From Rhodoligotrophos defluvii (GTDB lineage: Bacteria; Pseudomonadota; Alphaproteobacteria; Rhizobiales; Im1), in assembly GCF_005281615.1 (NCBI RefSeq), contig NZ_SZZM01000001.1, forward strand, positions 124,272 to 188,271: DNA of 64,000 nucleotides, in the 5' to 3' direction. A program made the position numbers and the translations under genes. The notes under the pieces are model-generated. The model made no database searches. It was not told where the DNA came from and was given only the letters and a program-made list of their open reading frames with translations. Position 1 is the stretch's first letter; each line of letters begins with the position of its first letter. This document shows, in pieces, positions 1-64,000 of this stretch.

Positions 1-1
1 G

Positions 2-112
2 CCGCGTTGGGGCCGGAGCGACGACACGCGGGTGCGCAACCAGGACCAGGAGCGCCGCAACAACGACACGCCGCCGGCCGATGACGACGCCAATGGTTCG
101 ACTGCGGACTGA
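2..112 (+). CDS. C-terminal end of an unidentified protein (partial)
   Basis: An open frame runs in from the left edge and stops at the TGA at 110-112. The last residues are strongly polar (RNQDQERRNNDT, then an Asp-rich stretch ending STAD), like a disordered hydrophilic tail. The start lies outside the window, so no family can be named. It could also be a chance open frame; only 36 codons are visible and no Shine-Dalgarno can be checked. The next gene begins 84 bp downstream on the same strand. Confidence 0.4.
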   Translation, partial: PRWGRSDDTRVRNQDQERRNNDTPPADDDANGSTAD

Positions 113-196
113 TTGATACCGACCCGGCGGGCAGATCAGCTTTCGTTCATGTGCGACGAAGCATGATCGCCCGCAAAAACCAACGGGACAATTGCC

Positions 197-847
197 ATGG
201 CTTCACTGACGAAATCGACAGCGATCGCAACCCTCTTGGCGCTCGCGCTCGGCGCGGCCGGCGGTACTGCAGAAGCGGCTATGGTCGGCAGCGCGGCGCG
301 TTCGGCGCCCATCGCCGCATCGGCCCAGGCCGGTTTCGACGGCGCCCGGGTCGAGCTCATCGGCGGCCGCCACTGGCGTGGCGGTCGCGGCTGGGGACGC
401 CCATGGCGGCACAGGCATCACGACGGCGCTGCCGTGGCCCTAGGCGCGGCCGGCGCGATCATAGGACTTTCGGCCTTGGCGGCAGCCAATGCTCAGGCCT
501 ACGCCTATGCGCCGCCGCCGGTCTATTATGCGCCGCCGGACTATGTCTATGAGGATCCCTATTGGGACGAGCCCTATGATGACGAGGTGGTGATCTACGA
601 GACGCCAGGGGTGGGCACGCTCGATGCTTATGCACCGCCGCCGCCGCCGGCTGTCGCGAGCCGTCCCTCGCCGCGGCGCATCGCGCCGGCCTCCGCGCCG
701 GCACAGCGCAGCGTGGCACGCGCGGACACCACGCCCGAGCCGTGGAGCAGCGCCTGGTACAAGTATTGCGCCAGCAAGTATCGGAGCTTCAATCCCGAGA
801 CAGGCTATTTCACGGCCCATTCCGGCGAGCAGAAGTTCTGCCGCTGA
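197..847 (+). CDS. BA14K family secreted/envelope protein
   Basis: 216 residues. An N-terminal signal peptide (about 1-27, ending in AEAA) is followed by a Gly/Ala-rich hydrophobic stretch near residues 75-95, a Tyr/Pro-rich low-complexity part (about 100-150), and a C-terminal BA14K motif with the signature YCASKYRSFNPETGYF and a final Cys near the end (KFCR). BA14K proteins are a rhizobial family named after an immunoreactive Brucella antigen; they are usually exported, and a lectin-like role has been described for the Brucella member. ATG at 197 follows a weak GGGAC. The middle Pro/Tyr region is typical of poorly conserved linkers. The family call rests on the C-terminal motif; the cellular role here is unknown. 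Confidence 0.85.
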   Translation: MASLTKSTAIATLLALALGAAGGTAEAAMVGSAARSAPIAASAQAGFDGARVELIGGRHWRGGRGWGRPWRHRHHDGAAVALGAAGAIIGLSALAAANAQAYAYAPPPVYYAPPDYVYEDPYWDEPYDDEVVIYETPGVGTLDAYAPPPPPAVASRPSPRRIAPASAPAQRSVARADTTPEPWSSAWYKYCASKYRSFNPETGYFTAHSGEQKFCR

Positions 848-874
848 AGCCGCACCGAGTCGTCTTTGGCCCGG

Positions 875-898
875 ATGGCCCGGCCGGCGCCGGGCCAT
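875..898. terminator. GC-rich hairpin between convergent genes
   Basis: ATGGCCCGG at 875-883 pairs perfectly with CCGGGCCAT at 890-898 around a 6-nt loop. It lies between the end of the BA14K gene (847) and the end of the dodecin gene (951), where a bidirectional terminator is expected. There is no clear T-tract on either side, so termination is inferred from position and stem stability. Confidence 0.45.
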
Positions 899-950
899 GA
901 CGATTTGCTGAGTTATTCACCCTTTGTTGCCGGGCTTGCCCTTCACGGGC

Positions 951-1169
951 TCAGCTGAGCGAGGCCTCGATGGCGAAGCCCAATTTCAGGGTGACCTGAT
1001 AATGGGCAATCCGGCCATTATCCATATGCCCGCGCGTTTCGATCACCTCGAACCAGCGCAGATGGCGCACACTCTCGCCTGCCTGGGCGATGGCGTTCTG
1101 TATGGCCGCTTCGATCGAGTCCGGGGCGGAGCCGACGAGTTCAATGACTTTGTAGACATGGTTGGTCAT
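951..1169 (-). CDS. Dodecin family flavin-binding protein
   Basis: 72 residues, the usual dodecin length. The sequence starts [20 protein letters not shown] and contains the conserved block [10 protein letters not shown] with the Trp that stacks on the flavin in known dodecins, then [10 protein letters not shown]. Dodecins form hollow dodecamers in the cytoplasm that store or buffer flavins (riboflavin, FMN, FAD). The start at 1169 is chosen over a longer frame because AAGGGA sits just upstream and the family begins at this Met. It is followed on the same strand by nothing close, and preceded 46 bp upstream by the CAP-domain lipoprotein gene. The call is secure; whether it binds riboflavin, lumichrome or FMN cannot be read from sequence. 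Confidence 0.92.
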
Positions 1170-1215
1170 GGGTAATCCCTTCGAGGCCGGAAATGGCAGA
1201 GCCTCGCGGCTCTGG

Positions 1216-1809
1216 TCACCAGCTGCGAAACGCCGCCATGCCGTCTTGCGTTGCGCGCCTTTTCCACAAGATCTGGACCGCATAGAGGTGATTGCCGGCT
1301 TGAATGACCCCGGTGCTCACCTCTTCATAGTCGGGGCTAAGCATGTTGCGGCGGTGGCCGCGGCTGTCGACCCACTGCCGGAACAGCCGCCTGGCCTTGG
1401 TCGCATCGACCGGTCCGGGCAGCCGGTCGCGCGCGGTGTTCTCGCCCACGCTGGCCGTCTCGCCGAGGAAGGCGTCGGCACGCTGGCTGAACCGGTAGCC
1501 GCTGGCGGATTCATGCCCGACGAAGTCGCCCTTGAACATCTCCAGCGCCTGGGCGCGGGCAGCGACAACGGCATCGCCGCTGGCGGCGAGCGGCGCGCGA
1601 CCTTCGGCTTTGCGGTAGGCATTCAGCTCGGCGGCGAGAACCGACTCGAGATCGGGGCGCAGCTTCACCCCCTGCGGCAGGCTGGCCAGCATGGCCTCCG
1701 CATAGCCGCGATAGCCGCCGGCGATGCCGATGGTGGTGCAAGCGCTGGTAGCAAGGCTCACGGTGAATGCAAGCAGCAGCACGGCTGCACGGGGCAGGCG
1801 GGCGCTCAT
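1216..1809 (-). CDS. CAP (SCP/PR-1) domain lipoprotein
   Basis: 197 residues. A short basic N-terminus and a hydrophobic stretch end in the lipobox LATSAC, so Cys24 is the probable lipidated residue. The rest is a CAP domain: an early Leu/Asn-rich helix ([13 protein letters not shown]), GENTAR in the middle, and the signature [12 protein letters not shown] followed by VSTGV and YAVQILW. Bacterial CAP proteins are exported and mostly of unknown function; cell-wall or calcium-dependent roles have been proposed. It starts 7 bp beyond the end of the upstream crotonase gene (1817), so it may be the last gene of that operon, although its function seems unrelated. The His/Glu residues usually forming the CAP cavity are present. 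Confidence 0.88.
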
Positions 1810-1816
1810 CGGCTGG

Positions 1817-2605
1817 TCAACGCCCCTTCCATTGCGGCTTGCGCTTCTCGGCGAAGGCGCGGGCGCCCTCCATCATGTCCTCGCTTTCATAGAGCGTCTT
1901 CACGGTTGGCAGCTTCTTGCCGTTGAGCAGATCGAAGACCTCCTGCACGGGCAAGTGTGCGGTCTCGCGAACGGTCTCCTTGATCGCGGCGAAGACCAGC
2001 GGCGGCCCTTCGGCCAGGAGGTCGGCGAGCGCGCGGGCGGTCGCCATGAGTTCGTCCTGCGGGACCACCGCCTTGAGCAGGCCCCATTGCTTGGCCTCCG
2101 TGGTGTCCATCCAGCGGCCGGTGAGCAGCAGATCCATGGCCACGTGATAGGGGATGCGGCGGGGCAATTTTATGGTGGCGGCATCGGCGAGCGTGCCGGC
2201 GCTGATCTCCGGCAAGGCGAAGCGGGCGTTCTCCGCCGCCACGATCAGGTCGGCCGACAACGCCAGCTCGAACCCGCCGCCCACCGCGATGCCGTTCACC
2301 GCCGCGATGACCGGCTTGTTGAGGCCGGGCAGCTCCTGCAGGCCGCCGAAGCCACCGACGCCGAAGTTGAAGTCGGCCACGCCCGACTCGGCCACTGCCT
2401 TGAGGTCCCAGCCGGCGGAGAAGAACCTCTCGCCACCGCCGGTGATGATCGCCACGCGCAGGTCGGGGTCGTCACGGAACGACGCGAAGACCTGGCCCAT
2501 CTTCTGGCTGGTCGTCACGTCGATGGCGTTCGCCTTCGGCCTGTCCAGCGTCACTTCCAGAACATGGCCGCGCCGTGCGGTCTTCACCGGCCCCTGATCA
2601 GTCAT
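1817..2605 (-). CDS. caiD: Enoyl-CoA hydratase/isomerase family protein, carnitinyl-CoA dehydratase-like
   Basis: 262 residues, normal for a crotonase. The N-terminus EVTLDRPKANAID and the oxyanion-hole parts GGGERFFSAGWDLKA and AVNGIAVGGGFELALSADL are clear, and the acidic residue of the active-site loop is in FALPEISAG. The closest family I recognise is the rhizobial CaiD-like group, which hydrates or dehydrates carnitinyl/crotonobetainyl-CoA, but substrate choice cannot be read from sequence. The Met at 2605 fits the family start and has a GAGAG-type site upstream; a longer frame to 2674 has no support. It lies 94 bp downstream of the ABC ATPase gene, and may be co-transcribed with the importer, suggesting that the imported compound or its product is handled as a CoA ester. 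Confidence 0.82.
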   Translation of the reverse strand: MTDQGPVKTARRGHVLEVTLDRPKANAIDVTTSQKMGQVFASFRDDPDLRVAIITGGGERFFSAGWDLKAVAESGVADFNFGVGGFGGLQELPGLNKPVIAAVNGIAVGGGFELALSADLIVAAENARFALPEISAGTLADAATIKLPRRIPYHVAMDLLLTGRWMDTTEAKQWGLLKAVVPQDELMATARALADLLAEGPPLVFAAIKETVRETAHLPVQEVFDLLNGKKLPTVKTLYESEDMMEGARAFAEKRKPQWKGR

Positions 2606-2699
2606 GCCTACTCTCTGTCGCTCTCTCTTGTGTGCAATCCGCTGCAAGGGGCCATGACACCGGGCCGCCGTCAAGCCGGAAGACGCGGCGCGCTCCGTT

Positions 2700-4334
2700 T
2701 CACGCCGCAGCGGGGCGCGCGGCCAGCTGGCGGTCGAGCCAATCGGGATCCATCTCCGGCACGGAGGACAGGAGCTTCATGGTGTAGCCATGCTGTGGAT
2801 GATCCAGCACCTGCGACTTCGGCCCGTGCTCCACAACACGGCCGTGATGCATGACCACGATCTCGTCGGCGATGGCGCGTACCGTGCCGATATCGTGAGT
2901 GATGAACAGATAGGAGACGCGCAGCTCCTTCTGGAGCCGCAGCAGCAGCCTGAGAATGCCTTCCGCGACGAGCGGATCGAGGGCGGAGGTGACCTCGTCG
3001 CAAATGATGAGGTCCGGTTCGGCGGCAAGGGCGCGGGCAATGCACACCCGCTGCTTCTGGCCGCCGGAGAGCTCGGATGGGTAGCGGTCGAGCAGATGGG
3101 GCTCGAGCTCGATCATCTGCATGAGCTCGGCGAGGCGGGCCTCGCGCGCGTCCGGTGCGAGGCCGTGGTAAAAGTCGAGCGGTCGGCCGAGGATCTCGCG
3201 CACCCGCTGGCGCGGATTGAGCGCGGTGTCCGGCATCTGATAGATCAGCTGAATGCGGCGCAGCGCCTCCTTGCTGCGCTGCTTGAGCATTGGCGGCAGC
3301 GGCTTGCCCTTGAACAGGAGTTCGCCCTGCCTGGGTGGCAGCAAGCCGCAGATCACCCGGGCGAGTGTCGACTTGCCGGAGCCGGACTCGCCCACCACCG
3401 CCACGGTGCGGCCGCGCGGCACCTGAACGGTGACGCCCTCGAGCACCTTGATCACCCCGGCGTAAGCGGCGGTGACGTTGTGGACCCGCAGCAGCATGTC
3501 GTGGCCCGGCTCTTCCGGCTTGGCGGCAGCCCGCGCCGCGAGAAGGTCGCGGGTATAATCCTGCTTAGGGTTGGCGAGCAGCTCGCGGGTCGGCCCCTCC
3601 TCCACCACCTGGCCGTGGCGCAGCACCATGATGCGGTCGGCAAGCTGGGCGACCACGGCCAGGTCATGGGTGATATAGAGAGCGGCCGTGCGGGATTGGC
3701 GGACCAGGTCCTTCACTGCGGCCAAGACCTCGATCTGGGTGGTGACGTCGAGGGCGGTGGTCGGCTCGTCGAAGATGATGAGATCCGGCTTGCAGGCCAT
3801 GGCCATGGCCACCATGGCCCGCTGCAGCTGGCCGCCGGAAACCTGGTGCGGGTAGCGCTCGCCGATCTGCTCCGGATCCGGGAGCTTGAGGCGGCGGTAA
3901 AGGTCGACCGCGTCCCGCCGCGCCTCGGCCTCGGACCGGACCCCGTGGGTGACGGCCACCTCGACGTACTGGTCGATGAGGCGGTGCGCCGGGTTGAACG
4001 CGGCCGCGGCGCTCTGGGCGACATAGGCGATGCGGGCGCCGCGCAGGCGCCGAAGTTCGGTTTCCGACAGGTGGCGCAGGTCGCGGCCGTCGAACAGGAT
4101 CTCGCCACCGGAAATCCGGCAGCCACCGCGCGCATAGCCCATGGCGGCGAGGCCGACGGTGGACTTGCCCGCGCCGGATTCACCGATCAGACCCAGTACC
4201 TCGCCGCGCACCAGGTGCAGATCAATGCCCTTAACGATCTCGTGCCAAGCATCGTCGCCGCACCCCTCGATGCGCAGCCCGCGCATCTCGAGCAGCCGCT
4301 GACCATCCTGGGCGCCTCCGGTATCAATGCTCAT
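2700..4334 (-). CDS. ABC transporter ATP-binding protein with two fused ATPase domains (peptide/nickel type)
   Basis: 544 residues with two full nucleotide-binding domains. Domain 1 (about 12-265) has Walker A GESGAGKST, signature VSGGQLQRA and Walker B LIIFDEPTTALD. Domain 2 (about 280-525) has GESGSGKST, LSGGQKQRV and LIICDEVTSALD, and both have the switch His in YITHD/FITHD. This is the DppD-DppF arrangement in one chain, as in GsiA or YejF, and energises import through the two permeases upstream. Its start overlaps the end of the permease gene by 11 bp, so the two are probably translationally coupled. All catalytic residues are present in both halves. The substrate class is oligopeptides, glutathione, opines or metal chelates; the sequence does not decide. 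Confidence 0.93.
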   Translation of the reverse strand: MSIDTGGAQDGQRLLEMRGLRIEGCGDDAWHEIVKGIDLHLVRGEVLGLIGESGAGKSTVGLAAMGYARGGCRISGGEILFDGRDLRHLSETELRRLRGARIAYVAQSAAAAFNPAHRLIDQYVEVAVTHGVRSEAEARRDAVDLYRRLKLPDPEQIGERYPHQVSGGQLQRAMVAMAMACKPDLIIFDEPTTALDVTTQIEVLAAVKDLVRQSRTAALYITHDLAVVAQLADRIMVLRHGQVVEEGPTRELLANPKQDYTRDLLAARAAAKPEEPGHDMLLRVHNVTAAYAGVIKVLEGVTVQVPRGRTVAVVGESGSGKSTLARVICGLLPPRQGELLFKGKPLPPMLKQRSKEALRRIQLIYQMPDTALNPRQRVREILGRPLDFYHGLAPDAREARLAELMQMIELEPHLLDRYPSELSGGQKQRVCIARALAAEPDLIICDEVTSALDPLVAEGILRLLLRLQKELRVSYLFITHDIGTVRAIADEIVVMHHGRVVEHGPKSQVLDHPQHGYTMKLLSSVPEMDPDWLDRQLAARPAAA

Positions 4335-5268
4335 CGCGCAGACCGCTCGTCTTGTGCAGGAACCAGTCGACCACGAAATTGACCGCGATGGTCAGCACGG
4401 CGATGGCGCCGGCCGGCAGCAACGGCGTGATATCGCCATAGGTGATCAGGGTGGCGTTGTCGCGCACCATGGAGCCCCAGTCCGCGGTGGGCGGCTGGAT
4501 GCCGAGGCCGAGAAAGGACAAGGCGCTGATCATGAGAAACACGAAGCAGAAGCGCAGGCCGAACTCGGCGGTCAGCGGCGGCATGATATTGGGCAATATC
4601 TCCCGCCGCATGATCCAGCCGAGCCTCTCGCCGCGCAGGCGCGCCGCCTCGACGAAGTCCATCACCGCGACATTCATGCCGACAGCCCGCGTGAGCCTGT
4701 AGACGCGGGTTGCATCCAAGACCGCGATCACCATCACCAGCACGGGGATCGACGTGCCGAAGATCGTCAGCAGCAGCAGGGCGAAGATCAGTTGGGGGAT
4801 CGCCATCACGATGTCCACCATCCGCGACAGGATCTGATCGGTCCAGCCGCCGATGGCCGCCGCCAGCAGACCTGCCGCTCCACCGATGAGGAAGGCCAGA
4901 ATGGTGGTGACGAAGGCGATGCCGATGGTGTTGCGCGCCCCGTAGATCAGACGGGTGAACATGTCGCGGCCGAGATTGTCCGTGCCGAGCAGAAATTGCT
5001 CGCCCCACGGCTCGAACTGCAGGCCAACCACCTCGGACTCGCCATAGGGCGTGAGCACCGGCGCGAAGATCGCGACGAGAACATAGGCGACGATGACCAG
5101 GAGACCGAGCTTGGCGGTGATCGGCGCCTGGCGCAGCGTCTTGGCGATGGCGGTGGGGCGCGTATGCCCGGGCGATGCGGCCAGGGCCAGAACCGCGGCC
5201 TGCTCGTCTTCGGGCGCCCCGGCCTCCGGCCGCAGGCCGGTCTCATCTGCCATTGCTGGTTCCGTCAT
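4324..5268 (-). CDS. Peptide/nickel-type ABC transporter permease (DppC-like)
   Basis: 314 residues. A cytoplasmic N-terminus of about 50 residues precedes the first membrane segment (LGLLVIVAYVLVAIFAPVLTPYG), then the typical DppC feature GTDNLGRDMFTRLIYGARNT and five more segments. The EAA loop that contacts the ATPase is DFVEAARLRGERLGWIMRREILPN. The ATG at 5268 overlaps the stop of the upstream permease as ATGA, which fixes the start better than the second Met at 5253. It would pair with the DppB-like permease as the membrane heterodimer of the importer. Nothing is missing. A long open frame continues upstream to 6012 but that part is a shadow of the other permease. Confidence 0.92.
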   Translation of the reverse strand: MTEPAMADETGLRPEAGAPEDEQAAVLALAASPGHTRPTAIAKTLRQAPITAKLGLLVIVAYVLVAIFAPVLTPYGESEVVGLQFEPWGEQFLLGTDNLGRDMFTRLIYGARNTIGIAFVTTILAFLIGGAAGLLAAAIGGWTDQILSRMVDIVMAIPQLIFALLLLTIFGTSIPVLVMVIAVLDATRVYRLTRAVGMNVAVMDFVEAARLRGERLGWIMRREILPNIMPPLTAEFGLRFCFVFLMISALSFLGLGIQPPTADWGSMVRDNATLITYGDITPLLPAGAIAVLTIAVNFVVDWFLHKTSGLRDEH

Positions 5269-6221
5269 CGCGGGTGCATGAGCCGTGGGTTGGTGAGGAT
5301 GGACAAAACGTCCGCCGAGAGGTTGAGCAGAATGTAGGTTGCCGCAAACAGCAGGCTGCAGGCCTGCACCACCGGCACGTCGCGCTTCTGGACGGAGTCG
5401 ACCATCAGCTGACCCAAGCCGGGGTAGACGAACACCACCTCGACGACCACCACGCCGACCACGAGATAGGCCAGGTTGAGCACCACCACATTGATGATCG
5501 GTGCCAGCGCATTGGGCAGGGCGTGGTGGAGAATGATGCGGCCGCGGGACATGCCCTTGAGGGCGGCCATTTCGATATAGGGGCTGGCCAGCAGGTTGAT
5601 GATCGCCGCCCGGGTCATGCGCATCATATGGGCGACGACCACCAGCGTCAGGGTCAGCGCCGGCAGCGCCACCGCATGCAGCCGGTCGAGCAGCGGCATG
5701 CCCGGCCCTATGCTGGAGATGGAGGGAAACCAACCGAGCCGGACCGCGAAGATCACGATCAGGATATAGGCGACGAAGAATTCGGGGAACGAGATCGACG
5801 ACAGGGTGGCGACGTTCACCGCGCGATCGAAGAAGGAGTTGCGGTAGAGGGCGGCCAGAATGCCGAGGGCCAGGGCGAGCGGCACAGAGATGAGTGCCGC
5901 CACGCCGGCCAGAAACAGGGTGTTCAGGGTCCGGGTGCCAAGCAGCTCGGAGATCTCGCGGCGATTGGCCAGGGAATGGCCGAAGTCGCCGTGCAGGAGC
6001 CCGCCCAACCACTCCACATAACGGGTGTGCAGCGGGAGATCGAGGCCAAGCTCCCGGCGGAGGGCAGCCACCGTTTCCGGCGTGGCGGACTGGCCGAGCA
6101 TCTCGGTTGCGATGTCACCGGGGAGGAACGACACCGCAAGGAAGATGACCAGCGAGACGACCCAGAGCACGAGCAGACCCAGGGCGAGGCGCTGGGCCGT
6201 CATTTTCACGACCTTGCTCAT
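5265..6221 (-). CDS. Peptide/nickel-type ABC transporter permease (DppB-like)
   Basis: 318 residues with six membrane segments. It has the DppB features: first helix ALGLLVLWVVSLVIFLAVSFLPGD near the N-terminus, the long periplasmic part with LGLDLPLHTRYVEWLGGLLHGDFG, and the EAA loop YIEMAALKGMSRGRIILHHALPNAL. The start at 6221 is 37 bp after the end of the binding-protein gene; Met at 6203 (MTAQRLAL) is an alternative. It couples to the next permease through an ATGA overlap. The order binding protein, DppB, DppC, ATPase is the standard one for this transporter family. Confidence 0.92.
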   Translation of the reverse strand: MSKVVKMTAQRLALGLLVLWVVSLVIFLAVSFLPGDIATEMLGQSATPETVAALRRELGLDLPLHTRYVEWLGGLLHGDFGHSLANRREISELLGTRTLNTLFLAGVAALISVPLALALGILAALYRNSFFDRAVNVATLSSISFPEFFVAYILIVIFAVRLGWFPSISSIGPGMPLLDRLHAVALPALTLTLVVVAHMMRMTRAAIINLLASPYIEMAALKGMSRGRIILHHALPNALAPIINVVVLNLAYLVVGVVVVEVVFVYPGLGQLMVDSVQKRDVPVVQACSLLFAATYILLNLSADVLSILTNPRLMHPR

Positions 6222-6258
6222 CGGGCGCCGGCCATGGCAGGGGTTCTCCGCAAGGGGC

Positions 6259-7851
6259 TCACGCCTCGGCGAACCACCAGCGCTCGGCGGCGCGCAGCCC
6301 GTCGAGGTCCCAATTGTTGCCCATCTTGCCGTGGCCAACCTTCTTCGACAGGGCGTTCACGTAATTGGCATACATCGGCATCACCGTGCCGCCGTCGTCG
6401 CGGCAGAGGGCCTGCATTTCCGCATACATCTGCGCGCGCTTCTTCTCATCCAGCTCGGCGCGCGCCTCGACCAGCAGCTCGTTGAACCTGGGGTTCTTCC
6501 AGTGGGTGTCGTTCCAGTTGGCATCGGCAGAATAAGCGAGCGAGAACATCCAATCCTCAGTGGGGCGGCCCGACCAGTAGCAGAAGCTCCAAGGCTTCTT
6601 CATCCAGACATTCTCCCAGTAGCCGTCATTGGGCTCGCGCACCACATTGATGTCTATACCGGCCGCGGCGGCATGCTCCTTGTACAGAACGGCCGTGTCG
6701 ACCGCGCCGGAGAAGGCCGCATCCGCCGTGGACAGGTCGACCTGCAAGGTCTCGAACCCGGCTTTCTTGAGGTGGTGTTTCGCCTTGTCCGGATCATAGC
6801 GCCGCTGCTCGAGATCCTTGGCGAAATAGCGGTTGGCCGGGCTGATCGGATGGTCGTTGCCCGGCGCGCCATAGCCGCGCAGGATGGTCTCGACCAGCTT
6901 CTCCCGATCGATGGCGTATTTGAGCGCCGTGCGGACATCCACGTTGTCGAAGGGCGCCTGATCGACCAGCATGGGTATGGTGTAATGCTGGGTGCCGGTG
7001 ATCGAGACGATCTCCAGGTTCTTGTTGCGCTCGAGCAGGTGGATGGTCTTGAGGTCGCAGCGATCCATGGCGTGGATCTGGCCGGTGTTCAAGGCGTTGG
7101 TGCGCGCTGCCACGTCCTTGATCGCCAGGAACTCGACGGTGTCGAACCAGCCGCGCCCGCTCTTCCAGTAGTTGGGGTTCTTCTTCACCACGGCGGTGAC
7201 GCCGTAGTCGATGCGGTCGAGGATATAGGCGCCGGTGCCGATGCCGGATGCATCGGCCTTGCCGTCCTTGGTCGGCATCATCGCCAAGTGGTAATCGTCG
7301 AGCAGATAGGCGAAGTCGGCATTGCCGCCCTTCAGCGTGATCACGATCGTGTTAGGTCCGTCGGCCTTCACGTCCTCGATCGCGTCGACGATGCCCTTGG
7401 CCGCCGACTTGGAATCCGGTCCGCGATGATGGTTGATCGAATTCACCGCATCCTCGGCGGTGAACGTCTTGCCGTTGTGGAATTCGATCCCGGGCCGCAG
7501 CTTGAAGGTCCACACCTTGGCATCGGGCGAGACGTCCCATTCTTCCGCCAGCTCGCCGACAAGCTTTCCATCCGGATCAACTTCCGTCAGATAGCTGAAC
7601 ACCGAATGTCCGACCGATTGCATATAGGTGTCGAGATAGGTCTGCGGATCGATTGAATCGGTGGTCGATCCCGCCCCAATCCCGAGCTTGAAATGGCCAC
7701 CGGCCTTGGGCTCGGCCCGGGCAAGCTTGGCGAACATGGTGCTGGCGCTCGCGACGGTGACCCCCGCGGCGACGGCCGCTACCATGAATTCCCGACGGCT
7801 CACGCGGCCGCTTTTGACAAACCTGCTGAGACGCTCCAGCTCTTCGCTCAT
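6259..7851 (-). CDS. ABC transporter substrate-binding protein, peptide/nickel family 5, Tat-exported
   Basis: 530 residues, normal for family 5. The N-terminus has a twin-arginine motif VSRREFM (Arg19-Arg20) followed by a hydrophobic stretch and AKLARAEPKAGG, so export of a folded protein by Tat is likely. The family-5 core is clear: LAEEWDVSPDAKVWTFKLRPGIEFHNG (given here only as landmark positions near residues 110-135), then the domain that binds the ligand, ending at WWFAEA. GGGGAGG lies upstream of the ATG at 7851 and settles the start. First gene of the importer operon. Family members bind peptides, opines, glutathione or nickel chelates; no ligand can be assigned from sequence. Confidence 0.93.
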   Translation of the reverse strand: MSEELERLSRFVKSGRVSRREFMVAAVAAGVTVASASTMFAKLARAEPKAGGHFKLGIGAGSTTDSIDPQTYLDTYMQSVGHSVFSYLTEVDPDGKLVGELAEEWDVSPDAKVWTFKLRPGIEFHNGKTFTAEDAVNSINHHRGPDSKSAAKGIVDAIEDVKADGPNTIVITLKGGNADFAYLLDDYHLAMMPTKDGKADASGIGTGAYILDRIDYGVTAVVKKNPNYWKSGRGWFDTVEFLAIKDVAARTNALNTGQIHAMDRCDLKTIHLLERNKNLEIVSITGTQHYTIPMLVDQAPFDNVDVRTALKYAIDREKLVETILRGYGAPGNDHPISPANRYFAKDLEQRRYDPDKAKHHLKKAGFETLQVDLSTADAAFSGAVDTAVLYKEHAAAAGIDINVVREPNDGYWENVWMKKPWSFCYWSGRPTEDWMFSLAYSADANWNDTHWKNPRFNELLVEARAELDEKKRAQMYAEMQALCRDDGGTVMPMYANYVNALSKKVGHGKMGNNWDLDGLRAAERWWFAEA

Positions 7852-8154
7852 CGGCAATGCCTCCCCAATCGACGTCCGGTCGCGATCCGTCCAGAGGAGG
7901 CGTGGTTCGGCGAGGCACCCTGTGCGCTTGCGCGGCCTTATTGCGAGCGGCCAGCTGACGTCCTTTTGAAGGTTTTTACGCAAGCACTTGCGGCTGCATT
8001 CTCCTCCGGCGGATCATTGCCCTCACCACCCGCATAGGCTCCCACGGCCAATCGCTGCGGTCAACGGGCAAATGATAACGGGCCGTCAGGACGCGGCTGG
8101 CTGCTTTGCGGCCAGAAAAGCGCCTTTCACGCCAGGTGAACGAGGCTCATGAGA
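7852..8154. other. Intergenic region upstream of the ABC importer operon
   Basis: 303 bp between the binding-protein start (7851, minus strand) and the end of chrR (8155, also minus strand). It must hold the promoter of the importer operon. I see the Shine-Dalgarno at its left end and an imperfect hairpin (CTGGCTGC / GCGGCCAG near 8097-8115), but no convincing promoter hexamers, RNA gene or open frame. Confidence 0.5.
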
Positions 8155-8823
8155 CTAAAGTCGCAGCAAAGGCTGGACCAGGCGCATGAGGCCTTTCAGC
8201 CGCCATGGCCGCTCGATGCCGACCAGACAGACGCAATCGCCGGCCTGCTCGGTTATCGGCTTGTGCTCGACCTCATGGCCGAGATCGGCGATGTCGCCCA
8301 TGGCGAATCGCCCGAACTCGTCGCGGTAGGCACCCCTCAGCACCATGGTCAGCTCACCGGCGGAATGGCCGTGGCGGGGCAACGCCCTGCCGCCAGAAAT
8401 CTTCATGAGCAGAAGCCGGCCGCGGGCGCCCTGGGCCAGTGCTATTCTGTGTACGGCGATACCCGGCGCGATCCGGCGCCAGGCCACCTGATCGAGGGAT
8501 CGGCCCAAGAGGCGGCACAAAGGTTTCGGCAGCCCAAGCCGGTGGGCATCGTTGGAGACGTGGGGCACGCTCTGCTTTGCCCGCGCTTCACGGCACTCCG
8601 CATCGATCCGCTGCAGGACCGCCGTGAGGCAATCCGCCTTCACCGGCACCGCATCCATGCGTTCGATGATGGCGCCACCGGTCTCCTCGTGCCGCCTGAG
8701 CTCGCGCTGGCAGTGAGGGCACCACGCCACATGGCAGGCGACGACCATCGACAGAGCCTCGCACAGGGTGCCGGAGGCATAGGCCATCAGGGTCGCGCAG
8801 TCCGGGTGATGGTGCACCCTCAC
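8155..8823 (-). CDS. chrR: ChrR-family zinc-binding anti-sigma factor
   Basis: 222 residues in two domains. The N-terminal zinc anti-sigma domain has His6, His31, Cys35 and Cys38 (CHVAWCPHC), the same numbering as the zinc ligands of Rhodobacter sphaeroides ChrR. The C-terminal cupin has His151, His153 and Glu157 in LPRHGHSAGELTMVL, and His187. In Rhodobacter the protein holds RpoE inactive until singlet oxygen releases it. The start is GTG at 8823: it overlaps the RpoE stop as GTGA and has GGAGG seven bases upstream inside the rpoE gene, so translation is coupled. All metal-ligand residues are present, so a redox-sensing anti-sigma factor is well supported; the signal is inferred from the family. 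Confidence 0.95.
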   Translation of the reverse strand: MRVHHHPDCATLMAYASGTLCEALSMVVACHVAWCPHCQRELRRHEETGGAIIERMDAVPVKADCLTAVLQRIDAECREARAKQSVPHVSNDAHRLGLPKPLCRLLGRSLDQVAWRRIAPGIAVHRIALAQGARGRLLLMKISGGRALPRHGHSAGELTMVLRGAYRDEFGRFAMGDIADLGHEVEHKPITEQAGDCVCLVGIERPWRLKGLMRLVQPLLRL

Positions 8824-9401
8824 ATTCGTCCTCCAAGGCTCTCCCGCAGCTTCTGATAGGCAAGCCGCATTCTCGACTTCACGGTGCCGAGGGGCACGTC
8901 CAGCCGCTCGGCGATCTCGGCCTGCGAGAGATCATCAACATACGAGAGAGAGATGACGTCGAGCTGGTCTTTCGGCAAGGCCTCGATCGCATCGGCGATC
9001 TGCGCCTCGCGCTCGTTCTGGATCAGGCGCTCCTCGCCCGTGGGCTCGGCGGAGGGCTCGTCGTAATCATCCACATCGTAGAAGGTCTGGGCCGGCTGGC
9101 GCCGCAGCCGGTCGATGCGCAGATTGCGCGCGATGGTGTAGATCCAGGCGGTGGCGCTGCCCTTGGCCGGGGAGAAGCTTGCAGCTTTGTTCCACACCGT
9201 GAGCATCGTCTCCTGCACCAACTCCTCGGCTGTATCGGCGTCGGCAACCCGCCGCAGCATGAAGCTTTTCAGCCGTGGGGCGTAATAGGCGAACAGATTC
9301 GCGAAGGCGTCGCGGTCACCCTTGGCGACACGTGCCACCAGGGCGGCCATCTCGTCCTGGAGCCGGCCATTGCCTTGTCGCTGCTTGATGCTGTCCGTCA
9401 T
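8820..9401 (-). CDS. rpoE: ECF sigma factor, RpoE/ECF11 type
   Basis: 193 residues. Region 2 (about 31-102) includes AEELVQETMLTVWNKA for the -10 element and DNA melting, and region 4 (about 135-188) has the helix-turn-helix SQAEIAERLDVPLGTVKSRM that reads the -35. An acidic linker (DVDDYDEPSAEPTGEE) separates them. With ChrR as the next gene, this is the ECF group that responds to singlet oxygen and organic peroxides in photosynthetic and other alphaproteobacteria. The start at 9401 (MTDSIK) fits the family; a very long frame upstream is spurious. I searched the upstream region for the TGATCC-type autoregulatory site and did not find a convincing one. Confidence 0.95.
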   Translation of the reverse strand: MTDSIKQRQGNGRLQDEMAALVARVAKGDRDAFANLFAYYAPRLKSFMLRRVADADTAEELVQETMLTVWNKAASFSPAKGSATAWIYTIARNLRIDRLRRQPAQTFYDVDDYDEPSAEPTGEERLIQNEREAQIADAIEALPKDQLDVISLSYVDDLSQAEIAERLDVPLGTVKSRMRLAYQKLRESLGGRM

Positions 9402-9791
9402 ATCCGCCGCTTGGTCATGCGCCCGTGACGCGGAACTGCTGGCTGTCCTCCCAGCATAGACCTGCAGCCCCGTCCCTGGCAACGCGACGCATCCCCACGA
9501 GTTGCCGAGAGGGTTATCCAGACGCAAAAGAAATCTGGACCGCGCATCCGGCTGGTGCAGCCACTCGGCTTGCGCGGTGGCCGCTTTGGCTCTAAATAGG
9601 GCCACACCAGGCCGGGCCCCTCTGGCAGTTCTGCTCAGGCAGGCTGTGATGTCGGACTGGACGACCACGGAGTGGCCGGCCAATGGTTTTCGCGCCTGTG
9701 AGTGGTCGAGGCATCCGCTTCGACCGCGCAAGCTGCCGAATCCCGGTCCGCCGCCTCCGCTCGTCTTTATGGACAGCGATGGACCGTTCGG
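9402..9791. other. Divergent intergenic region, rpoE / TerC-type gene
   Basis: 390 bp between two divergent genes. It should carry the promoters of rpoE-chrR and of the TerC-family gene. I compared it with the yybP-ykoY manganese riboswitch that precedes some TerC genes and saw no matching core. Open frames crossing it are high-GC shadows. No other feature was found. Confidence 0.5.
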
Positions 9792-10442
9792 ATGTTCGAT
9801 TTTATCACACCGCAGCTTCTCACCGCCTTTTTCCAGGTCATCATGATCGACCTGGTGCTCGCCGGCGACAACGCCATCATCATCGGGCTTGCGGCCGCAG
9901 GCCTGCCCAAGGATCAGCGCAACAAGGCGATTCTCGTCGGTATCGCCGCAGCCACGCTGCTGCGCGTGGTCTTTGCCCTGCTCACCACGCAGCTTCTTCA
10001 GATCATCGGCCTGCTGCTCGCCGGCGGCATCCTCCTGCTCTGGGTGTGCTGGAAAATGTGGCGCGAGTTGCGGGCCGGCCCGCATCCCGAACCGGAGGGC
10101 GTCGAGGCGCTCGAAGACGCCGACCTCAACAAGGACGGCACCATTGCTGCCGGTCCGCCGCGCAAAACCTTCGCCCAGGCCGCCTGGCAGATCATCATTG
10201 CCGACATATCGATGTCGCTCGACAACGTGCTGGCCGTGGCGGGCGCCGCCCGGGAACATCCAGGCGTGCTGATCTTCGGCCTGGCGCTGTCGATCGCGCT
10301 GATGGGCCTGGCGGCGAGCTTCATTGCCCGCCTGCTGCAGAAGCACCGGTGGATCGCCTATGTGGGCCTCGCCGTCATCCTCTATGTGGCCTGCGAGATG
10401 ATCTATCGGGGTGCGCTCGAGGTCTGGCCGCACCTCACCTAG
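9792..10442 (+). CDS. TerC/YjbE family integral membrane protein
   Basis: 216 residues with about six to seven membrane segments. The N-terminus MFDFITPQLLTAFFQVIMID is followed by the family motif LAGDNAIIIGLAA, repeated in the second half as SLDNVLAVAGAA; these Asp-containing motifs are thought to bind a metal. A charged cytoplasmic loop (about 85-130) contains an EF-hand-like DADLNKDGT. TerC/YjbE/YkoY proteins have been linked to manganese export and metalation of exported enzymes in Bacillus and Gram-negatives; that role is an inference here. The chosen ATG starts the family homology; the longer frame upstream does not. The neighbour rpoE-chrR suggests an oxidative-stress setting. Confidence 0.88.
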   Translation: MFDFITPQLLTAFFQVIMIDLVLAGDNAIIIGLAAAGLPKDQRNKAILVGIAAATLLRVVFALLTTQLLQIIGLLLAGGILLLWVCWKMWRELRAGPHPEPEGVEALEDADLNKDGTIAAGPPRKTFAQAAWQIIIADISMSLDNVLAVAGAAREHPGVLIFGLALSIALMGLAASFIARLLQKHRWIAYVGLAVILYVACEMIYRGALEVWPHLT

Positions 10443-10560
10443 CTGCTCGCGTATTCCGAGTTGCGGCCTCATCCGCTCGCCTTTCAGGCGGTTGACCGGC
10501 TGTGCAGATCTGCAACTATGCCGCCAGCGCAAAGCAGGCCTGCTTTGCCGGAGGGGCAGA

Positions 10561-11202
10561 ATGTCCGTCACACGCCGGGGGTTTTTGATCGGAGCGGCCG
10601 CTGTTGCGGGCGTGGGCACAAGCGGCCCCGCCCGCAGCCAGCCGGTGGATGCAGCAGCCTATTTCGGGCCTGCGGTGGTCGACAATGGCGTGACCTACCG
10701 GTCGACCAATCTTGCCCGGGTGGACCGCAAATGGCGGCGGCAGATCGTTCCCTATCAGAGCATCGAGCCGCAGGGCACGGTGGTCGTCGATACGCAGAAC
10801 CACTTCCTGTACGTGATTTTCGAGAACAACACCGCGCTGCGCTACGGGGTGGGCGTCGGCAAGGAAGGGTTCAAGTGGTACGGACGGGCGCGCGTCGATC
10901 GCAAGGCCATTTGGCCGAGCTGGACGCCGCCTCCGGAGATGCTCAAGCGGCGGCCCGAGCTGCCGCGCTTCATGGAAGGCGGCGCGGGCAATCCGCTGGG
11001 ACCCCGCGCGCTCTATCTCTATCGCGACGGGACGGATCTCGGCTATCGTATCCATGGTACGGTCGAGCCCTGGAGCATCGGGCACGATGTCTCCAGCGGT
11101 TGCATCCGTATGCTGAACGAGGATGTGATCGATCTCTACCAGCGCTGCCCGAAGGGCACGGCGGTGCTGGTGCTGAAGCACCTGGGCTCGAGGGATGCAT
11201 GA
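10561..11202 (+). CDS. L,D-transpeptidase (YkuD domain), Tat-exported
   Basis: 213 residues. The N-terminus VTRRGFLIGAAAVAGVG is a twin-arginine signal. The catalytic domain has HG at His165-Gly166 and the signature SSGCIRM with nucleophile Cys181, as in YkuD/ErfK/YbiS enzymes. These cross-link peptidoglycan stem peptides (3-3 bonds) or attach lipoproteins to them. The region ALYLYRDGTDLGYRIHG just before the active site is typical of the ErfK group. The start at 10561 is preceded by GGAGGGG (spacing about 6). Its last eight bases overlap a longer reading frame of the next gene, but the real start of that gene is likely at 11261. Confidence 0.93.
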   Translation: MSVTRRGFLIGAAAVAGVGTSGPARSQPVDAAAYFGPAVVDNGVTYRSTNLARVDRKWRRQIVPYQSIEPQGTVVVDTQNHFLYVIFENNTALRYGVGVGKEGFKWYGRARVDRKAIWPSWTPPPEMLKRRPELPRFMEGGAGNPLGPRALYLYRDGTDLGYRIHGTVEPWSIGHDVSSGCIRMLNEDVIDLYQRCPKGTAVLVLKHLGSRDA

Positions 11203-11260
11203 CGGCTGGCGCCGGGCCGAAGGTGCCGGCCAGGGTCGAGAACTGGCGGGGGAAGCGGAG

Positions 11261-11785
11261 ATGATGGCGCTCTCATTCACGGCGGTCGGCCGCAGCGGGC
11301 TGGTGCTGCTGTCGGCCCTGGCCCTTGCCGGATGCTTCGGACAAGGCAGCGGCGGACCGCAAATGGCGGCGCCGCCGGCTGCCAGCGCCGATCCGAACCA
11401 GGCGCTGACCCAGCCCGGCACCGAGGAAGACTTCATGGTGAATGTGGGCCGGCGCACCTATTTCAGCGCCGGCTCGGCAACGCTCGATGCCACCGCCAAG
11501 GTGACGCTCGAGAAGCAGGCGGCCTGGCTCAATCAATATCCGCAATGGCCGGTGAAGATCCAAGGCTTCGCCGACGACCCCGGCTCGGCCAAGGAGAACC
11601 TGCAGCTGTCGCAGCGCAGGGCCGAGGCGGTGCGCGACCATCTCGTCTCGCTCGGGGTATCGCCCGACCGCATCAGCGTCAAAGGCTATGGACGCGACCG
11701 GCTGGTGCGGGAGTGCGCCGATATCGCCTGCACCTCGCAAAACCGGCGTGTGATCACCAATCTGCAGGACGAACCTGTCAGCTGA
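11261..11785 (+). CDS. OmpA/Pal-family lipoprotein
   Basis: 174 residues. A lipoprotein signal ends in LALAGC (Cys about residue 23), followed by a short Pro/Ala-rich linker and an OmpA-like domain (about 65-170) with the peptidoglycan-binding block SQRRAEAVRDHLVSLGV and RISVKGYGRDR. It resembles Pal in length and order but is not next to tol genes, so it is probably a second Pal-like lipoprotein rather than the Tol-Pal component. ATG at 11261 has GGGGGAAG upstream; a start at 11195 would overlap the transpeptidase gene and lacks a signal peptide. It lies between two cell-wall enzymes, which fits an envelope role. Confidence 0.85.
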   Translation: MMALSFTAVGRSGLVLLSALALAGCFGQGSGGPQMAAPPAASADPNQALTQPGTEEDFMVNVGRRTYFSAGSATLDATAKVTLEKQAAWLNQYPQWPVKIQGFADDPGSAKENLQLSQRRAEAVRDHLVSLGVSPDRISVKGYGRDRLVRECADIACTSQNRRVITNLQDEPVS

Positions 11786-11890
11786 ACGTGAATACTTAAG
11801 GAATCGCGTGCTATTGGCGTTGATGTTAGAAGAGCTTGACGCTCGCTGCGACTGATTCGCGCCACTTCAACCCAACGGAGATGCGATCCT

Positions 11891-12808
11891 ATGAGAGGAG
11901 TTTTTCACACACTCTCGGCGCTGCTTGCCGGTTTTATTGTCGTCTGCTCCCCTTTCGTCTTGTCGGCGCAAGCCCAAGCGGTCCAATGCGAGCCGGCCGG
12001 TGGTTTCCAGGCTTGGGTGAAGAGCTTCAAGGCTGCGCATTCAAATCTCTCGCCGCGCACCCTGGCGGCCCTCGACGGCGCGACGCTCGACCAGCAGGTC
12101 TTGCGCCTCGACCGCAACCAGCGGCACTTCAAGCAGTCGTTCGAGCAGTTCTCGCGCTCCCGCATCACGGCCGGACGGCTGAACAAGGGCCGTTCCATGC
12201 TGAAGCGGCATGCTGCGCTGCTGAAGCGGATCGAGCAGCGGTTCGGCGTACCGCCCGAGGTGGTCGTCGCCATATGGGGCCTGGAGACCGACTACGGCGT
12301 CAACATGGGCAAGCAGCAGGCGATCCGGTCGCTCGCCACGCTGGCCTATGATTGCCGGCGCACGGACATGTTCCAGCGCGAGCTGCTCGCTGCCCTGCAA
12401 ATCATCGAGCGTGGCGACCTAAGGCCATCCGAAATGCGCGGCGCCTGGGCGGGCGAGCTTGGCCAGACGCAGTTCCTGCCCAGCAGCTACCTTCGCTTTG
12501 CCGTTGATTTCGACGGCAATGGCCGGCGAGACCTCATCCGCAGCGTACCGGACGTGCTTGCCTCGACCGCCAACTACCTCAAGGGCTATGGCTGGTCGCC
12601 GGGTGCAGGCTGGGGCCCGGGCCAGCCCAATTTCGCGGCGCTGAAGGGGTGGAACAAGGCCGACGTCTATGCGCGGACCATTGCCTTGTTCGCGGAGAAG
12701 CTTTCGACGAGCCAGTCGTCCAGCCGGGAACCGGCTGGTGTGCCCACGCAACGCGACCGTCAGGTGACAACGACCACGAAATCCTCACCCTGCCAGCGTT
12801 CCTGCTGA
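11891..12808 (+). CDS. Lytic murein transglycosylase, MltB-like (SLT_2)
   Basis: 305 residues. Signal peptide about 1-30 (VLSAQAQA), then an SLT_2 domain with the catalytic Glu132 in IWGLETDYG, the block GAWAGELGQTQFLPSSYLRFAVDFDGNGRRD (landmark only, near 190-215) and NYLKGYGW. These enzymes cleave the MurNAc-GlcNAc bond with formation of 1,6-anhydro ends. There is no C-terminal peptidoglycan-binding domain, so it is the short form. The last 16 codons (TTTTKSSPCQRSC) run into the GH15 gene on the opposite strand, an overlap of 49 bp; the domain proper ends before this. AACGGAG precedes the ATG. Confidence 0.93.
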   Translation: MRGVFHTLSALLAGFIVVCSPFVLSAQAQAVQCEPAGGFQAWVKSFKAAHSNLSPRTLAALDGATLDQQVLRLDRNQRHFKQSFEQFSRSRITAGRLNKGRSMLKRHAALLKRIEQRFGVPPEVVVAIWGLETDYGVNMGKQQAIRSLATLAYDCRRTDMFQRELLAALQIIERGDLRPSEMRGAWAGELGQTQFLPSSYLRFAVDFDGNGRRDLIRSVPDVLASTANYLKGYGWSPGAGWGPGQPNFAALKGWNKADVYARTIALFAEKLSTSQSSSREPAGVPTQRDRQVTTTTKSSPCQRSC

Positions 12809-15162
12809 AGCCATTTCAGCGTGAACAGGATGCGGGTTTCGGGGGGTGCGGCGCCGGTCGGCAAGTCCGCGACATAGATGCCGAAAGCCGCCTCCTCGGT
12901 GGTCGCGTCATGGGCGGTGCTCCATCCGTCCATGCTCCAATGCACGAGGGCCGGTTCCATCAGCTCGATCCTGAGTGCCTTGCCCTGGGGAATGCTGCGC
13001 AGGCGGTTGTTGAACCGCCAGGCCCTGAACGGCGCGGTCACCTTCCGGTGCTGGTAGCGCTCGACGGGCTGGGGCGGCATGTCGAACACCCGCCCGTCAT
13101 GCAGCGAGCGCAGCAGCTTGATGTGCTCACCATGCGCCCAGACCAGCGGCATGGCGCTGCCTGAGGGCTTGCCGCGGAACAGGCCGCGCTCGGGGATGTC
13201 GTCCTGATCCCAGACCTGCTCGGGGATGAGGCCACCTTCATTGGACGAGCGCTCGAGCGTGTTCAGCAGGCGCTGCGCTTCCTTGGTGCGCCCGGCCGCG
13301 AGCTCGTAATGGGCACGCTCGCCGGTCAGAAGCGGCCAAGCACGGCCGATGCCGGTGCCGTCGAAAGAGCTGCCATCGGCCTTTTCGCCATAGCCGTCGC
13401 CGTTGTAGCGGTACCAGACGGGTCCCTGCGGCAGCTCGATCTTCAGCATGTCGTCGATCGCCTTGACCGTATCGAGGATGCGCGGGTCGTCTGCGGCGCG
13501 CAGGCCGAAGCGCACCAGGGCCAGGGCGTCGGGGCTGAGGATCAGGTTCGCCGGCTGGTTGGTGCTCTCGGGCGGGCGGTTCTTGATGGGCACGTAGCCC
13601 TGGAGGGGCGATGCGGCCTCGCAGGTATCCGGCGGCGCAATACGCACGTAATAGCCGGACAGGCCCAGCTTCTCGCAGATCGGCGTATCGGTGGCGAAGG
13701 TCCAGCGCTCGATCTGATCGTTCCAGACATCGGCTGTGTCACGGGCATATTGCGCATCGCGCATATGGCCGGCCATCTCCAGGATGTCGGCTGCCGCGAG
13801 GAGGCCGGCGATCTCCACCGCCAGGGTGAAGGGCGAATAGCCGGCGTCCTCCTCCCAGCGGTCCTGGCCGGTGACCGGCCCGTTGCGCACGAGATAGCCG
13901 GTCGCCTTCTGCACCATGGGAGTAAGGCGCTCCACCTCGTCCTCGGAGAGATGCCCTTCCCGGCGCAGCATGTCCATGAGCAGGATGGGAAAGGCGCACT
14001 CATCCATCTGCACGCCGTGCCAATAGGGCTCGCCGTCGAGCCACATGTTCTGCGACCAGTGGCCGTCGGCCTCCTGCACCGCGTTGAGATAGCGCAGCAC
14101 GGCCATGGCTTCGTTGACGGCGCCCGCCGCGAGGAAGCCGCCGGCCGTCTCCACCAGGTCGCGCGGCCAGACCAGGTGATAGCCGCCGAGATCCTCGTCG
14201 CCCTTGTCGGTGCCCCAGGGAATGGAGAGGCTTGCGATCACCGCGCCTGGAAAGGAAACGGGTGAGTGAACCGCCAGCACCGACGTGCTGACGCGATAGG
14301 CATTCAGACTTTTCTTCCGCGCGGGCTGCGCGCGGTCGAGCGGCAGCAGGCTCTCCTGCCACTTTCGCCAGCCGCTGACATAGCCCTTGAGCGCTGCATC
14401 GAAGCCGCCCTGGAGGGTGGCCAGGGCCCGGTATGCAGCTTCCTGCGGCCGCGCCGCAATGGAAAGGGCGAGCAGGAAGGGCGCGCCGCCGGTGGCGGGC
14501 AGGTCGATCTCGCCGGTCATGGCCACGTTGCCGTTGGGCGCCTCGCTATAGCACTCTGCCAGATGCTTGTGTTGGGAAAGCTGCTGCCAGCCGTCGGAGG
14601 TGCCGACATAGCCGACCGAGCGGTTGGCCCAGGGCACGGAGCAGGCGACCGCAAGCGAGACGCCGAAGCGGCCCTGGGCGAAGAGCATCGGCGTGCCCTT
14701 GTAGTCATCGAGCCAGGCAGTGTTGCCGGCGCCGCCATTGACCAGGTGCGGTGCGATCAGCGCATAGAGCCGGTAGTCCAGCAGCGTGCCGTGAAGGGGC
14801 TCGAACCTCACCTCCTGCAGCACCGTGTCGCGCAGCGGATCGGTGATGATCTGCTTGCTCATGCGGTAGCGGCCGTCGAGGGCCGTGTTGGTAAGGCGGA
14901 AGCCGGGCACCCCCTCCTCGACCATGGCGACTTCGTGGGCGGTGTGCCGCTTTTCCTCCGAGAAATAATCGCGTCCGTCGGTGACGATCAGGCCGAAATC
15001 GCGGGTGCAGGCCGTATCGACGCGCGGGAAATAGATCTCGTTGAGGATGCCATGGCTGATGGTGAACCAGATACGGCTGTTGGCCGTCAGCGCCGTACCC
15101 ACACCGCTCTTGGCGCTGGAGGTCCATCGTGCCTCCATGCCCGGCGCCCCAGGTGCCTGCAT
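12760..15162 (-). CDS. Glycoside hydrolase family 15 glucoamylase (glucan 1,4-alpha-glucosidase)
   Basis: 800 residues. The N-terminal half is the beta-sandwich domain of bacterial glucoamylases (starting TSSAKSGVGTALTANSRIWF), and the C-terminal half the (alpha/alpha)6 barrel with WPRDLVETAGGFLAAG, the acid motif VQMDECAFP and the base motif PLVWAHGEHIKLL. These enzymes release glucose from non-reducing ends of glucans. No signal peptide is visible at the chosen start, so it is probably cytoplasmic and acts on glycogen or maltodextrins. The start at 15162 is fixed by AAGGAGGGGG; a frame to 15273 has no such site. It is divergent from tkt and next to the sugar phosphate operon, which would take up its product after phosphorylation. 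Confidence 0.93.
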   Translation of the reverse strand: MQAPGAPGMEARWTSSAKSGVGTALTANSRIWFTISHGILNEIYFPRVDTACTRDFGLIVTDGRDYFSEEKRHTAHEVAMVEEGVPGFRLTNTALDGRYRMSKQIITDPLRDTVLQEVRFEPLHGTLLDYRLYALIAPHLVNGGAGNTAWLDDYKGTPMLFAQGRFGVSLAVACSVPWANRSVGYVGTSDGWQQLSQHKHLAECYSEAPNGNVAMTGEIDLPATGGAPFLLALSIAARPQEAAYRALATLQGGFDAALKGYVSGWRKWQESLLPLDRAQPARKKSLNAYRVSTSVLAVHSPVSFPGAVIASLSIPWGTDKGDEDLGGYHLVWPRDLVETAGGFLAAGAVNEAMAVLRYLNAVQEADGHWSQNMWLDGEPYWHGVQMDECAFPILLMDMLRREGHLSEDEVERLTPMVQKATGYLVRNGPVTGQDRWEEDAGYSPFTLAVEIAGLLAAADILEMAGHMRDAQYARDTADVWNDQIERWTFATDTPICEKLGLSGYYVRIAPPDTCEAASPLQGYVPIKNRPPESTNQPANLILSPDALALVRFGLRAADDPRILDTVKAIDDMLKIELPQGPVWYRYNGDGYGEKADGSSFDGTGIGRAWPLLTGERAHYELAAGRTKEAQRLLNTLERSSNEGGLIPEQVWDQDDIPERGLFRGKPSGSAMPLVWAHGEHIKLLRSLHDGRVFDMPPQPVERYQHRKVTAPFRAWRFNNRLRSIPQGKALRIELMEPALVHWSMDGWSTAHDATTEEAAFGIYVADLPTGAAPPETRILFTLKWLQQERWQGEDFVVVVT

Positions 15163-15482
15163 GCCCCCTCCTTGCGGGAACCACCTCGGGTTCCACGCGA
15201 AGATCCGTGTTTCCGCCTGCCGAATCGGCCGCACGTTCATCCATGCAGCAAGCGGCGTGTGGCTGTCACGCAATCTTCGCGATGGCGCTTAATATGATAT
15301 TTCCACTATCACGAGATGCTGACGCGGTGGCTCTGAGGTGAACTCCTCTTCGGTTGACAGTGGCGCATCATCGCACCTAGCATCGACCGCGATGCGCGGG
15401 TCGGAACCCAAGTACCGTTTCGTTGTTCTGCCTAGAATTTCCCCGTTCGCCGCCCTTAAGAACAGACCCACGGGAGCGCGGT
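15163..15482. other. Divergent intergenic region, GH15 gene / tkt
   Basis: 320 bp between the two divergent sugar-metabolism genes. It contains the GH15 Shine-Dalgarno at its left end, a candidate tkt promoter at 15354-15382 and an AT-rich patch near 15287-15310 (TTAATATGATATTTCC) that could be a promoter of either gene. No RNA gene or open frame is supported. Confidence 0.5.
15354..15382 (+). promoter_or_regulatory. Candidate sigma-70 promoter of the tkt operon
   Basis: TTGACA at 15354-15359 is followed by 17 bases and CTAGCA at 15377-15382. The -35 is a perfect match, the -10 is weak compared with the rhizobial CTATAT. It lies about 100 bp upstream of the tkt start on the same strand. Confidence 0.4.
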
Positions 15483-17615
15483 ATGACTATGAACAGCGTG
15501 GATGCAGGCAACGCGGTCACCCCGTCCTCCCTGGCCGGGTCAGGGTCGGCACCGGCAGGCCAAGACCCGATGGATGTGCTTGCCATCAACACCATCCGGA
15601 CCTTGTCCATGGATGCGGTGCAGCAGGCGGATTCGGGCCACCCGGGCACGCCGATGGCCATGGCGCCGGTGGCCTATACGCTCTGGCAGCGTTTCCTGCG
15701 GTTTGACCCCGAAGACCCGATCTGGCCCAACCGCGACCGCTTCGTGCTGTCGGTCGGGCATGCGTCCATGCTGCTCTATTCGCTGCTGTATCTGAGCGGC
15801 GTGAAGTCGGTGAATGCGGATTACGAGATCCTGGGCGCGCCGGCCGTGACGCTCGACGACATCAAGGGCTTCCGCCAGCTGGACAGCAAATGCCCGGGGC
15901 ACCCGGAATACCGACTCGTGTCCGGGGTCGAGACCACGACCGGCCCTCTTGGTCAGGGGGTCGCGACCTCCGTGGGCATGGCGATCGCCGAGCGCTGGCT
16001 GGCCGAGCGCTACAACAAGCCCGGCTTTCCCCTGTTCGGCTACCGCATCTATGCCCTGTGCGGCGACGGCGACATGATGGAGGGCATCTCCGGCGAAGCG
16101 GCCTCCATCGCCGGGCATCTGAAGCTTTCCAACCTGTGCTGGATCTATGATTCGAACCACGTGACCATCGAGGGTCACACGGACCTGGCCTTCAGCGAGG
16201 ACGTGGCGGCCCGGTTCCTCGCCTATGGCTGGCACGTGCTGCGGCTTTCGGACGCCAACGACACCGAGCGCTTGGCCCGGGCGCTCGCCACCGCGGCGGA
16301 GACCCAGGACCGGCCGACCCTGATCATCGTCGAGAGCCATATCGGCTATGGCGCGCCGCACAAGCAGGATACGAGCGCGGCCCACGGCTCGCCGCTCGGC
16401 GAAGAGGAAATCAGGCTGACGAAGCGCGCCTATGGCTGGCCGGAAGATGCCAAGTTCCTGGTGCCCGACGGGGTCAGGGAGCGCTTCGCCGAGGGCGTGG
16501 GCGCCCGCGGCAAGGCGCTGCGGACGCAATGGGCCGAGATGTTTGCGCGTTATCGTGGGGCGCATGCGGATCTTGCCCGGGAGATCGACCTCATGCAGGC
16601 GCGCGGGCTGCCTGAGGGTTGGGACAAGGACATTCCGAAGTTTCCGGCCGATGCCAATAAGGGTATCTCTGGCCGGGACGCCTCTAGCAAGGTGCTGAAC
16701 GCGATCGCGCCCAATCTGCCGTGGGTGCTCGGCGGTGCTGCCGATCTTGCTCCTTCGACCAAGACCCGCCTCACCTTCGAGGGAGCCGGCGATTTCGAAG
16801 CCGGCCGCTATTCGGGGCGCAATTTCCATTTCGGCATCCGCGAGCATGCCATGGCTGCCATCTGCAACGGCATGTCGCTGTCGAAGCTGCGGTCCTACGG
16901 CTCCGGGTTCCTCATTTTCAGCGACTACATGAAGCCGGCGATCCGGCTTTCGGCGCTGATGGAGCTGCCGGTGATCTATGTGTTCACCCACGACTCGATT
17001 GGTGTGGGCGAAGACGGGCCGACGCACCAGCCGGTGGAGCAGCTGCTGGCCCTGCGCAGCATTCCCGGACTTTTGACCCTCAGGCCGGCGGATGCCAACG
17101 AGGTGGCGGAATGCTGGCGGGTGATGCTCGGCCGGCACCATACGCCCTCGTGCCTGATCCTCTCGCGCCAGGAGCTGCCGACCATCGACCGCGACAAATA
17201 CGCCTCTGCCGACGGCGTGGCGAAGGGCGCCTATGTGCTGGCCGATCCGCCGGAAGGCGAGCCGCAGGTGATCCTGATCGCCACCGGGAGCGAGGTCTGG
17301 CTCTGTCTCTCCGCCTTCGAGCAGCTTGCTGGCGAGGGCGTGCGTGCCCGGGTGGTGTCCATGCCCTCCTGGGAGCTGTTCGAAGCGCAGGACCAAGCCT
17401 ATCGCGATATGGTACTGCCGCCGCACATCAGGGCGAGGGTTTCGGTGGAGCAGGCCTCGACCATCGGCTGGGATCGCTATGTCGGCGCAAACGGCGCCAA
17501 GATCGGCATGCACACATTCGGCGCATCGGCACCGCTGAAGGCACTGCTCACGAAATTCGGCTTCACACCGGAAAAGATCGTGGAAGCCGCACGCGCGCAG
17601 ATCGCGAAACATTGA
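15483..17615 (+). CDS. tkt: Transketolase
   Basis: 710 residues. The N-terminal domain binds thiamine diphosphate: GHPGTPMAMAPVAYTLW, the motif GDGDMMEGISGEAASIAGH with the downstream Asn (DSNHVTIEG), and HGSPLG. The middle domain has the Glu of FGIREHAMAAI, which activates the cofactor, and THDSIGVGEDGPTHQPVEQL. The enzyme moves two-carbon units between pentose, heptose and triose phosphates. GGGAG precedes ATG 15483; Met at 15489 is an alternative. It is the first gene of a seven-gene operon whose other members give the rest of the pentose phosphate pathway. The first 45 residues are extra and low-complexity compared with most family members. Confidence 0.97.
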   Translation: MTMNSVDAGNAVTPSSLAGSGSAPAGQDPMDVLAINTIRTLSMDAVQQADSGHPGTPMAMAPVAYTLWQRFLRFDPEDPIWPNRDRFVLSVGHASMLLYSLLYLSGVKSVNADYEILGAPAVTLDDIKGFRQLDSKCPGHPEYRLVSGVETTTGPLGQGVATSVGMAIAERWLAERYNKPGFPLFGYRIYALCGDGDMMEGISGEAASIAGHLKLSNLCWIYDSNHVTIEGHTDLAFSEDVAARFLAYGWHVLRLSDANDTERLARALATAAETQDRPTLIIVESHIGYGAPHKQDTSAAHGSPLGEEEIRLTKRAYGWPEDAKFLVPDGVRERFAEGVGARGKALRTQWAEMFARYRGAHADLAREIDLMQARGLPEGWDKDIPKFPADANKGISGRDASSKVLNAIAPNLPWVLGGAADLAPSTKTRLTFEGAGDFEAGRYSGRNFHFGIREHAMAAICNGMSLSKLRSYGSGFLIFSDYMKPAIRLSALMELPVIYVFTHDSIGVGEDGPTHQPVEQLLALRSIPGLLTLRPADANEVAECWRVMLGRHHTPSCLILSRQELPTIDRDKYASADGVAKGAYVLADPPEGEPQVILIATGSEVWLCLSAFEQLAGEGVRARVVSMPSWELFEAQDQAYRDMVLPPHIRARVSVEQASTIGWDRYVGANGAKIGMHTFGASAPLKALLTKFGFTPEKIVEAARAQIAKH

Positions 17616-17665
17616 TTGAACGAACCGAGTTTAGCATGCAGGCGGGACGGCGGTCAGGACGATGC

Positions 17666-17688
17666 GGCTGATGCCGTCAGCCCGTTTT
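17666..17688 (+). terminator. Short hairpin with T-run between tkt and tal-pgi
   Basis: GGCTGA at 17666-17671 pairs with TCAGCC at 17677-17682 around a 5-nt loop, followed by CG and TTTT (17685-17688). The stem has only six pairs, so it is a weak intrinsic terminator at most. It could reduce expression of the downstream genes relative to tkt. Confidence 0.35.
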
Positions 17689-17715
17689 CGCGACGACGCG
17701 TCCCAGGAGTAGTCG

Positions 17716-20592
17716 ATGACCACCATGCAGAAGCCGCCCACGACCTCTAATCCCTTGCGAGAACTCGCGCATTTCGGCCAGTCCGTATGGCTCGACTATG
17801 TCAGGCGAAGCCTGATCGCATCTGGCGGATTGGCCGAGCTGATCGCGAAGGATGGGCTCAAGGGGGTCACCTCCAACCCGTCGATCTTCGAGAAGGCGAT
17901 CGCCGGCAGCACGGACTATGACGAGGATTTCGACCGGTTCGTCGCCGAGGGTGATCGTTCGGCCGGCGACATTTACGAGCACCTGGCGATTGGCGACATC
18001 AAGGCAGCGGCCGATGCCCTGCGGGTGGTCTATGACGAGACGGGCGGTGTCGACGGCTATATCAGCCTGGAAGTCTCGCCCTATCTGGCGCTGAAGACGG
18101 AGGCCACCATCGCCGAGGCCCGCCGGCTGTGGAACGCGGTGGACCGGCCGAACCTGATGGTCAAGGTGCCGGGAACCGATGCGGGCGTGCCGGCCATCCG
18201 CCAGCTGATCTCGGAAGGCATCAACATCAACGTCACCCTGCTGTTCTCGCAGGAGGCCTACAAGGCGGTGGCCGAGGCCTATCTCGCCGGCCTCGAGGAT
18301 TACCACGAGAAGGGCGGCGACCTCAGTCGGGTGGCGAGCGTGGCGAGCTTCTTCGTCAGCCGCATCGACACGGCGATCGACAAGAAGATCGACACCCGGA
18401 TTGCCGCGGGCGACCCGCAGGCGGAAGAGCTGGCCCAGCTCAAGGGCAAGGTGGCGATCGCGAATGCGAAGCTGGCCTACCAGTACTATCAGGAACTGAT
18501 CAGGACGCCGCGCTGGCTTAACCTCGCACAGCGCGGGGCGCGGCCGCAGCGGCTGCTGTGGGCTTCGACCGGCACCAAGAACAAGGCCTATAGCGATGTG
18601 CTCTATGTGGAGGAGCTGATCGGGCCGGATACGGTGAACACCATGCCGCCGGCGACCATGGATGCGTTCCGCGACCATGGCCATCCGCGCGAAAGCCTCA
18701 CCGAGGATCTCGACGGCGCCAAGGCCGTTCTGGCGGCGACGGACCGGCTGGGCCTGGATCTTGATGGGGTGACGAAGCAGCTCGTCACCGAAGGCGTGCA
18801 GCTGTTCGCCGACGCGTTCGACGAGCTGCTGGCAGCGGTGGCCGCCAAGCGGCGGCAGAAGCTCGGCAGCCGCCTCGATAGCCAAGCCTATACCCTGCCG
18901 GCCGCCATGGACGAAGCCGTTAAGGCTCGGCTGAACGATGCGCGTATCGCCGGCCTGCCGCTGCGCCTGTGGGCGCGGGATGCGAGCTTATGGACCAACG
19001 AGGACGAGGCCAAGTGGCTGGCCTGGCTCGACATCGTGGGAATCGTGCAGCGCGACATCAATAGCCTGCTCGACCTACAAGCGGACATGCGGCAGCAGGG
19101 CTACACCCATGCCCTGCTGCTGGGCATGGGCGGCTCCAGCCTTGGGCCCGAGGTTTTGGCGCGCACCTTCGGCAAGCAGGAGGGCTATCCCGAGCTCCTG
19201 GTGCTGGATTCGACCGACCCGCAGCAGATCGCGTCCTTCGAGCAGCGGATCGACCTCGGCAAGACAGTGTTCATCGTGTCGAGCAAATCAGGCTCGACGC
19301 TCGAGCCCAACATCCTCAAGGATTACTTCTTCGACGCGGTGTCGAAGGCGATCGGCGCCGACAAGGCGGGCAGCCGCTTCATCGCGGTGACCGACCCGGG
19401 ATCGCACATGCAGCAGGTGGCGGAGAAGGACGGATTTCGACACATTTTCTTCGGCGACCCGCAGATCGGCGGGCGCTATTCCGTACTGTCGAATTTCGGC
19501 ATGGTGCCGGCTGCGGTCATGGGGCTCGACCTCAAGCGGTTCCTGTCGGCGGCGGCCATCATGGTGCATAGCTGCGGCCCGGACGTGCCGCCCATCGAGA
19601 ACCCGGGCGTGCTGCTGGGGGCGATCCTGGGTGTCGGTGCCACCACCGGCCGCGACAAGGTGACGGTTATCGCCTCCCCCGGCATTGCGGATGTGGGCGC
19701 GTGGCTCGAGCAGCTGCTGGCGGAATCAACCGGCAAACAGGGCCGTGGCATCATCCCGGTGGATGCGGAGCCGCTGGGCGCGCCCAGCGTCTATGGCAAT
19801 GATCGCGTGTTCGCGTATCTGCGGCTCGCCAGCGCGCCCGATGCGGCGCAGGACCAGGCGATCACCGCTTTGGAGCAGGCGGGCCAGCCGGTGGTGCGCA
19901 TCGAGCTCGCCGAGCCCTATCAGATCGGGCAGGAGTTCTTCCGCTGGGAGATCGCAACGGCGGTTGCCGGCAGCATCATCGGCATCAATGCCTTCAACCA
20001 GCCGGACGTGGAAGCGAGCAAGGTCGCAACCCGCCAGCTGACCGACGAATATGAAAAGACCGGCAAGCTGCCGGAGGAAACGCCAATCCTCTCGGAGGAC
20101 GGCATCACGCTCTATGCGGACCCGAAAAACGCGGCGGCGCTGGCGGCGGCTACCGATGCAAAGACGCTGGATGCCTATATCAAGGCGCATCTCGGCCGGG
20201 CGCATGCGGGCGATTATGCGGCGCTGCTGGCCTATATCGACCACAACACGGAGAACACCGCAGTGCTCACCGCGCTGCGCACCCGGATTCGCGACCGGCT
20301 GAAGGTTGCGACCTGCGTCGGGTTCGGGCCACGCTTCCTGCATTCCACGGGCCAGGCCTACAAGGGCGGCCCGAATTCGGGCGTGTTCCTGCAGATCACC
20401 GCCGATCCGGCGGCCGATCTGGCCGTGCCCGGCCGCAGATACTCCTTCGGCGTCGTCATCCTCGCCCAGGCGCGAGGTGACTTCGCCGTGCTTGCGGAGC
20501 GCGATCGCCGCGCCCTGCGGGTTCACCTCGGCACCAACGTGGCGCAGGGCCTGAAGCGCCTGTCGCGCGCCGTCGATCTGGCATTGGCGTAA
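17716..20592 (+). CDS. tal-pgi: Bifunctional transaldolase / glucose-6-phosphate isomerase
   Basis: 958 residues, a fusion. The transaldolase half (about 10-375) has [13 protein letters not shown] and the Schiff-base Lys150 in [12 protein letters not shown]. The isomerase half (about 400-955) has [26 protein letters not shown] for phosphate binding, and DQFGVE-like regions replaced by [14 protein letters not shown] with [14 protein letters not shown] near 755-770. The fusion is known from acetic acid bacteria, cyanobacteria and some rhizobia. It joins fructose-6-phosphate production by transaldolase to its conversion into glucose-6-phosphate, allowing cyclic use of the pathway together with Zwf and Gnd downstream. 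AGGAG precedes the ATG. No frameshift or stop separates the halves. Confidence 0.96.
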
Positions 20593-20623
20593 ATCGATTT
20601 TGGAGCAACTGGGGACGAAAACG

Positions 20624-21607
20624 ATGCAACTTGGCATGATCGGTTTGGGGCGTATGGGGGGCAATATCGTCCGGCGGCTCACGCGGGCCGGACACCACTG
20701 CGTGGTCTACGACCGCAACCCCTCGGCCGTGACCGAGCTTGCCGGAGAGGGTGCCGTGGGCTCGGGCGGGCTTGCCGACCTGGTGGCCAAGCTCGATGCA
20801 CCGCGGGCGGTGTGGGTCATGCTGCCGGCGGGCGCGCCGACCGAAAGCACCGTGCAGGAACTGGGCACGCTGCTCCAGTCCGGCGATATCATCATCGACG
20901 GCGGCAACACCTTCTACAAGGACGATATCCGCCGCGGCGCCGCCCTCAAGCAAAAGGGCATCCACTATGTGGATGTGGGCACGTCCGGCGGGGTGTGGGG
21001 CCTCGAGCGTGGCTATTGCATGATGATCGGCGGCGCCAAGGAGGCGGTCGACCATCTCGATCCGATCCTGGCGACGCTTGCGCCAGGCCTTGGCACCATC
21101 CCGCGGACACCGGGCCGCGAGGGCCGCGATCCGCGGCCCGAGATGGGCTATATCCATGCCGGCCCGATCGGCGCCGGCCATTTCGTGAAGATGGTGCACA
21201 ACGGCATCGAATACGGGCTGATGCAGGCCTATGCGGAGGGGTTCGACATCCTCAAGAACAAGGATTCCGACGCCCTGCCGGAGGACGAGCGCTACACGCT
21301 GGACATGGCCGACATCGCCGAGGTGTGGCGGCGCGGCAGCGTGATCTCGTCCTGGCTGCTCGACCTGACCGCGGAAGCCTTGGCGCAGGATGGCAGCCTT
21401 TCGGATTATTCGGGCGAAGTGGCCGATAGCGGCGAAGGCCGGTGGACGGTGAACGCCGCGGTGGAGGAGGCGGTGCCGGCGACCGTTCTGACCGCCGCGC
21501 TCTATGCCCGGTTCCGCTCGCGCCAGACCGATGCCTTCAGCGAGAAGCTCTTGTCGGCCATGCGCTTCATGTTCGGCGGCCACACGGAATTCAAGACAAA
21601 GGGATAG
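20624..21607 (+). CDS. gnd: 6-phosphogluconate dehydrogenase, decarboxylating, short (GndA/YqeC) type
   Basis: 327 residues, the short form, compared with about 470 for the E. coli enzyme. The Rossmann motif is [17 protein letters not shown], the substrate part is [19 protein letters not shown], and the catalytic Lys/Asn block is [23 protein letters not shown], which spans 20+ residues from about 183. The short type is often NAD-preferring in other bacteria; the residue after the second beta-strand is Asp-Arg-Asn (VYDRNPS), and this Asp-containing pattern does not settle NADP use. Start at 20624 (GGGGAC upstream) is preferred over a TTG at 20600. Converts 6-phosphogluconate to ribulose-5-phosphate and CO2. 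Confidence 0.95.
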
Positions 21608-21612
21608 GAGCG

Positions 21613-23169
21613 ATGGACGCGCCCGTAAAGCCGGCCCCGGCCTGCCTGCCCGCCAACAGCAAGACAGCGCCGCCCTCCACTCTGGTCATCTTCGGGGCTG
21701 GTGGTGATCTCACCAAGCGGCTGCTCATCCCCGCCATCTACAATCTGGTGAACGACAAGGCGCTGGACGACCACTTCCAGATCATCGGCGTCGACCTGGT
21801 GGCCAATGACGACCAGGGCTTCCGCGATCACCTGACCGAGAACATGAAGGCGCTTGTCGCCGGCGGCCACGGCGAGTTCGCCTCGCCCGAGCTCGATCAG
21901 CAGGCGTGGAGCTGGCTGATGAGCCGGGTGTTTTACCTCCCTGGCGATTTCAGCAATCCCGACACGTTCACCCGTCTGAAATACCTCGTGGACGAGCGCG
22001 AACAGGAGACGGGCTGCGGCAACGCGGTCTTCTATCTGGCCGTGGCGCCGCGCTTTTTCGGGCCCATCGTGGAGCAGCTCGGCCAAGCCGGCCTGCTGGC
22101 GGAGACGGAGGCTCATTTCCGACGGGTGGTGGTGGAGAAGCCGTTCGGAACCGACCTCGCCTCGGCCAAGGCGCTGAACCAGCAGATCCTGAAAGTGGCC
22201 GACGAGCACCAGATCTTCCGCATCGACCACTACCTCGGCAAGGAGACGGTGCAGAACATCATGGTTCTGCGCTTTGCCAACGGCTTCTTCGAGCCGGTCT
22301 GGAACCGCGACCATATAGACCACGTGCAGATCACCGCGGCGGAGACGGTGGGGGTGGAGCAGCGCGGCAAGTTCTATGACGCGACCGGTGCCCTGCGCGA
22401 CATGGTGCCCAACCACATGTTCCAGCTGCTCGCCATGATCGCCATGGAGCCGCCGAACTCGTTCGATGCGGATGCGGTGCGCAGCGAGAAGGCCAAGGCG
22501 ATCGAGGCCATTCGCAACTACACGCCGGAGGAGGCGGTCAAGAACGCGGTGAGGGCGCAGTATCGGGCCGGCACGGTGCTGGGCAAGCCGGTCAACAATT
22601 ACCGCGACGAGCCGAACGTCTCGCCCACGAGCATGACCGAGACCTATGTCGCCATGAAGTTCATGATCGACAACTGGCGCTGGGCGGGCGTGCCGTTCTA
22701 TGTCCGCACGGGCAAGGCCTTGGCGGTGCGGCGCACGGAAATCGGCATTCAGTTCAAGCGCGCGCCGCATGTGCTGTTCCGCAGCATCGGCATTAGCGAG
22801 CTCGCGCCCAACATGATGGTGTTCCGCATCCAGCCGAATGAAGGTGTTTCTCTGCGGTTTGCCGCCAAGAAACCCGGCCGCGAGGTGGAACTGCGGGATG
22901 TGCGGATGGATTTTCGCTATGCGGACTATTTCCAGGCCGAGCCGTCCACGGGCTACGAGACGCTGATCTATGACTGTCTGACGGGAGATGCCACGCTGTT
23001 CCAGCGGGCCGACAATATCGAGGCGGGGTGGACCGAGGTTCAGCCGCTGCTCGATGGATGGTCAGCGAATGATGCTCCGCTCGAATTCTATGATGCCGGC
23101 AGCGACGGGCCCGCGGCTGCCGACGCTCTGCTCGCCCGGGATGGATTTAAATGGCTGCCTCTGACATGA
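21613..23169 (+). CDS. zwf: Glucose-6-phosphate 1-dehydrogenase
   Basis: 518 residues. The coenzyme motif is FGAGGDLTKRLL (from about residue 27), and the active-site motif RIDHYLGKE is at 203-211, with the catalytic His a little further on in the dimer core. EKPFGTDLASAK and the C-terminal beta-sheet are all present. It starts 5 bp after the gnd stop with GGAG in between. It oxidises glucose-6-phosphate to 6-phosphogluconolactone with NADP or NAD. It overlaps the next gene by 19 bp. The N-terminus has an extra 20-residue Pro/Ala-rich piece. Confidence 0.97.
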   Translation: MDAPVKPAPACLPANSKTAPPSTLVIFGAGGDLTKRLLIPAIYNLVNDKALDDHFQIIGVDLVANDDQGFRDHLTENMKALVAGGHGEFASPELDQQAWSWLMSRVFYLPGDFSNPDTFTRLKYLVDEREQETGCGNAVFYLAVAPRFFGPIVEQLGQAGLLAETEAHFRRVVVEKPFGTDLASAKALNQQILKVADEHQIFRIDHYLGKETVQNIMVLRFANGFFEPVWNRDHIDHVQITAAETVGVEQRGKFYDATGALRDMVPNHMFQLLAMIAMEPPNSFDADAVRSEKAKAIEAIRNYTPEEAVKNAVRAQYRAGTVLGKPVNNYRDEPNVSPTSMTETYVAMKFMIDNWRWAGVPFYVRTGKALAVRRTEIGIQFKRAPHVLFRSIGISELAPNMMVFRIQPNEGVSLRFAAKKPGREVELRDVRMDFRYADYFQAEPSTGYETLIYDCLTGDATLFQRADNIEAGWTEVQPLLDGWSANDAPLEFYDAGSDGPAAADALLARDGFKWLPLT

Positions 23170-24077
23170 CCGATGCCACCGCGCCAGATTTTTCCAGCCT
23201 GGCCGCTCGGGCCGGCGGCAGGGTGCGCCTGGTGGTGAGCGACGTGGACGGCTCTCTCGTCACCCGCGAGAAGGTGCTGACCCCGTCGGCCGTTGCCGCC
23301 GCCAAGGACCTCAAGGCGGCCGGCATCGCGTTCACCGCCGTCTCCAGCCGGCCGCCACGTGGCATGGCGATGCTGATCGAGCCTCTCGCCATTACCCAGC
23401 CGCTCGGCGCGTTCAACGGCGGCACCATCTTCATGCCGGATATGACGGTCATCGACCAGCAGGCGGTGCCGCTGGAGGCGGCCCGGCGTGCGGTCACCGT
23501 GATGCGCGACTATGGCGCCGACATCTGGGTGTTCAGCGGAGACAAGTGGCTGGTGACCAACCCGGACGCCCATTACATCCCGCGCGAGCGGCGCACGGTG
23601 CAGTTCGAGCCGACCGTGGTGGCGGATCTCGACCCCTATCTCGGCAGCGCGGGCAAGATCGTCGGCTCGTCGGAGGATTTCGACCGCCTCAAGGAGTGCG
23701 AGCTGGCGCTGCAGGCCGAGCTGCACGGCAGCGCCACGGCCCGCCGGTCGCAGAACTATTATCTCGACGTTACCCCGCCGGGGATGGACAAGGGCTATGC
23801 GGTGCGCACGCTGGCGCGGATGATGAACATCCCGCTGCAGGAGGTCGCCGTGATCGGCGACATGGTGAACGACCTGCCGATGTTTCGGGCGGCGGGCCTC
23901 GCGATCGCCATGGGCAATGGCAGCGACGAGGTCAAGGCCGCCGCGGACCACGTGACCGACACGTGCGACAACGAAGGCTTCGCCAAGGCGGTGGCCGAAT
24001 TCATCCTGCCGCTGGCCGGCCCGGGGCAGGATGAAGGTTCCGCTGCCGGGCGCTCGACCCAGGGGAGCAGAGCATGA
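23151..24077 (+). CDS. Cof-type HAD phosphatase
   Basis: 308 residues. HAD motif I is SDVDGSLVTREK with Asp31 and Asp33, motif II is in TAVSSRPPRG, and motifs III/IV are DKGYAVRTLARMM and VIGDMVNDLPMFRAAG, followed by NGSDEVKAAADHVT. The C2B cap lies between motifs II and III, typical of the Cof/YbiV subfamily that removes phosphate from sugar phosphates. It overlaps zwf by 19 bp and the next gene by ATGA, so it is firmly in the operon. Its place between Zwf and Pgl suggests removal of a phosphosugar overflow or damaged product of the pathway, which is inference. A role as kinase-coupled sensor is less likely. Confidence 0.88.
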   Translation: MAASDMTDATAPDFSSLAARAGGRVRLVVSDVDGSLVTREKVLTPSAVAAAKDLKAAGIAFTAVSSRPPRGMAMLIEPLAITQPLGAFNGGTIFMPDMTVIDQQAVPLEAARRAVTVMRDYGADIWVFSGDKWLVTNPDAHYIPRERRTVQFEPTVVADLDPYLGSAGKIVGSSEDFDRLKECELALQAELHGSATARRSQNYYLDVTPPGMDKGYAVRTLARMMNIPLQEVAVIGDMVNDLPMFRAAGLAIAMGNGSDEVKAAADHVTDTCDNEGFAKAVAEFILPLAGPGQDEGSAAGRSTQGSRA

Positions 24078-24802
24078 CCGCGCAGATCCACGTCCTTTCC
24101 GATCCGGACACGCTGGCGGTTGCGGTGGCCGACTGGCTGGTCGGGCGCATGCGGGGCACGAGCAAGCCGTTTTCCATGAACCTGTCTGGCGGCTCGACGC
24201 CCAAGCGGCTCTACGGACTGCTCGCGCAGGCCCCCTATCGCGACCAGATCGAGTGGCAGCGCCTGCACCTGTTCTTCGGCGACGAGCGGTATGTGCCGCA
24301 CGATGATCCGGAAAGCAATTATCGCATGGTGCACGACGCACTGATCGCGCATGTGCCGTTGCCAGCAGAAAACGTGCATCCCATTCCGGCGGGCCCCTCC
24401 CCTGCCGAGGCGGCCGCTGCCTATGAAGCCAAGCTGAAGAATTTCTACGGCGCCGACCACCTCGATCCAAGCCGGCCCTTGTTCGACGTGAGTCTGCTGG
24501 GCTTGGGCCCTGACGGGCATACCGCCTCTCTGTTTCCCGGCAGTTCGGCCTTGGAGGAAAAGCAGGCTTGGGTCTTGTCGGTGATCGGCTCGAAGCCGCC
24601 GCCGCAGCGGATCACCCTCACCCTGCCGGTGCTCGACAGCTGCGCGGCGGCCGCGTTCATCGTCTCTGGATCGGAGAAGGAGCCGATCGTGCAGCGGCTG
24701 CTCGGGGGCGACAAGGCGCTGCCCGCTGGCCGGATCTCGCCTCTGGGGGAGCTGCACTGGTTCCTGGACGAGGCTGCGGCGGGTGGCCCGGCGGGCCCAT
24801 GA
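24074..24802 (+). CDS. pgl: 6-phosphogluconolactonase
   Basis: 242 residues. The conserved blocks NLSGGSTPKRLYGLL, FFGDERYVPHDDPESNY and LLGLGPDGHTASLFPG are intact. The enzyme belongs to the NagB/RpiA/DevB fold and opens 6-phosphogluconolactone. It overlaps the HAD gene by ATGA and the gluconokinase gene by ATGA, so the three are translated as one coupled series. This type is the DevB group and not the beta-propeller YbhE group. Confidence 0.96.
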   Translation: MTAQIHVLSDPDTLAVAVADWLVGRMRGTSKPFSMNLSGGSTPKRLYGLLAQAPYRDQIEWQRLHLFFGDERYVPHDDPESNYRMVHDALIAHVPLPAENVHPIPAGPSPAEAAAAYEAKLKNFYGADHLDPSRPLFDVSLLGLGPDGHTASLFPGSSALEEKQAWVLSVIGSKPPPQRITLTLPVLDSCAAAAFIVSGSEKEPIVQRLLGGDKALPAGRISPLGELHWFLDEAAAGGPAGP

Positions 24803-25320
24803 TTCTGGTGGCCATGGGCGTTTCGGGCGCGGGCAAGTCGACCATTGCCCGCGAACTGGCCGAGCGGCTCGGCTGGGCTTTTGCCGAGGGGGATGACTTT
24901 CACGATCCGGCCGCGCGGGCCAAGATGGCGGCGGGCCATGCCTTGACCGATGCCGACCGCCGCCCGTGGCTCGAGCGCATTGCGGCGTGGATCGATGCCC
25001 GGCTGGCGGAAGGTAGAGATGGCGTGGTGTCGTGCTCCGCCCTCAAGCGCAGCTATCGCGATCTCTTGCGACGGGACCATCCGGAGGTGCGCATCCTTTA
25101 TCTGCGCGGCAGTCGGGCGCTCATTGCCGCGCGCCTCAGCGGGCGCACCGGGCACTTCATGCCGCAGGCGCTGCTCGAGAGCCAGTTCGCGACGCTCGAA
25201 GAGCCCGGGCCGGACGAGGCGACGATCGTGGTGGATGTGGACCAGTCGGTGCCCGCGATCGTCGATGCGGTGATCGCCGCCCTGCCCCCGGACAAGCGGA
25301 GACCCGTGCAGCGCCGTTGA
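24799..25320 (+). CDS. gntK: Gluconokinase, GntK family
   Basis: 173 residues. P-loop GVSGAGKST at 7-15, the aspartate block AEGDDFHDPAARAKMAAGHALTDADR, followed by CSALKRSYRDLLR and SRTGHFMP-type lid (SGRTGHFMPQALLESQFATLE). It phosphorylates gluconate to 6-phosphogluconate, feeding external or periplasmic gluconate into Gnd, or into the Entner-Doudoroff route if edd/eda exist elsewhere; neither gene is in this operon. ATG at 24799 overlaps the pgl stop. The gene ends 5 bp before a change of strand. Confidence 0.95.
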   Translation: MILVAMGVSGAGKSTIARELAERLGWAFAEGDDFHDPAARAKMAAGHALTDADRRPWLERIAAWIDARLAEGRDGVVSCSALKRSYRDLLRRDHPEVRILYLRGSRALIAARLSGRTGHFMPQALLESQFATLEEPGPDEATIVVDVDQSVPAIVDAVIAALPPDKRRPVQRR

Positions 25321-25330
25321 CGCCCCGCAC

Positions 25331-25374
25331 CTTCCTCACGCGAACCGGTATCCACGTCGCTCGAAAATGCTCTA
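25331..25374. repeat. Dispersed rhizobial intergenic element, copy 1
   Basis: The minus-strand core reads TAGAGCATTTTCGAGCGA followed by CGTGGATACCGGTTCGCG. A sequence of this kind occurs very widely between genes of Hyphomicrobiales from my memory of such genomes. Here its TAG is the stop codon of marC. A second, more diverged copy lies at 50897-50926 at the end of another gene. Confidence 0.65.
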
Positions 25375-26007
25375 AATCGGCGGCAAGGAGAGCCACCGCT
25401 GAAACGCGGTGACGATGAGGTTCACGGCGACCGCCGCCAGGATCATGCCCATGACCCGGCGGGCGATCTGAATGCCGGCCTGGCCGATGACGCGGATGAT
25501 GAGTTCGCCGGCCAGGAAGGCCATGGCCAGGATCACCAGCACGGATGCCAGCGCGCCAATGGTCTCCATCTGCTCGATGAAGGACAGGCGATTGTTGTCC
25601 ATGAGCAGCACCATGGTGAGGATGGCGCCGGGACCGGCCATGATCGGCGTGGCCAAGGGATAGACCGCAAGGCTGATGGGATTGGCGACACTGTCGGTTG
25701 GAACGGCGCTCGGCGCCGTCTCCGCGCCCAGCACCATGGTGAGCGAGAACAAGAGCAGGATCAGACCGCCGGCGATTTGGAAGGCCAGCAGCGAGACCCC
25801 CATGGCATGCAGCAGCGCCTGGCCGGCGAAGCCGAAGAACACCAAAATGAGGAATGCGAAGAAGGCGGCGTAGACGGCGGCGACGCGCCGCTCCCGCGTG
25901 GTCAGAGCCCCCGTGGCGCCGAGAAAGAGCGGAAGATGTCCCACCGGATCGAGCATGATCCACAAGGTGGTGAACTGGGTGATGAAAAGCGCAAGATCGG
26001 GAATCAT
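25372..26007 (-). CDS. MarC family integral membrane protein
   Basis: 211 residues with six membrane segments. The N-terminus IPDLALFITQFTTLWIMLDPVGHLPLFL and the second-half motif PLATPIMAGPGAILTMVLL are diagnostic, with a charged loop between. MarC/SnatA proteins were once linked to multiple antibiotic resistance, and SnatA of an archaeon transports small neutral amino acids; the substrate here is not known. Its stop codon TAG is supplied by the dispersed element. The Met at 26007 starts the family homology; no clear Shine-Dalgarno is seen in front of it. Confidence 0.92.
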   Translation of the reverse strand: MIPDLALFITQFTTLWIMLDPVGHLPLFLGATGALTTRERRVAAVYAAFFAFLILVFFGFAGQALLHAMGVSLLAFQIAGGLILLLFSLTMVLGAETAPSAVPTDSVANPISLAVYPLATPIMAGPGAILTMVLLMDNNRLSFIEQMETIGALASVLVILAMAFLAGELIIRVIGQAGIQIARRVMGMILAAVAVNLIVTAFQRWLSLPPI

Positions 26008-26026
26008 TTGGCCGCCGAACAAATCA

Positions 26027-26716
26027 CTACGGAATGTAATAGAACGGGTTGGGGAGAAGGAACGTCCGCTCCGCGGCGCCGCCCGCGAGATCGGAATGCT
26101 GGTCGCCCATGTTGGCGATGATGCGGTATCCTTCAGCCTCGATTTGGCGCCGACGTGGCGCCTTGAAGTCAGCCGCGGAGGCGAAGCGCGCGCCCTCCGG
26201 CACCATGTCCAGGCGGCTGAAGCCCGTGTAGCCCACGCGGCGCAGGTTGCGCTCGGTGGCTCGGCGCTGCGATTCCGGCCGGCCGGTGATGAAGAAGACC
26301 GCCACGCCCGCGGCGCGTGCGGCCCGGTAGAGGCGCAGGGTTGCCGGGATCGCGGGGTCGGCGCCTTTGAGGTCCCAGTCACGCCAGCCGCAGGGCTGGT
26401 TGGGGCCGGCAAGGCAGGGCCCCTCGACGAATCGGCCGAAATCGTTGGCGACGATCTCCGACCAGTTCGACAGGGACGTGTCGTCAATGTCCAGCACCAG
26501 CGCGGGCCTCTTCACGTGCCTCGCCCGGCTCAGGATCCAAGTCTCGGCGCGGGCGGCAACCGAGGCCAGATCACGCGCATAGGCGCCGCTGTTGTGGTAT
26601 CGGGTGGCGGCGATCTTGGCGATGCCGACATTGGCGGGCTGCGACAGCCGCGGTTCGGCGGCGCATATGCCCGCCGTGAGCGCCAGGACCAGGCCCAGCA
26701 GAACACCCGGCTTCAT
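26027..26716 (-). CDS. Exported HAD-superfamily acid phosphatase (class B/IIIB-like)
   Basis: 229 residues. The signal peptide (about 1-20, GICAA) is followed by a HAD domain whose motif I is VLDIDDTSLSNW (Asp76, Asp78), motif II FFITGRPESQR and motif III/IV near GYRIIANMGDQHSDL. The order with DxDDT and a late GDQxSDL matches acid phosphatases of the AphA/P4 lipoprotein type, which act outside the cytoplasm on nucleotides or sugar phosphates. No lipobox is present, so it is soluble in the periplasm. It ends 19 bp before the MarC start codon on the same strand. Confidence 0.9.
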   Translation of the reverse strand: MKPGVLLGLVLALTAGICAAEPRLSQPANVGIAKIAATRYHNSGAYARDLASVAARAETWILSRARHVKRPALVLDIDDTSLSNWSEIVANDFGRFVEGPCLAGPNQPCGWRDWDLKGADPAIPATLRLYRAARAAGVAVFFITGRPESQRRATERNLRRVGYTGFSRLDMVPEGARFASAADFKAPRRRQIEAEGYRIIANMGDQHSDLAGGAAERTFLLPNPFYYIP

Positions 26717-26772
26717 GAGTTTCCCCCTCCCCTGACGCCCGCCGCGCCGTCACTGTTCCTCAACAGCCGCGC

Positions 26773-27519
26773 CTACCGCCCGCCAGCCACATCGACTATA
26801 GCACCGGTCACGTAGGACGCGGCATCCGACAGCAGCCAGGCGATCACCTCGGCAACCTCGTCGGCACTGCCGGCGCGCTTCATCGGTGTGGTCGGCGCAA
26901 GGCGCTCGAGCCGGTCGTGCAGCCCGGCCCGGGCATGGATCTCGGTCTCGATCAATCCCGGCCGCACCGCATTCACCCGAATGCCCTCGTCTGCGACCTC
27001 GCGGGCAAGGCCGAGGGTGAAGGTGTCGATCGCGCCCTTGGATGCGGCATAGTGAATGAACTCGTTGGCGCTGCCGATCCTGGCGGCCATCGAGGACACG
27101 TTGACAATGGCGCCGCCCTTGCCGCCGTGGCGGGTGGACATGCGGCGGACCGCCTCGCGCGCCGGGATCAGGCTGCCGAACACATTAACGGCGAGCACCT
27201 CGGTGAGGTCGCGGCCGGCAAGGTTCTCAAGCCGGCCTGCAGGCCCGGTGATGCCGGCATTGTTGACCAGCGCGGTGATCCGGCCGAGATCGCGGTCGAT
27301 TTGCTGGAAGAGCGAAACGATCTCCTGCTCGTCGGCCACGTCGGCCCGGTAGATCCTGGCCTGTACACCCTCGGCCGCCACCTTCGCCGCAACCTGCTCC
27401 GCCTCTGCCGCTGCCCTGCCATAGGTCAGCGCGAGATGATAGCCCTGCTTGGCGAGACGGATCGCGGTCGCCGCGCCGATGCCGCGGCTGGCGCCGGTGA
27501 CGACAGCAAGCTGTGTCAT
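26773..27519 (-). CDS. SDR family NAD(P)-dependent oxidoreductase
   Basis: 248 residues. Cofactor motif VTGASRGIG near 7-15, NNAG at 86-89, the catalytic Tyr157 and Lys161 in YAASK, and Ser143 nearby. It is a classical SDR of the FabG-like type, and the substrate is unknown; the YgfF group of SDRs with glucose dehydrogenase-like activity is similar in motif order. The start at 27519 is set by GAGAGGAGG. It is followed by the acid phosphatase gene on the same strand (57 bp). The gene diverges from a short transcription unit whose promoter is only 56 bp from this start. Confidence 0.92.
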   Translation of the reverse strand: MTQLAVVTGASRGIGAATAIRLAKQGYHLALTYGRAAAEAEQVAAKVAAEGVQARIYRADVADEQEIVSLFQQIDRDLGRITALVNNAGITGPAGRLENLAGRDLTEVLAVNVFGSLIPAREAVRRMSTRHGGKGGAIVNVSSMAARIGSANEFIHYAASKGAIDTFTLGLAREVADEGIRVNAVRPGLIETEIHARAGLHDRLERLAPTTPMKRAGSADEVAEVIAWLLSDAASYVTGAIVDVAGGR

Positions 27520-27574
27520 GAAACCTCCTCTCGCTCTCCTTATGGCCCACAACTGGGCGCTCGTAAAAATTCAG

Positions 27575-27604
27575 CTTACAGCGCCGCAAGAGAGAGGCTA
27601 TTCT
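27575..27604 (+). promoter_or_regulatory. Candidate promoter of the 27-codon gene
   Basis: CTTACA at 27575-27580 and TATTCT at 27599-27604 are 18 bp apart. They resemble the rhizobial CTTGAC and TATAAT-type hexamers. A start near 27611 would give a leader of about 30 nt before the small open frame. Confidence 0.4.
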
Positions 27605-27624
27605 GTGGGCGTCGTCAACAGTTT

Positions 27625-27640
27625 GAAAGGAGGTGATCCA
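27625..27640 (+). promoter_or_regulatory. Extended Shine-Dalgarno, fully complementary to the 16S rRNA 3' end
   Basis: GAAAGGAGGTGATCCA is the exact reverse complement of the alphaproteobacterial 16S 3' end (TGGATCACCTCCTTTC). Sixteen paired bases is far more than the four to seven found at ordinary genes in this window. It is directly followed by a GTG start codon at 27641, which is closer than optimal for the GGAGG core (spacing about 8 from GGAGG, so acceptable). Confidence 0.75.
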
Positions 27641-27724
27641 GTGTCTCATTGTCGAGCTCCACGAGGAACGGATGATGCGCGCCGGGTCTTTGCCTCTCTC
27701 GGAGATGCTGCGCGCGCAGTCTGA
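27641..27724 (+). CDS. 27-residue small protein of unknown function
   Basis: The reading frame starts at GTG 27641 and ends at TGA 27722-27724. The peptide is MSHCRAPRGTDDARRVFASL then GDAARAV: basic, one Cys, no membrane segment. It lies between a promoter-like pair (27575-27604) and a strong hairpin terminator (27765-27792), so it forms its own unit of about 180 nt. The Shine-Dalgarno is perfect over 16 bases. I do not recognise a named family. It could be a leader peptide, a small regulatory protein, or an RNA that acts by binding the 16S 3' end; the coding reading is favoured because the frame is open and the start spacing fits. Confidence 0.6.
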   Translation: MSHCRAPRGTDDARRVFASLGDAARAV

Positions 27725-27764
27725 GGTTTCGCCCGGCTGAACGCCGGAGCGTGGATGACAATGG

Positions 27765-27792
27765 AAGGGCCGCCCACCCCCGGGCGGCCCTT
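27765..27792 (+). terminator. Intrinsic terminator of the small gene
   Basis: AAGGGCCGCCC (27765-27775) pairs perfectly with GGGCGGCCCTT (27782-27792) around a 6-nt loop, an 11-pair stem that ends in TTC TCC. It follows the small open frame by 40 bp. Confidence 0.8.
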
Positions 27793-27812
27793 CTCCGCAT
27801 TATCCGCTCAAG

Positions 27813-28424
27813 CCGCCATGCCCAACGCGCCCAGCCGGGCATCCAACGCCATAGGGCACAAGCATTCCCCTGGGGGCCCTGGATCACCCGGTCAAGCCGG
27901 GTGATGACGATTTGCTTTGTTAACCAATACCTCACGTCATGCCCGGCCGCGCCTAGGCGCCGAGCCGGCACCCAGAGCCACACGGCGCGAGCTTTCCCTG
28001 GGGGCCCTGGATCACCCGGTCAAGCCGGGTGATGACGATTTGCTTTGTTAACCAATACCTCACGTCATGCCCGGCCGCGCCTAGGCGCCGAGCCGGCACC
28101 CAGAGCCACACGGCGCGAGCTTTCCCTGGGGGGCCCTGGATCACCCGGTCAAGCCGGGTGATGACGATTTGCTTCGTCAGCCAATACCTCAGTCATGCCC
28201 GGCCGCGCCCTAGGCGCCGAGCCGGCATCCAGGGGCCACACGGCACAGGCTTTCCCTGAAGGCCCTGGATCACCCAGTCAAGCCAGGTGATGACGATTTG
28301 CTTCGTTAGCCAATACCTCAGTCATGCCCGGCCGCGCCTAGGCGCCGAGCCGGCATCCAGGGGCAACACGGCACAGGCTTTCCCTGGGGGCCCTGGACTG
28401 CCGCGCCAAGCGCGGCAATGGCAT
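27813..28424. repeat. Tandem array of a 128-bp unit, about five copies
   Basis: Units begin GTCATGCCC at 27936, 28064, 28192 and 28321 (periods 128, 128, 129); a more diverged one starts near 27813 and the last is incomplete. Each unit has a palindromic GCCCGGCCGCGCCTAGGCGC part and a hairpin ATCACCCGG-TCAAG-CCGGGTGAT. In the fifth copy the hairpin is replaced by TGCCGCG-CCAAG-CGCGGCA, so the structure is kept and the stem sequence changed. Units of the type GTCATGCCCGGC...GCCGGCATCCAGG are common intergenic repeats in alphaproteobacteria. No open frame of note is found in the array. The unit is not spaced like CRISPR. Confidence 0.9.
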
Positions 28425-28576
28425 AACACAAATCAGGATGGCGATAAGCAGCCGCCCTGATCGCTCTCAGAGCGGCTGCCAATTCAGTACCCGGCTACCA
28501 AAACGCTAGCATCGCGGCGATGCTGGTGCATGCCGACCCATCTCGGACCCGACCCTCGGCGGCTGAAACCTAGGCC

Positions 28577-29179
28577 TCAGTCCGCCGCACGGATCATGCG
28601 CGCCTCGATGCCCTTCTGGCCCTGCGCGCATTGCACCATCACCCGCTGGCCTTGCGCCACCGGCCCCATGCCGCAACGCTCCAGAGCCGAAGCGTGCACG
28701 AACACGTCCTTGCCGCCGGTGTCGAGGGCGATGAAGCCGAAGCCCTTGTCAGGGTTGTACCACTTCACCACGCCCGGCTGCTCTTCCGACAGGGGCGCGC
28801 TCACCTCGCTGCGGCGCGGTGGCCGTGGGGTCGCGGTGCTGAGGTCGACCTCGAGCACCTCGGTGACCTGCGGCCCCTTCTGCCCTTGGCCGATGCGCAC
28901 CATCAGCCGTGCGCCGTCGGGCAGGCTGGTATGGCCAGCGGCTTCGACCGGGCGGATGTGCAGGAAGGCCTCTGAGCCACCATCCACTTCGACAAAGCCG
29001 AAACCTTTATCGGCGTTAAACCATTTAACCGTTGCACCGGTGGGTGCCGCAGCCGCATAAGTGGGTTGCCCACCCTGACGGAATGACGGCATGTCGTCCG
29101 ATCCACGACGGCTTTTCGGACTGAAGTCATCATCGAAGCCGCGCCGGCGCGGCTCTCGATAATCTTTATAGCGGCTCAT
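28577..29179 (-). CDS. Cold-shock protein with two CSD domains
   Basis: 200 residues. After an Arg/Asp-rich N-terminal tail of about 45 residues come two cold-shock domains: 49-112 with VKWFNADKGFGFVEV, AFLHI, and 135-197 with VKWYNPDKGFGFIAL, DVFVHASAL, the RNP1 and RNP2 motifs that bind single-stranded nucleic acid. A Pro/Arg linker joins them. Double-CSD proteins are typical of alphaproteobacteria and act as RNA chaperones. The gene is read toward the repeat array. The ATG at 29179 is preceded by AGGTCG-like bases and the first residues MSRYKDYREP match the family. Confidence 0.93.
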   Translation of the reverse strand: MSRYKDYREPRRRGFDDDFSPKSRRGSDDMPSFRQGGQPTYAAAAPTGATVKWFNADKGFGFVEVDGGSEAFLHIRPVEAAGHTSLPDGARLMVRIGQGQKGPQVTEVLEVDLSTATPRPPRRSEVSAPLSEEQPGVVKWYNPDKGFGFIALDTGGKDVFVHASALERCGMGPVAQGQRVMVQCAQGQKGIEARMIRAAD

Positions 29180-29405
29180 CGACCTTCCCAGAAGCTAAAC
29201 ACGTCTCTATGGTCGCGGTTCCGCCCGACCGGTCAAGCGGAAGTTCGCAGCCTTCGAGAATTATCTATCATACAGGCGGACGGGCATTTCACAAAATCCA
29301 TTCTCGTGCCGGCGGAGTCGTTTTTTAAACTAAGTCCGGCTAGTCTACGCCGCTGATTGCAGTCCGATCCGGCCAAGAACCACAGGTGGTACAGGGGGCA
29401 AAGTC

Positions 29406-30293
29406 ATGGCGACCGCAAGAGTAGCGAAGAAGAAGACGTCTGACGCAAGAGTGTCGAGAAGGAAAAGGTCCAGCGCAACAGTCGAGACCAAGAACACACC
29501 CGATGTCAAAGCCGATAAAAAGCCCCGAGCCGGCACGCGAAACGCAAAGAGGAATACATCCGATACAAAAGCTCCTCTCACGCTGGCCTTCGATATCGGC
29601 GGGACCGGCCTGAAGGGTTCTGTTCTTGATCCATCGGGAAAGATGGTCGCGGATCGTGTGAGGATCCCTACCCCGCATCCGTGTCCACCGGAAGTATTGC
29701 TCGCGTCGCTCAAGGAAATCGTGAGCCATTTGCCGAGCTATGACCGAATCTCCGTCGGCTTCCCCGGCGTTGTCCGGCGCGGCGCCGTGCTGACCGCGCC
29801 GCATCTTGGCACCGAAATGTGGCGCGGCTTTCCCTTGGAAAACCGCATCGCCGAGCTGTTCGGCAAGCCGACGCGGCTTTTGAACGATGCCGAGGTGCAG
29901 GGGCTCGGCATCATCACCGGCCATCAGCTGGAGGTGGTGATCACGCTCGGCACCGGGGTCGGCTCAGCCATCTATTCGGACGGACGGCTGACGCCGCATC
30001 TGGAACTCGCCCACCACCCGATCAAGGGCGACATGACCTATGACATGTATCTCGGCGATGCGGCGAAGAAGAAGGTGGGCCGGAAGAAGTGGAACAAGCG
30101 CGTTCACCGCATGATCGAGATCGTGTCGATCCTCACCAATTTCGACACGCTGCATCTCGGCGGCGGCAATGCGGAACATGTATCTGGTCCCCTGCCGCCC
30201 AATGTGCGCATTGCCAGCAACGACGCCGGCATTACCGGTGGCATCCGGCTCTGGGACGACAATGTCTGGCTCGCGGCGGGCTCGTTGGACTGA
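29406..30293 (+). CDS. ROK-family kinase, polyphosphate glucokinase-like, with a basic N-terminal tail
   Basis: 295 residues. The kinase domain starts near 58 with LAFDIGGTGLKGSVLD (phosphate motif DIGGTGLKG at 63-71), then VGFPGVV, LLNDAEVQGLG with the catalytic Asp, TLGTGVGSAIYSDG, and LHLGGGNAEH. The order and wording resemble actinobacterial polyphosphate glucokinases; the ROK zinc motif CxCGxxGC is missing, as in that group. Residues 1-56 form a tail with about 18 Lys/Arg and five acidic residues. It phosphorylates glucose with ATP or polyphosphate by family inference. ATG 29406 is the only good start, with GGGGGC about 5 bases before. Codon use in the tail is less GC-rich than in the domain. 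Confidence 0.88.
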   Translation: MATARVAKKKTSDARVSRRKRSSATVETKNTPDVKADKKPRAGTRNAKRNTSDTKAPLTLAFDIGGTGLKGSVLDPSGKMVADRVRIPTPHPCPPEVLLASLKEIVSHLPSYDRISVGFPGVVRRGAVLTAPHLGTEMWRGFPLENRIAELFGKPTRLLNDAEVQGLGIITGHQLEVVITLGTGVGSAIYSDGRLTPHLELAHHPIKGDMTYDMYLGDAAKKKVGRKKWNKRVHRMIEIVSILTNFDTLHLGGGNAEHVSGPLPPNVRIASNDAGITGGIRLWDDNVWLAAGSLD

Positions 30294-30322
30294 CACAGCG
30301 CGCTTCGACCCCAGCAAAGCGA

Positions 30323-30994
30323 TCAGGATGCCTGCTCCGCCAAGGAAGCGAGCTCCGCGCGCAGCTCGGGGATGCCGGTGCCCTTCTCGGCGGAGGTCAC
30401 ATGCAGGCGGGGGTGGGCGGCCGGGCGGCGGGCGAGTTGGTTCTTCACTTGCTCGGCGATGCGCTGAAGCGCGGCCGGCTTCATCTTGTCGGCCTTGGTG
30501 AGCACGACCTGATAGCCGACCGCGGCGGCATCGAGCAGATCGAGCATGTCCATATCGGCGGGCTTCAGACCATGGCGGCTGTCGATCAGCACGAACACCC
30601 GCTTGAGCTCGCGCCGCCCGCGCAGATAGGCGCGCAGCAGCGCCTGCCAGCGGGCGACGAGGCTCTTCTCCGCCTGGGCGTAGCCATAGCCAGGCATGTC
30701 GACCAGGCAGAGCCGCGGACCCACCGCGAAGAAGTTGAGCTCGCGGGTGCGGCCCGGTGTCGATGAGGTACGCGCCAGCGTCTTGCGACCAGCCAGCGCG
30801 TTGAGCAGGCTCGACTTTCCCACATTCGAGCGCCCGGCGAAGGCGACTTCGCAGGCCATGGGCTCAGGCAGGCCGTCGAGAGACTGCACCCCCCTGAGAA
30901 AATCGATCTCGCCGGCAAACAGCTTGCGCCCAGCCTCGAGCCTCTCCTCGGTGAACAGCTCTTCCGGCTTCTCCTCGAAATCCGGCGCCGACAT
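30323..30994 (-). CDS. engB: Ribosome biogenesis GTPase EngB (YihA/YsxC)
   Basis: 223 residues. The GTPase motifs are G1 GRSNVGKSS (54-62), G2 in TSSTPGRTRELNFF, G3 DMPGYG and G4 TKAD, with the TSAEKG G5 region. EngB is essential for late 50S assembly in most bacteria. It follows yidC on the same strand with 27 bp between, in the conserved order rpmH-rnpA-yidC-engB. The N-terminal 25 residues are acidic, which is common for the alphaproteobacterial members. Confidence 0.96.
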   Translation of the reverse strand: MSAPDFEEKPEELFTEERLEAGRKLFAGEIDFLRGVQSLDGLPEPMACEVAFAGRSNVGKSSLLNALAGRKTLARTSSTPGRTRELNFFAVGPRLCLVDMPGYGYAQAEKSLVARWQALLRAYLRGRRELKRVFVLIDSRHGLKPADMDMLDLLDAAAVGYQVVLTKADKMKPAALQRIAEQVKNQLARRPAAHPRLHVTSAEKGTGIPELRAELASLAEQAS

Positions 30995-31021
30995 GGCTCC
31001 CCTGCCTCAGTTGCCGACGCG

Positions 31022-32863
31022 TCAGGACTTGGGCTTGCTTTCCGCCTCGGCTTTGCTGCCGTTCTTCTTGGCGAAAGGCAGTGACTCGCGGATGTTGCCG
31101 AGCAGATCGACGTCGACGCCCTGGCGCCGCATGATGACATACTGCTGCAGCACCGAGAGGAGGTTGTTCCACGACCAGTAGATGACCAGGCCGGCGGGGA
31201 AGGAGGCCAGCAGGAAGGTGAAGAACACCGGCATCCAGTTGAAGATCTTGGCCTGGATCGGATCGGGCGGCGCCGGATTGAGGCGCATCTGCACCCATTG
31301 GGTGATGCCCATGATGATCGGCCAGGCGCCGACCATCAGAAGGTGCGGCGGCGTCCACGGGATGAGCCCGAACAGATTGAAGATGGTGGTGGGGTCGGGC
31401 GCCGACAGGTCCTTGATCCAGCCGAAGAAGGGCGCATGGCGCATCTCGATGGTGACGAACAGCACCTTGTAGAGCGCGAAGAACACGGGGATCTGCACCA
31501 GGATCGGCAAGCAGCCGGAGACGGGCGAGACCTTCTCCTTCTTGTAGAGGGCCATCATGGCCTCCTGCTGCTTCATGCGGTCGTCCGGATAGCGTTCGCG
31601 GATCTTCATCATCTCCGGCTGCAGCTTCTTCATCACGCTCATCGACTTGTAGGATTTGTCTGCGAGCGGATAAAAGACCAGCTTGACCAGCACCGTGGTG
31701 ATGAGAATGGCCACGCCGAAATTGCCGACGATGCGGTGGAAGAATTCCAACAGCGAGAACAGCGGCTTGGTGATGAAGTAGAACCAGCCCCAGTCGATCA
31801 GCAGGTCGAACCGGTCGATGCCGTATTCGGCCGCATAGCGGTCGACGATGTTCACCACCTTGGCACCGGCAAAGACGCGACTCTGGTAGCTGCCCGTCGC
31901 GCCGGGCGCGACCTCCACCGGATTCTTGCCGAGGAAATCGCTCTGATAGGCTTCGCGGCTGCCGCTGCTGTAGCTGAAGAAGCGCCCGCTGATCAGGGAC
32001 TGGGGATCGGGGATGACCGTCACCGCCCAATATTTGTCGGTGATGCCGAGCCAGCCACCGACCGCCTGGTGGGTGATCGGCGTCGTCGCTTCGACGAGGT
32101 CGCTGTAGTGAAGCTCGATGAGCCCGTCCTCGCCGAGCACCCCGATCGGGCCCTCGTGCAGGATGTAGAAGCCGGAGGTGTGGGGGGTGCCGACACGGGA
32201 GACCAGCGCATAGGGGTACAGCTGCACGGGCTGCTGGCTGTTGTTCACCACCTCCTGGCGCACCGTGAACATGTAGTCCTTGTCCACGGATATGGTGCGC
32301 CGGAATACCTGCCCCTGGCCATTGTCATAGACGAGGGTGACCGGCGCGTCCGGCGTGAGGGTGCTGTTGCCTTCGACCGTCCAGACCGTCTCCGGCGTGG
32401 GTACGGCGACGCCGCTGCCGGGCACGGCCGCCCAACCCTGATTGGCCCAATAGGCGTTGGGCGTGCCCTCCGGCGAAAGCAGCGTGATGATGGGGCTCGT
32501 GGGGTCGACCGTCTCGTGATAGCGCTTGAGGCGGAGATCGTCCAGCCGGCCGCCCTTGAGGTTGATGGAGCCGGTGAGGCTCGGGGTGTCGATCTGCACC
32601 CGCTGGCTCGCCGCCAAGGCCTGGTCGCGCGTGAGTGGCCCGGTCGCGGCCCCGGTGCCTGCGCCTGTGCTTGGTGTGCCCGCGCCGGGCGTGGTTACGC
32701 TTGGGGCCGTGGATGGCGCTTCCGCCTGACGCTCCGCCTGCTGCTCCTGCGGCGCGTCTACGCGCTGTTGCTGCATGTGCGGCACGCCGACAAAGTATTG
32801 CCACAGCAGGATCACCAGTGCGGACAGCACGATGGCGAGAAGGAATTGCTTGTTATCCGCCAT
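31022..32863 (-). CDS. yidC: Membrane protein insertase YidC
   Basis: 613 residues. The N-terminal membrane anchor (LAIVLSALVILLWQYFVG) is followed by a Gln/Ala/Thr-rich linker (about 30-80), the large periplasmic beta-domain (about 85-370), and the five-helix core with FFHRIVGNFGVAILITTVLVKLVFYPLADKSY (landmark near 375-405), MMALYKKEKVSPVSGCLPILVQIPVFFALYKVL (near 435-465) and LLVSF-type last helices. It inserts proteins into the inner membrane alone or with SecYEG. A conserved core Arg is expected in the fourth segment region and the sequence matches the family there. It lies 21 bp downstream of rnpA; yidD is absent between them. Confidence 0.97.
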   Translation of the reverse strand: MADNKQFLLAIVLSALVILLWQYFVGVPHMQQQRVDAPQEQQAERQAEAPSTAPSVTTPGAGTPSTGAGTGAATGPLTRDQALAASQRVQIDTPSLTGSINLKGGRLDDLRLKRYHETVDPTSPIITLLSPEGTPNAYWANQGWAAVPGSGVAVPTPETVWTVEGNSTLTPDAPVTLVYDNGQGQVFRRTISVDKDYMFTVRQEVVNNSQQPVQLYPYALVSRVGTPHTSGFYILHEGPIGVLGEDGLIELHYSDLVEATTPITHQAVGGWLGITDKYWAVTVIPDPQSLISGRFFSYSSGSREAYQSDFLGKNPVEVAPGATGSYQSRVFAGAKVVNIVDRYAAEYGIDRFDLLIDWGWFYFITKPLFSLLEFFHRIVGNFGVAILITTVLVKLVFYPLADKSYKSMSVMKKLQPEMMKIRERYPDDRMKQQEAMMALYKKEKVSPVSGCLPILVQIPVFFALYKVLFVTIEMRHAPFFGWIKDLSAPDPTTIFNLFGLIPWTPPHLLMVGAWPIIMGITQWVQMRLNPAPPDPIQAKIFNWMPVFFTFLLASFPAGLVIYWSWNNLLSVLQQYVIMRRQGVDVDLLGNIRESLPFAKKNGSKAEAESKPKS

Positions 32864-32884
32864 GGTTGAGGGGTTCTCGACAAC

Positions 32885-33313
32885 TCATGATGTTCGGGCT
32901 TCGGGCGAATCGCCTGGCGAAACCTCCGCCTTGCGATCCGGGTCCTTCGCCGCTTCCGCACGTATTCCGGACACCTTGCGGGCCTGCCATGCGGCATGGA
33001 CCTTGTCCGCGGCCCGCCGGATGTCCGCTTGCAGATCGGCAAAATCGCGCTCGGCCGTGTGACTTCGGCCGATGATCACATAGTCGAAGCCCGGCAGGCC
33101 AGCCTCCGGGAGCACCGACTCCGCCGCTGCCCGCAGCCGCCGTTTCACCCGGTTGCGGGTGACGGCCTTGCCGAGCTTGCGGGTCGCGGTCAAACCAATT
33201 CGCGCCGCCGCATCGTCACCACGATCGCGTGCCTGCAGCACCAGGCCCGGTGTTACGAAGGAGAATGCGCGGGCGGCTGCCAGAAAATCGCGGCGCCGCT
33301 TGATGCGTTCCAT
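32885..33313 (-). CDS. rnpA: Ribonuclease P protein component
   Basis: 142 residues from the Met at 33313 (MERIKRRRDFLAAARA), with the typical RNR motif TRNRVKRRLRAAAE that binds RNA. C-terminal residues beyond about 110 are an extra Ala/Lys/Glu-rich tail (VSGIRAEAAKDPDRKAEVSP). The Met 6 bases upstream (MGMERIK) or one at 33340 are possible alternative starts; no strong Shine-Dalgarno is seen for any. It is 125 bp from rpmH, and 21 bp from yidC. Confidence 0.94.
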   Translation of the reverse strand: MERIKRRRDFLAAARAFSFVTPGLVLQARDRGDDAAARIGLTATRKLGKAVTRNRVKRRLRAAAESVLPEAGLPGFDYVIIGRSHTAERDFADLQADIRRAADKVHAAWQARKVSGIRAEAAKDPDRKAEVSPGDSPEARTS

Positions 33314-33437
33314 GCCCATGATCTGTGGCCCTGGAAACATCGGCCAAGCCCTCGGCCCGCTGCATGATCCTCGACGGTCAGGCTTCCCGCGAGGCGGCGC
33401 GGCCTCTTGCCGCCGCGCCTGGATGCCGCGACCCGGC

Positions 33438-33572
33438 TTATGCCGACAAACGCTTGCGCCCGCGGGCCCGCCGTCTGGCCAGCACTTTGCGGCCGCCGGG
33501 CGTCGCCATGCGCGCACGGAACCCGTGCCGGCGCTTTCTGACCAGGCGGCTGGGCTGATAGGTCCTCTTCAC
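33438..33572 (-). CDS. rpmH: 50S ribosomal protein L34
   Basis: 44 residues, the family length in alphaproteobacteria, starting [20 protein letters not shown] and ending [12 protein letters not shown]. The start codon is GTG at 33572 and GGAGAC is upstream, so the gene is easily missed by ATG-only scans. It precedes rnpA, as in nearly all bacteria. Its promoter is at 33679-33707. Confidence 0.97.
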
Positions 33573-33678
33573 GATCGTCTCCGCAAATTCGAGTATCGCT
33601 CTCCCGAAGACCCGGCTTCGGGAATGCTGCGCCGCCTTGGTTCACGACACCGAAAGGCATGCAAATGGGTCGTGCCGG

Positions 33679-33707
33679 CTTATACGGAAGCCCTGCTGCC
33701 AAGTCAA
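33679..33707 (-). promoter_or_regulatory. Sigma-70 promoter of rpmH-rnpA-yidC
   Basis: On the minus strand, TTGACT (33702-33707) is followed by exactly 17 bases and TATAAG (33679-33684). This is the best sigma-70 match that I see in the window and it lies about 100 bp before the rpmH start. Confidence 0.8.
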
Positions 33708-33821
33708 CAAAGCTGGGACGCGGCGCTTGCCCGGAATATCGCCGGATTGGACGCTATATAAGAACCAGACAGCGGATATGGTAGGATTACGCGCCAGACG
33801 TTTGGCATCAGCGTAGGTGGA

Positions 33822-35423
33822 GTGGAGTTCGACGTGGCCGATACGCGCGAGCCAGCGGACATTGACGCAGGCGGCGGTGGCCTGCCCGCAGCAAGCCAGC
33901 CGGTGCCGGCTGCGCCGGTCCGGCGGGAAGTGCCGCAGCCCGGCCTGCTGCGCGGGCTGTCGGCGCGCCTGCTGATGCTCACGGTACTGTTCGTAATGGT
34001 GGGCGAGGTGCTGATCTTCCTGCCCTCGATCGCCAATTTCCGCATCACCTGGCTCGAAGACCGCGTCAAGGCGGCGCAGATCGCCGGCCTCGTCGCCAAA
34101 GCAGCCGCAGGGCGGCCGCTGAGCGACACGGTGCGCCAGTCGTTACTGGCGCGTGCGGGGGTCGAGGCCATTGCCTTCAAGCGCGGCGAATCCCGCCACC
34201 TGGTGCTGGCAGGCAAGCAATTCCCCACGGTGGACAAGCACTACGATATCCGCGATTTCACCTGGACCGAGGCCATGGTGGATGCGCTGGACACTATATT
34301 CGCCGGCGGCGACCGCACCATCCGGGTGCTCGGCAGCGCCCCCACGCCCGAGGGCAAGTTCACCGAGATCGTGCTAAGCGAGGCGCCGCTGCGCAAGGCC
34401 ATGCTGCACTTCGCGTTGAACATCGCCAAACTGTCGATCCTCCTGTCGCTGATCGTGGCGGCGCTGATCTATTACACCCTGCACGTGACGCTGGTGCGGC
34501 CGATGCGCGGCCTGATCCGCAACATGCTCTATTTCAGCGAAAATCCGGAGGACAAGAGCCGGATCATCACGCCGTCGGGCCGGAATGACGAGATCGGCGT
34601 CGCCGAGCGCGAATTGAACCACATGCAGACGGAGCTTTCGGCCACGCTGCAGCAGAAGACACGCCTGGCAGGCCTGGGGCTCGCGGTGAGCAAGGTGAGC
34701 CATGACCTGCGCAACATGCTGTCCAGCGCGCAGCTCATCTCGGACCGGCTGAGCCAGATCGACGACCCGACGGTGCAGCGCTTCGCCCCCAAGCTGATCG
34801 CCTCGCTCGACCGTGCCATCGCCCTCTGCGTCCAGACACTGAAATACGGCCGCGCCCAGGAGGCGCCGCCCGCGCGCGAAATGTTCGAGTTGCGGGAGCT
34901 TCTGGACGAGGTGATCGACATGGTGCTGCCGGAGGCCTCCAGCCGCATCGTGCTCTATAACGACGTGCCACCCGAGCTGCAGGTGGACGCGGACCGCGAC
35001 CATCTGTTCCGGGTGTTCATGAACCTCCTGCGCAACGCGGTCGAGGCGCTGGACGAGGCAGGACCTTCGAGGCTGCCCGAGGAAGACGGCTTCGTGCGCA
35101 TCCGTGCCTGGCGGGAGGGCACGGTGGTCACGGTGCAGGTGGTCGACAACGGTCCGGGCATTCCGGAAAAGGCGCGCGCGCATCTGTTCGAGGCCTTCCT
35201 CGGCGCGGGGCGAAGCGGCGGCACCGGCCTTGGGCTTGCCATCAGCGCCGAGCTGGTGCGCGCCCATGGCGGCGAGCTACGCCTGGTCCACTCGGAGGTG
35301 GGGGCGGATTTCCGCGTGATCATCCCCGACACCATTCCCAGCCTGCGGCCGGGCCGGCGCGGCGAGCGGCGCCCCGGCCGGCGCTCGGTGGATGTCGCGC
35401 GCCTGCCCGGGCCACGGGCCTGA
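33822..35423 (+). CDS. Membrane sensor histidine kinase (HAMP, HisKA, HATPase)
   Basis: 533 residues. A Pro-rich N-terminus of about 45 residues precedes the first membrane segment (LLMLTVLFVMVGEVLIFL), a periplasmic sensor domain (about 72-195), a second segment (LSILLSLIVAALIYYTL), HAMP, then the phosphoacceptor His294 in KVSHDLRNMLSSAQ and the ATPase with N-box FMNLLRNAVEAL, G1 VVDNGPGIP and G2 GGTGLGLAI. No response regulator gene is next to it. The start is GTG at 33822 with a poor Shine-Dalgarno; GTG at 33834, with GGAG upstream, is also possible. It diverges from rpmH. The signal is unknown. Confidence 0.93.
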   Translation: MEFDVADTREPADIDAGGGGLPAASQPVPAAPVRREVPQPGLLRGLSARLLMLTVLFVMVGEVLIFLPSIANFRITWLEDRVKAAQIAGLVAKAAAGRPLSDTVRQSLLARAGVEAIAFKRGESRHLVLAGKQFPTVDKHYDIRDFTWTEAMVDALDTIFAGGDRTIRVLGSAPTPEGKFTEIVLSEAPLRKAMLHFALNIAKLSILLSLIVAALIYYTLHVTLVRPMRGLIRNMLYFSENPEDKSRIITPSGRNDEIGVAERELNHMQTELSATLQQKTRLAGLGLAVSKVSHDLRNMLSSAQLISDRLSQIDDPTVQRFAPKLIASLDRAIALCVQTLKYGRAQEAPPAREMFELRELLDEVIDMVLPEASSRIVLYNDVPPELQVDADRDHLFRVFMNLLRNAVEALDEAGPSRLPEEDGFVRIRAWREGTVVTVQVVDNGPGIPEKARAHLFEAFLGAGRSGGTGLGLAISAELVRAHGGELRLVHSEVGADFRVIIPDTIPSLRPGRRGERRPGRRSVDVARLPGPRA

Positions 35424-35424
35424 G

Positions 35425-37152
35425 CTACTGCGGCTGCGATACCGAGGCAGGCTCCAGCTCCAGCACGACGCCTTCCCGGCGCGGGTCGGCGCCGCCGGAC
35501 AGCCGGCCGTCCTCTCCCCTTGCGATCCCCTGCAGGCCGCTGGCCAACAGCCTCGTGATCACCTCATGGCCCATGGCCTCGAGCGCGGGCGCGAGCCTCA
35601 CGATGTCGGTGCGCCCCTCCAGCTCGACGGGGCCGTTGCGGTCGAGCACGCGCGGCAGATCGATCGCTCCTTGCATGGAATATTTCCAGTCGAGCAGTGC
35701 GATCAGGGTCTCCACCACATAGCCGATGATGCGGCTGCCGCCGGGCGAGCCGAGCGCGGCGAAGAAGCGGCCGTGCTCATCCAGCACGATGGTGGGCGAC
35801 ATGGACGAGCGAGGCCGCTTGCCGGGCGCGACCGCATTGGCCACGGGGGTTCCATCGTCCCGGCTCGGTGCGAAGGAGAAATCGGTGAGCTCGTTGTTGA
35901 GGAAGAAGCCGGCGGCCATGATATGCGCCCCGAACGGCCCCTCGATCGAGCTGGTCATGGAGACCACGTTGCCCTCGGCATCGACGATGGTGAGGTGGCT
36001 GGTGCCCGCCCGCCCGCGGTCCAAACCCTCAGCCTGCGCCACCGCGCCAGGCGGCGCGCCGGCTTGCGCCTTGCCGAGGCTGCGGCCGGGGTTGATGAGG
36101 GCGGCCCGCTCGGCGAGATAGCGGCGGTCGAGCAGGCCCTCCATCGGAACTGGCACGAAATCCGCGTCCGCCATGAAGCGGTCGCGGTCGGCAAAGGCGA
36201 GCGCGCTGGCCTCGCTCAGCAAATGCAGGGCGGTCACGCCCATGGGCTGCAGCGTGCCCAGGCGGTAGTGCTCGAGCATGCCGAGAATCATCAGCGTGGT
36301 GAGGCCGCCCGAGCTGGGCGGCGGCATGCCGCAGACCTCGTAGCTGCGATAGGGCCGGCACACGGGCTCCCGGCGGACCGCCTTGTAGCCCTCGAGGTCC
36401 TGAAGGGTCATGCCGCCGGCATTGGCGTGGCTGCGCACCGCCGCGACGATGGCCTCCGCAACGGGGCCCTGATAGAAACCGTCCGGCCCCTGCTCGGCAA
36501 TGCGCTCCAGCGTCTCGGCATAGGCCGGGTTGGTGAGCTGCGTGCCGGGGCCGACGGGCAGGAAACCGTCCGGCACGCTGCTGTCGGGCCGCGCGATATA
36601 GGCACGGGCGGCAGGGTCCTCCAGCAGCGGCCGGGCCTCGGCCAAGGCTTCCGCGAGCCTCGGGCTCACCGCGAAGCCGTCGCGGGCAAGCGTTACCGCC
36701 GGCGCGAACAGCCGGCTCCATGGCAGGCGGCCATGGGCCTGGTGCGCCATCCACATCATCCGCACGATGCCGGGAACACCCACTGAGCGACCACCCACCA
36801 CGGCGTCCATGAACGCCATGGGCTGGCCGTCGGGCATCAGGAAGAGGTCGGCCCGGGCCGACGCCGGCGCGGTCTCGCGGCCGTCATAGGCATCCATCCG
36901 GCCCGATGCGGCTGTCCAGTGCAGGAGGAAGGCGCCGCCACCGATGCCGGAGGATTGCGGCTCGACCAGGCCGAGCACCAGCTGGGCGGCAATGGCCGCG
37001 TCAACCGCGGAGCCCCCCTCGGCCAGGACGGCGAGCGCCGCCTCGGACGCGCGCTTGTCGGCGGTTGCCACCATGGCCTGCCGCGGCTCGCCGCAGCTGG
37101 CCACGGCCAAGACGATGAGAATGGCCCCCAAATTCCGAATCAAACGAGCCAT
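35425..37152 (-). CDS. ggt: Gamma-glutamyltransferase, lipoprotein form
   Basis: 575 residues. A lipoprotein-like signal ends in LAVASC (Cys about 20). The autoprocessing site is GTSHLTIVD with the Thr nucleophile, after which the small subunit has NNELTDFSFAP and PLSSMSPTI-like SSMSPTIVLDEHG and GSPGGSRIIGYVVETLI. GGT removes the gamma-glutamyl group from glutathione and related compounds outside the cytoplasm. The start at 37152 (GGGGAGGG upstream) is preferred over 37191, which adds residues before the signal. It diverges from the P1 peptidase gene with 121 bp between, and its stop is 1 bp from the end of the histidine kinase gene on the other strand. Confidence 0.95.
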   Translation of the reverse strand: MARLIRNLGAILIVLAVASCGEPRQAMVATADKRASEAALAVLAEGGSAVDAAIAAQLVLGLVEPQSSGIGGGAFLLHWTAASGRMDAYDGRETAPASARADLFLMPDGQPMAFMDAVVGGRSVGVPGIVRMMWMAHQAHGRLPWSRLFAPAVTLARDGFAVSPRLAEALAEARPLLEDPAARAYIARPDSSVPDGFLPVGPGTQLTNPAYAETLERIAEQGPDGFYQGPVAEAIVAAVRSHANAGGMTLQDLEGYKAVRREPVCRPYRSYEVCGMPPPSSGGLTTLMILGMLEHYRLGTLQPMGVTALHLLSEASALAFADRDRFMADADFVPVPMEGLLDRRYLAERAALINPGRSLGKAQAGAPPGAVAQAEGLDRGRAGTSHLTIVDAEGNVVSMTSSIEGPFGAHIMAAGFFLNNELTDFSFAPSRDDGTPVANAVAPGKRPRSSMSPTIVLDEHGRFFAALGSPGGSRIIGYVVETLIALLDWKYSMQGAIDLPRVLDRNGPVELEGRTDIVRLAPALEAMGHEVITRLLASGLQGIARGEDGRLSGGADPRREGVVLELEPASVSQPQ

Positions 37153-37273
37153 GGCCCTCCCCGTTTCATCCTTCGCGGGGGACGCTAGCATCGAAGCGGG
37201 GCTGTGCCTACCGCGTGCGCTGTGCTACTCGGCACGGTAGGGCTCAGTTGCCCGTCGAAAGGAGTTCAGTCCC

Positions 37274-38311
37274 ATGTCCTATAGCCGAGGCCCGCTGAAT
37301 CTGATCACCGATGTGGAAGGCCTGCTGGTGGGCAATGCGCATGATCACAAGGTCTGCTCGGGCGTGACGGTGATTCTGCCGGTCGAGCCGGCGGTCGCGG
37401 CGGTGGATGTGCGCGGCGGGGGGCCGGCCACGCGCGAGACGGATGCCCTCGATCCAAGCTGCATCGTGGATGCGATCCACGGTCTCGTGCTCTCCGGCGG
37501 CTCGGTGTTCGGGCTCGATGCGGCGAGCGGCGTCACCCATTGGCTGTCGGAGAGGGGCCGCGGCTTCACTTTCCGGGAGCAGCCGCGCGCCTGCCCGGTC
37601 GTGCCGCAAGCCAGCCTTTTCGACGTGCTCAACGGGGGCGACAAAAGCTGGAGTGGCGCTCCGCCCTACCGCACCTTGGCGCTCGATGCCTGCGAGGGGG
37701 CGGACCGCAGCTTCGCGCTCGGCAATGCAGGCGCGGGGTTCGGTGCGCTGGCTGGCCGGTACAAGGGCGGGCTCGGCAGCGCTTCGGGGCTTTATGACGG
37801 GTTGACGGTCGGCGCACTGGTGGCGGTGAATTCCTTCGGCTCGCCGGTCATTCCCGGCACCGACCGATTCTGGGCAGGGCCTTACGAGATCGACGGCGAG
37901 TTCGGAGGCCTGGGCGGCATCGCGGGCGTTCAGCCGCCGGAACGCCGCTCGCTCACCGCAGAGACCAAGGCCGATCTCGTGGCGGAAAGCGCAGCCGCGG
38001 GCGCGAACACCACCTTGGCCGTGGTGGCCACAGATGCGGTCCTGACCCCGGCGGAGGCCAAGCGCCTGGCCATCATGGCCTCCGACGGCATGGCGCGTGC
38101 GCTGCGCCCCATTCATACCCCTTTCGACGGCGATCTGGTTTTCTCGCTCGCCACGGGCCGGCGCGAGATTGCGGGGGCGCGGCCTTTCGTCCTCGCCATG
38201 CTCGGCAGCCTGGCTGCCGATTGCCTGGCCCGGGCCATCGCCCGCGCCGTCTATGAGGCCCAGGACCTGGGTCCCTGGCGCTCCTACCGGTCAATTCACC
38301 CCGGGAGATAA
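37274..38311 (+). CDS. P1 family (DmpA-like) N-terminal-nucleophile peptidase
   Basis: 345 residues, no signal peptide. The N-terminal part has LITDVEGLLVGNAHD and VDVRGGGPATRETD, then LSGGSVFGLDAASGVTHWL, all conserved in the P1/DmpA family. The self-cleavage region is AGANTTLAVVATDAVLT, with Asn245-Thr246-Thr247; the Ser/Thr at this place becomes the nucleophile after cleavage. Members are aminopeptidases or beta-peptidyl aminopeptidases with D- or beta-amino acid specificity. ATG 37274 has AAAGGAG before it. The divergent neighbour is ggt. This form is most like the group that uses Thr. Confidence 0.9.
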   Translation: MSYSRGPLNLITDVEGLLVGNAHDHKVCSGVTVILPVEPAVAAVDVRGGGPATRETDALDPSCIVDAIHGLVLSGGSVFGLDAASGVTHWLSERGRGFTFREQPRACPVVPQASLFDVLNGGDKSWSGAPPYRTLALDACEGADRSFALGNAGAGFGALAGRYKGGLGSASGLYDGLTVGALVAVNSFGSPVIPGTDRFWAGPYEIDGEFGGLGGIAGVQPPERRSLTAETKADLVAESAAAGANTTLAVVATDAVLTPAEAKRLAIMASDGMARALRPIHTPFDGDLVFSLATGRREIAGARPFVLAMLGSLAADCLARAIARAVYEAQDLGPWRSYRSIHPGR

Positions 38312-38411
38312 GCGCCGACCGCAGCCGGCGCGCGCCCTTGCAATTCCGCAACAACGCGATCGGGCGCTTGCCTTTGCGGCCTTGTCGTATTAGACAACGC
38401 AACCTCATCAG

Positions 38412-38428
38412 GCGCGCATGATGCGCGC
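38412..38428. repeat. Perfect palindrome just upstream of tRNA-Arg
   Basis: GCGCGCAT at 38412-38419 and ATGCGCGC at 38421-38428 form a perfect dyad around one G, ending 3 bp before the tRNA 5' end. It may be a processing hairpin, or an end remnant. Confidence 0.4.
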
Positions 38429-38431
38429 GTC

Positions 38432-38508
38432 GCGCCGGTAGCTCAGCTGGATAGAGCACCAGACTACGAATCTGGGGGTCGGGAGTTCGAATCTTCCCCG
38501 GCGCGCCA
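38432..38508 (+). tRNA. tRNA-Arg (anticodon ACG)
   Basis: 77 nt including encoded CCA (38506-38508). The acceptor arms GCGCCGG and CCGGCGC pair fully, the anticodon stem CCAGA/TCTGG encloses the loop CTACGAA, with ACG at 38466-38468, and the T arm contains GTTCGAATC. This is the major arginine tRNA that reads CGU/CGC/CGA codons after A34 deamination. Confidence 0.97.
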
Positions 38509-38696
38509 ATTTTCCCCGAATAGAATCAGACACTTCGCGAAGCAGCGGCCCGCAGCTAGTTGAGCCTTCCGAGGCGTTGGATCACAAATAGGGTCACATT
38601 TGTGCAAAGCAGATCAGGCCCTGGGGCTCAGCGGGGAGAGAGCAAGGCGTCGTGGCGCGATACCCTCATACGAGTTGATCAGCTCTCGGCCTTTGA

Positions 38697-38708
38697 ATTC
38701 GATCGAAT
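38697..38708. promoter_or_regulatory. Palindrome upstream of iclR-type gene
   Basis: ATTCGATCGAAT is a perfect 12-bp palindrome 45 bp before the regulator start and next to GATATC. It could be the autoregulatory site of the IclR protein. The match is short, so the call is tentative. Confidence 0.35.
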
Positions 38709-38752
38709 ACGATATCATCATTCTCAAATTTCGATCTGTTGCGGAGAGCACC

Positions 38753-39562
38753 ATGAGTTCGGCCGCAGGCCAAGATGGACCACTTGACCGTGCCTTTGCG
38801 GTCCTCGATTACGTTGCAGGTCAGCTCAAAGCCGTATCGGCCGCCGACATTGCGAGGGATCTTGCTCTTCCGCTGCCCACCGCGCACCGATTGATCGGAA
38901 ATCTCGAAGACCGCGGCTTCCTGCAGCGGGCACCTGGCACCAAGCGATATTTCGTTGGCAACAAGCTGGTGACGCTGGCGGGTAAGACCATCGGGTCAGC
39001 TTTCCGGACCTCTCGTCGTCATGCCTTGCTGCAGGCTGTAGCAGCGGAGATTGGCGAACAATGTGAAATCGGCATCGTTCGGAACAACGCCATCGTCTAT
39101 GTGGACAGCGTGCGAGTCTCGGCGCCGCAGGGCCTACAGTTTGATCCCGGCAGCGGGGCTCCGCTCTACTGCACGTCGACCGGCAAGATCTACATGAGCC
39201 GGCTGCCAGCGCGCGCACGAGAGCGGTTGGTCCGATCTCTCGTCATGCAGCAGCACACCGAACGAACCATCACGGATCCGGACGCGCTGCTTGCCGTGCT
39301 GGAGGAAACCAGGCGGACCGGTTGGGCGAAAACCAATGAGGAGTTCGTCAAAGGCGTGGTCGGTTGCGCAGTTCCGATCATGTCGCCTGAGGGCACCTTG
39401 ATCGCCTGCCTTGGCGTCTCCGTTCCGGTCGCTCGCGTCAGTTTCGAGGACCTCAACCGGTTCCGCGCCCCATTGCTTCGCGCGGCGCGCCTTCTTTCAG
39501 AAACGATCCTGCAGACTGACTCTGATTTCGAAGCGGCTGCTCTCGATGATGAACGGGCCTGA
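38753..39562 (+). CDS. IclR family transcriptional regulator
   Basis: 269 residues. The winged helix-turn-helix (about 9-70) has LDRAFAVLDYVAGQ, and ADIARDLALPLPTAHRLIGNLEDRGFL, spanning the recognition helix. The C-terminal effector domain has STGKIYMSRLP, WAKTNEEFVKGVVGCAVPI and LGVSVP, the usual IclR ligand pocket. GGAGAG precedes ATG 38753, with an in-frame start at 38600 less likely. It controls probably the operon that follows, since a 30-bp dyad lies between them at 39649-39678. Effector unknown. Confidence 0.93.
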   Translation: MSSAAGQDGPLDRAFAVLDYVAGQLKAVSAADIARDLALPLPTAHRLIGNLEDRGFLQRAPGTKRYFVGNKLVTLAGKTIGSAFRTSRRHALLQAVAAEIGEQCEIGIVRNNAIVYVDSVRVSAPQGLQFDPGSGAPLYCTSTGKIYMSRLPARARERLVRSLVMQQHTERTITDPDALLAVLEETRRTGWAKTNEEFVKGVVGCAVPIMSPEGTLIACLGVSVPVARVSFEDLNRFRAPLLRAARLLSETILQTDSDFEAAALDDERA

Positions 39563-39648
39563 GATGCTTCGAGGACTTCAGACGCTCATGATGACCGGGG
39601 CATGAATTCTCAATTTTCGGAATAAAATTTGCCCGTAAATCGATAAAC

Positions 39649-39678
39649 GCATAGACGAGGTGGGTTTTTCGCCTATGC
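39649..39678. promoter_or_regulatory. Probable operator of the aminotransferase operon
   Basis: GCATAGACGA (39649-39658) and TCGCCTATGC (39669-39678) are inverted with one mismatch of 10 and a 10-bp spacer, so the half-sites are 20 bp (two helical turns) apart. It lies between iclR and the aminotransferase gene in an AT-richer region. Size and position fit a regulator dimer of dimers such as IclR. Confidence 0.5.
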
Positions 39679-39831
39679 TTTTTGGCAATCGCCGCGGTTG
39701 CGCAGACTTCGATCATCACAACGGGCGATTGGTGATCCGCAAATTCAGAACTGGTTCGGCTTCTCCGAAACAGGAGGAGGGACGTGCGCCACGCAACGGG
39801 AGCGCCGTCTGCCGTCCAGGATGGAGAGGTT

Positions 39832-40995
39832 ATGGTGAAATACTTTGACGTGCAGGCGATCAGAAAACTTTTTCCTGCCGTCGAAAAGCTGGTTTACCTC
39901 GATTCCGGCTTCCAAACGCCTCTTTCGCGACCGGTGAAGGAGGCGCTGGAGACCTTCATTCGCGAAGGCTACGAGACTGCCGGACCAAAATCGATCTGGA
40001 TCGATCGGATGGAAGCGACACGCGCGAAAGTCGCGCGTTTGCTGAACGCTGCGCCGCAGGAGATCGCGTTCACCAAGAACACGTCCGAGAGCATGAACAT
40101 CGCAGCCAACGCGCTGCCGCTGAAGCCCGGCGACAACGTGCTGATGGTCCATGGCGACCATCCCAACAACACCTATGCCTTTCTGAATCTCAAGAGGAAG
40201 GGAATCGAGACTCGCTTTGTTCCGATGACGGAAGTGATCGATGCCGACAGCTTCCGTCCGCGCATTGATGCCAACACCAAGGCGATCTCGATGTCGCATG
40301 TGACCTTCCATGCCGGCCACCGCTTCGACATCTATGGCGTCGGCGACCTCTGCAAGGAGCGAAATCTCTATTACGTTCTCGACATTATGCAGGCTGTCGG
40401 GGTGGTGCCGATCGATGCCAAGAGAACCGGTGCGTGTTTCATTGGTTCGGGCACCCACAAAGGTCTGCTCGTCCCGCAGGGGCTCGGCTTCCTCTACTGG
40501 AACCGCGAATTGACCGAGCTAGAGCCGGCCTACCTTGCGGCGATCAGCCTCGCCACCCCGCCGTCCGACTTCATCGCACGACCGGACGACATGGCGCCGG
40601 CGCCGACAGCCGGCCGGTTCGAGATCGGCAATTTCAACCTCCCTGCGATCCACGCGCTCGGTGCCGCGCTCGACCTGATCGAGTCCATCGGCGTCGAAAA
40701 CATCCAGAATCACTGCTTCGATCTCGGCGACAGGCTGATCGCCGGCCTCGATCAACTCGGCATTGCTCTCGTCGGGCCACGCCACCGGGAAAATCGAGCG
40801 CCGCACATCTATGTGGCCGCGCTGCCCGCAGCCGAATGGATCGACTTTCTTACCGAAAAGGGCGTGCGCGTTTCGCCCGAGCGCGACGGCATCCGCATCT
40901 CCCTCGGCATGTTCAACACCGCATCCGACGTCGATCGTTTTCTCGACGCGGTCCGGCAACGCTTGTCGGCGGCACGATCCAATAAGGCAGCCTGA
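39832..40995 (+). CDS. Class V aminotransferase (PLP-dependent), isopenicillin N epimerase/desulfurase-like
   Basis: 387 residues. The fold-I features are TKNTSESMNIAANAL for phosphate, LDIMQAVGVVPID with Asp184 and Gln187, and the PLP lysine Lys210 in SGTHKGLLVPQG. The small C-terminal domain is complete. Relatives include isopenicillin N epimerase-like and cysteine-desulfurase-like proteins, but this one is next to an amino-acid transporter, so an amino acid transaminase, epimerase or lyase is likely. ATG 39832 has GGAGAGGTT before it. An upstream GTG at 39784 with a strong AGGAGGAGG is nearly as good and adds 16 residues. Confidence 0.88.
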   Translation: MVKYFDVQAIRKLFPAVEKLVYLDSGFQTPLSRPVKEALETFIREGYETAGPKSIWIDRMEATRAKVARLLNAAPQEIAFTKNTSESMNIAANALPLKPGDNVLMVHGDHPNNTYAFLNLKRKGIETRFVPMTEVIDADSFRPRIDANTKAISMSHVTFHAGHRFDIYGVGDLCKERNLYYVLDIMQAVGVVPIDAKRTGACFIGSGTHKGLLVPQGLGFLYWNRELTELEPAYLAAISLATPPSDFIARPDDMAPAPTAGRFEIGNFNLPAIHALGAALDLIESIGVENIQNHCFDLGDRLIAGLDQLGIALVGPRHRENRAPHIYVAALPAAEWIDFLTEKGVRVSPERDGIRISLGMFNTASDVDRFLDAVRQRLSAARSNKAA

Positions 40996-41080
40996 TCGCT
41001 TCTGGGCCGTGCGACAGTGAACGGCACGGTCCCAATAACAACAAGATGAACGACCTCGTGTTCAACCGGAGGGAGCCGCA

Positions 41081-41977
41081 ATGTCCAGATTTCGTACTTT
41101 CCTTCTCGCTGCTGCGACAGGCGTGCTTTCGCTCGCCTCCCTCGCCCATGCGGATAGCCCAACGCTCGACCGCATCAAGGCCAATAAGAGCATCTCTCTC
41201 GGCTATCGCGAGGCGTCCATTCCGTTCTCCTATCTCGGCGCAGACCAGAAACCGATCGGGTTCTCGTTGGATCTCTGCGCCAAGATCATCGAGCGTCTGC
41301 AAGCCGACCTGGGCGTTGGCAAGCTGAACGTCAATCTCGTCGCAGTGAATTCGTCCAACCGCATTCCGCTGATCCAGAACGGCACGGTTGATATTGAGTG
41401 CGGCGGCACGGCCAACAACAAGACAAGGCAGGAGCAAGTTTCCTTCAGCGTTGCCACTTTCGTCAGCCAGCCGCGTTGGCTGGTCCAGACGTCGAGTGGC
41501 ATTCGATCGGCAGCCGATCTGAAGGGGAAGATTGTTGTTGTCACGCAAGGGTCGAACGCCGTTGGGTTTGCGCAGGCGATTTCTTCGCAGGGCAATCTCG
41601 GCCTCAAAATCGTCCAGGCCAAGGACCATGCCGAATCCTTTCTGATGCTGAACACCGGCCGCGCGGAGGCCTTCTTGGAGGACGACATTCTCCTCGCTGG
41701 CCTCAGGGCAGCTTCTCCGCGGAAAGACACGCTCGCCTTTCTACCGGACCAGTACGACAGGATCTATTATGGCCTGATGTTCACCAAGGGCGACACCGGA
41801 TTCAAAACCATTGTCGACGACGTGCTTTCGAAGATGATGGCCTCTGGGGAGTTCACCGCGCTTTACAACAAGTGGTTCACGTCTCCCATCCCACCTCGGA
41901 ATGAGGATCTGGATTTCCCGATGAGCGACGCGCTGAAGGAACGCGTCGCCAATCCGAGCGATGCCGTCAGCAACTGA
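41081..41977 (+). CDS. Amino-acid ABC transporter substrate-binding protein (family 3, GltI-like)
   Basis: 298 residues. Signal peptide about 1-24 (LASLAHA). Family-3 motifs: GYREASIPFSYLGADQKPIGFSLDLC (landmark), ECGGTANNKTRQEQVSFS, and KGKIVVVTQGSNA. GltI-type proteins bind glutamate, aspartate or related dicarboxylic or polar amino acids; the substrate cannot be read here. The gene is 85 bp downstream of the aminotransferase, and its ATG has GGAGGGAG upstream. The two permeases follow. The system seems to be an import route for the aminotransferase substrate. Confidence 0.92.
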   Translation: MSRFRTFLLAAATGVLSLASLAHADSPTLDRIKANKSISLGYREASIPFSYLGADQKPIGFSLDLCAKIIERLQADLGVGKLNVNLVAVNSSNRIPLIQNGTVDIECGGTANNKTRQEQVSFSVATFVSQPRWLVQTSSGIRSAADLKGKIVVVTQGSNAVGFAQAISSQGNLGLKIVQAKDHAESFLMLNTGRAEAFLEDDILLAGLRAASPRKDTLAFLPDQYDRIYYGLMFTKGDTGFKTIVDDVLSKMMASGEFTALYNKWFTSPIPPRNEDLDFPMSDALKERVANPSDAVSN

Positions 41978-42035
41978 CCTGGAGGGCGGCGCTTAAGAGC
42001 GCCGCCGCTCCGGATGGAGCAGAAGGGCAGGCGTG

Positions 42036-42806
42036 ATGTTAGCCATACTCTTCGAGCAGGGCTCCGACGGGAGAACCTATTTTCAGTGGCTCCTTTCCGG
42101 ACTGGGCTGGACGCTAACTTTGGCCTTCTTTGGTTGGTGGATTGCTTTCGCGATCGGCGTCACGATCGGCGTCTGCCGCACCGTGCAAAACAGGTTCGTT
42201 GCTGCTCTGGCGCGGCTTTATGTCGAAATCTTCCGCAATATTCCGGTGCTGGTCCAGATGTTTCTCTGGTATTTCGTGCTGCCGGAACTATTGCCGAAGC
42301 CGATCGGCGATTGGGTCAAACAAATGCCGCCGCCGTGGGGCGCATTTTTTCCCGCGCTGGTCTGCCTTTCCTTTTACACTGCCGCCCGGGTCGCCGAACA
42401 GGTCAGGGCCGGCATCGAGGCGTTGCCGCGAGGACAGAGCGAAGCGGCGGCCGCACTCGGTCTGAACGGTCGAAAAACCCACCGGCTTGTGATCATTCCC
42501 CAGGCGCTGAGGCTGATCATTCCAAGTCTCACCAGCGAGGTGATGGGCATCTACAAAAACACTTCAGTCGCCCTGACGATCGGCTTGATGGAACTCACCG
42601 CCCAAGCCCGGCAGATCAGCGAAGAGACCTTCAAGACGTTCGCCGCGTTCGCGGCTGCGACCGTCATCTATTTGATGCTCGCTCTGGTGGTGTACCAGCT
42701 CATGATCTGGATCGATAATGCGTGGAAAATCCCCGGCACGGCTCAAGCCAAGCAGAAGGAGAGACGCTCGCTCTTCGCTCGCATGCCTGAAAGAGCGTCC
42801 ACATGA
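42036..42806 (+). CDS. Amino-acid ABC transporter permease (GltJ-like)
   Basis: 256 residues with about five membrane segments. The His/Gln permease family features are LYVEIFRNIPVLVQMFLWYF and the EAA loop YTAARVAEQVRAGIEALPRGQSEAAAALGL, which contacts the ATPase, followed by IIPQALRLIIPSL. AAGGG is placed 8 bases before ATG 42036; GTG at 42033 is an alternative. It overlaps the second permease by ATGA. An ATPase is needed for function, and none is encoded nearby. Confidence 0.92.
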   Translation: MLAILFEQGSDGRTYFQWLLSGLGWTLTLAFFGWWIAFAIGVTIGVCRTVQNRFVAALARLYVEIFRNIPVLVQMFLWYFVLPELLPKPIGDWVKQMPPPWGAFFPALVCLSFYTAARVAEQVRAGIEALPRGQSEAAAALGLNGRKTHRLVIIPQALRLIIPSLTSEVMGIYKNTSVALTIGLMELTAQARQISEETFKTFAAFAAATVIYLMLALVVYQLMIWIDNAWKIPGTAQAKQKERRSLFARMPERAST

Positions 42807-43495
42807 ACGCGCTGGACTTCACCGTCGTCTACGACAGCTTGCCCTATCTGCTCGACGGCCTCCGATTCTCGCTGCTGCTGACCGCCGTGGCCTTCGCCGC
42901 GGGAATGACCTTAGGGACGGGGCTGGCGCTCGTGCAGCACCTTGAGATTCCGGTCGCAGCACAGGCCGCGCGCGCCTACGTCGCCCTCATCCGGTCGATA
43001 CCACTCATTCTTGTCCTGTTCTGGTTCTTCTTCCTGGTACCGTTGATCATCGGGTGGGTGATCAACAATGGTCACCCCGTGCCGATCGGGGGTATCTGGA
43101 CAGCATTCATCACATTTTCCCTGTTCGAAGCAGCCTATTACTCCGAGATCATCCGCGTTGGCCTGCGATCATTGAACAAGGGGCAGTATGAGGCCGCACG
43201 AGCGCTTTCCCTCTCAACCTGCAAGACCTACCGTCTGGTAATCCTCCCCCAGGTGGTGCGCGTGGCGAGCCCGATTATTTTGAGCCAAACAATTATTCTG
43301 TTTCAGGACACCTCGCTCGTTTACGTACTATCTCTGACCGATCTCGTCGGTGCAGCCTCAAAGATCGCACAGCTCAACGGCCGGTTGGTCGAAATGTATC
43401 TCACCGTCGCTGTGGTCTACCTCGCCATATGCTGCACAGCATCGCAGCTGGTCGCCTATCTGCAGCAGCGCACTCAGCTTCAGACCAGTCGGTGA
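42803..43495 (+). CDS. Amino-acid ABC transporter permease (GltK-like)
   Basis: 230 residues. It has the second permease motifs: AYVALIRSIPLILVLFWFFF, the EAA-type loop EAAYYSEIIRVGLRSLNKGQYEAARAL and ILPQVVRVASPI. It overlaps the first permease by ATGA. The expected GltL-like ATPase gene does not follow; the next gene is a LysR regulator on the opposite strand, 87 bp away. The importer may use an ATPase encoded elsewhere. Confidence 0.92.
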   Translation: MNALDFTVVYDSLPYLLDGLRFSLLLTAVAFAAGMTLGTGLALVQHLEIPVAAQAARAYVALIRSIPLILVLFWFFFLVPLIIGWVINNGHPVPIGGIWTAFITFSLFEAAYYSEIIRVGLRSLNKGQYEAARALSLSTCKTYRLVILPQVVRVASPIILSQTIILFQDTSLVYVLSLTDLVGAASKIAQLNGRLVEMYLTVAVVYLAICCTASQLVAYLQQRTQLQTSR

Positions 43496-43582
43496 CGGTG
43501 AGCACAAAGTGGTCATGTTGAAAACCGCCGTCGCCAGTAATGGCGACGACCGTTGGCACGGCAGAGTTTGCGGCCGGGTTGA

Positions 43583-44476
43583 TCAGGCTTCCTCCTGCAT
43601 CTCATCGATAAGGAAATCCACGAACGCGCGCACCTTGGGCAGGACATACTGGCGGGACGGATAGACCACGTAGATCGAGGTCTCGACCGGCGTCCAGTCG
43701 TCCAGCACCGTCGTGAGCCTTCCTTCCGCGATGTCCTTTTCCACATAGATGCGCGGAATGAGGCTCAGCCCGAAGCCGGCAAGCAGGGCGTCGCGCACCG
43801 CAAGGCTCGTCGTGACCTTGTAGCGGCCGCCGATCGCCACCCGCACAGTCCGCTCCTTTCGCGTGAAAGACCATTCCTGCGCATGGCCGGAGAGCGTGAA
43901 CTGCACGCAATTGTGCGAGCGCAGGTTTTCCGGCTCGCGCGGTCGACCTGCACGAGCGAAATAGCCGGGCGAAGCACAGACCACATGGTGCAACGTCATT
44001 AGCTTGCGCGCGATCAGGCTGGAATCTTCCAGCCGATCGCTGCCGCGAATGGCAAGGTCGATCCCTTCCTTGACGAGGTCCACCCGGCGATCTTCGAGCT
44101 TCAGGTCGAGTGTCAGATCGGGATGGCGGTCTAGAAAGCCGACGATTGCATTCGATAGGCGCGTCAGCGTGAAGGCCATCGGCGCGCTGACGCGCAAGAG
44201 ACCACTCGGCATGCGCTGCAGGGGGCCGAGCGAACTGTCGGCTTCCGCAAGGTCATCGAGAATGCGGGCAATCTGCTCGAAGTAGCGCTCGCCAGCCTCC
44301 GTCAGGCTCATGCGGCGGGTGGTGCGATTGAGCAGCCGCACGCTCAGATGCGCCTCCAGCTCCCGGATGTTCTTGCTGACAGCAGCGGGCGAGAGCCCCA
44401 TCCGGCGGGCGGCTTCCGCGAACGAGCCCTGCTCCACAGTCTGGCGAAACACCCTGATGGCCTGCAATTGATCCAC
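43583..44476 (-). CDS. LysR family transcriptional regulator
   Basis: 297 residues. The winged helix-turn-helix at the N-terminus has FRQTVEQGSFAEAARRMGLS, and PAAVSKNIRELEAHLSVRLLNRTTRRMSLTEAGERY follows as recognition helix and wing; the rest is the periplasmic-binding-like effector domain of the CrgA-like group. It diverges from the broken nitroreductase gene; intergenic DNA of about 110 bp is AT-rich with a short inverted repeat AATTATCGGAATT near 44518. It likely regulates that gene, and perhaps the exporter that follows. Confidence 0.94.
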   Translation of the reverse strand: MDQLQAIRVFRQTVEQGSFAEAARRMGLSPAAVSKNIRELEAHLSVRLLNRTTRRMSLTEAGERYFEQIARILDDLAEADSSLGPLQRMPSGLLRVSAPMAFTLTRLSNAIVGFLDRHPDLTLDLKLEDRRVDLVKEGIDLAIRGSDRLEDSSLIARKLMTLHHVVCASPGYFARAGRPREPENLRSHNCVQFTLSGHAQEWSFTRKERTVRVAIGGRYKVTTSLAVRDALLAGFGLSLIPRIYVEKDIAEGRLTTVLDDWTPVETSIYVVYPSRQYVLPKVRAFVDFLIDEMQEEA

Positions 44477-44587
44477 GATTATTCACCGACAGTCGCGAGT
44501 TCCGGTACCATATAGCGAATTATCGGAATTACTGGAAAGAATTATCTCAATCTCGTCAGCGGCACACCTGCCACGGAAAGAAGTCTT

Positions 44588-45228
44588 ATGAGCTGTCAAA
44601 GGTCGAGACAGATGAAGAATCCGATCATCGCCGCCATCGAAAGCCGCGTCTCCGCAAACCTGTTCGATGCCGAAAGGGCGCTCAGCGATGAGCACATCGA
44701 GGAGCTTACAAGGCTCGCCACGCGCGCGCCCACTGCCTACAATCTCCAGAACTGGCGCTTCATCGCCGTCAGAACGCCTGAGGCGAAAGCGCGCCTTCAG
44801 GCCGCCGCTTATGGGCAGGCCAAGGTGGCGAGGCCGCAGTCACCTATATCGTCTGCGGAAAGCTGCCCTCGCACACGGTCATGAAAGAGCGCCTCAGGCC
44901 CTCCGTTGAAGCGGGCTTCATGCCGGCCGAAATGGTCGCCGCCTGGACGCAGGCTGTGGAAAACACCTATAGCGGCAATCCGGAAAAACAGCGTGACGAG
45001 GCCGTTCGCACGGCAACGCTCGGCGCCGCCTTTCTGATGTTCGCGGCGGAAGCCTACGGACTTGCTACCGGGCCGATGGTCGGTTTCGAGCCGACGGCCG
45101 TCGCGCGCCAATTCAGCCTTGCCGCCGACGAGATCCCGGTGATGCTGGTCGCGGTGGGATACGCCCGCGAAGGCAATTGGCCGCAAAAGCCGAGACTGCC
45201 GGTTCCCCGCGTCCTGGAGAGCATCTGA
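44588..45228 (+). pseudogene. Nitroreductase-family gene with a single-base frameshift
   Basis: The first part (44588 to about 44830) gives ESRVSANLFDAERALSDEHI, APTAYNLQNWRF and AAYGQAKVA; the continuation is in the next frame (AAVTYIVCGKLPSHTVMKERL and on to VPRVLESI at 45228). Joining the two gives a complete nitroreductase/FMN-dependent protein of about 210 residues. At 44825-44832 the bases GTGGCGAGGCC would code correctly if one G were inserted. The frame breaks with the TGA at 44882-44884, and the following start is an ATG at 44881. It is either a recent pseudogene or a sequencing error. Start 44588 or 44612. Confidence 0.8.
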
Positions 45229-45320
45229 GCCGGCCGCCGTTCCGGTATTGCTTATCCATCATACATTCACTGACGGCAACAGGCCTGACAAAGTCGCGCG
45301 TCCGTTGAAGGAGAAGGAAA

Positions 45321-46274
45321 GTGAAGAACAGTAGTGCAACGGGCGCGCATCTGGGAATGCTGTTATGGGCCTTGATCGTCGGCGCGTCCTTTCCGGTCGT
45401 CGGCCTCCTGAGCGAAGGACTGCCGCCGCTGCTTCTGACGGCGATGCGCTTTGCGATCGCAGCACTTGCGATGCTGCCGATGGCATGGCGCGCGGGGCCG
45501 GCGGTGCCGAACCTTCGGGGCATGCTGCTTTACGCAATCATGGGACTGTGCCTCGCCGGATTCTTCGGTGTCATGTTCTGGGCAGCCCATCGGGTGAGCG
45601 CGCTTTCCATGGCGGCTCTGTTCGTTTCCATGCCGCTGCTGGCTTACGGCCTTGGACGGGTTTTTGGTCTGGAAGCGCGCACCCATCGCCTGCCGGCCAT
45701 CCTCGCACTGGGGGCGGTCGGGGCTCTGGCGCTGGCGCTTGCCCAGAGCGGTGGCGATCTGCGGGGATTGCAGTTCGGCTGGAGCGAGGGTGCCTTCTTC
45801 CTGGGGTGCATCGCGTCGGCGCTTTATCCGGTCCTGTCCAAATGGGGGTTGGCGCGGGGCGTTCTGTCGCGCGACGCGGCCGTGCGTACCTTCTGGAGCC
45901 TGGGTTTAGGCGGCGTTCTGATCGCCATTGCCGGGTTTGTCGCCGAGCCGGTTGCCGCGATGTCGCGAATGAGCTTTGGAGACGTGTTGCTGGTTGCCTA
46001 TCTCGGTATCTTTTCGAGTGGTGCGACCTTTTGGCTGATGCAGCGTGCGACCGGCGCGCTCACACCGGGTGCGGTGACAGCGTACAGCTATCTCGTCCCG
46101 TTCGTCTCGATGCTGGTGCTGTTCGTGACCCGCCCGGACCTCATCGGTTGGCAGTGGCTTCCGGGCAGCCTGCTCGTGGTCACGGCGATTGCCCTGCTCT
46201 TTCGCGGTAAAGCGGGCCAGCCCGCAGCCCCTGCGCCAGGTGGCGAGGGAACGCTCCGAATGCCGCTAAGATAG
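45321..46274 (+). CDS. EamA/DMT-family transporter
   Basis: 317 residues, ten membrane segments in two EamA repeats: LLWALIVGASFPVVGLLSEGLPPLLLTAMRF in the first and FGDVLLVAYLGIFSSGATFWLMQRATGALTPGAVTAYSYLVPFVSMLV in the second (landmarks near 13-45 and 220-265). EamA proteins export amino acids, metabolites or drugs. Start is GTG at 45321 with GAAGGAGAAGG upstream. It lies 92 bp downstream of the broken nitroreductase and may be under the same LysR regulator. The C-terminal tail is Pro/Ala-rich. Confidence 0.9.
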   Translation: MKNSSATGAHLGMLLWALIVGASFPVVGLLSEGLPPLLLTAMRFAIAALAMLPMAWRAGPAVPNLRGMLLYAIMGLCLAGFFGVMFWAAHRVSALSMAALFVSMPLLAYGLGRVFGLEARTHRLPAILALGAVGALALALAQSGGDLRGLQFGWSEGAFFLGCIASALYPVLSKWGLARGVLSRDAAVRTFWSLGLGGVLIAIAGFVAEPVAAMSRMSFGDVLLVAYLGIFSSGATFWLMQRATGALTPGAVTAYSYLVPFVSMLVLFVTRPDLIGWQWLPGSLLVVTAIALLFRGKAGQPAAPAPGGEGTLRMPLR

Positions 46275-46669
46275 CGCCATCCATGTCGTTCAGCACCGCT
46301 GAAGAGCCGCCCCGAGGATCGGAAAGGACGCCGGAAGTCTCGCTGCCTGAGCTCTACGACTTCGGGTGAGGTCGATAGGCCGAAATGGACAGGTATTCTG
46401 TCGTGGAGCCTCCTCCCTTTCACCTTCGGCGGGTCTCATCACAGTGTAAAATAGGAATAAACACAGGACCCCGTAGTGATAACGATCAACCAGCGTCGTC
46501 CCGCTCGAACTCGACGGGCGTAATATCACCTATCTCTTTGATGGCCGTGTCCCGCCTTAAGCTTCACCAGGGCCGCGGCTCCTCCACACGCACGGGCGCC
46601 GCTTCCCACCAGTATGGCGTCGTTTTCACCTCGAACTCCCAGAGACAATTGGTGCTTCTGCCCAGATGG
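46275..46669. other. Intergenic region with a possible gene remnant
   Basis: 395 bp between the EamA gene and the end of the MFS gene. The minus strand at 46564-46629 encodes VKTTPYWWEAAP plus nine residues before a stop, which looks like the N-terminus of FAD-dependent DadA/PuuB-like oxidoreductases. Nothing else is convincing; the remainder is without a supported open frame or RNA. The piece may be the relic of a gene once belonging to the hydantoinase operon. Confidence 0.4.
46564..46629 (-). pseudogene. Possible N-terminal remnant of a FAD-dependent oxidoreductase
   Basis: The 21-codon frame from GTG 46629 to TGA at 46564 gives VKTTPYWWEAAPVRVEEPRP then W. The TPYWWEAAP wording recalls the start of DAO-type oxidoreductases. 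No FAD motif follows. It sits directly downstream of the MFS gene on the same strand, so it could be a deleted last gene of the operon. Low certainty. Confidence 0.3.
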
Positions 46670-47878
46670 TCATCTTGGCTCTCTCCGGATGCTCCAAAGG
46701 AAGCATAGGACCTGCAAGGAGAGGAGCGCAGAAAACGTCATGGTATAGGCTTCCGAAGAATGCACGCTGGTCCGCCCTCCGTCCCAAAACTCAAGGCCAA
46801 TGCCGATTCCGTATTGAAGGGCGAAGGTCGCAAGAATAACAAAGGTATTCATGAACGTATTGGACCGCCCCGCATAGACGATTGGAAATGTCTGGGCAAC
46901 CAATGCATAGGACAGGGTCACGACGTTGTAGGTTAGGCAAAGGCCGATCCAGAAGACCACGGCAATGGAGACCGGGCCGAAGATGATGCCTGCCTGCGCC
47001 ATTATGAACAGCGCGGCGCATCCCAGAACAACATGACGGAGCCGGAGGCCGAAGCGCTTCAGCAAAACCGTGACGAGACCGCCTGCCACCGATCCGATCG
47101 TCAGGGCGACGGCCATGCCGGCCAGGTTGAAGGCAACCGCCGCACGGTCGAGCCCGGCAATGTCCCGGAACCAGGATGCCGCCCAAAGGCCCTGCAGCGC
47201 AGTGCCGGTCGCAAAGCAGATCGCCGTCAATGGCAAGTAGCGCCACATCACGCTGCTCGCGGCGACCACCTGCAAGCCGCGGACCTGATCGGTCCATCGC
47301 GGGGACGAGCCAGTTCCTTTCGGCATCGGCGTGAGCACCGCGATGCCGAGCCCGACGAGCAATGTCACCGCGGCGATCAGCGCGAAGAGGCCGCGCCAGT
47401 CTACGAATTCCAGCGCCGCCTCAACCGGCGCCGTCGACGCGAGCACACCGAGCCCGCCGATCGCCAGATAGCATGCGTTCGCCAGCGGCAATCTGGCAGG
47501 AGGCAGCCACAGGGCCGCGACCTGGAACGCGGACATTAGGCTGCCGCCGAGACCGATGCCGATGAGCGCCCGCGCGATGGTCAGCAGCATCAGGCCATCC
47601 GCCATCGCGAATAGCGCAATGCCGAGCGCGGCAACCGCCAGCAGCGCGCTCTGAACGATCTTCGGGCCGTAGGTGTCGAGGAAGACCCCGATCGGCACCT
47701 GCATCAGGCCCATGCCAAGAAAATAGCCTGCGGTGAGAAGACCCAAGCCCGCGGCATCGATGCCGAGCTCCGCGACCAGGTCAGGCGCGATGATCGCGTT
47801 GACCGAGCGGAAGAAGAGAGACAGGAAATAGCTCAACCCGAAGATCGCCAGGACGAGTGCAAGGCGCTGCGCCGTCAT
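46670..47878 (-). CDS. MFS transporter
   Basis: 402 residues with 12 membrane segments. MFS loop 2-3 motif near LLTAGYFLGMGLMQVPIGVFLDTYGPK and the family ARALIGIGLGGSLMSAF are visible; the C-terminal half ends LQVLCFLWSIRREPR. It resembles the group with a fungal-like nitrate or sugar-acid subclass only in general terms, so the substrate is unknown. The start at 47878 (MTAQRLAL) has AGGGG upstream; a start at 47908 (MKDERR) overlaps the TRAP stop by ATGA and is a real alternative. Last intact gene of the hydantoinase-TRAP operon. Confidence 0.9.
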   Translation of the reverse strand: MTAQRLALVLAIFGLSYFLSLFFRSVNAIIAPDLVAELGIDAAGLGLLTAGYFLGMGLMQVPIGVFLDTYGPKIVQSALLAVAALGIALFAMADGLMLLTIARALIGIGLGGSLMSAFQVAALWLPPARLPLANACYLAIGGLGVLASTAPVEAALEFVDWRGLFALIAAVTLLVGLGIAVLTPMPKGTGSSPRWTDQVRGLQVVAASSVMWRYLPLTAICFATGTALQGLWAASWFRDIAGLDRAAVAFNLAGMAVALTIGSVAGGLVTVLLKRFGLRLRHVVLGCAALFIMAQAGIIFGPVSIAVVFWIGLCLTYNVVTLSYALVAQTFPIVYAGRSNTFMNTFVILATFALQYGIGIGLEFWDGGRTSVHSSEAYTMTFSALLSLQVLCFLWSIRREPR

Positions 47879-47907
47879 GGCCCCTGATCCTCGGCGCTCG
47901 TCCTTCA

Positions 47908-49200
47908 TCAATTCATCTGGCTGGGGAGAAAGAGGGCAATCTGCGGGAATATCGTGAGGATCGCGACCCCAGCAAGGAGCAGCAACCAGTATGGCACCGA
48001 TGCTCGCGCAGCTTCGAGGAGGGTGACCTTGTTGCCGGTGATGCCGGTCAAAACGTAGAGATTCATTCCGACGGGCGGCGTCAGCATGCCGATCTCGATG
48101 AGAATGGTGATCACGACGCCAAGCCAAATGGGGTCGAAGCCTATGCCTGTCATGACCGGAAAGACGATGGGCAAGGTCATCAGCATCAGCGAGATGCCGT
48201 CGAAAAAACATCCGAGCACCAAGTAGAAGACGACCACAGCCAGCAGCACCTGGATCGGCGTGAGCGACATCGACTGGATCCAGCTCAGCACCTCATAAGG
48301 CACGCCGAGAATGCTGATGGCCTGCGCCAGGACCAAGGCGCCCAGCATCACGATGCCGATTGCGACGAAAACCTGGACGGAGTCGACGAAAGCGCGCCAC
48401 AGCTTGCGCAGGTTGAGCTCGCCCCAGGCAAATCCAAGGACAACTGCCGCCGCAACGCCGAGGCCCGCCGCCTCAGTGGGCGTTGCAAGGCCGAGATAGA
48501 TCGTCCCGAGCACCGCGAAGACGAGGAATGCCAGAGGCCATATCGCGGCAAGTCCATACAGGGCGGCGCGGACGCCGACACGTTCGCCGCCTTGGGGCAC
48601 GACACCGGGATTTCGGCGTGCGATGACAATGATCAACAGCATCATCATCACCGCCAGCATGATGCCCGGCACGAGCCCAGCCAGAAACAACCGCCCAATG
48701 GAGACCTGTTGCGTCGCGCCATAGATGAGCAGCGACAGGCTTGGCGGGATCAGGAGACCGAGTGTGCCGCCGGCAGCGAGCGTTCCAACCACGGTGGCGG
48801 GATTGTAGCCGCGCTTCTCGAGCTCCGGATAGGCAACCGAGCCGACCGCCGCAGCGGTTGCCGTGCTCGCGCCGGAGACCGCGCCGAACATGGCGCTGAC
48901 GGCGATATTGGTGTGCAGCAGCTTGCCGGGCACGCGGGTGAAGAGCGGCGAGATCGCGGAGTACAAGCGGGTGCTGACCCCGCTCACCAGCATGATCTCG
49001 CCCATGAAGATGAACAGCGGGACGGCGCTCAGGGTGAATTCGTTGAAGACATTCCAAACCGCCGTGACCGCGAGATCGGTCGCGCCACCAACCTCGAAAT
49101 AAAGGATGGCGAGACCTGTGAGGGCAAGCCCAAGGCCGATGGGAACGCCCGTGATGCCGGTGATTACGAAACCGGCGAGAATGATGAGCCACACCATCAA
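47908..49200 (-). CDS. TRAP transporter large permease (DctM-like)
   Basis: 430 residues with about 12 membrane segments. The typical DctM features are GLALTGLAILYFEVGGATDL at the start, PLFIFMGEIMLVSGV, GASTATAAAVGSVAYPELEKRGYNP, and GCFFDGISLMLMTLPIVFP. It forms the transport channel with the small permease, powered by sodium. It overlaps the small permease gene by ATGA at 49197-49200. Confidence 0.94.
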   Translation of the reverse strand: MMVWLIILAGFVITGITGVPIGLGLALTGLAILYFEVGGATDLAVTAVWNVFNEFTLSAVPLFIFMGEIMLVSGVSTRLYSAISPLFTRVPGKLLHTNIAVSAMFGAVSGASTATAAAVGSVAYPELEKRGYNPATVVGTLAAGGTLGLLIPPSLSLLIYGATQQVSIGRLFLAGLVPGIMLAVMMMLLIIVIARRNPGVVPQGGERVGVRAALYGLAAIWPLAFLVFAVLGTIYLGLATPTEAAGLGVAAAVVLGFAWGELNLRKLWRAFVDSVQVFVAIGIVMLGALVLAQAISILGVPYEVLSWIQSMSLTPIQVLLAVVVFYLVLGCFFDGISLMLMTLPIVFPVMTGIGFDPIWLGVVITILIEIGMLTPPVGMNLYVLTGITGNKVTLLEAARASVPYWLLLLAGVAILTIFPQIALFLPSQMN

Positions 49201-49742
49201 TCGGCCCCCGGATGGTCAACCCCGTCGGGGGAGGCCGATAGCGGAGACGGCACGATCATGCGAATGAGACCGGCCAGCCCGGCCAGGGCGCAGGAGATCG
49301 GCAGAACCGCGGTCCACGGCCAAAGGAGCAGCCGGCTCCCGGCACTGCGCGTTTCAAGCGCGATCGCCGTGTTCATGTAGTCGAGGGTCAAATAGCCGAA
49401 CCATACGCAGAAGACGACGAGGAGCCCGTTGGCCACGCGATCCATCAGCGAACGCAAGGGCGGGGGCAGCAGGTCGGGAAGGATCGTCACGCGAATATGC
49501 TTCTCGCGCAGGGTGCAGGCTGGAAACCCCACAAAGATCATGGTGATGAACAGGAGCCCGACGATCTCCTCGGTGAAGGCGAAGGGCGCGCCGACCAGGT
49601 AGCGCATGGTGGAGGCGAGCACGACGAACACCGCCATCGCCATCGCGACCAGCGCAGCCGCCGCTGAGAGCAGGCTTGCGACGCGATCTGCCCAGTGGAC
49701 GACCCTCCCCACGACGTCACCCCCCATTGCAAAGATACGCAT
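49197..49742 (-). CDS. TRAP transporter small permease (DctQ-like)
   Basis: 181 residues with four membrane segments: VASLLSAAAALVAMAMAVFVVLASTMRYLVG, followed by FTEEIVGLLFITMIFVGFPAC, where the family motif EE is placed, and two more in the second half. Starts are MRIFAMGG (49742) or MGGDVV (49727); neither has a clear Shine-Dalgarno. It precedes dctM by ATGA overlap and follows the binding protein gene by 57 bp. Confidence 0.9.
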   Translation of the reverse strand: MRIFAMGGDVVGRVVHWADRVASLLSAAAALVAMAMAVFVVLASTMRYLVGAPFAFTEEIVGLLFITMIFVGFPACTLREKHIRVTILPDLLPPPLRSLMDRVANGLLVVFCVWFGYLTLDYMNTAIALETRSAGSRLLLWPWTAVLPISCALAGLAGLIRMIVPSPLSASPDGVDHPGAD

Positions 49743-49799
49743 TCGATGGTGGCTACGACTGCCGCCGCGCCGAGGCGGCAGTCACAGCCATGGCTGTTG

Positions 49800-50840
49800 T
49801 CACTCGACCACTTTGCGAAGAACTTCGTAGTTCTCCTGTGCTGTCTTGCCGGCCGACATGGAGAGATCGTGCCAGGTCTCGCGCGCGGCCTTCGTGAAGG
49901 ATGCCTGGTCCGCCTCAGGGAAGGGTTCGATGAGTGTGCCGCCACCTTCCTGATAGATCTTGAGCGCTTTCTCGTCGTTCTCACCGCTCAGATAGGACGC
50001 GAAGGACGCTTCCTGGGCGGCTTTCGCCTCTTCCTCCAATACCTTCTGAAGGTCTGGCGAAAGCGCATCGAAGGACGATTGTGCCGCAAGCAGGTTCAGG
50101 GGGTGAAGAACATAGGGAAAGAGGTAACTGGCATAGGGCGCGACCTCCTGCAGGGAAACCGTGACCGCAAGGCCGATGGGATAGACCGCGCAGTCGACGA
50201 CGCCTGTCTGCATGGCGACATAGAGATCGTTCTGCCCGATGATCTGTGCGGAGACGCCGAGCTTCTTGAAGACGTCCACATGGAACTGCTCCCAGACGCG
50301 GAGCTTCTTGCCGCGCAGCTGCTCGAGGCTGTGGATCGGCTCCTTGCACAGGATATGCGTGTCGCGCACCGCGTGTCCGATGAAGCCCAGCAGCTTTATG
50401 CCGACGTCGTCGTACGTCTTGCCGTAAATGTTGGCCAGTTGCGGCAGAATTTCCTTGAGCGTTTCGGGCTGGGAGATTACGCCCGGCGGCAGGATATAGG
50501 CGTATTCCGGCCGGTCTCGCGTCAGATAACCCGGATAGAGCCCGGCAGCCTGAATGATCGAGCCGCGCGGCAGGATGCGCAGGATGTCGGCATCCTTGAT
50601 CCCTAAGCTGCCACTGGCAAACAGCTTGATGTTGAGCCTGTCGCCGGCACGCTCGTTCACCCGGTCCACAAACGCCTGATAGGCCTGCGCTTCCGGACGC
50701 GCCGGCACCCAGACCATGTGCATTTTCCAGTCTGTCTCAGCGGCCTGGGCCGTAGGCGCCTCGGGCCCTATCCCCATCGCGGCGGAGATCAGTGCCGCCG
50801 CCCCTAAAATCGATCCCACGATCACTCTGCGTAGTGGCAT
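49800..50840 (-). CDS. TRAP transporter substrate-binding protein (DctP family)
   Basis: 346 residues. Signal peptide about 1-33 ending TAQAAETDW. DctP motifs: GSLGIKDADILRILPRGSI, EQLRGKKLRVWEQFHVDVF near the family Arg, and GVVDCAVYPIG. DctP proteins bind carboxylates or amino-acid-like compounds through the Arg. GGAGGAGGA precedes ATG 50840, which is preferred over 50855. It is 83 bp downstream of hyuB, and belongs to the operon. A carboxylate made or used by the hydantoinase is a plausible ligand. Confidence 0.92.
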   Translation of the reverse strand: MPLRRVIVGSILGAAALISAAMGIGPEAPTAQAAETDWKMHMVWVPARPEAQAYQAFVDRVNERAGDRLNIKLFASGSLGIKDADILRILPRGSIIQAAGLYPGYLTRDRPEYAYILPPGVISQPETLKEILPQLANIYGKTYDDVGIKLLGFIGHAVRDTHILCKEPIHSLEQLRGKKLRVWEQFHVDVFKKLGVSAQIIGQNDLYVAMQTGVVDCAVYPIGLAVTVSLQEVAPYASYLFPYVLHPLNLLAAQSSFDALSPDLQKVLEEEAKAAQEASFASYLSGENDEKALKIYQEGGGTLIEPFPEADQASFTKAARETWHDLSMSAGKTAQENYEVLRKVVE

Positions 50841-50896
50841 GTCTTCCTCCTCCACCTTTTGTTGGTTCCCTCTCGGGCGGTAAGCCGTTCCGAAAG

Positions 50897-50926
50897 CCGG
50901 TATCCACTTTTCGGGATCATGCTCTA
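50897..50926. repeat. Dispersed rhizobial intergenic element, copy 2
   Basis: On the minus strand it reads TAGAGCATGATCCCGAAAAG followed by TGGATACCGG, a variant of the element at 25331-25374. Its TAG is again the stop codon of a gene (hyuB). Confidence 0.65.
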
Positions 50927-52609
50927 GCCCTCGCTCACCCCATAAAGCTCCCGAGCTGCCTCGCGGCTCACCTTGCCATTTGCAATATCCTGCTCGACGC
51001 GCGCCTTGTCCCGTTCCTTCGGATCACCGAAGCCGCCGGCGCCGGCCGTCTCGATGAGCACGCGATCGCCAGGAAAAAGGCGGCAAACGAGCTTCGAAGG
51101 CACAATCTCGACCTCGCCGCTGGCGCGGTAGATGGTCGTCCGCGCCATCATGCCCGGCAGGCCGCCTTCCGCGCCCGAAGCAGCACAAAAATGGCGCTCC
51201 CCGCGATGGGTGAAGACCACCTCGCCGTCGAGAACCTCGTATTCGCGCTCAATCCCCAGGCCGCCCCGGAAACGTCCCGCTCCGCCGGAGTCGCGGCGCA
51301 GGATGGTCTTGTTGATGCGGATCGGCGCATCGCGCTCGAAAGCCTCCACGGGCAGGTTCATGCAGTTGGTGGCGTCTGTCTCCACCACGTCCACCCCGTC
51401 GCTGTTCGGCCCCGCGCCGCTGCCCCCGGCAATCAGCTCGCCAACCACATAGCGCTTTCCATCCTTCCAGGTTCCGCCGAACATGAGCGCCAGCATCTCT
51501 CCGGCGGCATCCGCGCCGATCACCTCCGGCATGATCTCGCGCAGCGCCCCGAGGATTGCGCCTGTCGCCCGCTTTATCGTGGCGGTGCGCGAGTTCACGG
51601 GCGCCGGTTCCTTGGGGTTGAGGATGCTGCCTTCCGGCAGGTTCAGCTCGACCGGTCGAAAACAGCCGCCATTCGTCGGGATGTGCTGCCCGGTGATGGT
51701 CCGCAACGCAAAGTAGGCCGCGGCCTGGCTGCCGGACGGCACCACGTTGAACGGCCCGCGGACCTGGGCGCTGGTCCCGGTGAAGTCGCACAGGAACGTG
51801 CCGTCCTTGATGGTCACGGCCACCTCGATGCGGATGCGCTTATCGAGGTCGATGCCGTCATTGTCGTTGAAATCCACGTAGCGGTAGGTCCCCTCGGGAA
51901 TGGCCCGCAAGGCCTCCCGGGTCATCTGTTCGGAGCGGTCGAGGAGATCGGCGAAAATCGACAGCAGCATGTTGCTGCCGTAGGTTTCCGCGACCTCGGC
52001 GACTCGCCGGGCCCCCACCGAGCACGCTGAGACCTGGGCGTGGATATCCCCCATGAAGACGTCCGGTATACGGCTGTTCAGCCGCAGGATCCTGACGACC
52101 GTCTCGTTGAAATCGTGCGGGCCGTCGCGGAATTTCAAGGGTGGCAGGCGCAGCCCCTCCTGATGGATCTCCGTGGCGTTCGTCGGGATGGACCCCGGTG
52201 CCATGCCGCCGACATCCTGATGGTGGGTCATGGTCGCTGCGAAGGCGATGGGCCGGCCGTCGGCGAAGATCGGCATCACCAGGGCAATATCGGGAAGATG
52301 CGTGCCGCCGAGATAGGGGTCGTTCATCAGATAGATGTCGCCCTCTTTCATGGTGGAGGGCGGGAACTCCGCGATGATCCGCCGAACCACGGGGATCATC
52401 GTGGCGAGATGAATCGGAATGGCGATCGCCTGGGCCAGAGACTCGCCCTCAAGGGTGAACAGGCTCGCCGAGGCGTCGAGCCCCTCGCGCACGATCGGCG
52501 AGAAGGATGAACGCAGCAGCGTCGATTCCATCTCATTGGCGATCCCGTCCAGCTTGTTGCGAACGACCTCGACGGTGATCGGATCGAGTTGGTGATGATG
52601 TTTGAGCAT
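50924..52609 (-). CDS. Hydantoinase B / oxoprolinase family protein (HyuB-like)
   Basis: 561 residues. The N-terminus ITVEVVRNKLDGIANEMESTLLRSSFSPIVREG (landmark) is diagnostic, then DIYLMNDPYLGGTHLPDI and GGFGDPKERD at the end. HyuB is the large subunit of ATP-dependent N-methylhydantoinases, oxoprolinases and acetone/acetophenone carboxylases. Together with HyuA it forms the enzyme; the ring-opening of a hydantoin or 5-oxoproline, or carboxylation, are all possible. Start at 52609 with GAGAGA upstream, 10 bp after the end of hyuA. Stop is TAG from the dispersed element. Confidence 0.93.
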   Translation of the reverse strand: MLKHHHQLDPITVEVVRNKLDGIANEMESTLLRSSFSPIVREGLDASASLFTLEGESLAQAIAIPIHLATMIPVVRRIIAEFPPSTMKEGDIYLMNDPYLGGTHLPDIALVMPIFADGRPIAFAATMTHHQDVGGMAPGSIPTNATEIHQEGLRLPPLKFRDGPHDFNETVVRILRLNSRIPDVFMGDIHAQVSACSVGARRVAEVAETYGSNMLLSIFADLLDRSEQMTREALRAIPEGTYRYVDFNDNDGIDLDKRIRIEVAVTIKDGTFLCDFTGTSAQVRGPFNVVPSGSQAAAYFALRTITGQHIPTNGGCFRPVELNLPEGSILNPKEPAPVNSRTATIKRATGAILGALREIMPEVIGADAAGEMLALMFGGTWKDGKRYVVGELIAGGSGAGPNSDGVDVVETDATNCMNLPVEAFERDAPIRINKTILRRDSGGAGRFRGGLGIEREYEVLDGEVVFTHRGERHFCAASGAEGGLPGMMARTTIYRASGEVEIVPSKLVCRLFPGDRVLIETAGAGGFGDPKERDKARVEQDIANGKVSREAARELYGVSEG

Positions 52610-52619
52610 CCCGTATCTC

Positions 52620-54656
52620 TCAGTCCCGGCCAAGAAGGATATTGCCGCCATCGAGCACCGTGACGTGCCAGCCGGGCTCGACGAGTGTGGTGGTATCGGC
52701 CTGTTCCAGGATCGCCGGCCCGTCAAATGTGGTTCCCGGCGCGAGCTGCGCCCGGTCGTAGATGGCTGCATCGACGGTCTCTGGATGACCGGCGAAGATA
52801 ACCCGGCGATGGCCCTTCAGCCCATCGCCGCCCGTGTTCGGCGCATCGGCCTTGTCGATAATCTTGCTGCCGCCCGCCCGATGAATTGCCCTCAGGTTGA
52901 CGATGCAGGTCGGTGCATCGGTGCTATGCCCGAATACTCGATGATGCGCCGCCTTGAAGCCCTCGTGCAACTGGCGCGCGGTATCGTCCCCGACGGTAAA
53001 GGGCACTTCCAGATAATGCGACTGGCCGATATAGCAGACATCGGCGAAATAGCGCGTTTCGACACTGTCGGACGCCACCTTCTCCAGGGCCATCAGTTCC
53101 GAGCAGCGGCGGTCGAGTTCCGCAAGGGTTTCCCGAAGGGCCGGCAGCGACAGCTTGGCGAGATCCTGCTGAAAGGCCGCTGACGCCTCGTGCTCGATCA
53201 TGGCCGACAGCAACCCCGTCGCCGAAAGCACACCGGGGTGACGGGGCACCAGAATCTGGGTGATTCCGAGTTCGCCGGCGAGCGCGCTGGCATGAATGCC
53301 CCCTGCGCCGCCCAGCGGCAGCAATGCGAATTGACGCGGATCATAGCCCTGGCGGATCGAGACCAGCCGGATGCCTTCCGTCATTTGCGCATTCACGACC
53401 CGGTGGATGCCGAGTGCGGCCTCCTCGACCGACATGCCGAGCGGCTCCGCGATCTTTCTTTTGACCGCTTCGAACGCGAGCTCCGGCTGGAGCTTCAGGG
53501 TGCCGCCGGCAAAGTAATCCGGGTCGAGATAGCCCAGAACGACGGAAGCGTCGGTTACGGTCGGCTCCTCGCCGCCGCGGCCGTAACAGGCCGGCCCCGG
53601 CTCCGAGCCCGCCGAGTGTGGGCCGACGCGCAACCCTCCGACAGGATCCAGCCAGGCGATGCTGCCGCCGCCCGAGCCAATCGCGTTTACGTCCACCATG
53701 GGCACGCGTATGTTGTAGCCGCTGACCAGGCCCTCCGGGCGGATCAGCGGCTTGGCGTCACGGATCAGCGCGATATCGGAGCTGGTGCCGCCGATATCGA
53801 CACTGATGAGATCGGATATACCGCTGGCTTGCCCGACGATCTGGGCGCCGACGACGCCGGCCGCCGGCCCGGACAGGAACAGACGGACCGGCCGCTGCCG
53901 CGCGATGGTGCTTGCGGCGATGCCGCCACGCGACTGCATGATCTGCAGCGGACAGGGTATGCCGGCCTCCACGAGGCCATTCTCCAGATTGGCGAGATAG
54001 CTGCCGATGACCGGCTTGATATAGGCATCGAAGGTGGTGACAACGGTCCGCTCATATTCGCGGAACGCCGGGTCCACCTCGCATGAGAGCGACAATGCGA
54101 GCTCCGGATAGGTTTCGCGAATGATCTGTGCCGCCCGCTGCTCATGCGCCGGGTTTGCAAACGAGAACAGGAAGCAGATCGCAATCCCTTGGGCGCCGGC
54201 CTGAACGAGTTCCGCGGCCGCCTTGCGGACGCTGTCTTCGTCGAGAGCGATCACGACCTGGCCCTCGGGCCCGATGCGCTCCACGACCTCTTTCCTCAAC
54301 GCGCCCGGCGCCAGAAACACCGGCTCCTCCGGCTCCAGGACAGCGGCATACATGGTCTGACGCATCTGCCGGCCGATCTCGAGGATGTCCTTGAAACCGG
54401 CGGTGGTCAGAAGACCCGTCTTTGGTCCCTTGCGCTCCAATACGGCGTTCGTCGCCACCGTGGTGCCGTGCACGAAGCGCGCCACGTCAGATGCTTTGAC
54501 GCTCCACTCCTCACGCAGCCGTTCAATCGCGGCAAGCACAGCCCGGCTCGGATCCTGCCGGGTGGTCGCGACTTTCATGACGCGCAACGGTTTCCCTGGC
54601 TCCCGGCAGACCACGTCGGTAAACGTGCCACCGATATCGACGCCAATCTCAATCAT
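52620..54656 (-). CDS. Hydantoinase A / oxoprolinase family protein (HyuA-like)
   Basis: 678 residues. It starts EIGVDIGGTFTDVVCREPG, the phosphate motif of the actin-like ATPase fold, and has FVHGTTVATNAVLERKGPKTGLLTT, ISVDIGGTSSDIALI and LLPLGGAGGIHASALAGELG. HyuA hydrolyses ATP to activate the substrate for HyuB. It is the first gene of the operon. The start at 54656 is close to a GAGCT region, with no strong Shine-Dalgarno. It diverges from the XRE-cupin regulator gene, with 360 bp between them. Confidence 0.94.
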   Translation of the reverse strand: MIEIGVDIGGTFTDVVCREPGKPLRVMKVATTRQDPSRAVLAAIERLREEWSVKASDVARFVHGTTVATNAVLERKGPKTGLLTTAGFKDILEIGRQMRQTMYAAVLEPEEPVFLAPGALRKEVVERIGPEGQVVIALDEDSVRKAAAELVQAGAQGIAICFLFSFANPAHEQRAAQIIRETYPELALSLSCEVDPAFREYERTVVTTFDAYIKPVIGSYLANLENGLVEAGIPCPLQIMQSRGGIAASTIARQRPVRLFLSGPAAGVVGAQIVGQASGISDLISVDIGGTSSDIALIRDAKPLIRPEGLVSGYNIRVPMVDVNAIGSGGGSIAWLDPVGGLRVGPHSAGSEPGPACYGRGGEEPTVTDASVVLGYLDPDYFAGGTLKLQPELAFEAVKRKIAEPLGMSVEEAALGIHRVVNAQMTEGIRLVSIRQGYDPRQFALLPLGGAGGIHASALAGELGITQILVPRHPGVLSATGLLSAMIEHEASAAFQQDLAKLSLPALRETLAELDRRCSELMALEKVASDSVETRYFADVCYIGQSHYLEVPFTVGDDTARQLHEGFKAAHHRVFGHSTDAPTCIVNLRAIHRAGGSKIIDKADAPNTGGDGLKGHRRVIFAGHPETVDAAIYDRAQLAPGTTFDGPAILEQADTTTLVEPGWHVTVLDGGNILLGRD

Positions 54657-55016
54657 CAGAGCTCTTCTTCCTTATGTCTCCCACAGTCGCGAACGCGGTC
54701 GTCGGCTTGTGGCTATAGGGGCGATGGCGCGCCGGCCCACACTGGCTGACCATGCACAGCCCGCTGCTTTCAATTGTCTTCTTGTTCAAATTCGACCCCT
54801 GTCACGAATCGGCACCACCGAGCGTATGATGGACAGCGCCGGCCGCCACATTCCAGCGTCCTGCACCGCCTAGCCAGGCGATTGGCCTTGAATAGTGCAG
54901 GCTGTCATGACACTCATCTGCAACACTAGGCCACACCAATTTGACTTTCAATCAAATTTGGGGCTGATCTTTTTCCGGAGATGCACATCGTGCCGTCAGT
55001 TCATGCGGAGAGATTG
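54657..55016. other. Divergent regulatory region, hydantoinase operon / XRE-cupin regulator
   Basis: 360 bp. It contains the inverted repeat at 54938-54958 and a possible -35 TTGACT (54941-54946) with a weak -10 CTGATC (54964-54969) 17 bp away, reading toward the regulator. If so the repeat overlaps the promoter. No open frame or RNA is supported. Confidence 0.5.
54938..54958. promoter_or_regulatory. Candidate operator, AATTTGA-N7-TCAAATT
   Basis: AATTTGA (54938-54944) and TCAAATT (54952-54958) form a perfect inverted repeat with a 7-bp spacer, in the divergent promoter region and about 60 bp before the regulator start. Its size fits the site of an XRE-family dimer. Confidence 0.55.
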
Positions 55017-55616
55017 ATGGGGATAGACGACGCGCAGCCTGACGCGGCCGGCATCGGTCGCAGCATCCGTCACCATCGCAAGCGCCACGGGTTGAGCCTG
55101 GAACAGGTCTCGACCTCGACCGGCCTGTCGGTCAGCATGATAAGCAAGATCGAACGGGGTCTGAGCTCTCCGTCGGTGCGCTCGCTTTACGCGCTCAGCA
55201 GCGCGCTGCAGATCCCCATCGGCGCGTTGTTCAACGAGCAGGACACCGGCACCTCGCATGACCACCAGCCGTGCGATGAGGAGATGGTGGTGCGCGCCCA
55301 TGCGCGCCGCAAGCTGGACTTCGGCAAGAAGCGCCTGGTGAAGGAGCTGCTGACGCCGCAGCCGATCGGCCAGCTCGAGCTGCTGATGATCATCCTGGCG
55401 CCCGGCGGGTCGACGGGCGAGGATGTCTTCTCTCACGACGGGGAAGAGGGCGGCGTGGTCTTGTCAGGGATGCTCGAGCTCTGGGTGGATGAAAAGAAAC
55501 TGTTGCTGCGGCCAGGCGATAGCTTCACCTTCTCTAGCCGCCGGCCGCATCGCTTCTGCAATGCAGCCGATGAGGAAACCCGGGTCCTGTGGATCAATAC
55601 GCCACCCATTTACTAA
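55017..55616 (+). CDS. XRE family regulator with C-terminal cupin
   Basis: 199 residues. The helix-turn-helix (about 13-68) has IGRSIRHHRKRHGLSLEQVS and TGLSVSMISKIERGLSSPSV; the cupin (about 115-195) has GEEGGVVLSGMLELWVDEKK, GDSFTFSSRRPHRFCNA. Such regulators (PuuR/SutR-like) sense small metabolites in the cupin and often control amino-acid, polyamine or hydantoin catabolism next to them. ATG 55017 is chosen because GGAGAG is well spaced; the ATG at 54981 has no spacing from its GGAG. Divergent from hyuA. Confidence 0.93.
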   Translation: MGIDDAQPDAAGIGRSIRHHRKRHGLSLEQVSTSTGLSVSMISKIERGLSSPSVRSLYALSSALQIPIGALFNEQDTGTSHDHQPCDEEMVVRAHARRKLDFGKKRLVKELLTPQPIGQLELLMIILAPGGSTGEDVFSHDGEEGGVVLSGMLELWVDEKKLLLRPGDSFTFSSRRPHRFCNAADEETRVLWINTPPIY

Positions 55617-55787
55617 TTGCCGTGTTCAATGCATCAAACAGCGCGCGAATTGAGAACGGCAGCGAGTGCATAGGCGAGCACCTGACCATAGGGTGGTGAG
55701 AAAAGCTTCGGCGTTCAAACCGGCGGAGGCGCGTCTTTTATTTTGCAGGAAAGCGATTATTGCTTCCTCCATAGGCAGGTAACCGCG

Positions 55788-57259
55788 CTAAGCCTGCACC
55801 TTGAACTCTGCAATGAACTCTGCGCCGTCGGGATGCAGCGTCAACTTGGACCTTCCGTCCAGGGATCGGCTGAACACATCCTCCAGAACGCGCGAGCCGT
55901 AACCCTTGCGGGCGGGGGCAGTATCGATCTCGGAACGATGCTCTCGCCAGCGAAACCGGACATGCGTTGCACCGTCTTCACCCAGGCGCACTGTCCAGGT
56001 TGCCTCCACCCGGCCTTCGGGCGAGGCCCAGGCACCATGCTTTACGGCATTGGTGGTCAGTTCGTGAACCGCCATGGCAAATGCCTGCGTCGCCTCTCGC
56101 GACAGGGCCACATCCGGGCCGTCAAGATCGAAGTTTTCGCCTTTATGGCCGCCCTGGGCGACCAATTCCAAGCGCAGAACCTCGGCCATCAGCACGTCGC
56201 GTTTAAGTGGACGCATCAGCAGGTCCTGCGTCCTTGAAAGGGCGTCGAGGCGCATTGCGAAGCTGTCGCGAAACTCGTCAAGCGACCGACTTTCGCGCAT
56301 GCTCCGGTTCGCCAGCGCCTGCACGCTCGTCAGGATGTTCTTCACCCGGTGATGCAACTCGCCCATCAGAGTCCGCTGCTGCGCCTCCATTTGGCGTTGT
56401 TCGGTAACGTCGCGTATCGCCAGCAGGATCAGGTCGAGATGATCGAGACGCCGGCCATTGAGAAGCATGGTGCGCCGTCCGATTGTTTCGAACTCGTGCT
56501 CGACCTCGACATCGTCGAAGGCGTTGTCGTCCGGCAGGACATTTTCCAGGAGCTCCCTGAGCCGCGGAATGTCCCACTGCCGGTTGCCGAGTTCATAGAC
56601 CAGCCGCCCCTCGCTTTCCGCCGGGGATACTTTGAACAAATCGTAGAAGGGTTGGTTTGCCTGAACGACCCTAAGATCCCAGTCGAGCACCAGGAGGGCT
56701 TCGCCGACGCTGTCGATCAGCTTTTCCTGGAACTCCCGGTGACCCTCGAGTTCGAACCGGGCCTGCTCGGCCTCTGTCCCGTCCGAGACCGCGAGCAGGA
56801 TCAGTTCCGGTCGCCCGTTGCCGGCTGGTATCCTCCGGGCGTTCAGGATCATGACCCGCTTACCGATAGCGGGAAACTTGTGCTCGATCCGGTAACCCTT
56901 CACCGTAGCGCGCTCGGGCAGGATCTGCTCCAGGAGCCGGCGCAGCTCGGCAATGTCCAATTGCCCATTGCCGAGCCGGTATATCGGCCGGCCGCGTGTC
57001 TCCTCGGGAGTGACGCCAAACGTTTCGCAATAGGCGGAGTTGACATCTGCAACGGTGAGATCGGCATTGAGGATCAGCAGCGGCTGATCGAGCGTCTCGA
57101 TGATCGCTTCCGCAAGCCCTGCCAAGCCGAACCGCTGGGTTGCGGCACCAGTATTCCTGCTGTCATTCCCCCGTCCATATTTCCATAATGTGCACGCACT
57201 TCTCGAAAGTCTAGATAACTCTCGAGATGTGTCCGCCAGGCGCCGGTGATCTCCCGCAT
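55788..57259 (-). CDS. HWE-family sensor histidine kinase with two PAS domains (N-terminus apparently frameshifted)
   Basis: From about 57120 to 55788 one frame gives two PAS domains (IIETLDQPLLILNADLTVAD, and SVGEALLVLDWDLRVVQANQPFYDLF), then the HWE phosphoacceptor ELHHRVKNILTSVQALANRS and the ATPase with ELTTNAVKHGAW and the FRWREH (WxE motif). In this frame the only start near the PAS is TTG 57125. The preceding ATG 57259, with GGAGGAAAT upstream, opens a different frame (MREITGAWRTHLESYLDFRE) and would join the kinase frame if the run of five C at 57168-57172 had six. HWE kinases often feed the PhyR-EcfG stress pathway in rhizobia. No transmembrane region; cytoplasmic. Confidence 0.85.
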
Positions 57260-57547
57260 GGAAAGATTTCCTCCACCTCCGGTTGGGCTTCCTGTGACCG
57301 GAAGGGAGAGCCACTATGCAGATCGAGCACAAAGCGGGGGGAGCCAGAAGTGCTGCGTCCCGATCAGCAACTGGCTTGTGATCAGGATCACCGTCACCGC
57401 CAGCAGAGCCGGCACACCCGGTACACCGCCGAGTTTCTCGCTATCCTGATCAGGCGGCGGCCATTCAGGCAGTGCGAAACTGTAAACGCGGCGGGGCGTT
57501 GTCCGTCTTGACGTCCCCGATCGTCCGAACCTGGCGGCTGATCAGAG

Positions 57548-58525
57548 ATGCTGACGTGCTCGCCGACAACGGAAACGCACTTGGACCTGGAACGCACAAG
57601 CTATCTTGAGAAGCTCCTTTCGACCCTGGAGGTTCAGGTCAGGGGGTTTGCGCTCTGTAGGGTGCAACGCGGTCATCGCCTAGTACTCGATGCGATGAAC
57701 GCCCCGATGATCCACTACGCGTTGAAAGGGCCGGGCGTTCTCGAAATTCATGGTGGGCCGTCGCTGCCATTCTCAAAGCACGACTTCTTCGTCGTTCCAG
57801 CCAATCTCGGCCAGAGCATCTTCGTGCCGAACGGACATGTGGTCGATATCCGCGGGGTCGACGTGCTCTCGACCCTCGACGACGCATTGCTGCGGATGTC
57901 CGCGGGGCGCAATGCCGATGCGGCAACGGTATGCGGCAGGATCGACGCCGGCTTCTCCGGCCGAATCGGCCTATTCGATACATTGCGCGAGCCGATCATC
58001 GAGCATTTGTCGAAAGACGACCCGCTGCACCACGCCTTCGGCGCCGTCCTGGCGGAGTTGGCCGCGCCGCAGCTCGGGACGCGCGCCCTGCTCGAGACGC
58101 TGCTCAAGCAGTGTCTCGTGCTGCTGATCCGGCGGCGCATGCAAGCCGGCGGCGGCCGGGTCTCCTGGCTCCTCCCGGCGGGCGATGAGCGCCTCTCCGC
58201 CGCCCTTGCGGCCATGCTAGAGAATTCGGCAGAAGCACACACATTACGGAGCTTATCGCGGAGAGCCGGCATGAGCCGGTCCGCATTCGCACTGCGCTTC
58301 ACGATCACCTTCGGGCAGCCCCCCATGGCGTTTCTGCGCGATCTCCGCTTGCGCCACGCGGCACGCCTGCTGGAAACGACCGAACTGCCTGTTCAGGCCA
58401 TTGCCGAAAGCGTCGGCTACACGAGCCGAAGCTACTTCACCCGCGCGTTCAGGACCCTCTACGGAATCGATCCAAGAAGCTTCAGGGCCAGGAAGCGGCG
58501 ACAGGTTACGCCGCCACCGTCCTGA
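57548..58525 (+). CDS. AraC family transcriptional regulator with cupin-like N-terminal domain
   Basis: 325 residues. The N-terminal cupin_6-like domain has IHYALKGPGVLEIHG, and FFVVPANLGQSIFVPNG. The C-terminal DNA-binding part (about 215-318) has two helix-turn-helices: LRSLSRRAGMSRSAFALRF and PVQAIAESVGYTSRSYFTRAF, with the ending PRSFR. The start ATG 57548 has no strong Shine-Dalgarno (GATCAGAG). It may regulate the following membrane-protein gene; 350 bp separate them. Effector unknown. Confidence 0.9.
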   Translation: MLTCSPTTETHLDLERTSYLEKLLSTLEVQVRGFALCRVQRGHRLVLDAMNAPMIHYALKGPGVLEIHGGPSLPFSKHDFFVVPANLGQSIFVPNGHVVDIRGVDVLSTLDDALLRMSAGRNADAATVCGRIDAGFSGRIGLFDTLREPIIEHLSKDDPLHHAFGAVLAELAAPQLGTRALLETLLKQCLVLLIRRRMQAGGGRVSWLLPAGDERLSAALAAMLENSAEAHTLRSLSRRAGMSRSAFALRFTITFGQPPMAFLRDLRLRHAARLLETTELPVQAIAESVGYTSRSYFTRAFRTLYGIDPRSFRARKRRQVTPPPS

Positions 58526-58875
58526 CCGGCGATGACTTACGGATGATCGGGCGCGGCGAGCTGGACGATAGCGCACATTTGCAAGCAATTCGATACAGGT
58601 CGAACACTCGCCGGAACCTAACCACCGACGCCTCGTTAGGCCGTGAAATCGCGCGGCATCTACGGCACCCGTGGCGTACCGCTTAGAGGGCTCTCGGCTC
58701 GAGGGTGGACGTGCGCAGCGGTCGAACGAAGGGCAAAGGGGAGATAACGCCCCGCCCCATTGACGGTGATGGCGGCGTTCCAGCGATGAGTGCCGGCGAA
58801 CGTCACTTGCTCGGATCTCCTTCCGACCGAACCGCTCGGTTGATCCGAACACCCTTTTGAACAGGAGGGTCTCAT
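58526..58875. other. Intergenic region with an EcfG-like promoter
   Basis: 350 bp between the AraC gene and the small membrane protein gene. It holds a GGAAC-N16-CGTT site at 58613-58637 reading rightward, so there would be a leader of about 230 nt. A GTG frame of 34 codons (58643 to about 58747) exists in it but has no Shine-Dalgarno and no recognised sequence. No other feature seen. Confidence 0.5.
58613..58637 (+). promoter_or_regulatory. EcfG-type general stress promoter
   Basis: GGAAC (58613-58617), 16 bases, CGTT (58634-58637). This matches the consensus GGAAC-N16/17-CGTT of the alphaproteobacterial EcfG sigma factors exactly. The next gene on that strand begins at 58876. Confidence 0.65.
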
Positions 58876-59301
58876 ATGGACATGAGCGATCTCTGGATCG
58901 GAATGGCAGCCGGCCTTGCCGCCACGGTGGTGCTTTCGGCCCTCATGCTGATGAAGGAAGCCATGAAGATCATGCCGCAGATGGACCTGATCGGCATGAT
59001 TTCCGGGATGATGAAGATGAATCGCGCCATGGGATGGGTGGTCCACTTCATCGTCGGCACGGTGCTCTATGGCGGAGCCTATGCGTTGGTGTTCGCGCGG
59101 CTCTGGCCGGACGTTCATTGGCTCAATGGGATAGCGCTCGGCATCTTCGGCTGGCTGCTCGCCAGTGTCGCTCTGATGCCGATGGCGGACAAGGGCGTCT
59201 TCGGCGTGAAGATGGGCGGCATGGCGCCTGTGATGAGCTTCGTCATGCACGTCCTGTTCGGCGCTCTTCTAGGCTGGGTCTACGGCATGCTGAGCGCATG
59301 A
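58876..59301 (+). CDS. Small integral membrane protein, DUF6789-like
   Basis: 141 residues, Met- and Gly-rich with four membrane segments: LWIGMAAGLAATVVLSALMLM, MGWVVHFIVGTVLYGGAYALVF, LNGIALGIFGWLLASVALMPM and VMSFVMHVLFGALLGWVYGML. A stretch of Met/Lys (MKEAMKIMPQMDLIGMISGMMKM) connects the first two. Proteins of this kind are annotated as a membrane family of unknown function that I believe to be DUF6789. AGGAGGG is placed well before ATG 58876. Possibly transcribed from the EcfG-like site upstream. Confidence 0.75.
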   Translation: MDMSDLWIGMAAGLAATVVLSALMLMKEAMKIMPQMDLIGMISGMMKMNRAMGWVVHFIVGTVLYGGAYALVFARLWPDVHWLNGIALGIFGWLLASVALMPMADKGVFGVKMGGMAPVMSFVMHVLFGALLGWVYGMLSA

Positions 59302-59399
59302 GAAGCGGTGAACCGGCGTGTTCGAATGCCCATACCGCAGTGGTCGGAAAATCATCGATGCGAGGAGATGCATCACCGCGAGAGTGCAAGGAGGAAGTC

Positions 59400-60119
59400 A
59401 TGGGAACGAAGCAGACAGGGCCGGGAGACATTTCCACCGGTACGCGGATTAAGCATATTGGTACCGCAATGGTGAGCAATCTCGTGCATAGAGTGACCGG
59501 CGAGGAAGGTCGAGATCGGAACGGGGCGGCATATGTGCTGGAGCAATCCGACGTAGAGGCGCTGATCGAAAACTGGCCCGCCGCCCCGCGCGAGGCTGCT
59601 CGTCAGACGATGAGGCAATATGGACCACCCAATCTCGGCGACCCCGTGCGCCTGACATGGTACCGAAACGGACCATGGAAGCGCACCGAAATCACGGCCG
59701 ACGAGATCGCGCACAATTTCCCGGCGCCGCATACGGACTTCATCACGAACTGGATCGATTATGATGTGCCGATCGAAAAGTTTTCCGAGCTTGCACGCTA
59801 CGACGGAAGCTGCCTGTTGGACCGGACTGCGGGCGAGGCCGGGGCACGCTGCGACTCCGAGGCGGCCAACATGATCACGCTTAACCTCATGCACGAGATC
59901 GTCACCAGCAAGCGCACAGTCGATGAAGCGCGCGAGAAATACGCAGAGCAGATATCAGCCTACATGCTGGGACGCGAAGCCAAGTACGCGGAGAGGCTGC
60001 TCTTTGAGCCGCCGAGGGGCGACACCGTTGACCTCGACGAGGCAATGATCTCAAGCGCCATGGCAGAGCAGATGGGGCGGAAGGCCGCTGATGTGGCGTC
60101 TGGAGAACAAGAGCGGTGA
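59400..60119 (+). CDS. Conserved hypothetical protein of 239 residues
   Basis: No family that I can name. It starts MGTKQTGPGDISTGTRIKHI, is hydrophilic and without membrane segments or signal, and has a possible sandwich part (VRLTWYRNGPWKRTEITADE) and a helical C-terminus with SEAANMITLNLMHEIVTSKRT and REKYAEQISAYMLGREAKYAE. Trp, Asp and Glu residues are frequent but no catalytic pattern is clear. GGAGGAAG precedes ATG 59400. It is 98 bp after the small membrane protein on the same strand and may be in one unit with it. I recall similar proteins in other rhizobial genomes, annotated as hypothetical. Confidence 0.8.
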   Translation: MGTKQTGPGDISTGTRIKHIGTAMVSNLVHRVTGEEGRDRNGAAYVLEQSDVEALIENWPAAPREAARQTMRQYGPPNLGDPVRLTWYRNGPWKRTEITADEIAHNFPAPHTDFITNWIDYDVPIEKFSELARYDGSCLLDRTAGEAGARCDSEAANMITLNLMHEIVTSKRTVDEAREKYAEQISAYMLGREAKYAERLLFEPPRGDTVDLDEAMISSAMAEQMGRKAADVASGEQER

Positions 60120-60178
60120 GACATCGGCCCGTCGGTATAGCCAGGCATCGTGCTGTCTTGATCACCACCGGCAGCCGC

Positions 60179-60203
60179 GGAACCACGGACGGCAGGCAGG
60201 GTT
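60179..60203 (+). promoter_or_regulatory. EcfG-type promoter-like site before the DUF3606 gene
   Basis: GGAAC at 60179-60183 is followed by 16 bases and GGTT (60200-60203), one mismatch from the consensus GGAAC-N16/17-CGTT. It is about 120 bp before the start of the DUF3606 gene. Confidence 0.45.
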
Positions 60204-60323
60204 GATTTCGTGACGGGCGTCCAAGTGCCGGCACTTTTGCTCGGCTATAAGTGTTAGGTCGCGGGTTCGTTGAGCTCTGCAACCTTTCAATCAAGGGCCG
60301 ATGAGTCCTGACAGGAGATTCCG

Positions 60324-60521
60324 ATGGCTGACGATCCTATGAAACGCGGAGGTCGCGACCGGAGCCGAGTGGCCGGCGACCAGGAACATGAGGTGCGTCA
60401 TTTCGCGGAGCAGAACGGACTCACGGTCGAAGAGGCCCGCGCCCTGTTCGAGCAAGTTGGGAATGATCGGAAGAAGTTTGGCGATGCAGTCGAACAGATG
60501 AAGGCGCGCCGCGGCCCTTGA
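60324..60521 (+). CDS. DUF3606-domain small protein
   Basis: 65 residues. The domain is EHEVRHFAEQNGLTVEEARA followed by LFEQVGNDRKKFGDAVEQM; the family is short helical proteins of unknown function, often produced under general stress in rhizobia. ACAGGAG is seen before ATG 60324. It is probably cytoplasmic and basic; the leading residues MADDPMKRGGRDRSRVAG are disordered. The EcfG-like site upstream supports stress control, by inference. Confidence 0.85.
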   Translation: MADDPMKRGGRDRSRVAGDQEHEVRHFAEQNGLTVEEARALFEQVGNDRKKFGDAVEQMKARRGP

Positions 60522-60592
60522 TCCCCAGTTCCGTAATCGCGCCACCAGGTCGCCGCCCGCCTTCTCGATGAATGCGAGGGCTTTGGGAGCGG

Positions 60593-61612
60593 CTATCTGT
60601 CGGTGACAATGCCGTCCTCGAGCGGCTCGTGGCGATGCGGCTTCAGATCAAGCTTGGGCAGGAGGAACAGCCAGGTGACCAGCACAAACGCTATCGTGAA
60701 TGTTGGAACGCCTAGAGGGGCGAGCGCGGCATCGAACGCAGCTTGCACGATCACTGCGAAAACGGTGCCCAGCAGCGCAAACAGCGCCACCCGCGAGGAC
60801 GGCTTGAAGAATACGCATCCGAGCGCGATCGCCGTGAGAACCGGACTGAAGCTGTAAAGCCCGGCATCGATCGCGGCCGGACTTGAGCCCAAAGCCAATG
60901 CGACCGCGACACTCACGATCGAGCCCAGGATCGCAAATCCCGCAGCCCAGCCCGAGCTGACAAGAAGCGCGAGGATGAACATGGCGCCGGTGATGATGTT
61001 GTTGATCAGGAAGACCTGGGAAATGCCCTTGATGCTGGCCGTTAGAAAAAAGCCGGCAGAAAGATCGAGACTGGCGGCCGTTTCACCGATCGGCGTGGGC
61101 AGGCTTGGGGGCGCCAAGCCGCGGATCGACAGATGCCCGAAGGAATAAGCGGCAAGCACCACGAGCCAGGCCGTCAACACGAAAGGAAAGGTCAGCGCAG
61201 GCACGCCCCAGACCTTCATGACATGGCTGGTGGCGAGCATGACGATCGTCGAGACGGCCGCGCCGATGATGAGGATAAACCAGGTCGCGGGGCTCATTGC
61301 GAGAAATGTCGGAATGGCGACGCCGACCAGAATGCCGTTGAAACCAAACAGACCCTGATCAAGCGCGGTCTCATCAGCCTCAAGAAGAATGGCTGTTAGT
61401 GTCGCCACGATCAGTCCCACGACGCCGCCGATGGCGAGAGCGAGATTGCCGGCAGCGATCGCTCCCCAGCAAATGCCCAGGATAAAAAGGAGACCGGTCA
61501 GGGGGTTGTTCTGGAGCATGACCTGGCCAGCGCCGCGCAAATGGATATCGAGCAGCCACAAGGCCCGGCTCCGCCCAACCACATCGCTCCATCTATCCAC
61601 AAGCCCGGTCAT
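60593..61612 (-). CDS. Urea transporter (Yut/UT family)
   Basis: 339 residues with about ten membrane segments in two homologous halves. The UT family repeats are seen in GAGQVMLQNNPLTGLLFILGI and KGISQVFLINNIITGAMFILALLVSSGWAAGFAILGS (landmark), with the NPLTG-like and Gln residues that line the urea pore. It is the last gene of the urease cluster and starts 8 bp after ureD. The gene in the same place of the Brucella ure2 operon is called ureT. Start at 61612; longer frames upstream overlap ureD and are not supported. Confidence 0.93.
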   Translation of the reverse strand: MTGLVDRWSDVVGRSRALWLLDIHLRGAGQVMLQNNPLTGLLFILGICWGAIAAGNLALAIGGVVGLIVATLTAILLEADETALDQGLFGFNGILVGVAIPTFLAMSPATWFILIIGAAVSTIVMLATSHVMKVWGVPALTFPFVLTAWLVVLAAYSFGHLSIRGLAPPSLPTPIGETAASLDLSAGFFLTASIKGISQVFLINNIITGAMFILALLVSSGWAAGFAILGSIVSVAVALALGSSPAAIDAGLYSFSPVLTAIALGCVFFKPSSRVALFALLGTVFAVIVQAAFDAALAPLGVPTFTIAFVLVTWLFLLPKLDLKPHRHEPLEDGIVTDR

Positions 61613-61620
61613 GAACCGCC

Positions 61621-62571
61621 TCAGCTCCAAAGGAACTCGTCCGGTACGGGCACACCCTTGACTTGCTGCCGCACCAGAGACCAGAACGCGCGAACTTTGG
61701 TGCGCACCAATTGCGTCTCCATGCCGAGCACCTTGTAGATGAGTCCGGCCTCCCCCGGCAGACGGCTTGCCCCCGCAGCCCACCCGAGCGTCTCATCGAT
61801 CACCGGTTCGATCTCAGCGAAGAGCCGGTCCGCATGCACCTTCGGCGTGAGCAGCAGAACATTGGCGAAGACGTCGAATTTGCCCATGACCGCCGGGTTG
61901 CGGATATCCGCGTTCTCCGGCGCGATGACGAACTTCTCCGCAAACAGCGGCGTTCCATCGGGCCGTTCCGCATGAAGAGATGAGGAGAAGAGATCATAGG
62001 TGAAGATCTCGCCATCGCCGTAATGCTTCCGCCCCGGCATCAATATCTCGGAATAAAGTAAGGTCGCATCAGGATCGATCACTATGCGCGTGTCGCTGAT
62101 GAACCGGGAATGTCGGTGCGGGATGACGGGATGGGGCAGATACTCGAGATAGGAGCCGGCTGCGAGCGTGATGTCCTGGGTTTGCGCGGCGAAGTTGGCA
62201 TCCATTTCGTGGATCTTTGTCGCCGCCTGGGTCGTGACATGCGCCTCGGCATTCTCCGCGAGGTCGATCTCGATGGCATAACGGTCGCCCTGCAGAATGC
62301 CGCCGGCATTGCTGATGATGGAGACGCAAGGCAGGCTCGGCATTTCCTCATCCCAGTAGAGCGCCTGCTGGACGAGGAGAGGCGCGCGGCGGTGGAGTTC
62401 AAGCAGTGCGGTCCGCTCCCCTCGCCGTCTGAAGCCGAGCCGAAGGAAAGCGTCCTTCCCAAGCCCTCCGCTCGGCAATTGCTTCGGTTCATCCCGATAA
62501 CGGGAGAGCTCTGGGGCACTGGCCAGCAGCACTGGGCTATTCCGCGGGGACGGCAATATCGAACAGCACAT
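61621..62571 (-). CDS. ureD: Urease accessory protein UreD
   Basis: 316 residues. The family features are [19 protein letters not shown], the block [31 protein letters not shown] and [13 protein letters not shown], all conserved in UreD/UreH, the chaperone scaffold on which UreF and UreG assemble with apo-urease for nickel loading. It overlaps ureG by 35 bp from ATG 62571. GTG at 62532 is a non-overlapping alternative with weak support. Operon order is E-F-G-D, then transporter. Confidence 0.94.
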
Positions 62572-63169
62572 TCTCCCGGATCAGGCGCACCAGTTCCGGA
62601 ATGCCTTCCCCGGTCTTGCAGTTGGTGAAAATGAACGGCTTCTTGCCGCGCATCAGCCGGGAGTCGCGGTCCATCACCTCGAGGCTGGCGCCCACATGCG
62701 GTGCCAGATCGGTCTTGTTGATGACCAGGATATCGGACTGGGTGATGCCGGGGCCGTTCTTGCGCGGAATCTTGTCGCCCGCCGCCACGTCGATGACATA
62801 GATGAAGAAGTCGATCAGCGCCGGGCTGAATGTCAGGGTGAGATTGTCTCCACCGCTTTCGATCAGCACGAGATCGGTATCGGGGAAGCGCGCTTCCATT
62901 TCCTCGACCGCCGCCAGATTCATGCTGGGATCCTCGCGCACCGCCGTGTGCGGGCATCCGCCAGTCTCCACACCGATGATACGGTCTTCGATCAGGATGC
63001 CCTTCAACGTGCGCTGCACATGCTTGGCATCCTCCGTCGTGACGATGTCATTCGTGACCACCAGAATCTTGAGCCCCATCTTGATCAGAAGGGGCGTGAT
63101 CGCCTCGACGATTGCTGTCTTGCCGGAACCGACAGGGCCTCCGACGCCGATGCGTGTGATACTCTTCAT
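62537..63169 (-). CDS. ureG: Urease accessory GTPase UreG
   Basis: 210 residues. P-loop GPVGSGKT at 11-18, the nickel-binding Cys72-Pro73-His74 in [13 protein letters not shown], and the NKTDL nucleotide motif. GTP-dependent nickel delivery to urease with UreE, UreF, UreD. It starts 11 bp after the end of ureF with a GACAC-AATG region and overlaps ureD. No frame problem; the chain ends [10 protein letters not shown]. Confidence 0.97.
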
Positions 63170-63180
63170 TGTGTCTGCCC

Positions 63181-63870
63181 TCAGTTCATGAACATGCGAA
63201 CATGCGCCTTCACGTGCACGGCCGCCAAAATGTCGGTGACAGGAGAAAAGTTTCTCATATCCGAGAGTGTGCCGGCGCGGACCTGCTCGTACATGTCCTC
63301 GACGGTCCCGTTGACCTCCAGCAGGATCGCCTGGGTCTCGAGGAATGAGATGCGCATCAATCGCAATGCAGCGCCCAGCATCATTGCGGCGACTCCATAT
63401 TGATGCACGGCGAAGGCCTCGTTCACCTCGATCCCGAGATCGCTGGTGATGATCGCAAGCCCGATGGGGAAGGTGCCGGGCGTGGCCCCTGACCTGACCT
63501 TTTCCATCCAGTCGGCAAGCAAGGGCGTCTTGACCACATGTTCCCCAAGCTCGCCGAGCTTGCGGCCCATGCGCACGGTCATCAGCCGCATCTCCTCACC
63601 CAGCTTGCGCTGGTAGGAAGCCTGATCGGCGGCGACGATCGTGCAGAGATCCGACATTTGCGCCGCGCGATGCGCAACGATCAGGGCAACCCCATCAAGC
63701 GTTGCCGCTTGCCGCGTGGCGCTCAGCACCATCGCCTTGAGCGTCTCCGCATCATGCACGACGCCTTGCTGGATGGCCGATTCCAGTCCGTTGGAGAAGG
63801 AGAAGGCACCAACCGGCAGGGCCGAATCCGCGAACTGCACGAGGCGCAGGAGCTTGGCGAGATGATCCAT
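63181..63870 (-). CDS. ureF: Urease accessory protein UreF
   Basis: 229 residues. The family signature is [24 protein letters not shown] at the N-terminus, and the C-terminal helix [17 protein letters not shown] is present. UreF helps transfer between UreG and apo-urease in the activation complex. ATG 63870 is 13 bp after the UreE stop. The protein is helical and cytoplasmic. A frame running to 63975 is only a shadow of ureE. Confidence 0.95.
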
Positions 63871-63883
63871 GGGACCGCGACGA

Positions 63884-64000
63884 TCAGCTGTGACTGTGCG
63901 CGTGCGCGTCATGGCCATGGGCATGCGAGGCCATCTCCGCTCCGCCGAACAGCCGTCGTGCCTCGTGAGGCGCAAGATACGGAATGACTTCGGACCCTGC
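63884..64000 (-). CDS. ureE: Urease accessory protein UreE, C-terminal end (partial)
   Basis: 38 codons of a gene that runs off the right edge. The visible residues include EVIPYLAPHEARRLFGG, then a His-rich tail (AHGHDAHAHSHS) with six His, ending at TGA 63884-63886. A His-rich C-terminus next to ureF-ureG is what is expected of a UreE nickel chaperone. The N-terminal two-thirds and the catalytic subunits (ureA, B, C) would lie beyond the window. Confidence 0.75.
   Translation of the reverse strand, partial: AGSEVIPYLAPHEARRLFGGAEMASHAHGHDAHAHSHS

Follow-up and report, generated by a model that had tools for sequence, protein, structure and literature searches.

An extended Shine-Dalgarno mini-gene in Rhodoligotrophos defluvii, a probable ribosome-responsive RNA of the rreB/rreR kind

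The closest described counterparts of the locus reported here are rreB and rreR, which reportedly have open reading frames (ORFs) of 14 and 18 amino acids and a 17-nt Shine-Dalgarno (SD) sequence, associate with 30S subunits and are weakly translated. The kind is reportedly defined by a stretch of 16 nt or more that can pair with the 16S 3' end and precedes a short ORF. We analysed a stretch of 64,000 nt of the Rhodoligotrophos defluvii genome (the window), which holds a very short ORF with its start codon immediately after an SD of this length. We take the element to belong to the rreB/rreR kind. It is probably a free-standing small mRNA of ~180 nt that acts as a ribosome-responsive regulatory RNA. 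An earlier note on this DNA had held that a small protein or a translation-regulating RNA at this site would be new; the kind has been in the literature as rreB/rreR since 2017 (Hahn et al. 2017, RNA Biol 14:1353, as cited in PMC7298713).

Layout of the element and pairing to the 16S 3' end

Read on the + strand, the site consists of the extended SD GAAAGGAGGTGATCCA (27625-27640), a GTG (27641-27643), 27 codons in all, a TGA (27722-27724) and a GC-rich hairpin. The claim of a 16-base SD exactly complementary to the 16S 3' end, followed by GTG and 27 codons, was confirmed on the coordinates and on 16S ends of the same order; the G of the GTG even lengthens the match of GAAAGGAGGTGATCCA from 16 to 17 bases. 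The duplex of the site with 16S has an energy of -28.4 kcal/mol, and under uniform composition an exact 16-mer is expected by chance 3e-5 times on both strands of the window. Among the 56 other likely genes of the window the best SD match over candidate starts is 3-8 bases, with a mode of 5; the earlier note had given 4-7 bases for ordinary genes. With its complementarity of 16-17 bases the RNA would be capable of engaging the anti-SD, as had been proposed.

The 16S complement was judged on 16S ends from other genomes of the same order. Eight of the 30 fetched same-order loci with the site were 16S-type ends reading AGAAAGGAGGTGATCCAGCC on the complement, and the three of these that were checked all proved to be RF00177. 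Since they were retrieved by the pattern itself, such ends show that this 16S end exists in the order, not what share of ends deviates from it. A typed alphaproteobacterial 16S end used as query matched 237 plasmid records, of which 209 matched at 99% or above.

Upstream of the SD lies a weak promoter-like pair on the + strand (27575-27603), CTTACA (27575-27580) and CTATTC (27598-27603) separated by 17 nt, from which a transcript would start at about 27610. The promoter-like hexamers of the earlier note are visible, and both same-genus copies (L016, L018) have similar -35/-10-like hexamers at the same spacing; the pair is, however, a poor match to sigma-70, and a consensus scan of 27400-28000 recognised neither promoters nor terminators. 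The strong terminator of that note stands with regard to its stem, a predicted terminator-like hairpin (27765-27792, + strand) of 11 GC-rich base pairs with the loop ACCCCC, but the scan did not recognise it and its tail in this strain (CTTCTCCGC) is T-poor despite the strong stem. A T-run is present in the relative L018. The unit is conserved and appears independent, as suggested earlier.

The element is present in a single copy in the source genome. A scan of the whole window against Rfam at gathering score found only tRNA and terC and no family at the element, and units of such kind are thus easily missed in annotation. The terC RNA motif (RF03067) lies at 9604-9664 and scores 54.9 bits. 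Between the element and a cold-shock gene, 27860-28410 holds four to five units of ~120 nt, near-identical by eye, with CCTGGATCACCCGGTCAAGCCGGGTGATGACGA palindromes.

Distribution and reading frame

Judged from pattern scans, the window element is a widespread alphaproteobacterial mini-gene and not strain-specific. The strict pattern with a nearby TG occurs in 14 of 41 genomes, a count that takes in the source genome and the two other members of its genus. The exact 18-mer including the start codon was found in 33 of 385 genomes of the class, at one site per matching genome, and a relaxed SD-start pattern in 140 of 297 genomes of the order, with two sites only in G455 and G656; a few of these 140 genomes have a different spacing, possibly by chance. 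Reversed-pattern controls gave zero matches in the strict, exact and relaxed scans alike. A scan of named species genomes yielded at least 116 stretches with the pattern; among the matches listed, most are alphaproteobacterial (Rhodobacterales, Hyphomicrobiales, Caulobacterales, Acetobacterales, Azospirillum and others) and some come from other phyla. The distance from site to start is near-fixed: when the start codon was left out of the pattern and 30 loci were read, all 22 exact sites outside 16S ran directly into ATG or GTG.

Several side observations concern this range. Outside the Alphaproteobacteria the same extended SD with ATG or GTG precedes ORFs of 9-16 codons in L069, L070, L072 and L139 (Phycisphaerae-titled), L079 (Planctomycetaceae), L100 and L117 (Lujinxingiaceae, Myxococcales), L078, L135 and L154, and our own finder calls terminator-like hairpins in L069, L070, L072, L078, L079 and L139. 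A Rhodobacterales-like 18-aa version (MSKAILEIEVRKIGGNGI) also occurs beyond the Rhodobacterales, in L173, whose record is titled Pararhizobium sp. In L113, L148 and L162 (Azospirillum) and in L032, L045 and L089 (Geminicoccaceae record) the extended SD stands before ORFs of 56-59 codons whose beginning resembles a signal peptide by eye; one of them, L148, gave no Pfam match.

Concerning the reading frame, 154 distinct elements were collected and 138 were used for frame and codon counts. Sixteen were removed by hand beforehand, 14 of them not alphaproteobacterial by title and two alphaproteobacterial, with ORFs of 39 (L035) and 33 codons (L158); L150, titled Gammaproteobacteria, was retained. 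Frame 0 is open for at least 14 codons in all 138 elements and reaches its stop at 14-30 codons in 132, while a stop before codon 14 interrupts frame 1 in 48 and frame 2 in 55 elements. In a non-redundant set of 80, early stops number 0, 27 and 36 in frames 0, 1 and 2, compared with 36% after composition shuffling. The ORF stop lies before the terminator stem in 124 of 124 elements with a terminator call.

The peptide itself is not conserved. Changes at codon positions 1/2/3 are spread about evenly in four sets (50/57/55, 48/46/43, 27/29/30 and 12/11/13), and the synonymous fraction lies near the neutral expectation in four sets out of six (observed/expected 0.25/0.25, 0.27/0.30, 0.32/0.28 and 0.31/0.28). 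The two remaining sets are too small to judge: Bradyrhizobium with five changes (0.20 observed, 0.27 expected) and Bosea with three sequences, which leans synonymous (0.39 against 0.22). The window and L018 have 20 of 27 residues in common, with differences at codon positions 1/2/3 of 4/4/7; for the window and L016 the figures are 10 of 27 and 11/8/11. A Pfam search with the 27-aa peptide found no match. The conservation check in alphaproteobacterial genomes that the earlier note had called for thus found the element widely kept and the peptide sequence not, and the near-neutral amino-acid changes in four of six sets, the other two being too small, speak against its small protein.

Since the frame is kept while changes fall about evenly over codon positions with a near-neutral synonymous fraction, it seems that translation of the mini-ORF (27641-27724) is under selection and its product mostly is not. 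In L155, a Brevundimonas subvibrioides record, one base is apparently inserted right after the GTG and the downstream frame is soon restored; its 5' arm of the stem described below is intact, and its own 3' arm pairs better than any of 51 other arms.

Long-range stem and alternative folds

Codons 2-5 of the mini-ORF (TCTCATTGTC in the window's clade) pair with bases just 5' of the terminator (GACAATGGA), forming a stem that we call P1; at the same register another clade has AGTGAG paired with CTCAC. In the window fold the 5' arm, TCATTGTCG followed by TCCAC, lies within codons 2-8 (27646-27662) and the 3' arm, CGTGGATGACAATGGA, at 27750-27765, both on the + strand. The inner part of P1 covaries within the genus, being CCACG/CGTGG in the window and CCGCG/CGCGG in L018.

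For statistics the 3' arms were positioned by the terminator and aligned blind to the 5' arms. This was done for 122 of the 154 elements: 19, the window copy included, were left out for lack of a finder-called terminator, and a further 13 were excluded, of which L033, L035, L037 and L158 are alphaproteobacterial. Removal of redundancy then left 52 elements in the arm-pairing energy test and 113 in the paired-cell test. Over the 52 distinct arms an element's own arms pair at -6.34, compared with -4.42 (sd 0.27) for permuted arms, and none of 500 permutations reaches the observed value. Paired cells amount to 509 of 791. Over 1000 permutations the figure is 348 (sd 14) and never exceeds 394, and shifting the register by 1-3 gives 273-334; the distant registers 14 and 35 still reach 49% and 52% pairing, compared with 64% for P1.

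The signal differs by clade. Permuting arms within groups, 0 of 300 permutations reach the own-arm value in the MS-type and 1 of 300 in the window's type. In the Rhodobacterales type 207 of 300 within-group permutations reach it and none of 300 do with arms of other groups; P1 of the Bradyrhizobium type is weak (22 of 300 within the group, 34 of 300 with other-group arms). P1 with compensatory changes is, on this comparative evidence, well supported in the window's clade and in the MS-type clade. In 72 of 72 elements the folding energy of the complete element is lower than the average obtained with its middle shuffled; for the window copy taken alone it is unremarkable (-85.0 against -81.1 shuffled, sd 4.7).

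Within the ORF, CGGGTCTTTGCCTC (27683-27696, + strand) is a possible anti-SD mimic, which pairs with the SD in one fold of the window. Over 153 of the 154 elements, non-alphaproteobacterial ones included and one being too short, the SD/mimic duplex has a mean z of -1.04, and in 41 of these 153 at most 5 of 100 shuffles match it. The window's own mimic has a z of -0.8, with 20 of 100 shuffles equally good, and is not significant alone. The place at which the SD can pair differs by clade: for much of the window's type (CTGGATCNTCGCCTC) it is ~42 nt past the start, for the MS-type (GGAGCAGCCT) ~49-57 nt and for the Rhodobacterales type mostly ~100-115 nt. Opening the SD costs more than the mean of eight shuffles in 48 of 72 elements. 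By hand count this applies to all seven elements of the Bradyrhizobium type, to 18 of 21 in the Rhodobacterales type and to 12 of 21 in the window's type, in which the cost is hardly raised; for the window itself it is unremarkable (3.50 against 3.60 shuffled). Uniform sequestration of the SD by an anti-SD mimic was considered and is only partly supported.

With an assumed transcript start at 27607 the window RNA is predicted to fold with P1 closed and the SD mostly free (-85.4), and with an assumed start at 27610 with the SD paired to the mimic and P1 open (-85.0). Two folds of near-equal energy hint at bistability in this model.

Neighbourhood, rival readings and known systems

In 31 of the 37 Rhodobacterales-type loci a gene with the GGQ motif of ArfB lies downstream, one tested example of which has an RF-1 domain by Pfam; in 27 of these 31 (two ambiguous) no more than 170 nt separate its Met from the terminator. 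Both neighbours are on the strand of the element in 32 of 37, and upstream of the elements a transporter sequence cluster recurs in 35 loci, one tested member being Vut_1 (Pfam). In loci such as L055, L065 and L086 the arfB-like ATG often stands close behind the terminator and has no obvious SD, but is preceded by TATGGT/TAAGGT-like bases at a distance of a few nt; the arfB-like mRNA may possibly be leaderless there. Nine Hyphomicrobiales-type loci have a common neighbour cluster, one tested member of which is DUF188. The window element lies between an SDR gene on its left and a gene with two cold-shock domains on its right, both on the minus strand, and the co-directional gene behind the terminator that most Rhodobacterales-type loci have is absent. 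The arrangement of the Rhodobacterales type would suit a cis attenuator, with translation of the mini-ORF controlling read-through into the next gene. Of the 103 other alphaproteobacterial loci, 45 have a next gene that runs in the direction of the element and 51 one that runs against it, with no call in seven (counted with a crude gene caller, the window twice), and a general attenuator outside the Rhodobacterales type is unsupported by so mixed a picture. With the window's own next gene on the minus strand as well, we regard attenuation as improbable.

The kept frame would also suit a small-protein gene in which a functional peptide of 14-30 residues is made from the strong SD, and the same SD precedes ORFs of 57-59 residues in Azospirillum and Geminicoccaceae that look signal-peptide-bearing by eye. 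We think such a gene unlikely, given near-neutral codon changes, just 10 of 27 residues in common between window and L016, and a 27-aa peptide without a Pfam match. As the frame is kept open while the protein sequence is not preserved, it is more likely that the element works as a ribosome-binding RNA than through a useful peptide. The pairing of 16-17 bp at -28.4 kcal/mol could equally serve an untranslated sponge that merely ties up the anti-SD, yet all 22 sites read lead straight into a start codon, which together with the kept frame makes this very unlikely. That the motif is the reverse complement of the 16S end, and that genuine 16S ends match it, might point to a 16S remnant or a chance match. 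The bases after the motif are not 16S and no Rfam rRNA match lies at the element; wide conservation with a zero reversed control refutes this reading, to which we give practically no credence.

The preferred reading, that of a ribosome-responsive regulatory RNA, would work as follows. The leader, through its near-maximal pairing to the 16S 3' end, would capture 30S subunits, and the mini-ORF would be translated, its amino acids being irrelevant. A ribosome crossing codons 2-5 would open P1, which would otherwise be closed on the bases 5' of the terminator, and in some clades the internal anti-SD mimic would also compete for the SD. Ribosome engagement would hereby set the fold and lifetime of the RNA. 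Very strong translation of the mini-ORF, one option of the earlier note, would run contrary to the weak translation reported for rreB/rreR. From the arfB neighbourhood alone, a link of the element to ribosome state is suggested.

More tentatively, the elements may serve as ribosome sensors across the class Alphaproteobacteria. Extended SD, anti-SD mimic and P1 would compete within a bistable RNA, and free 30S subunits would be read out by translating a sequence-neutral mini-ORF that is retained for this act and not for its product, and that lies beside the ribosome-rescue gene arfB in Rhodobacterales; we hold this possible but rather unlikely. To our knowledge, genes that are maintained because they are translated, while their product is not conserved, have rarely been shown outside leader peptides. 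If our reading is true, the class would offer a natural means of probing the sensing of free ribosomes by cells, and the arfB neighbourhood in Rhodobacterales makes such sensing directly testable.

Among known systems, rpsU of Flavobacteriales is alike in that an extended SD is tied to control via the 16S 3' tail; there the SD precedes a ribosomal-protein gene and ribosomes hide the anti-SD, whereas the window holds a free-standing mini-ORF (PMC9976891 for rpsU). The Bradyrhizobium type, that of rreB, differs from the window in its weak P1 and in an SD more closed than in shuffles in 7 of 7 (hand count). ORFs of 14 aa in Bradyrhizobium-titled records and of 18 aa in the 37 Rhodobacterales loci agree with what is reported of rreB and rreR. 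Reportedly, rreB of Bradyrhizobium shares with the window an extended SD of 16-17 nt, a GTG, a very short ORF and a small terminator-ended transcript; it has 14 codons instead of 27, and the peptides are unrelated. Likewise, rreR of the Rhodobacter/Roseobacter line is reported to have the same SD and start, a short ORF and a terminator, but its peptide and RNA sequence are different and it has the arfB-like neighbour that the window lacks. The kind is already known; the open frame maintained over a near-neutral peptide, the covariation in P1 and the arfB-like neighbour in Rhodobacterales would add usefully to it.
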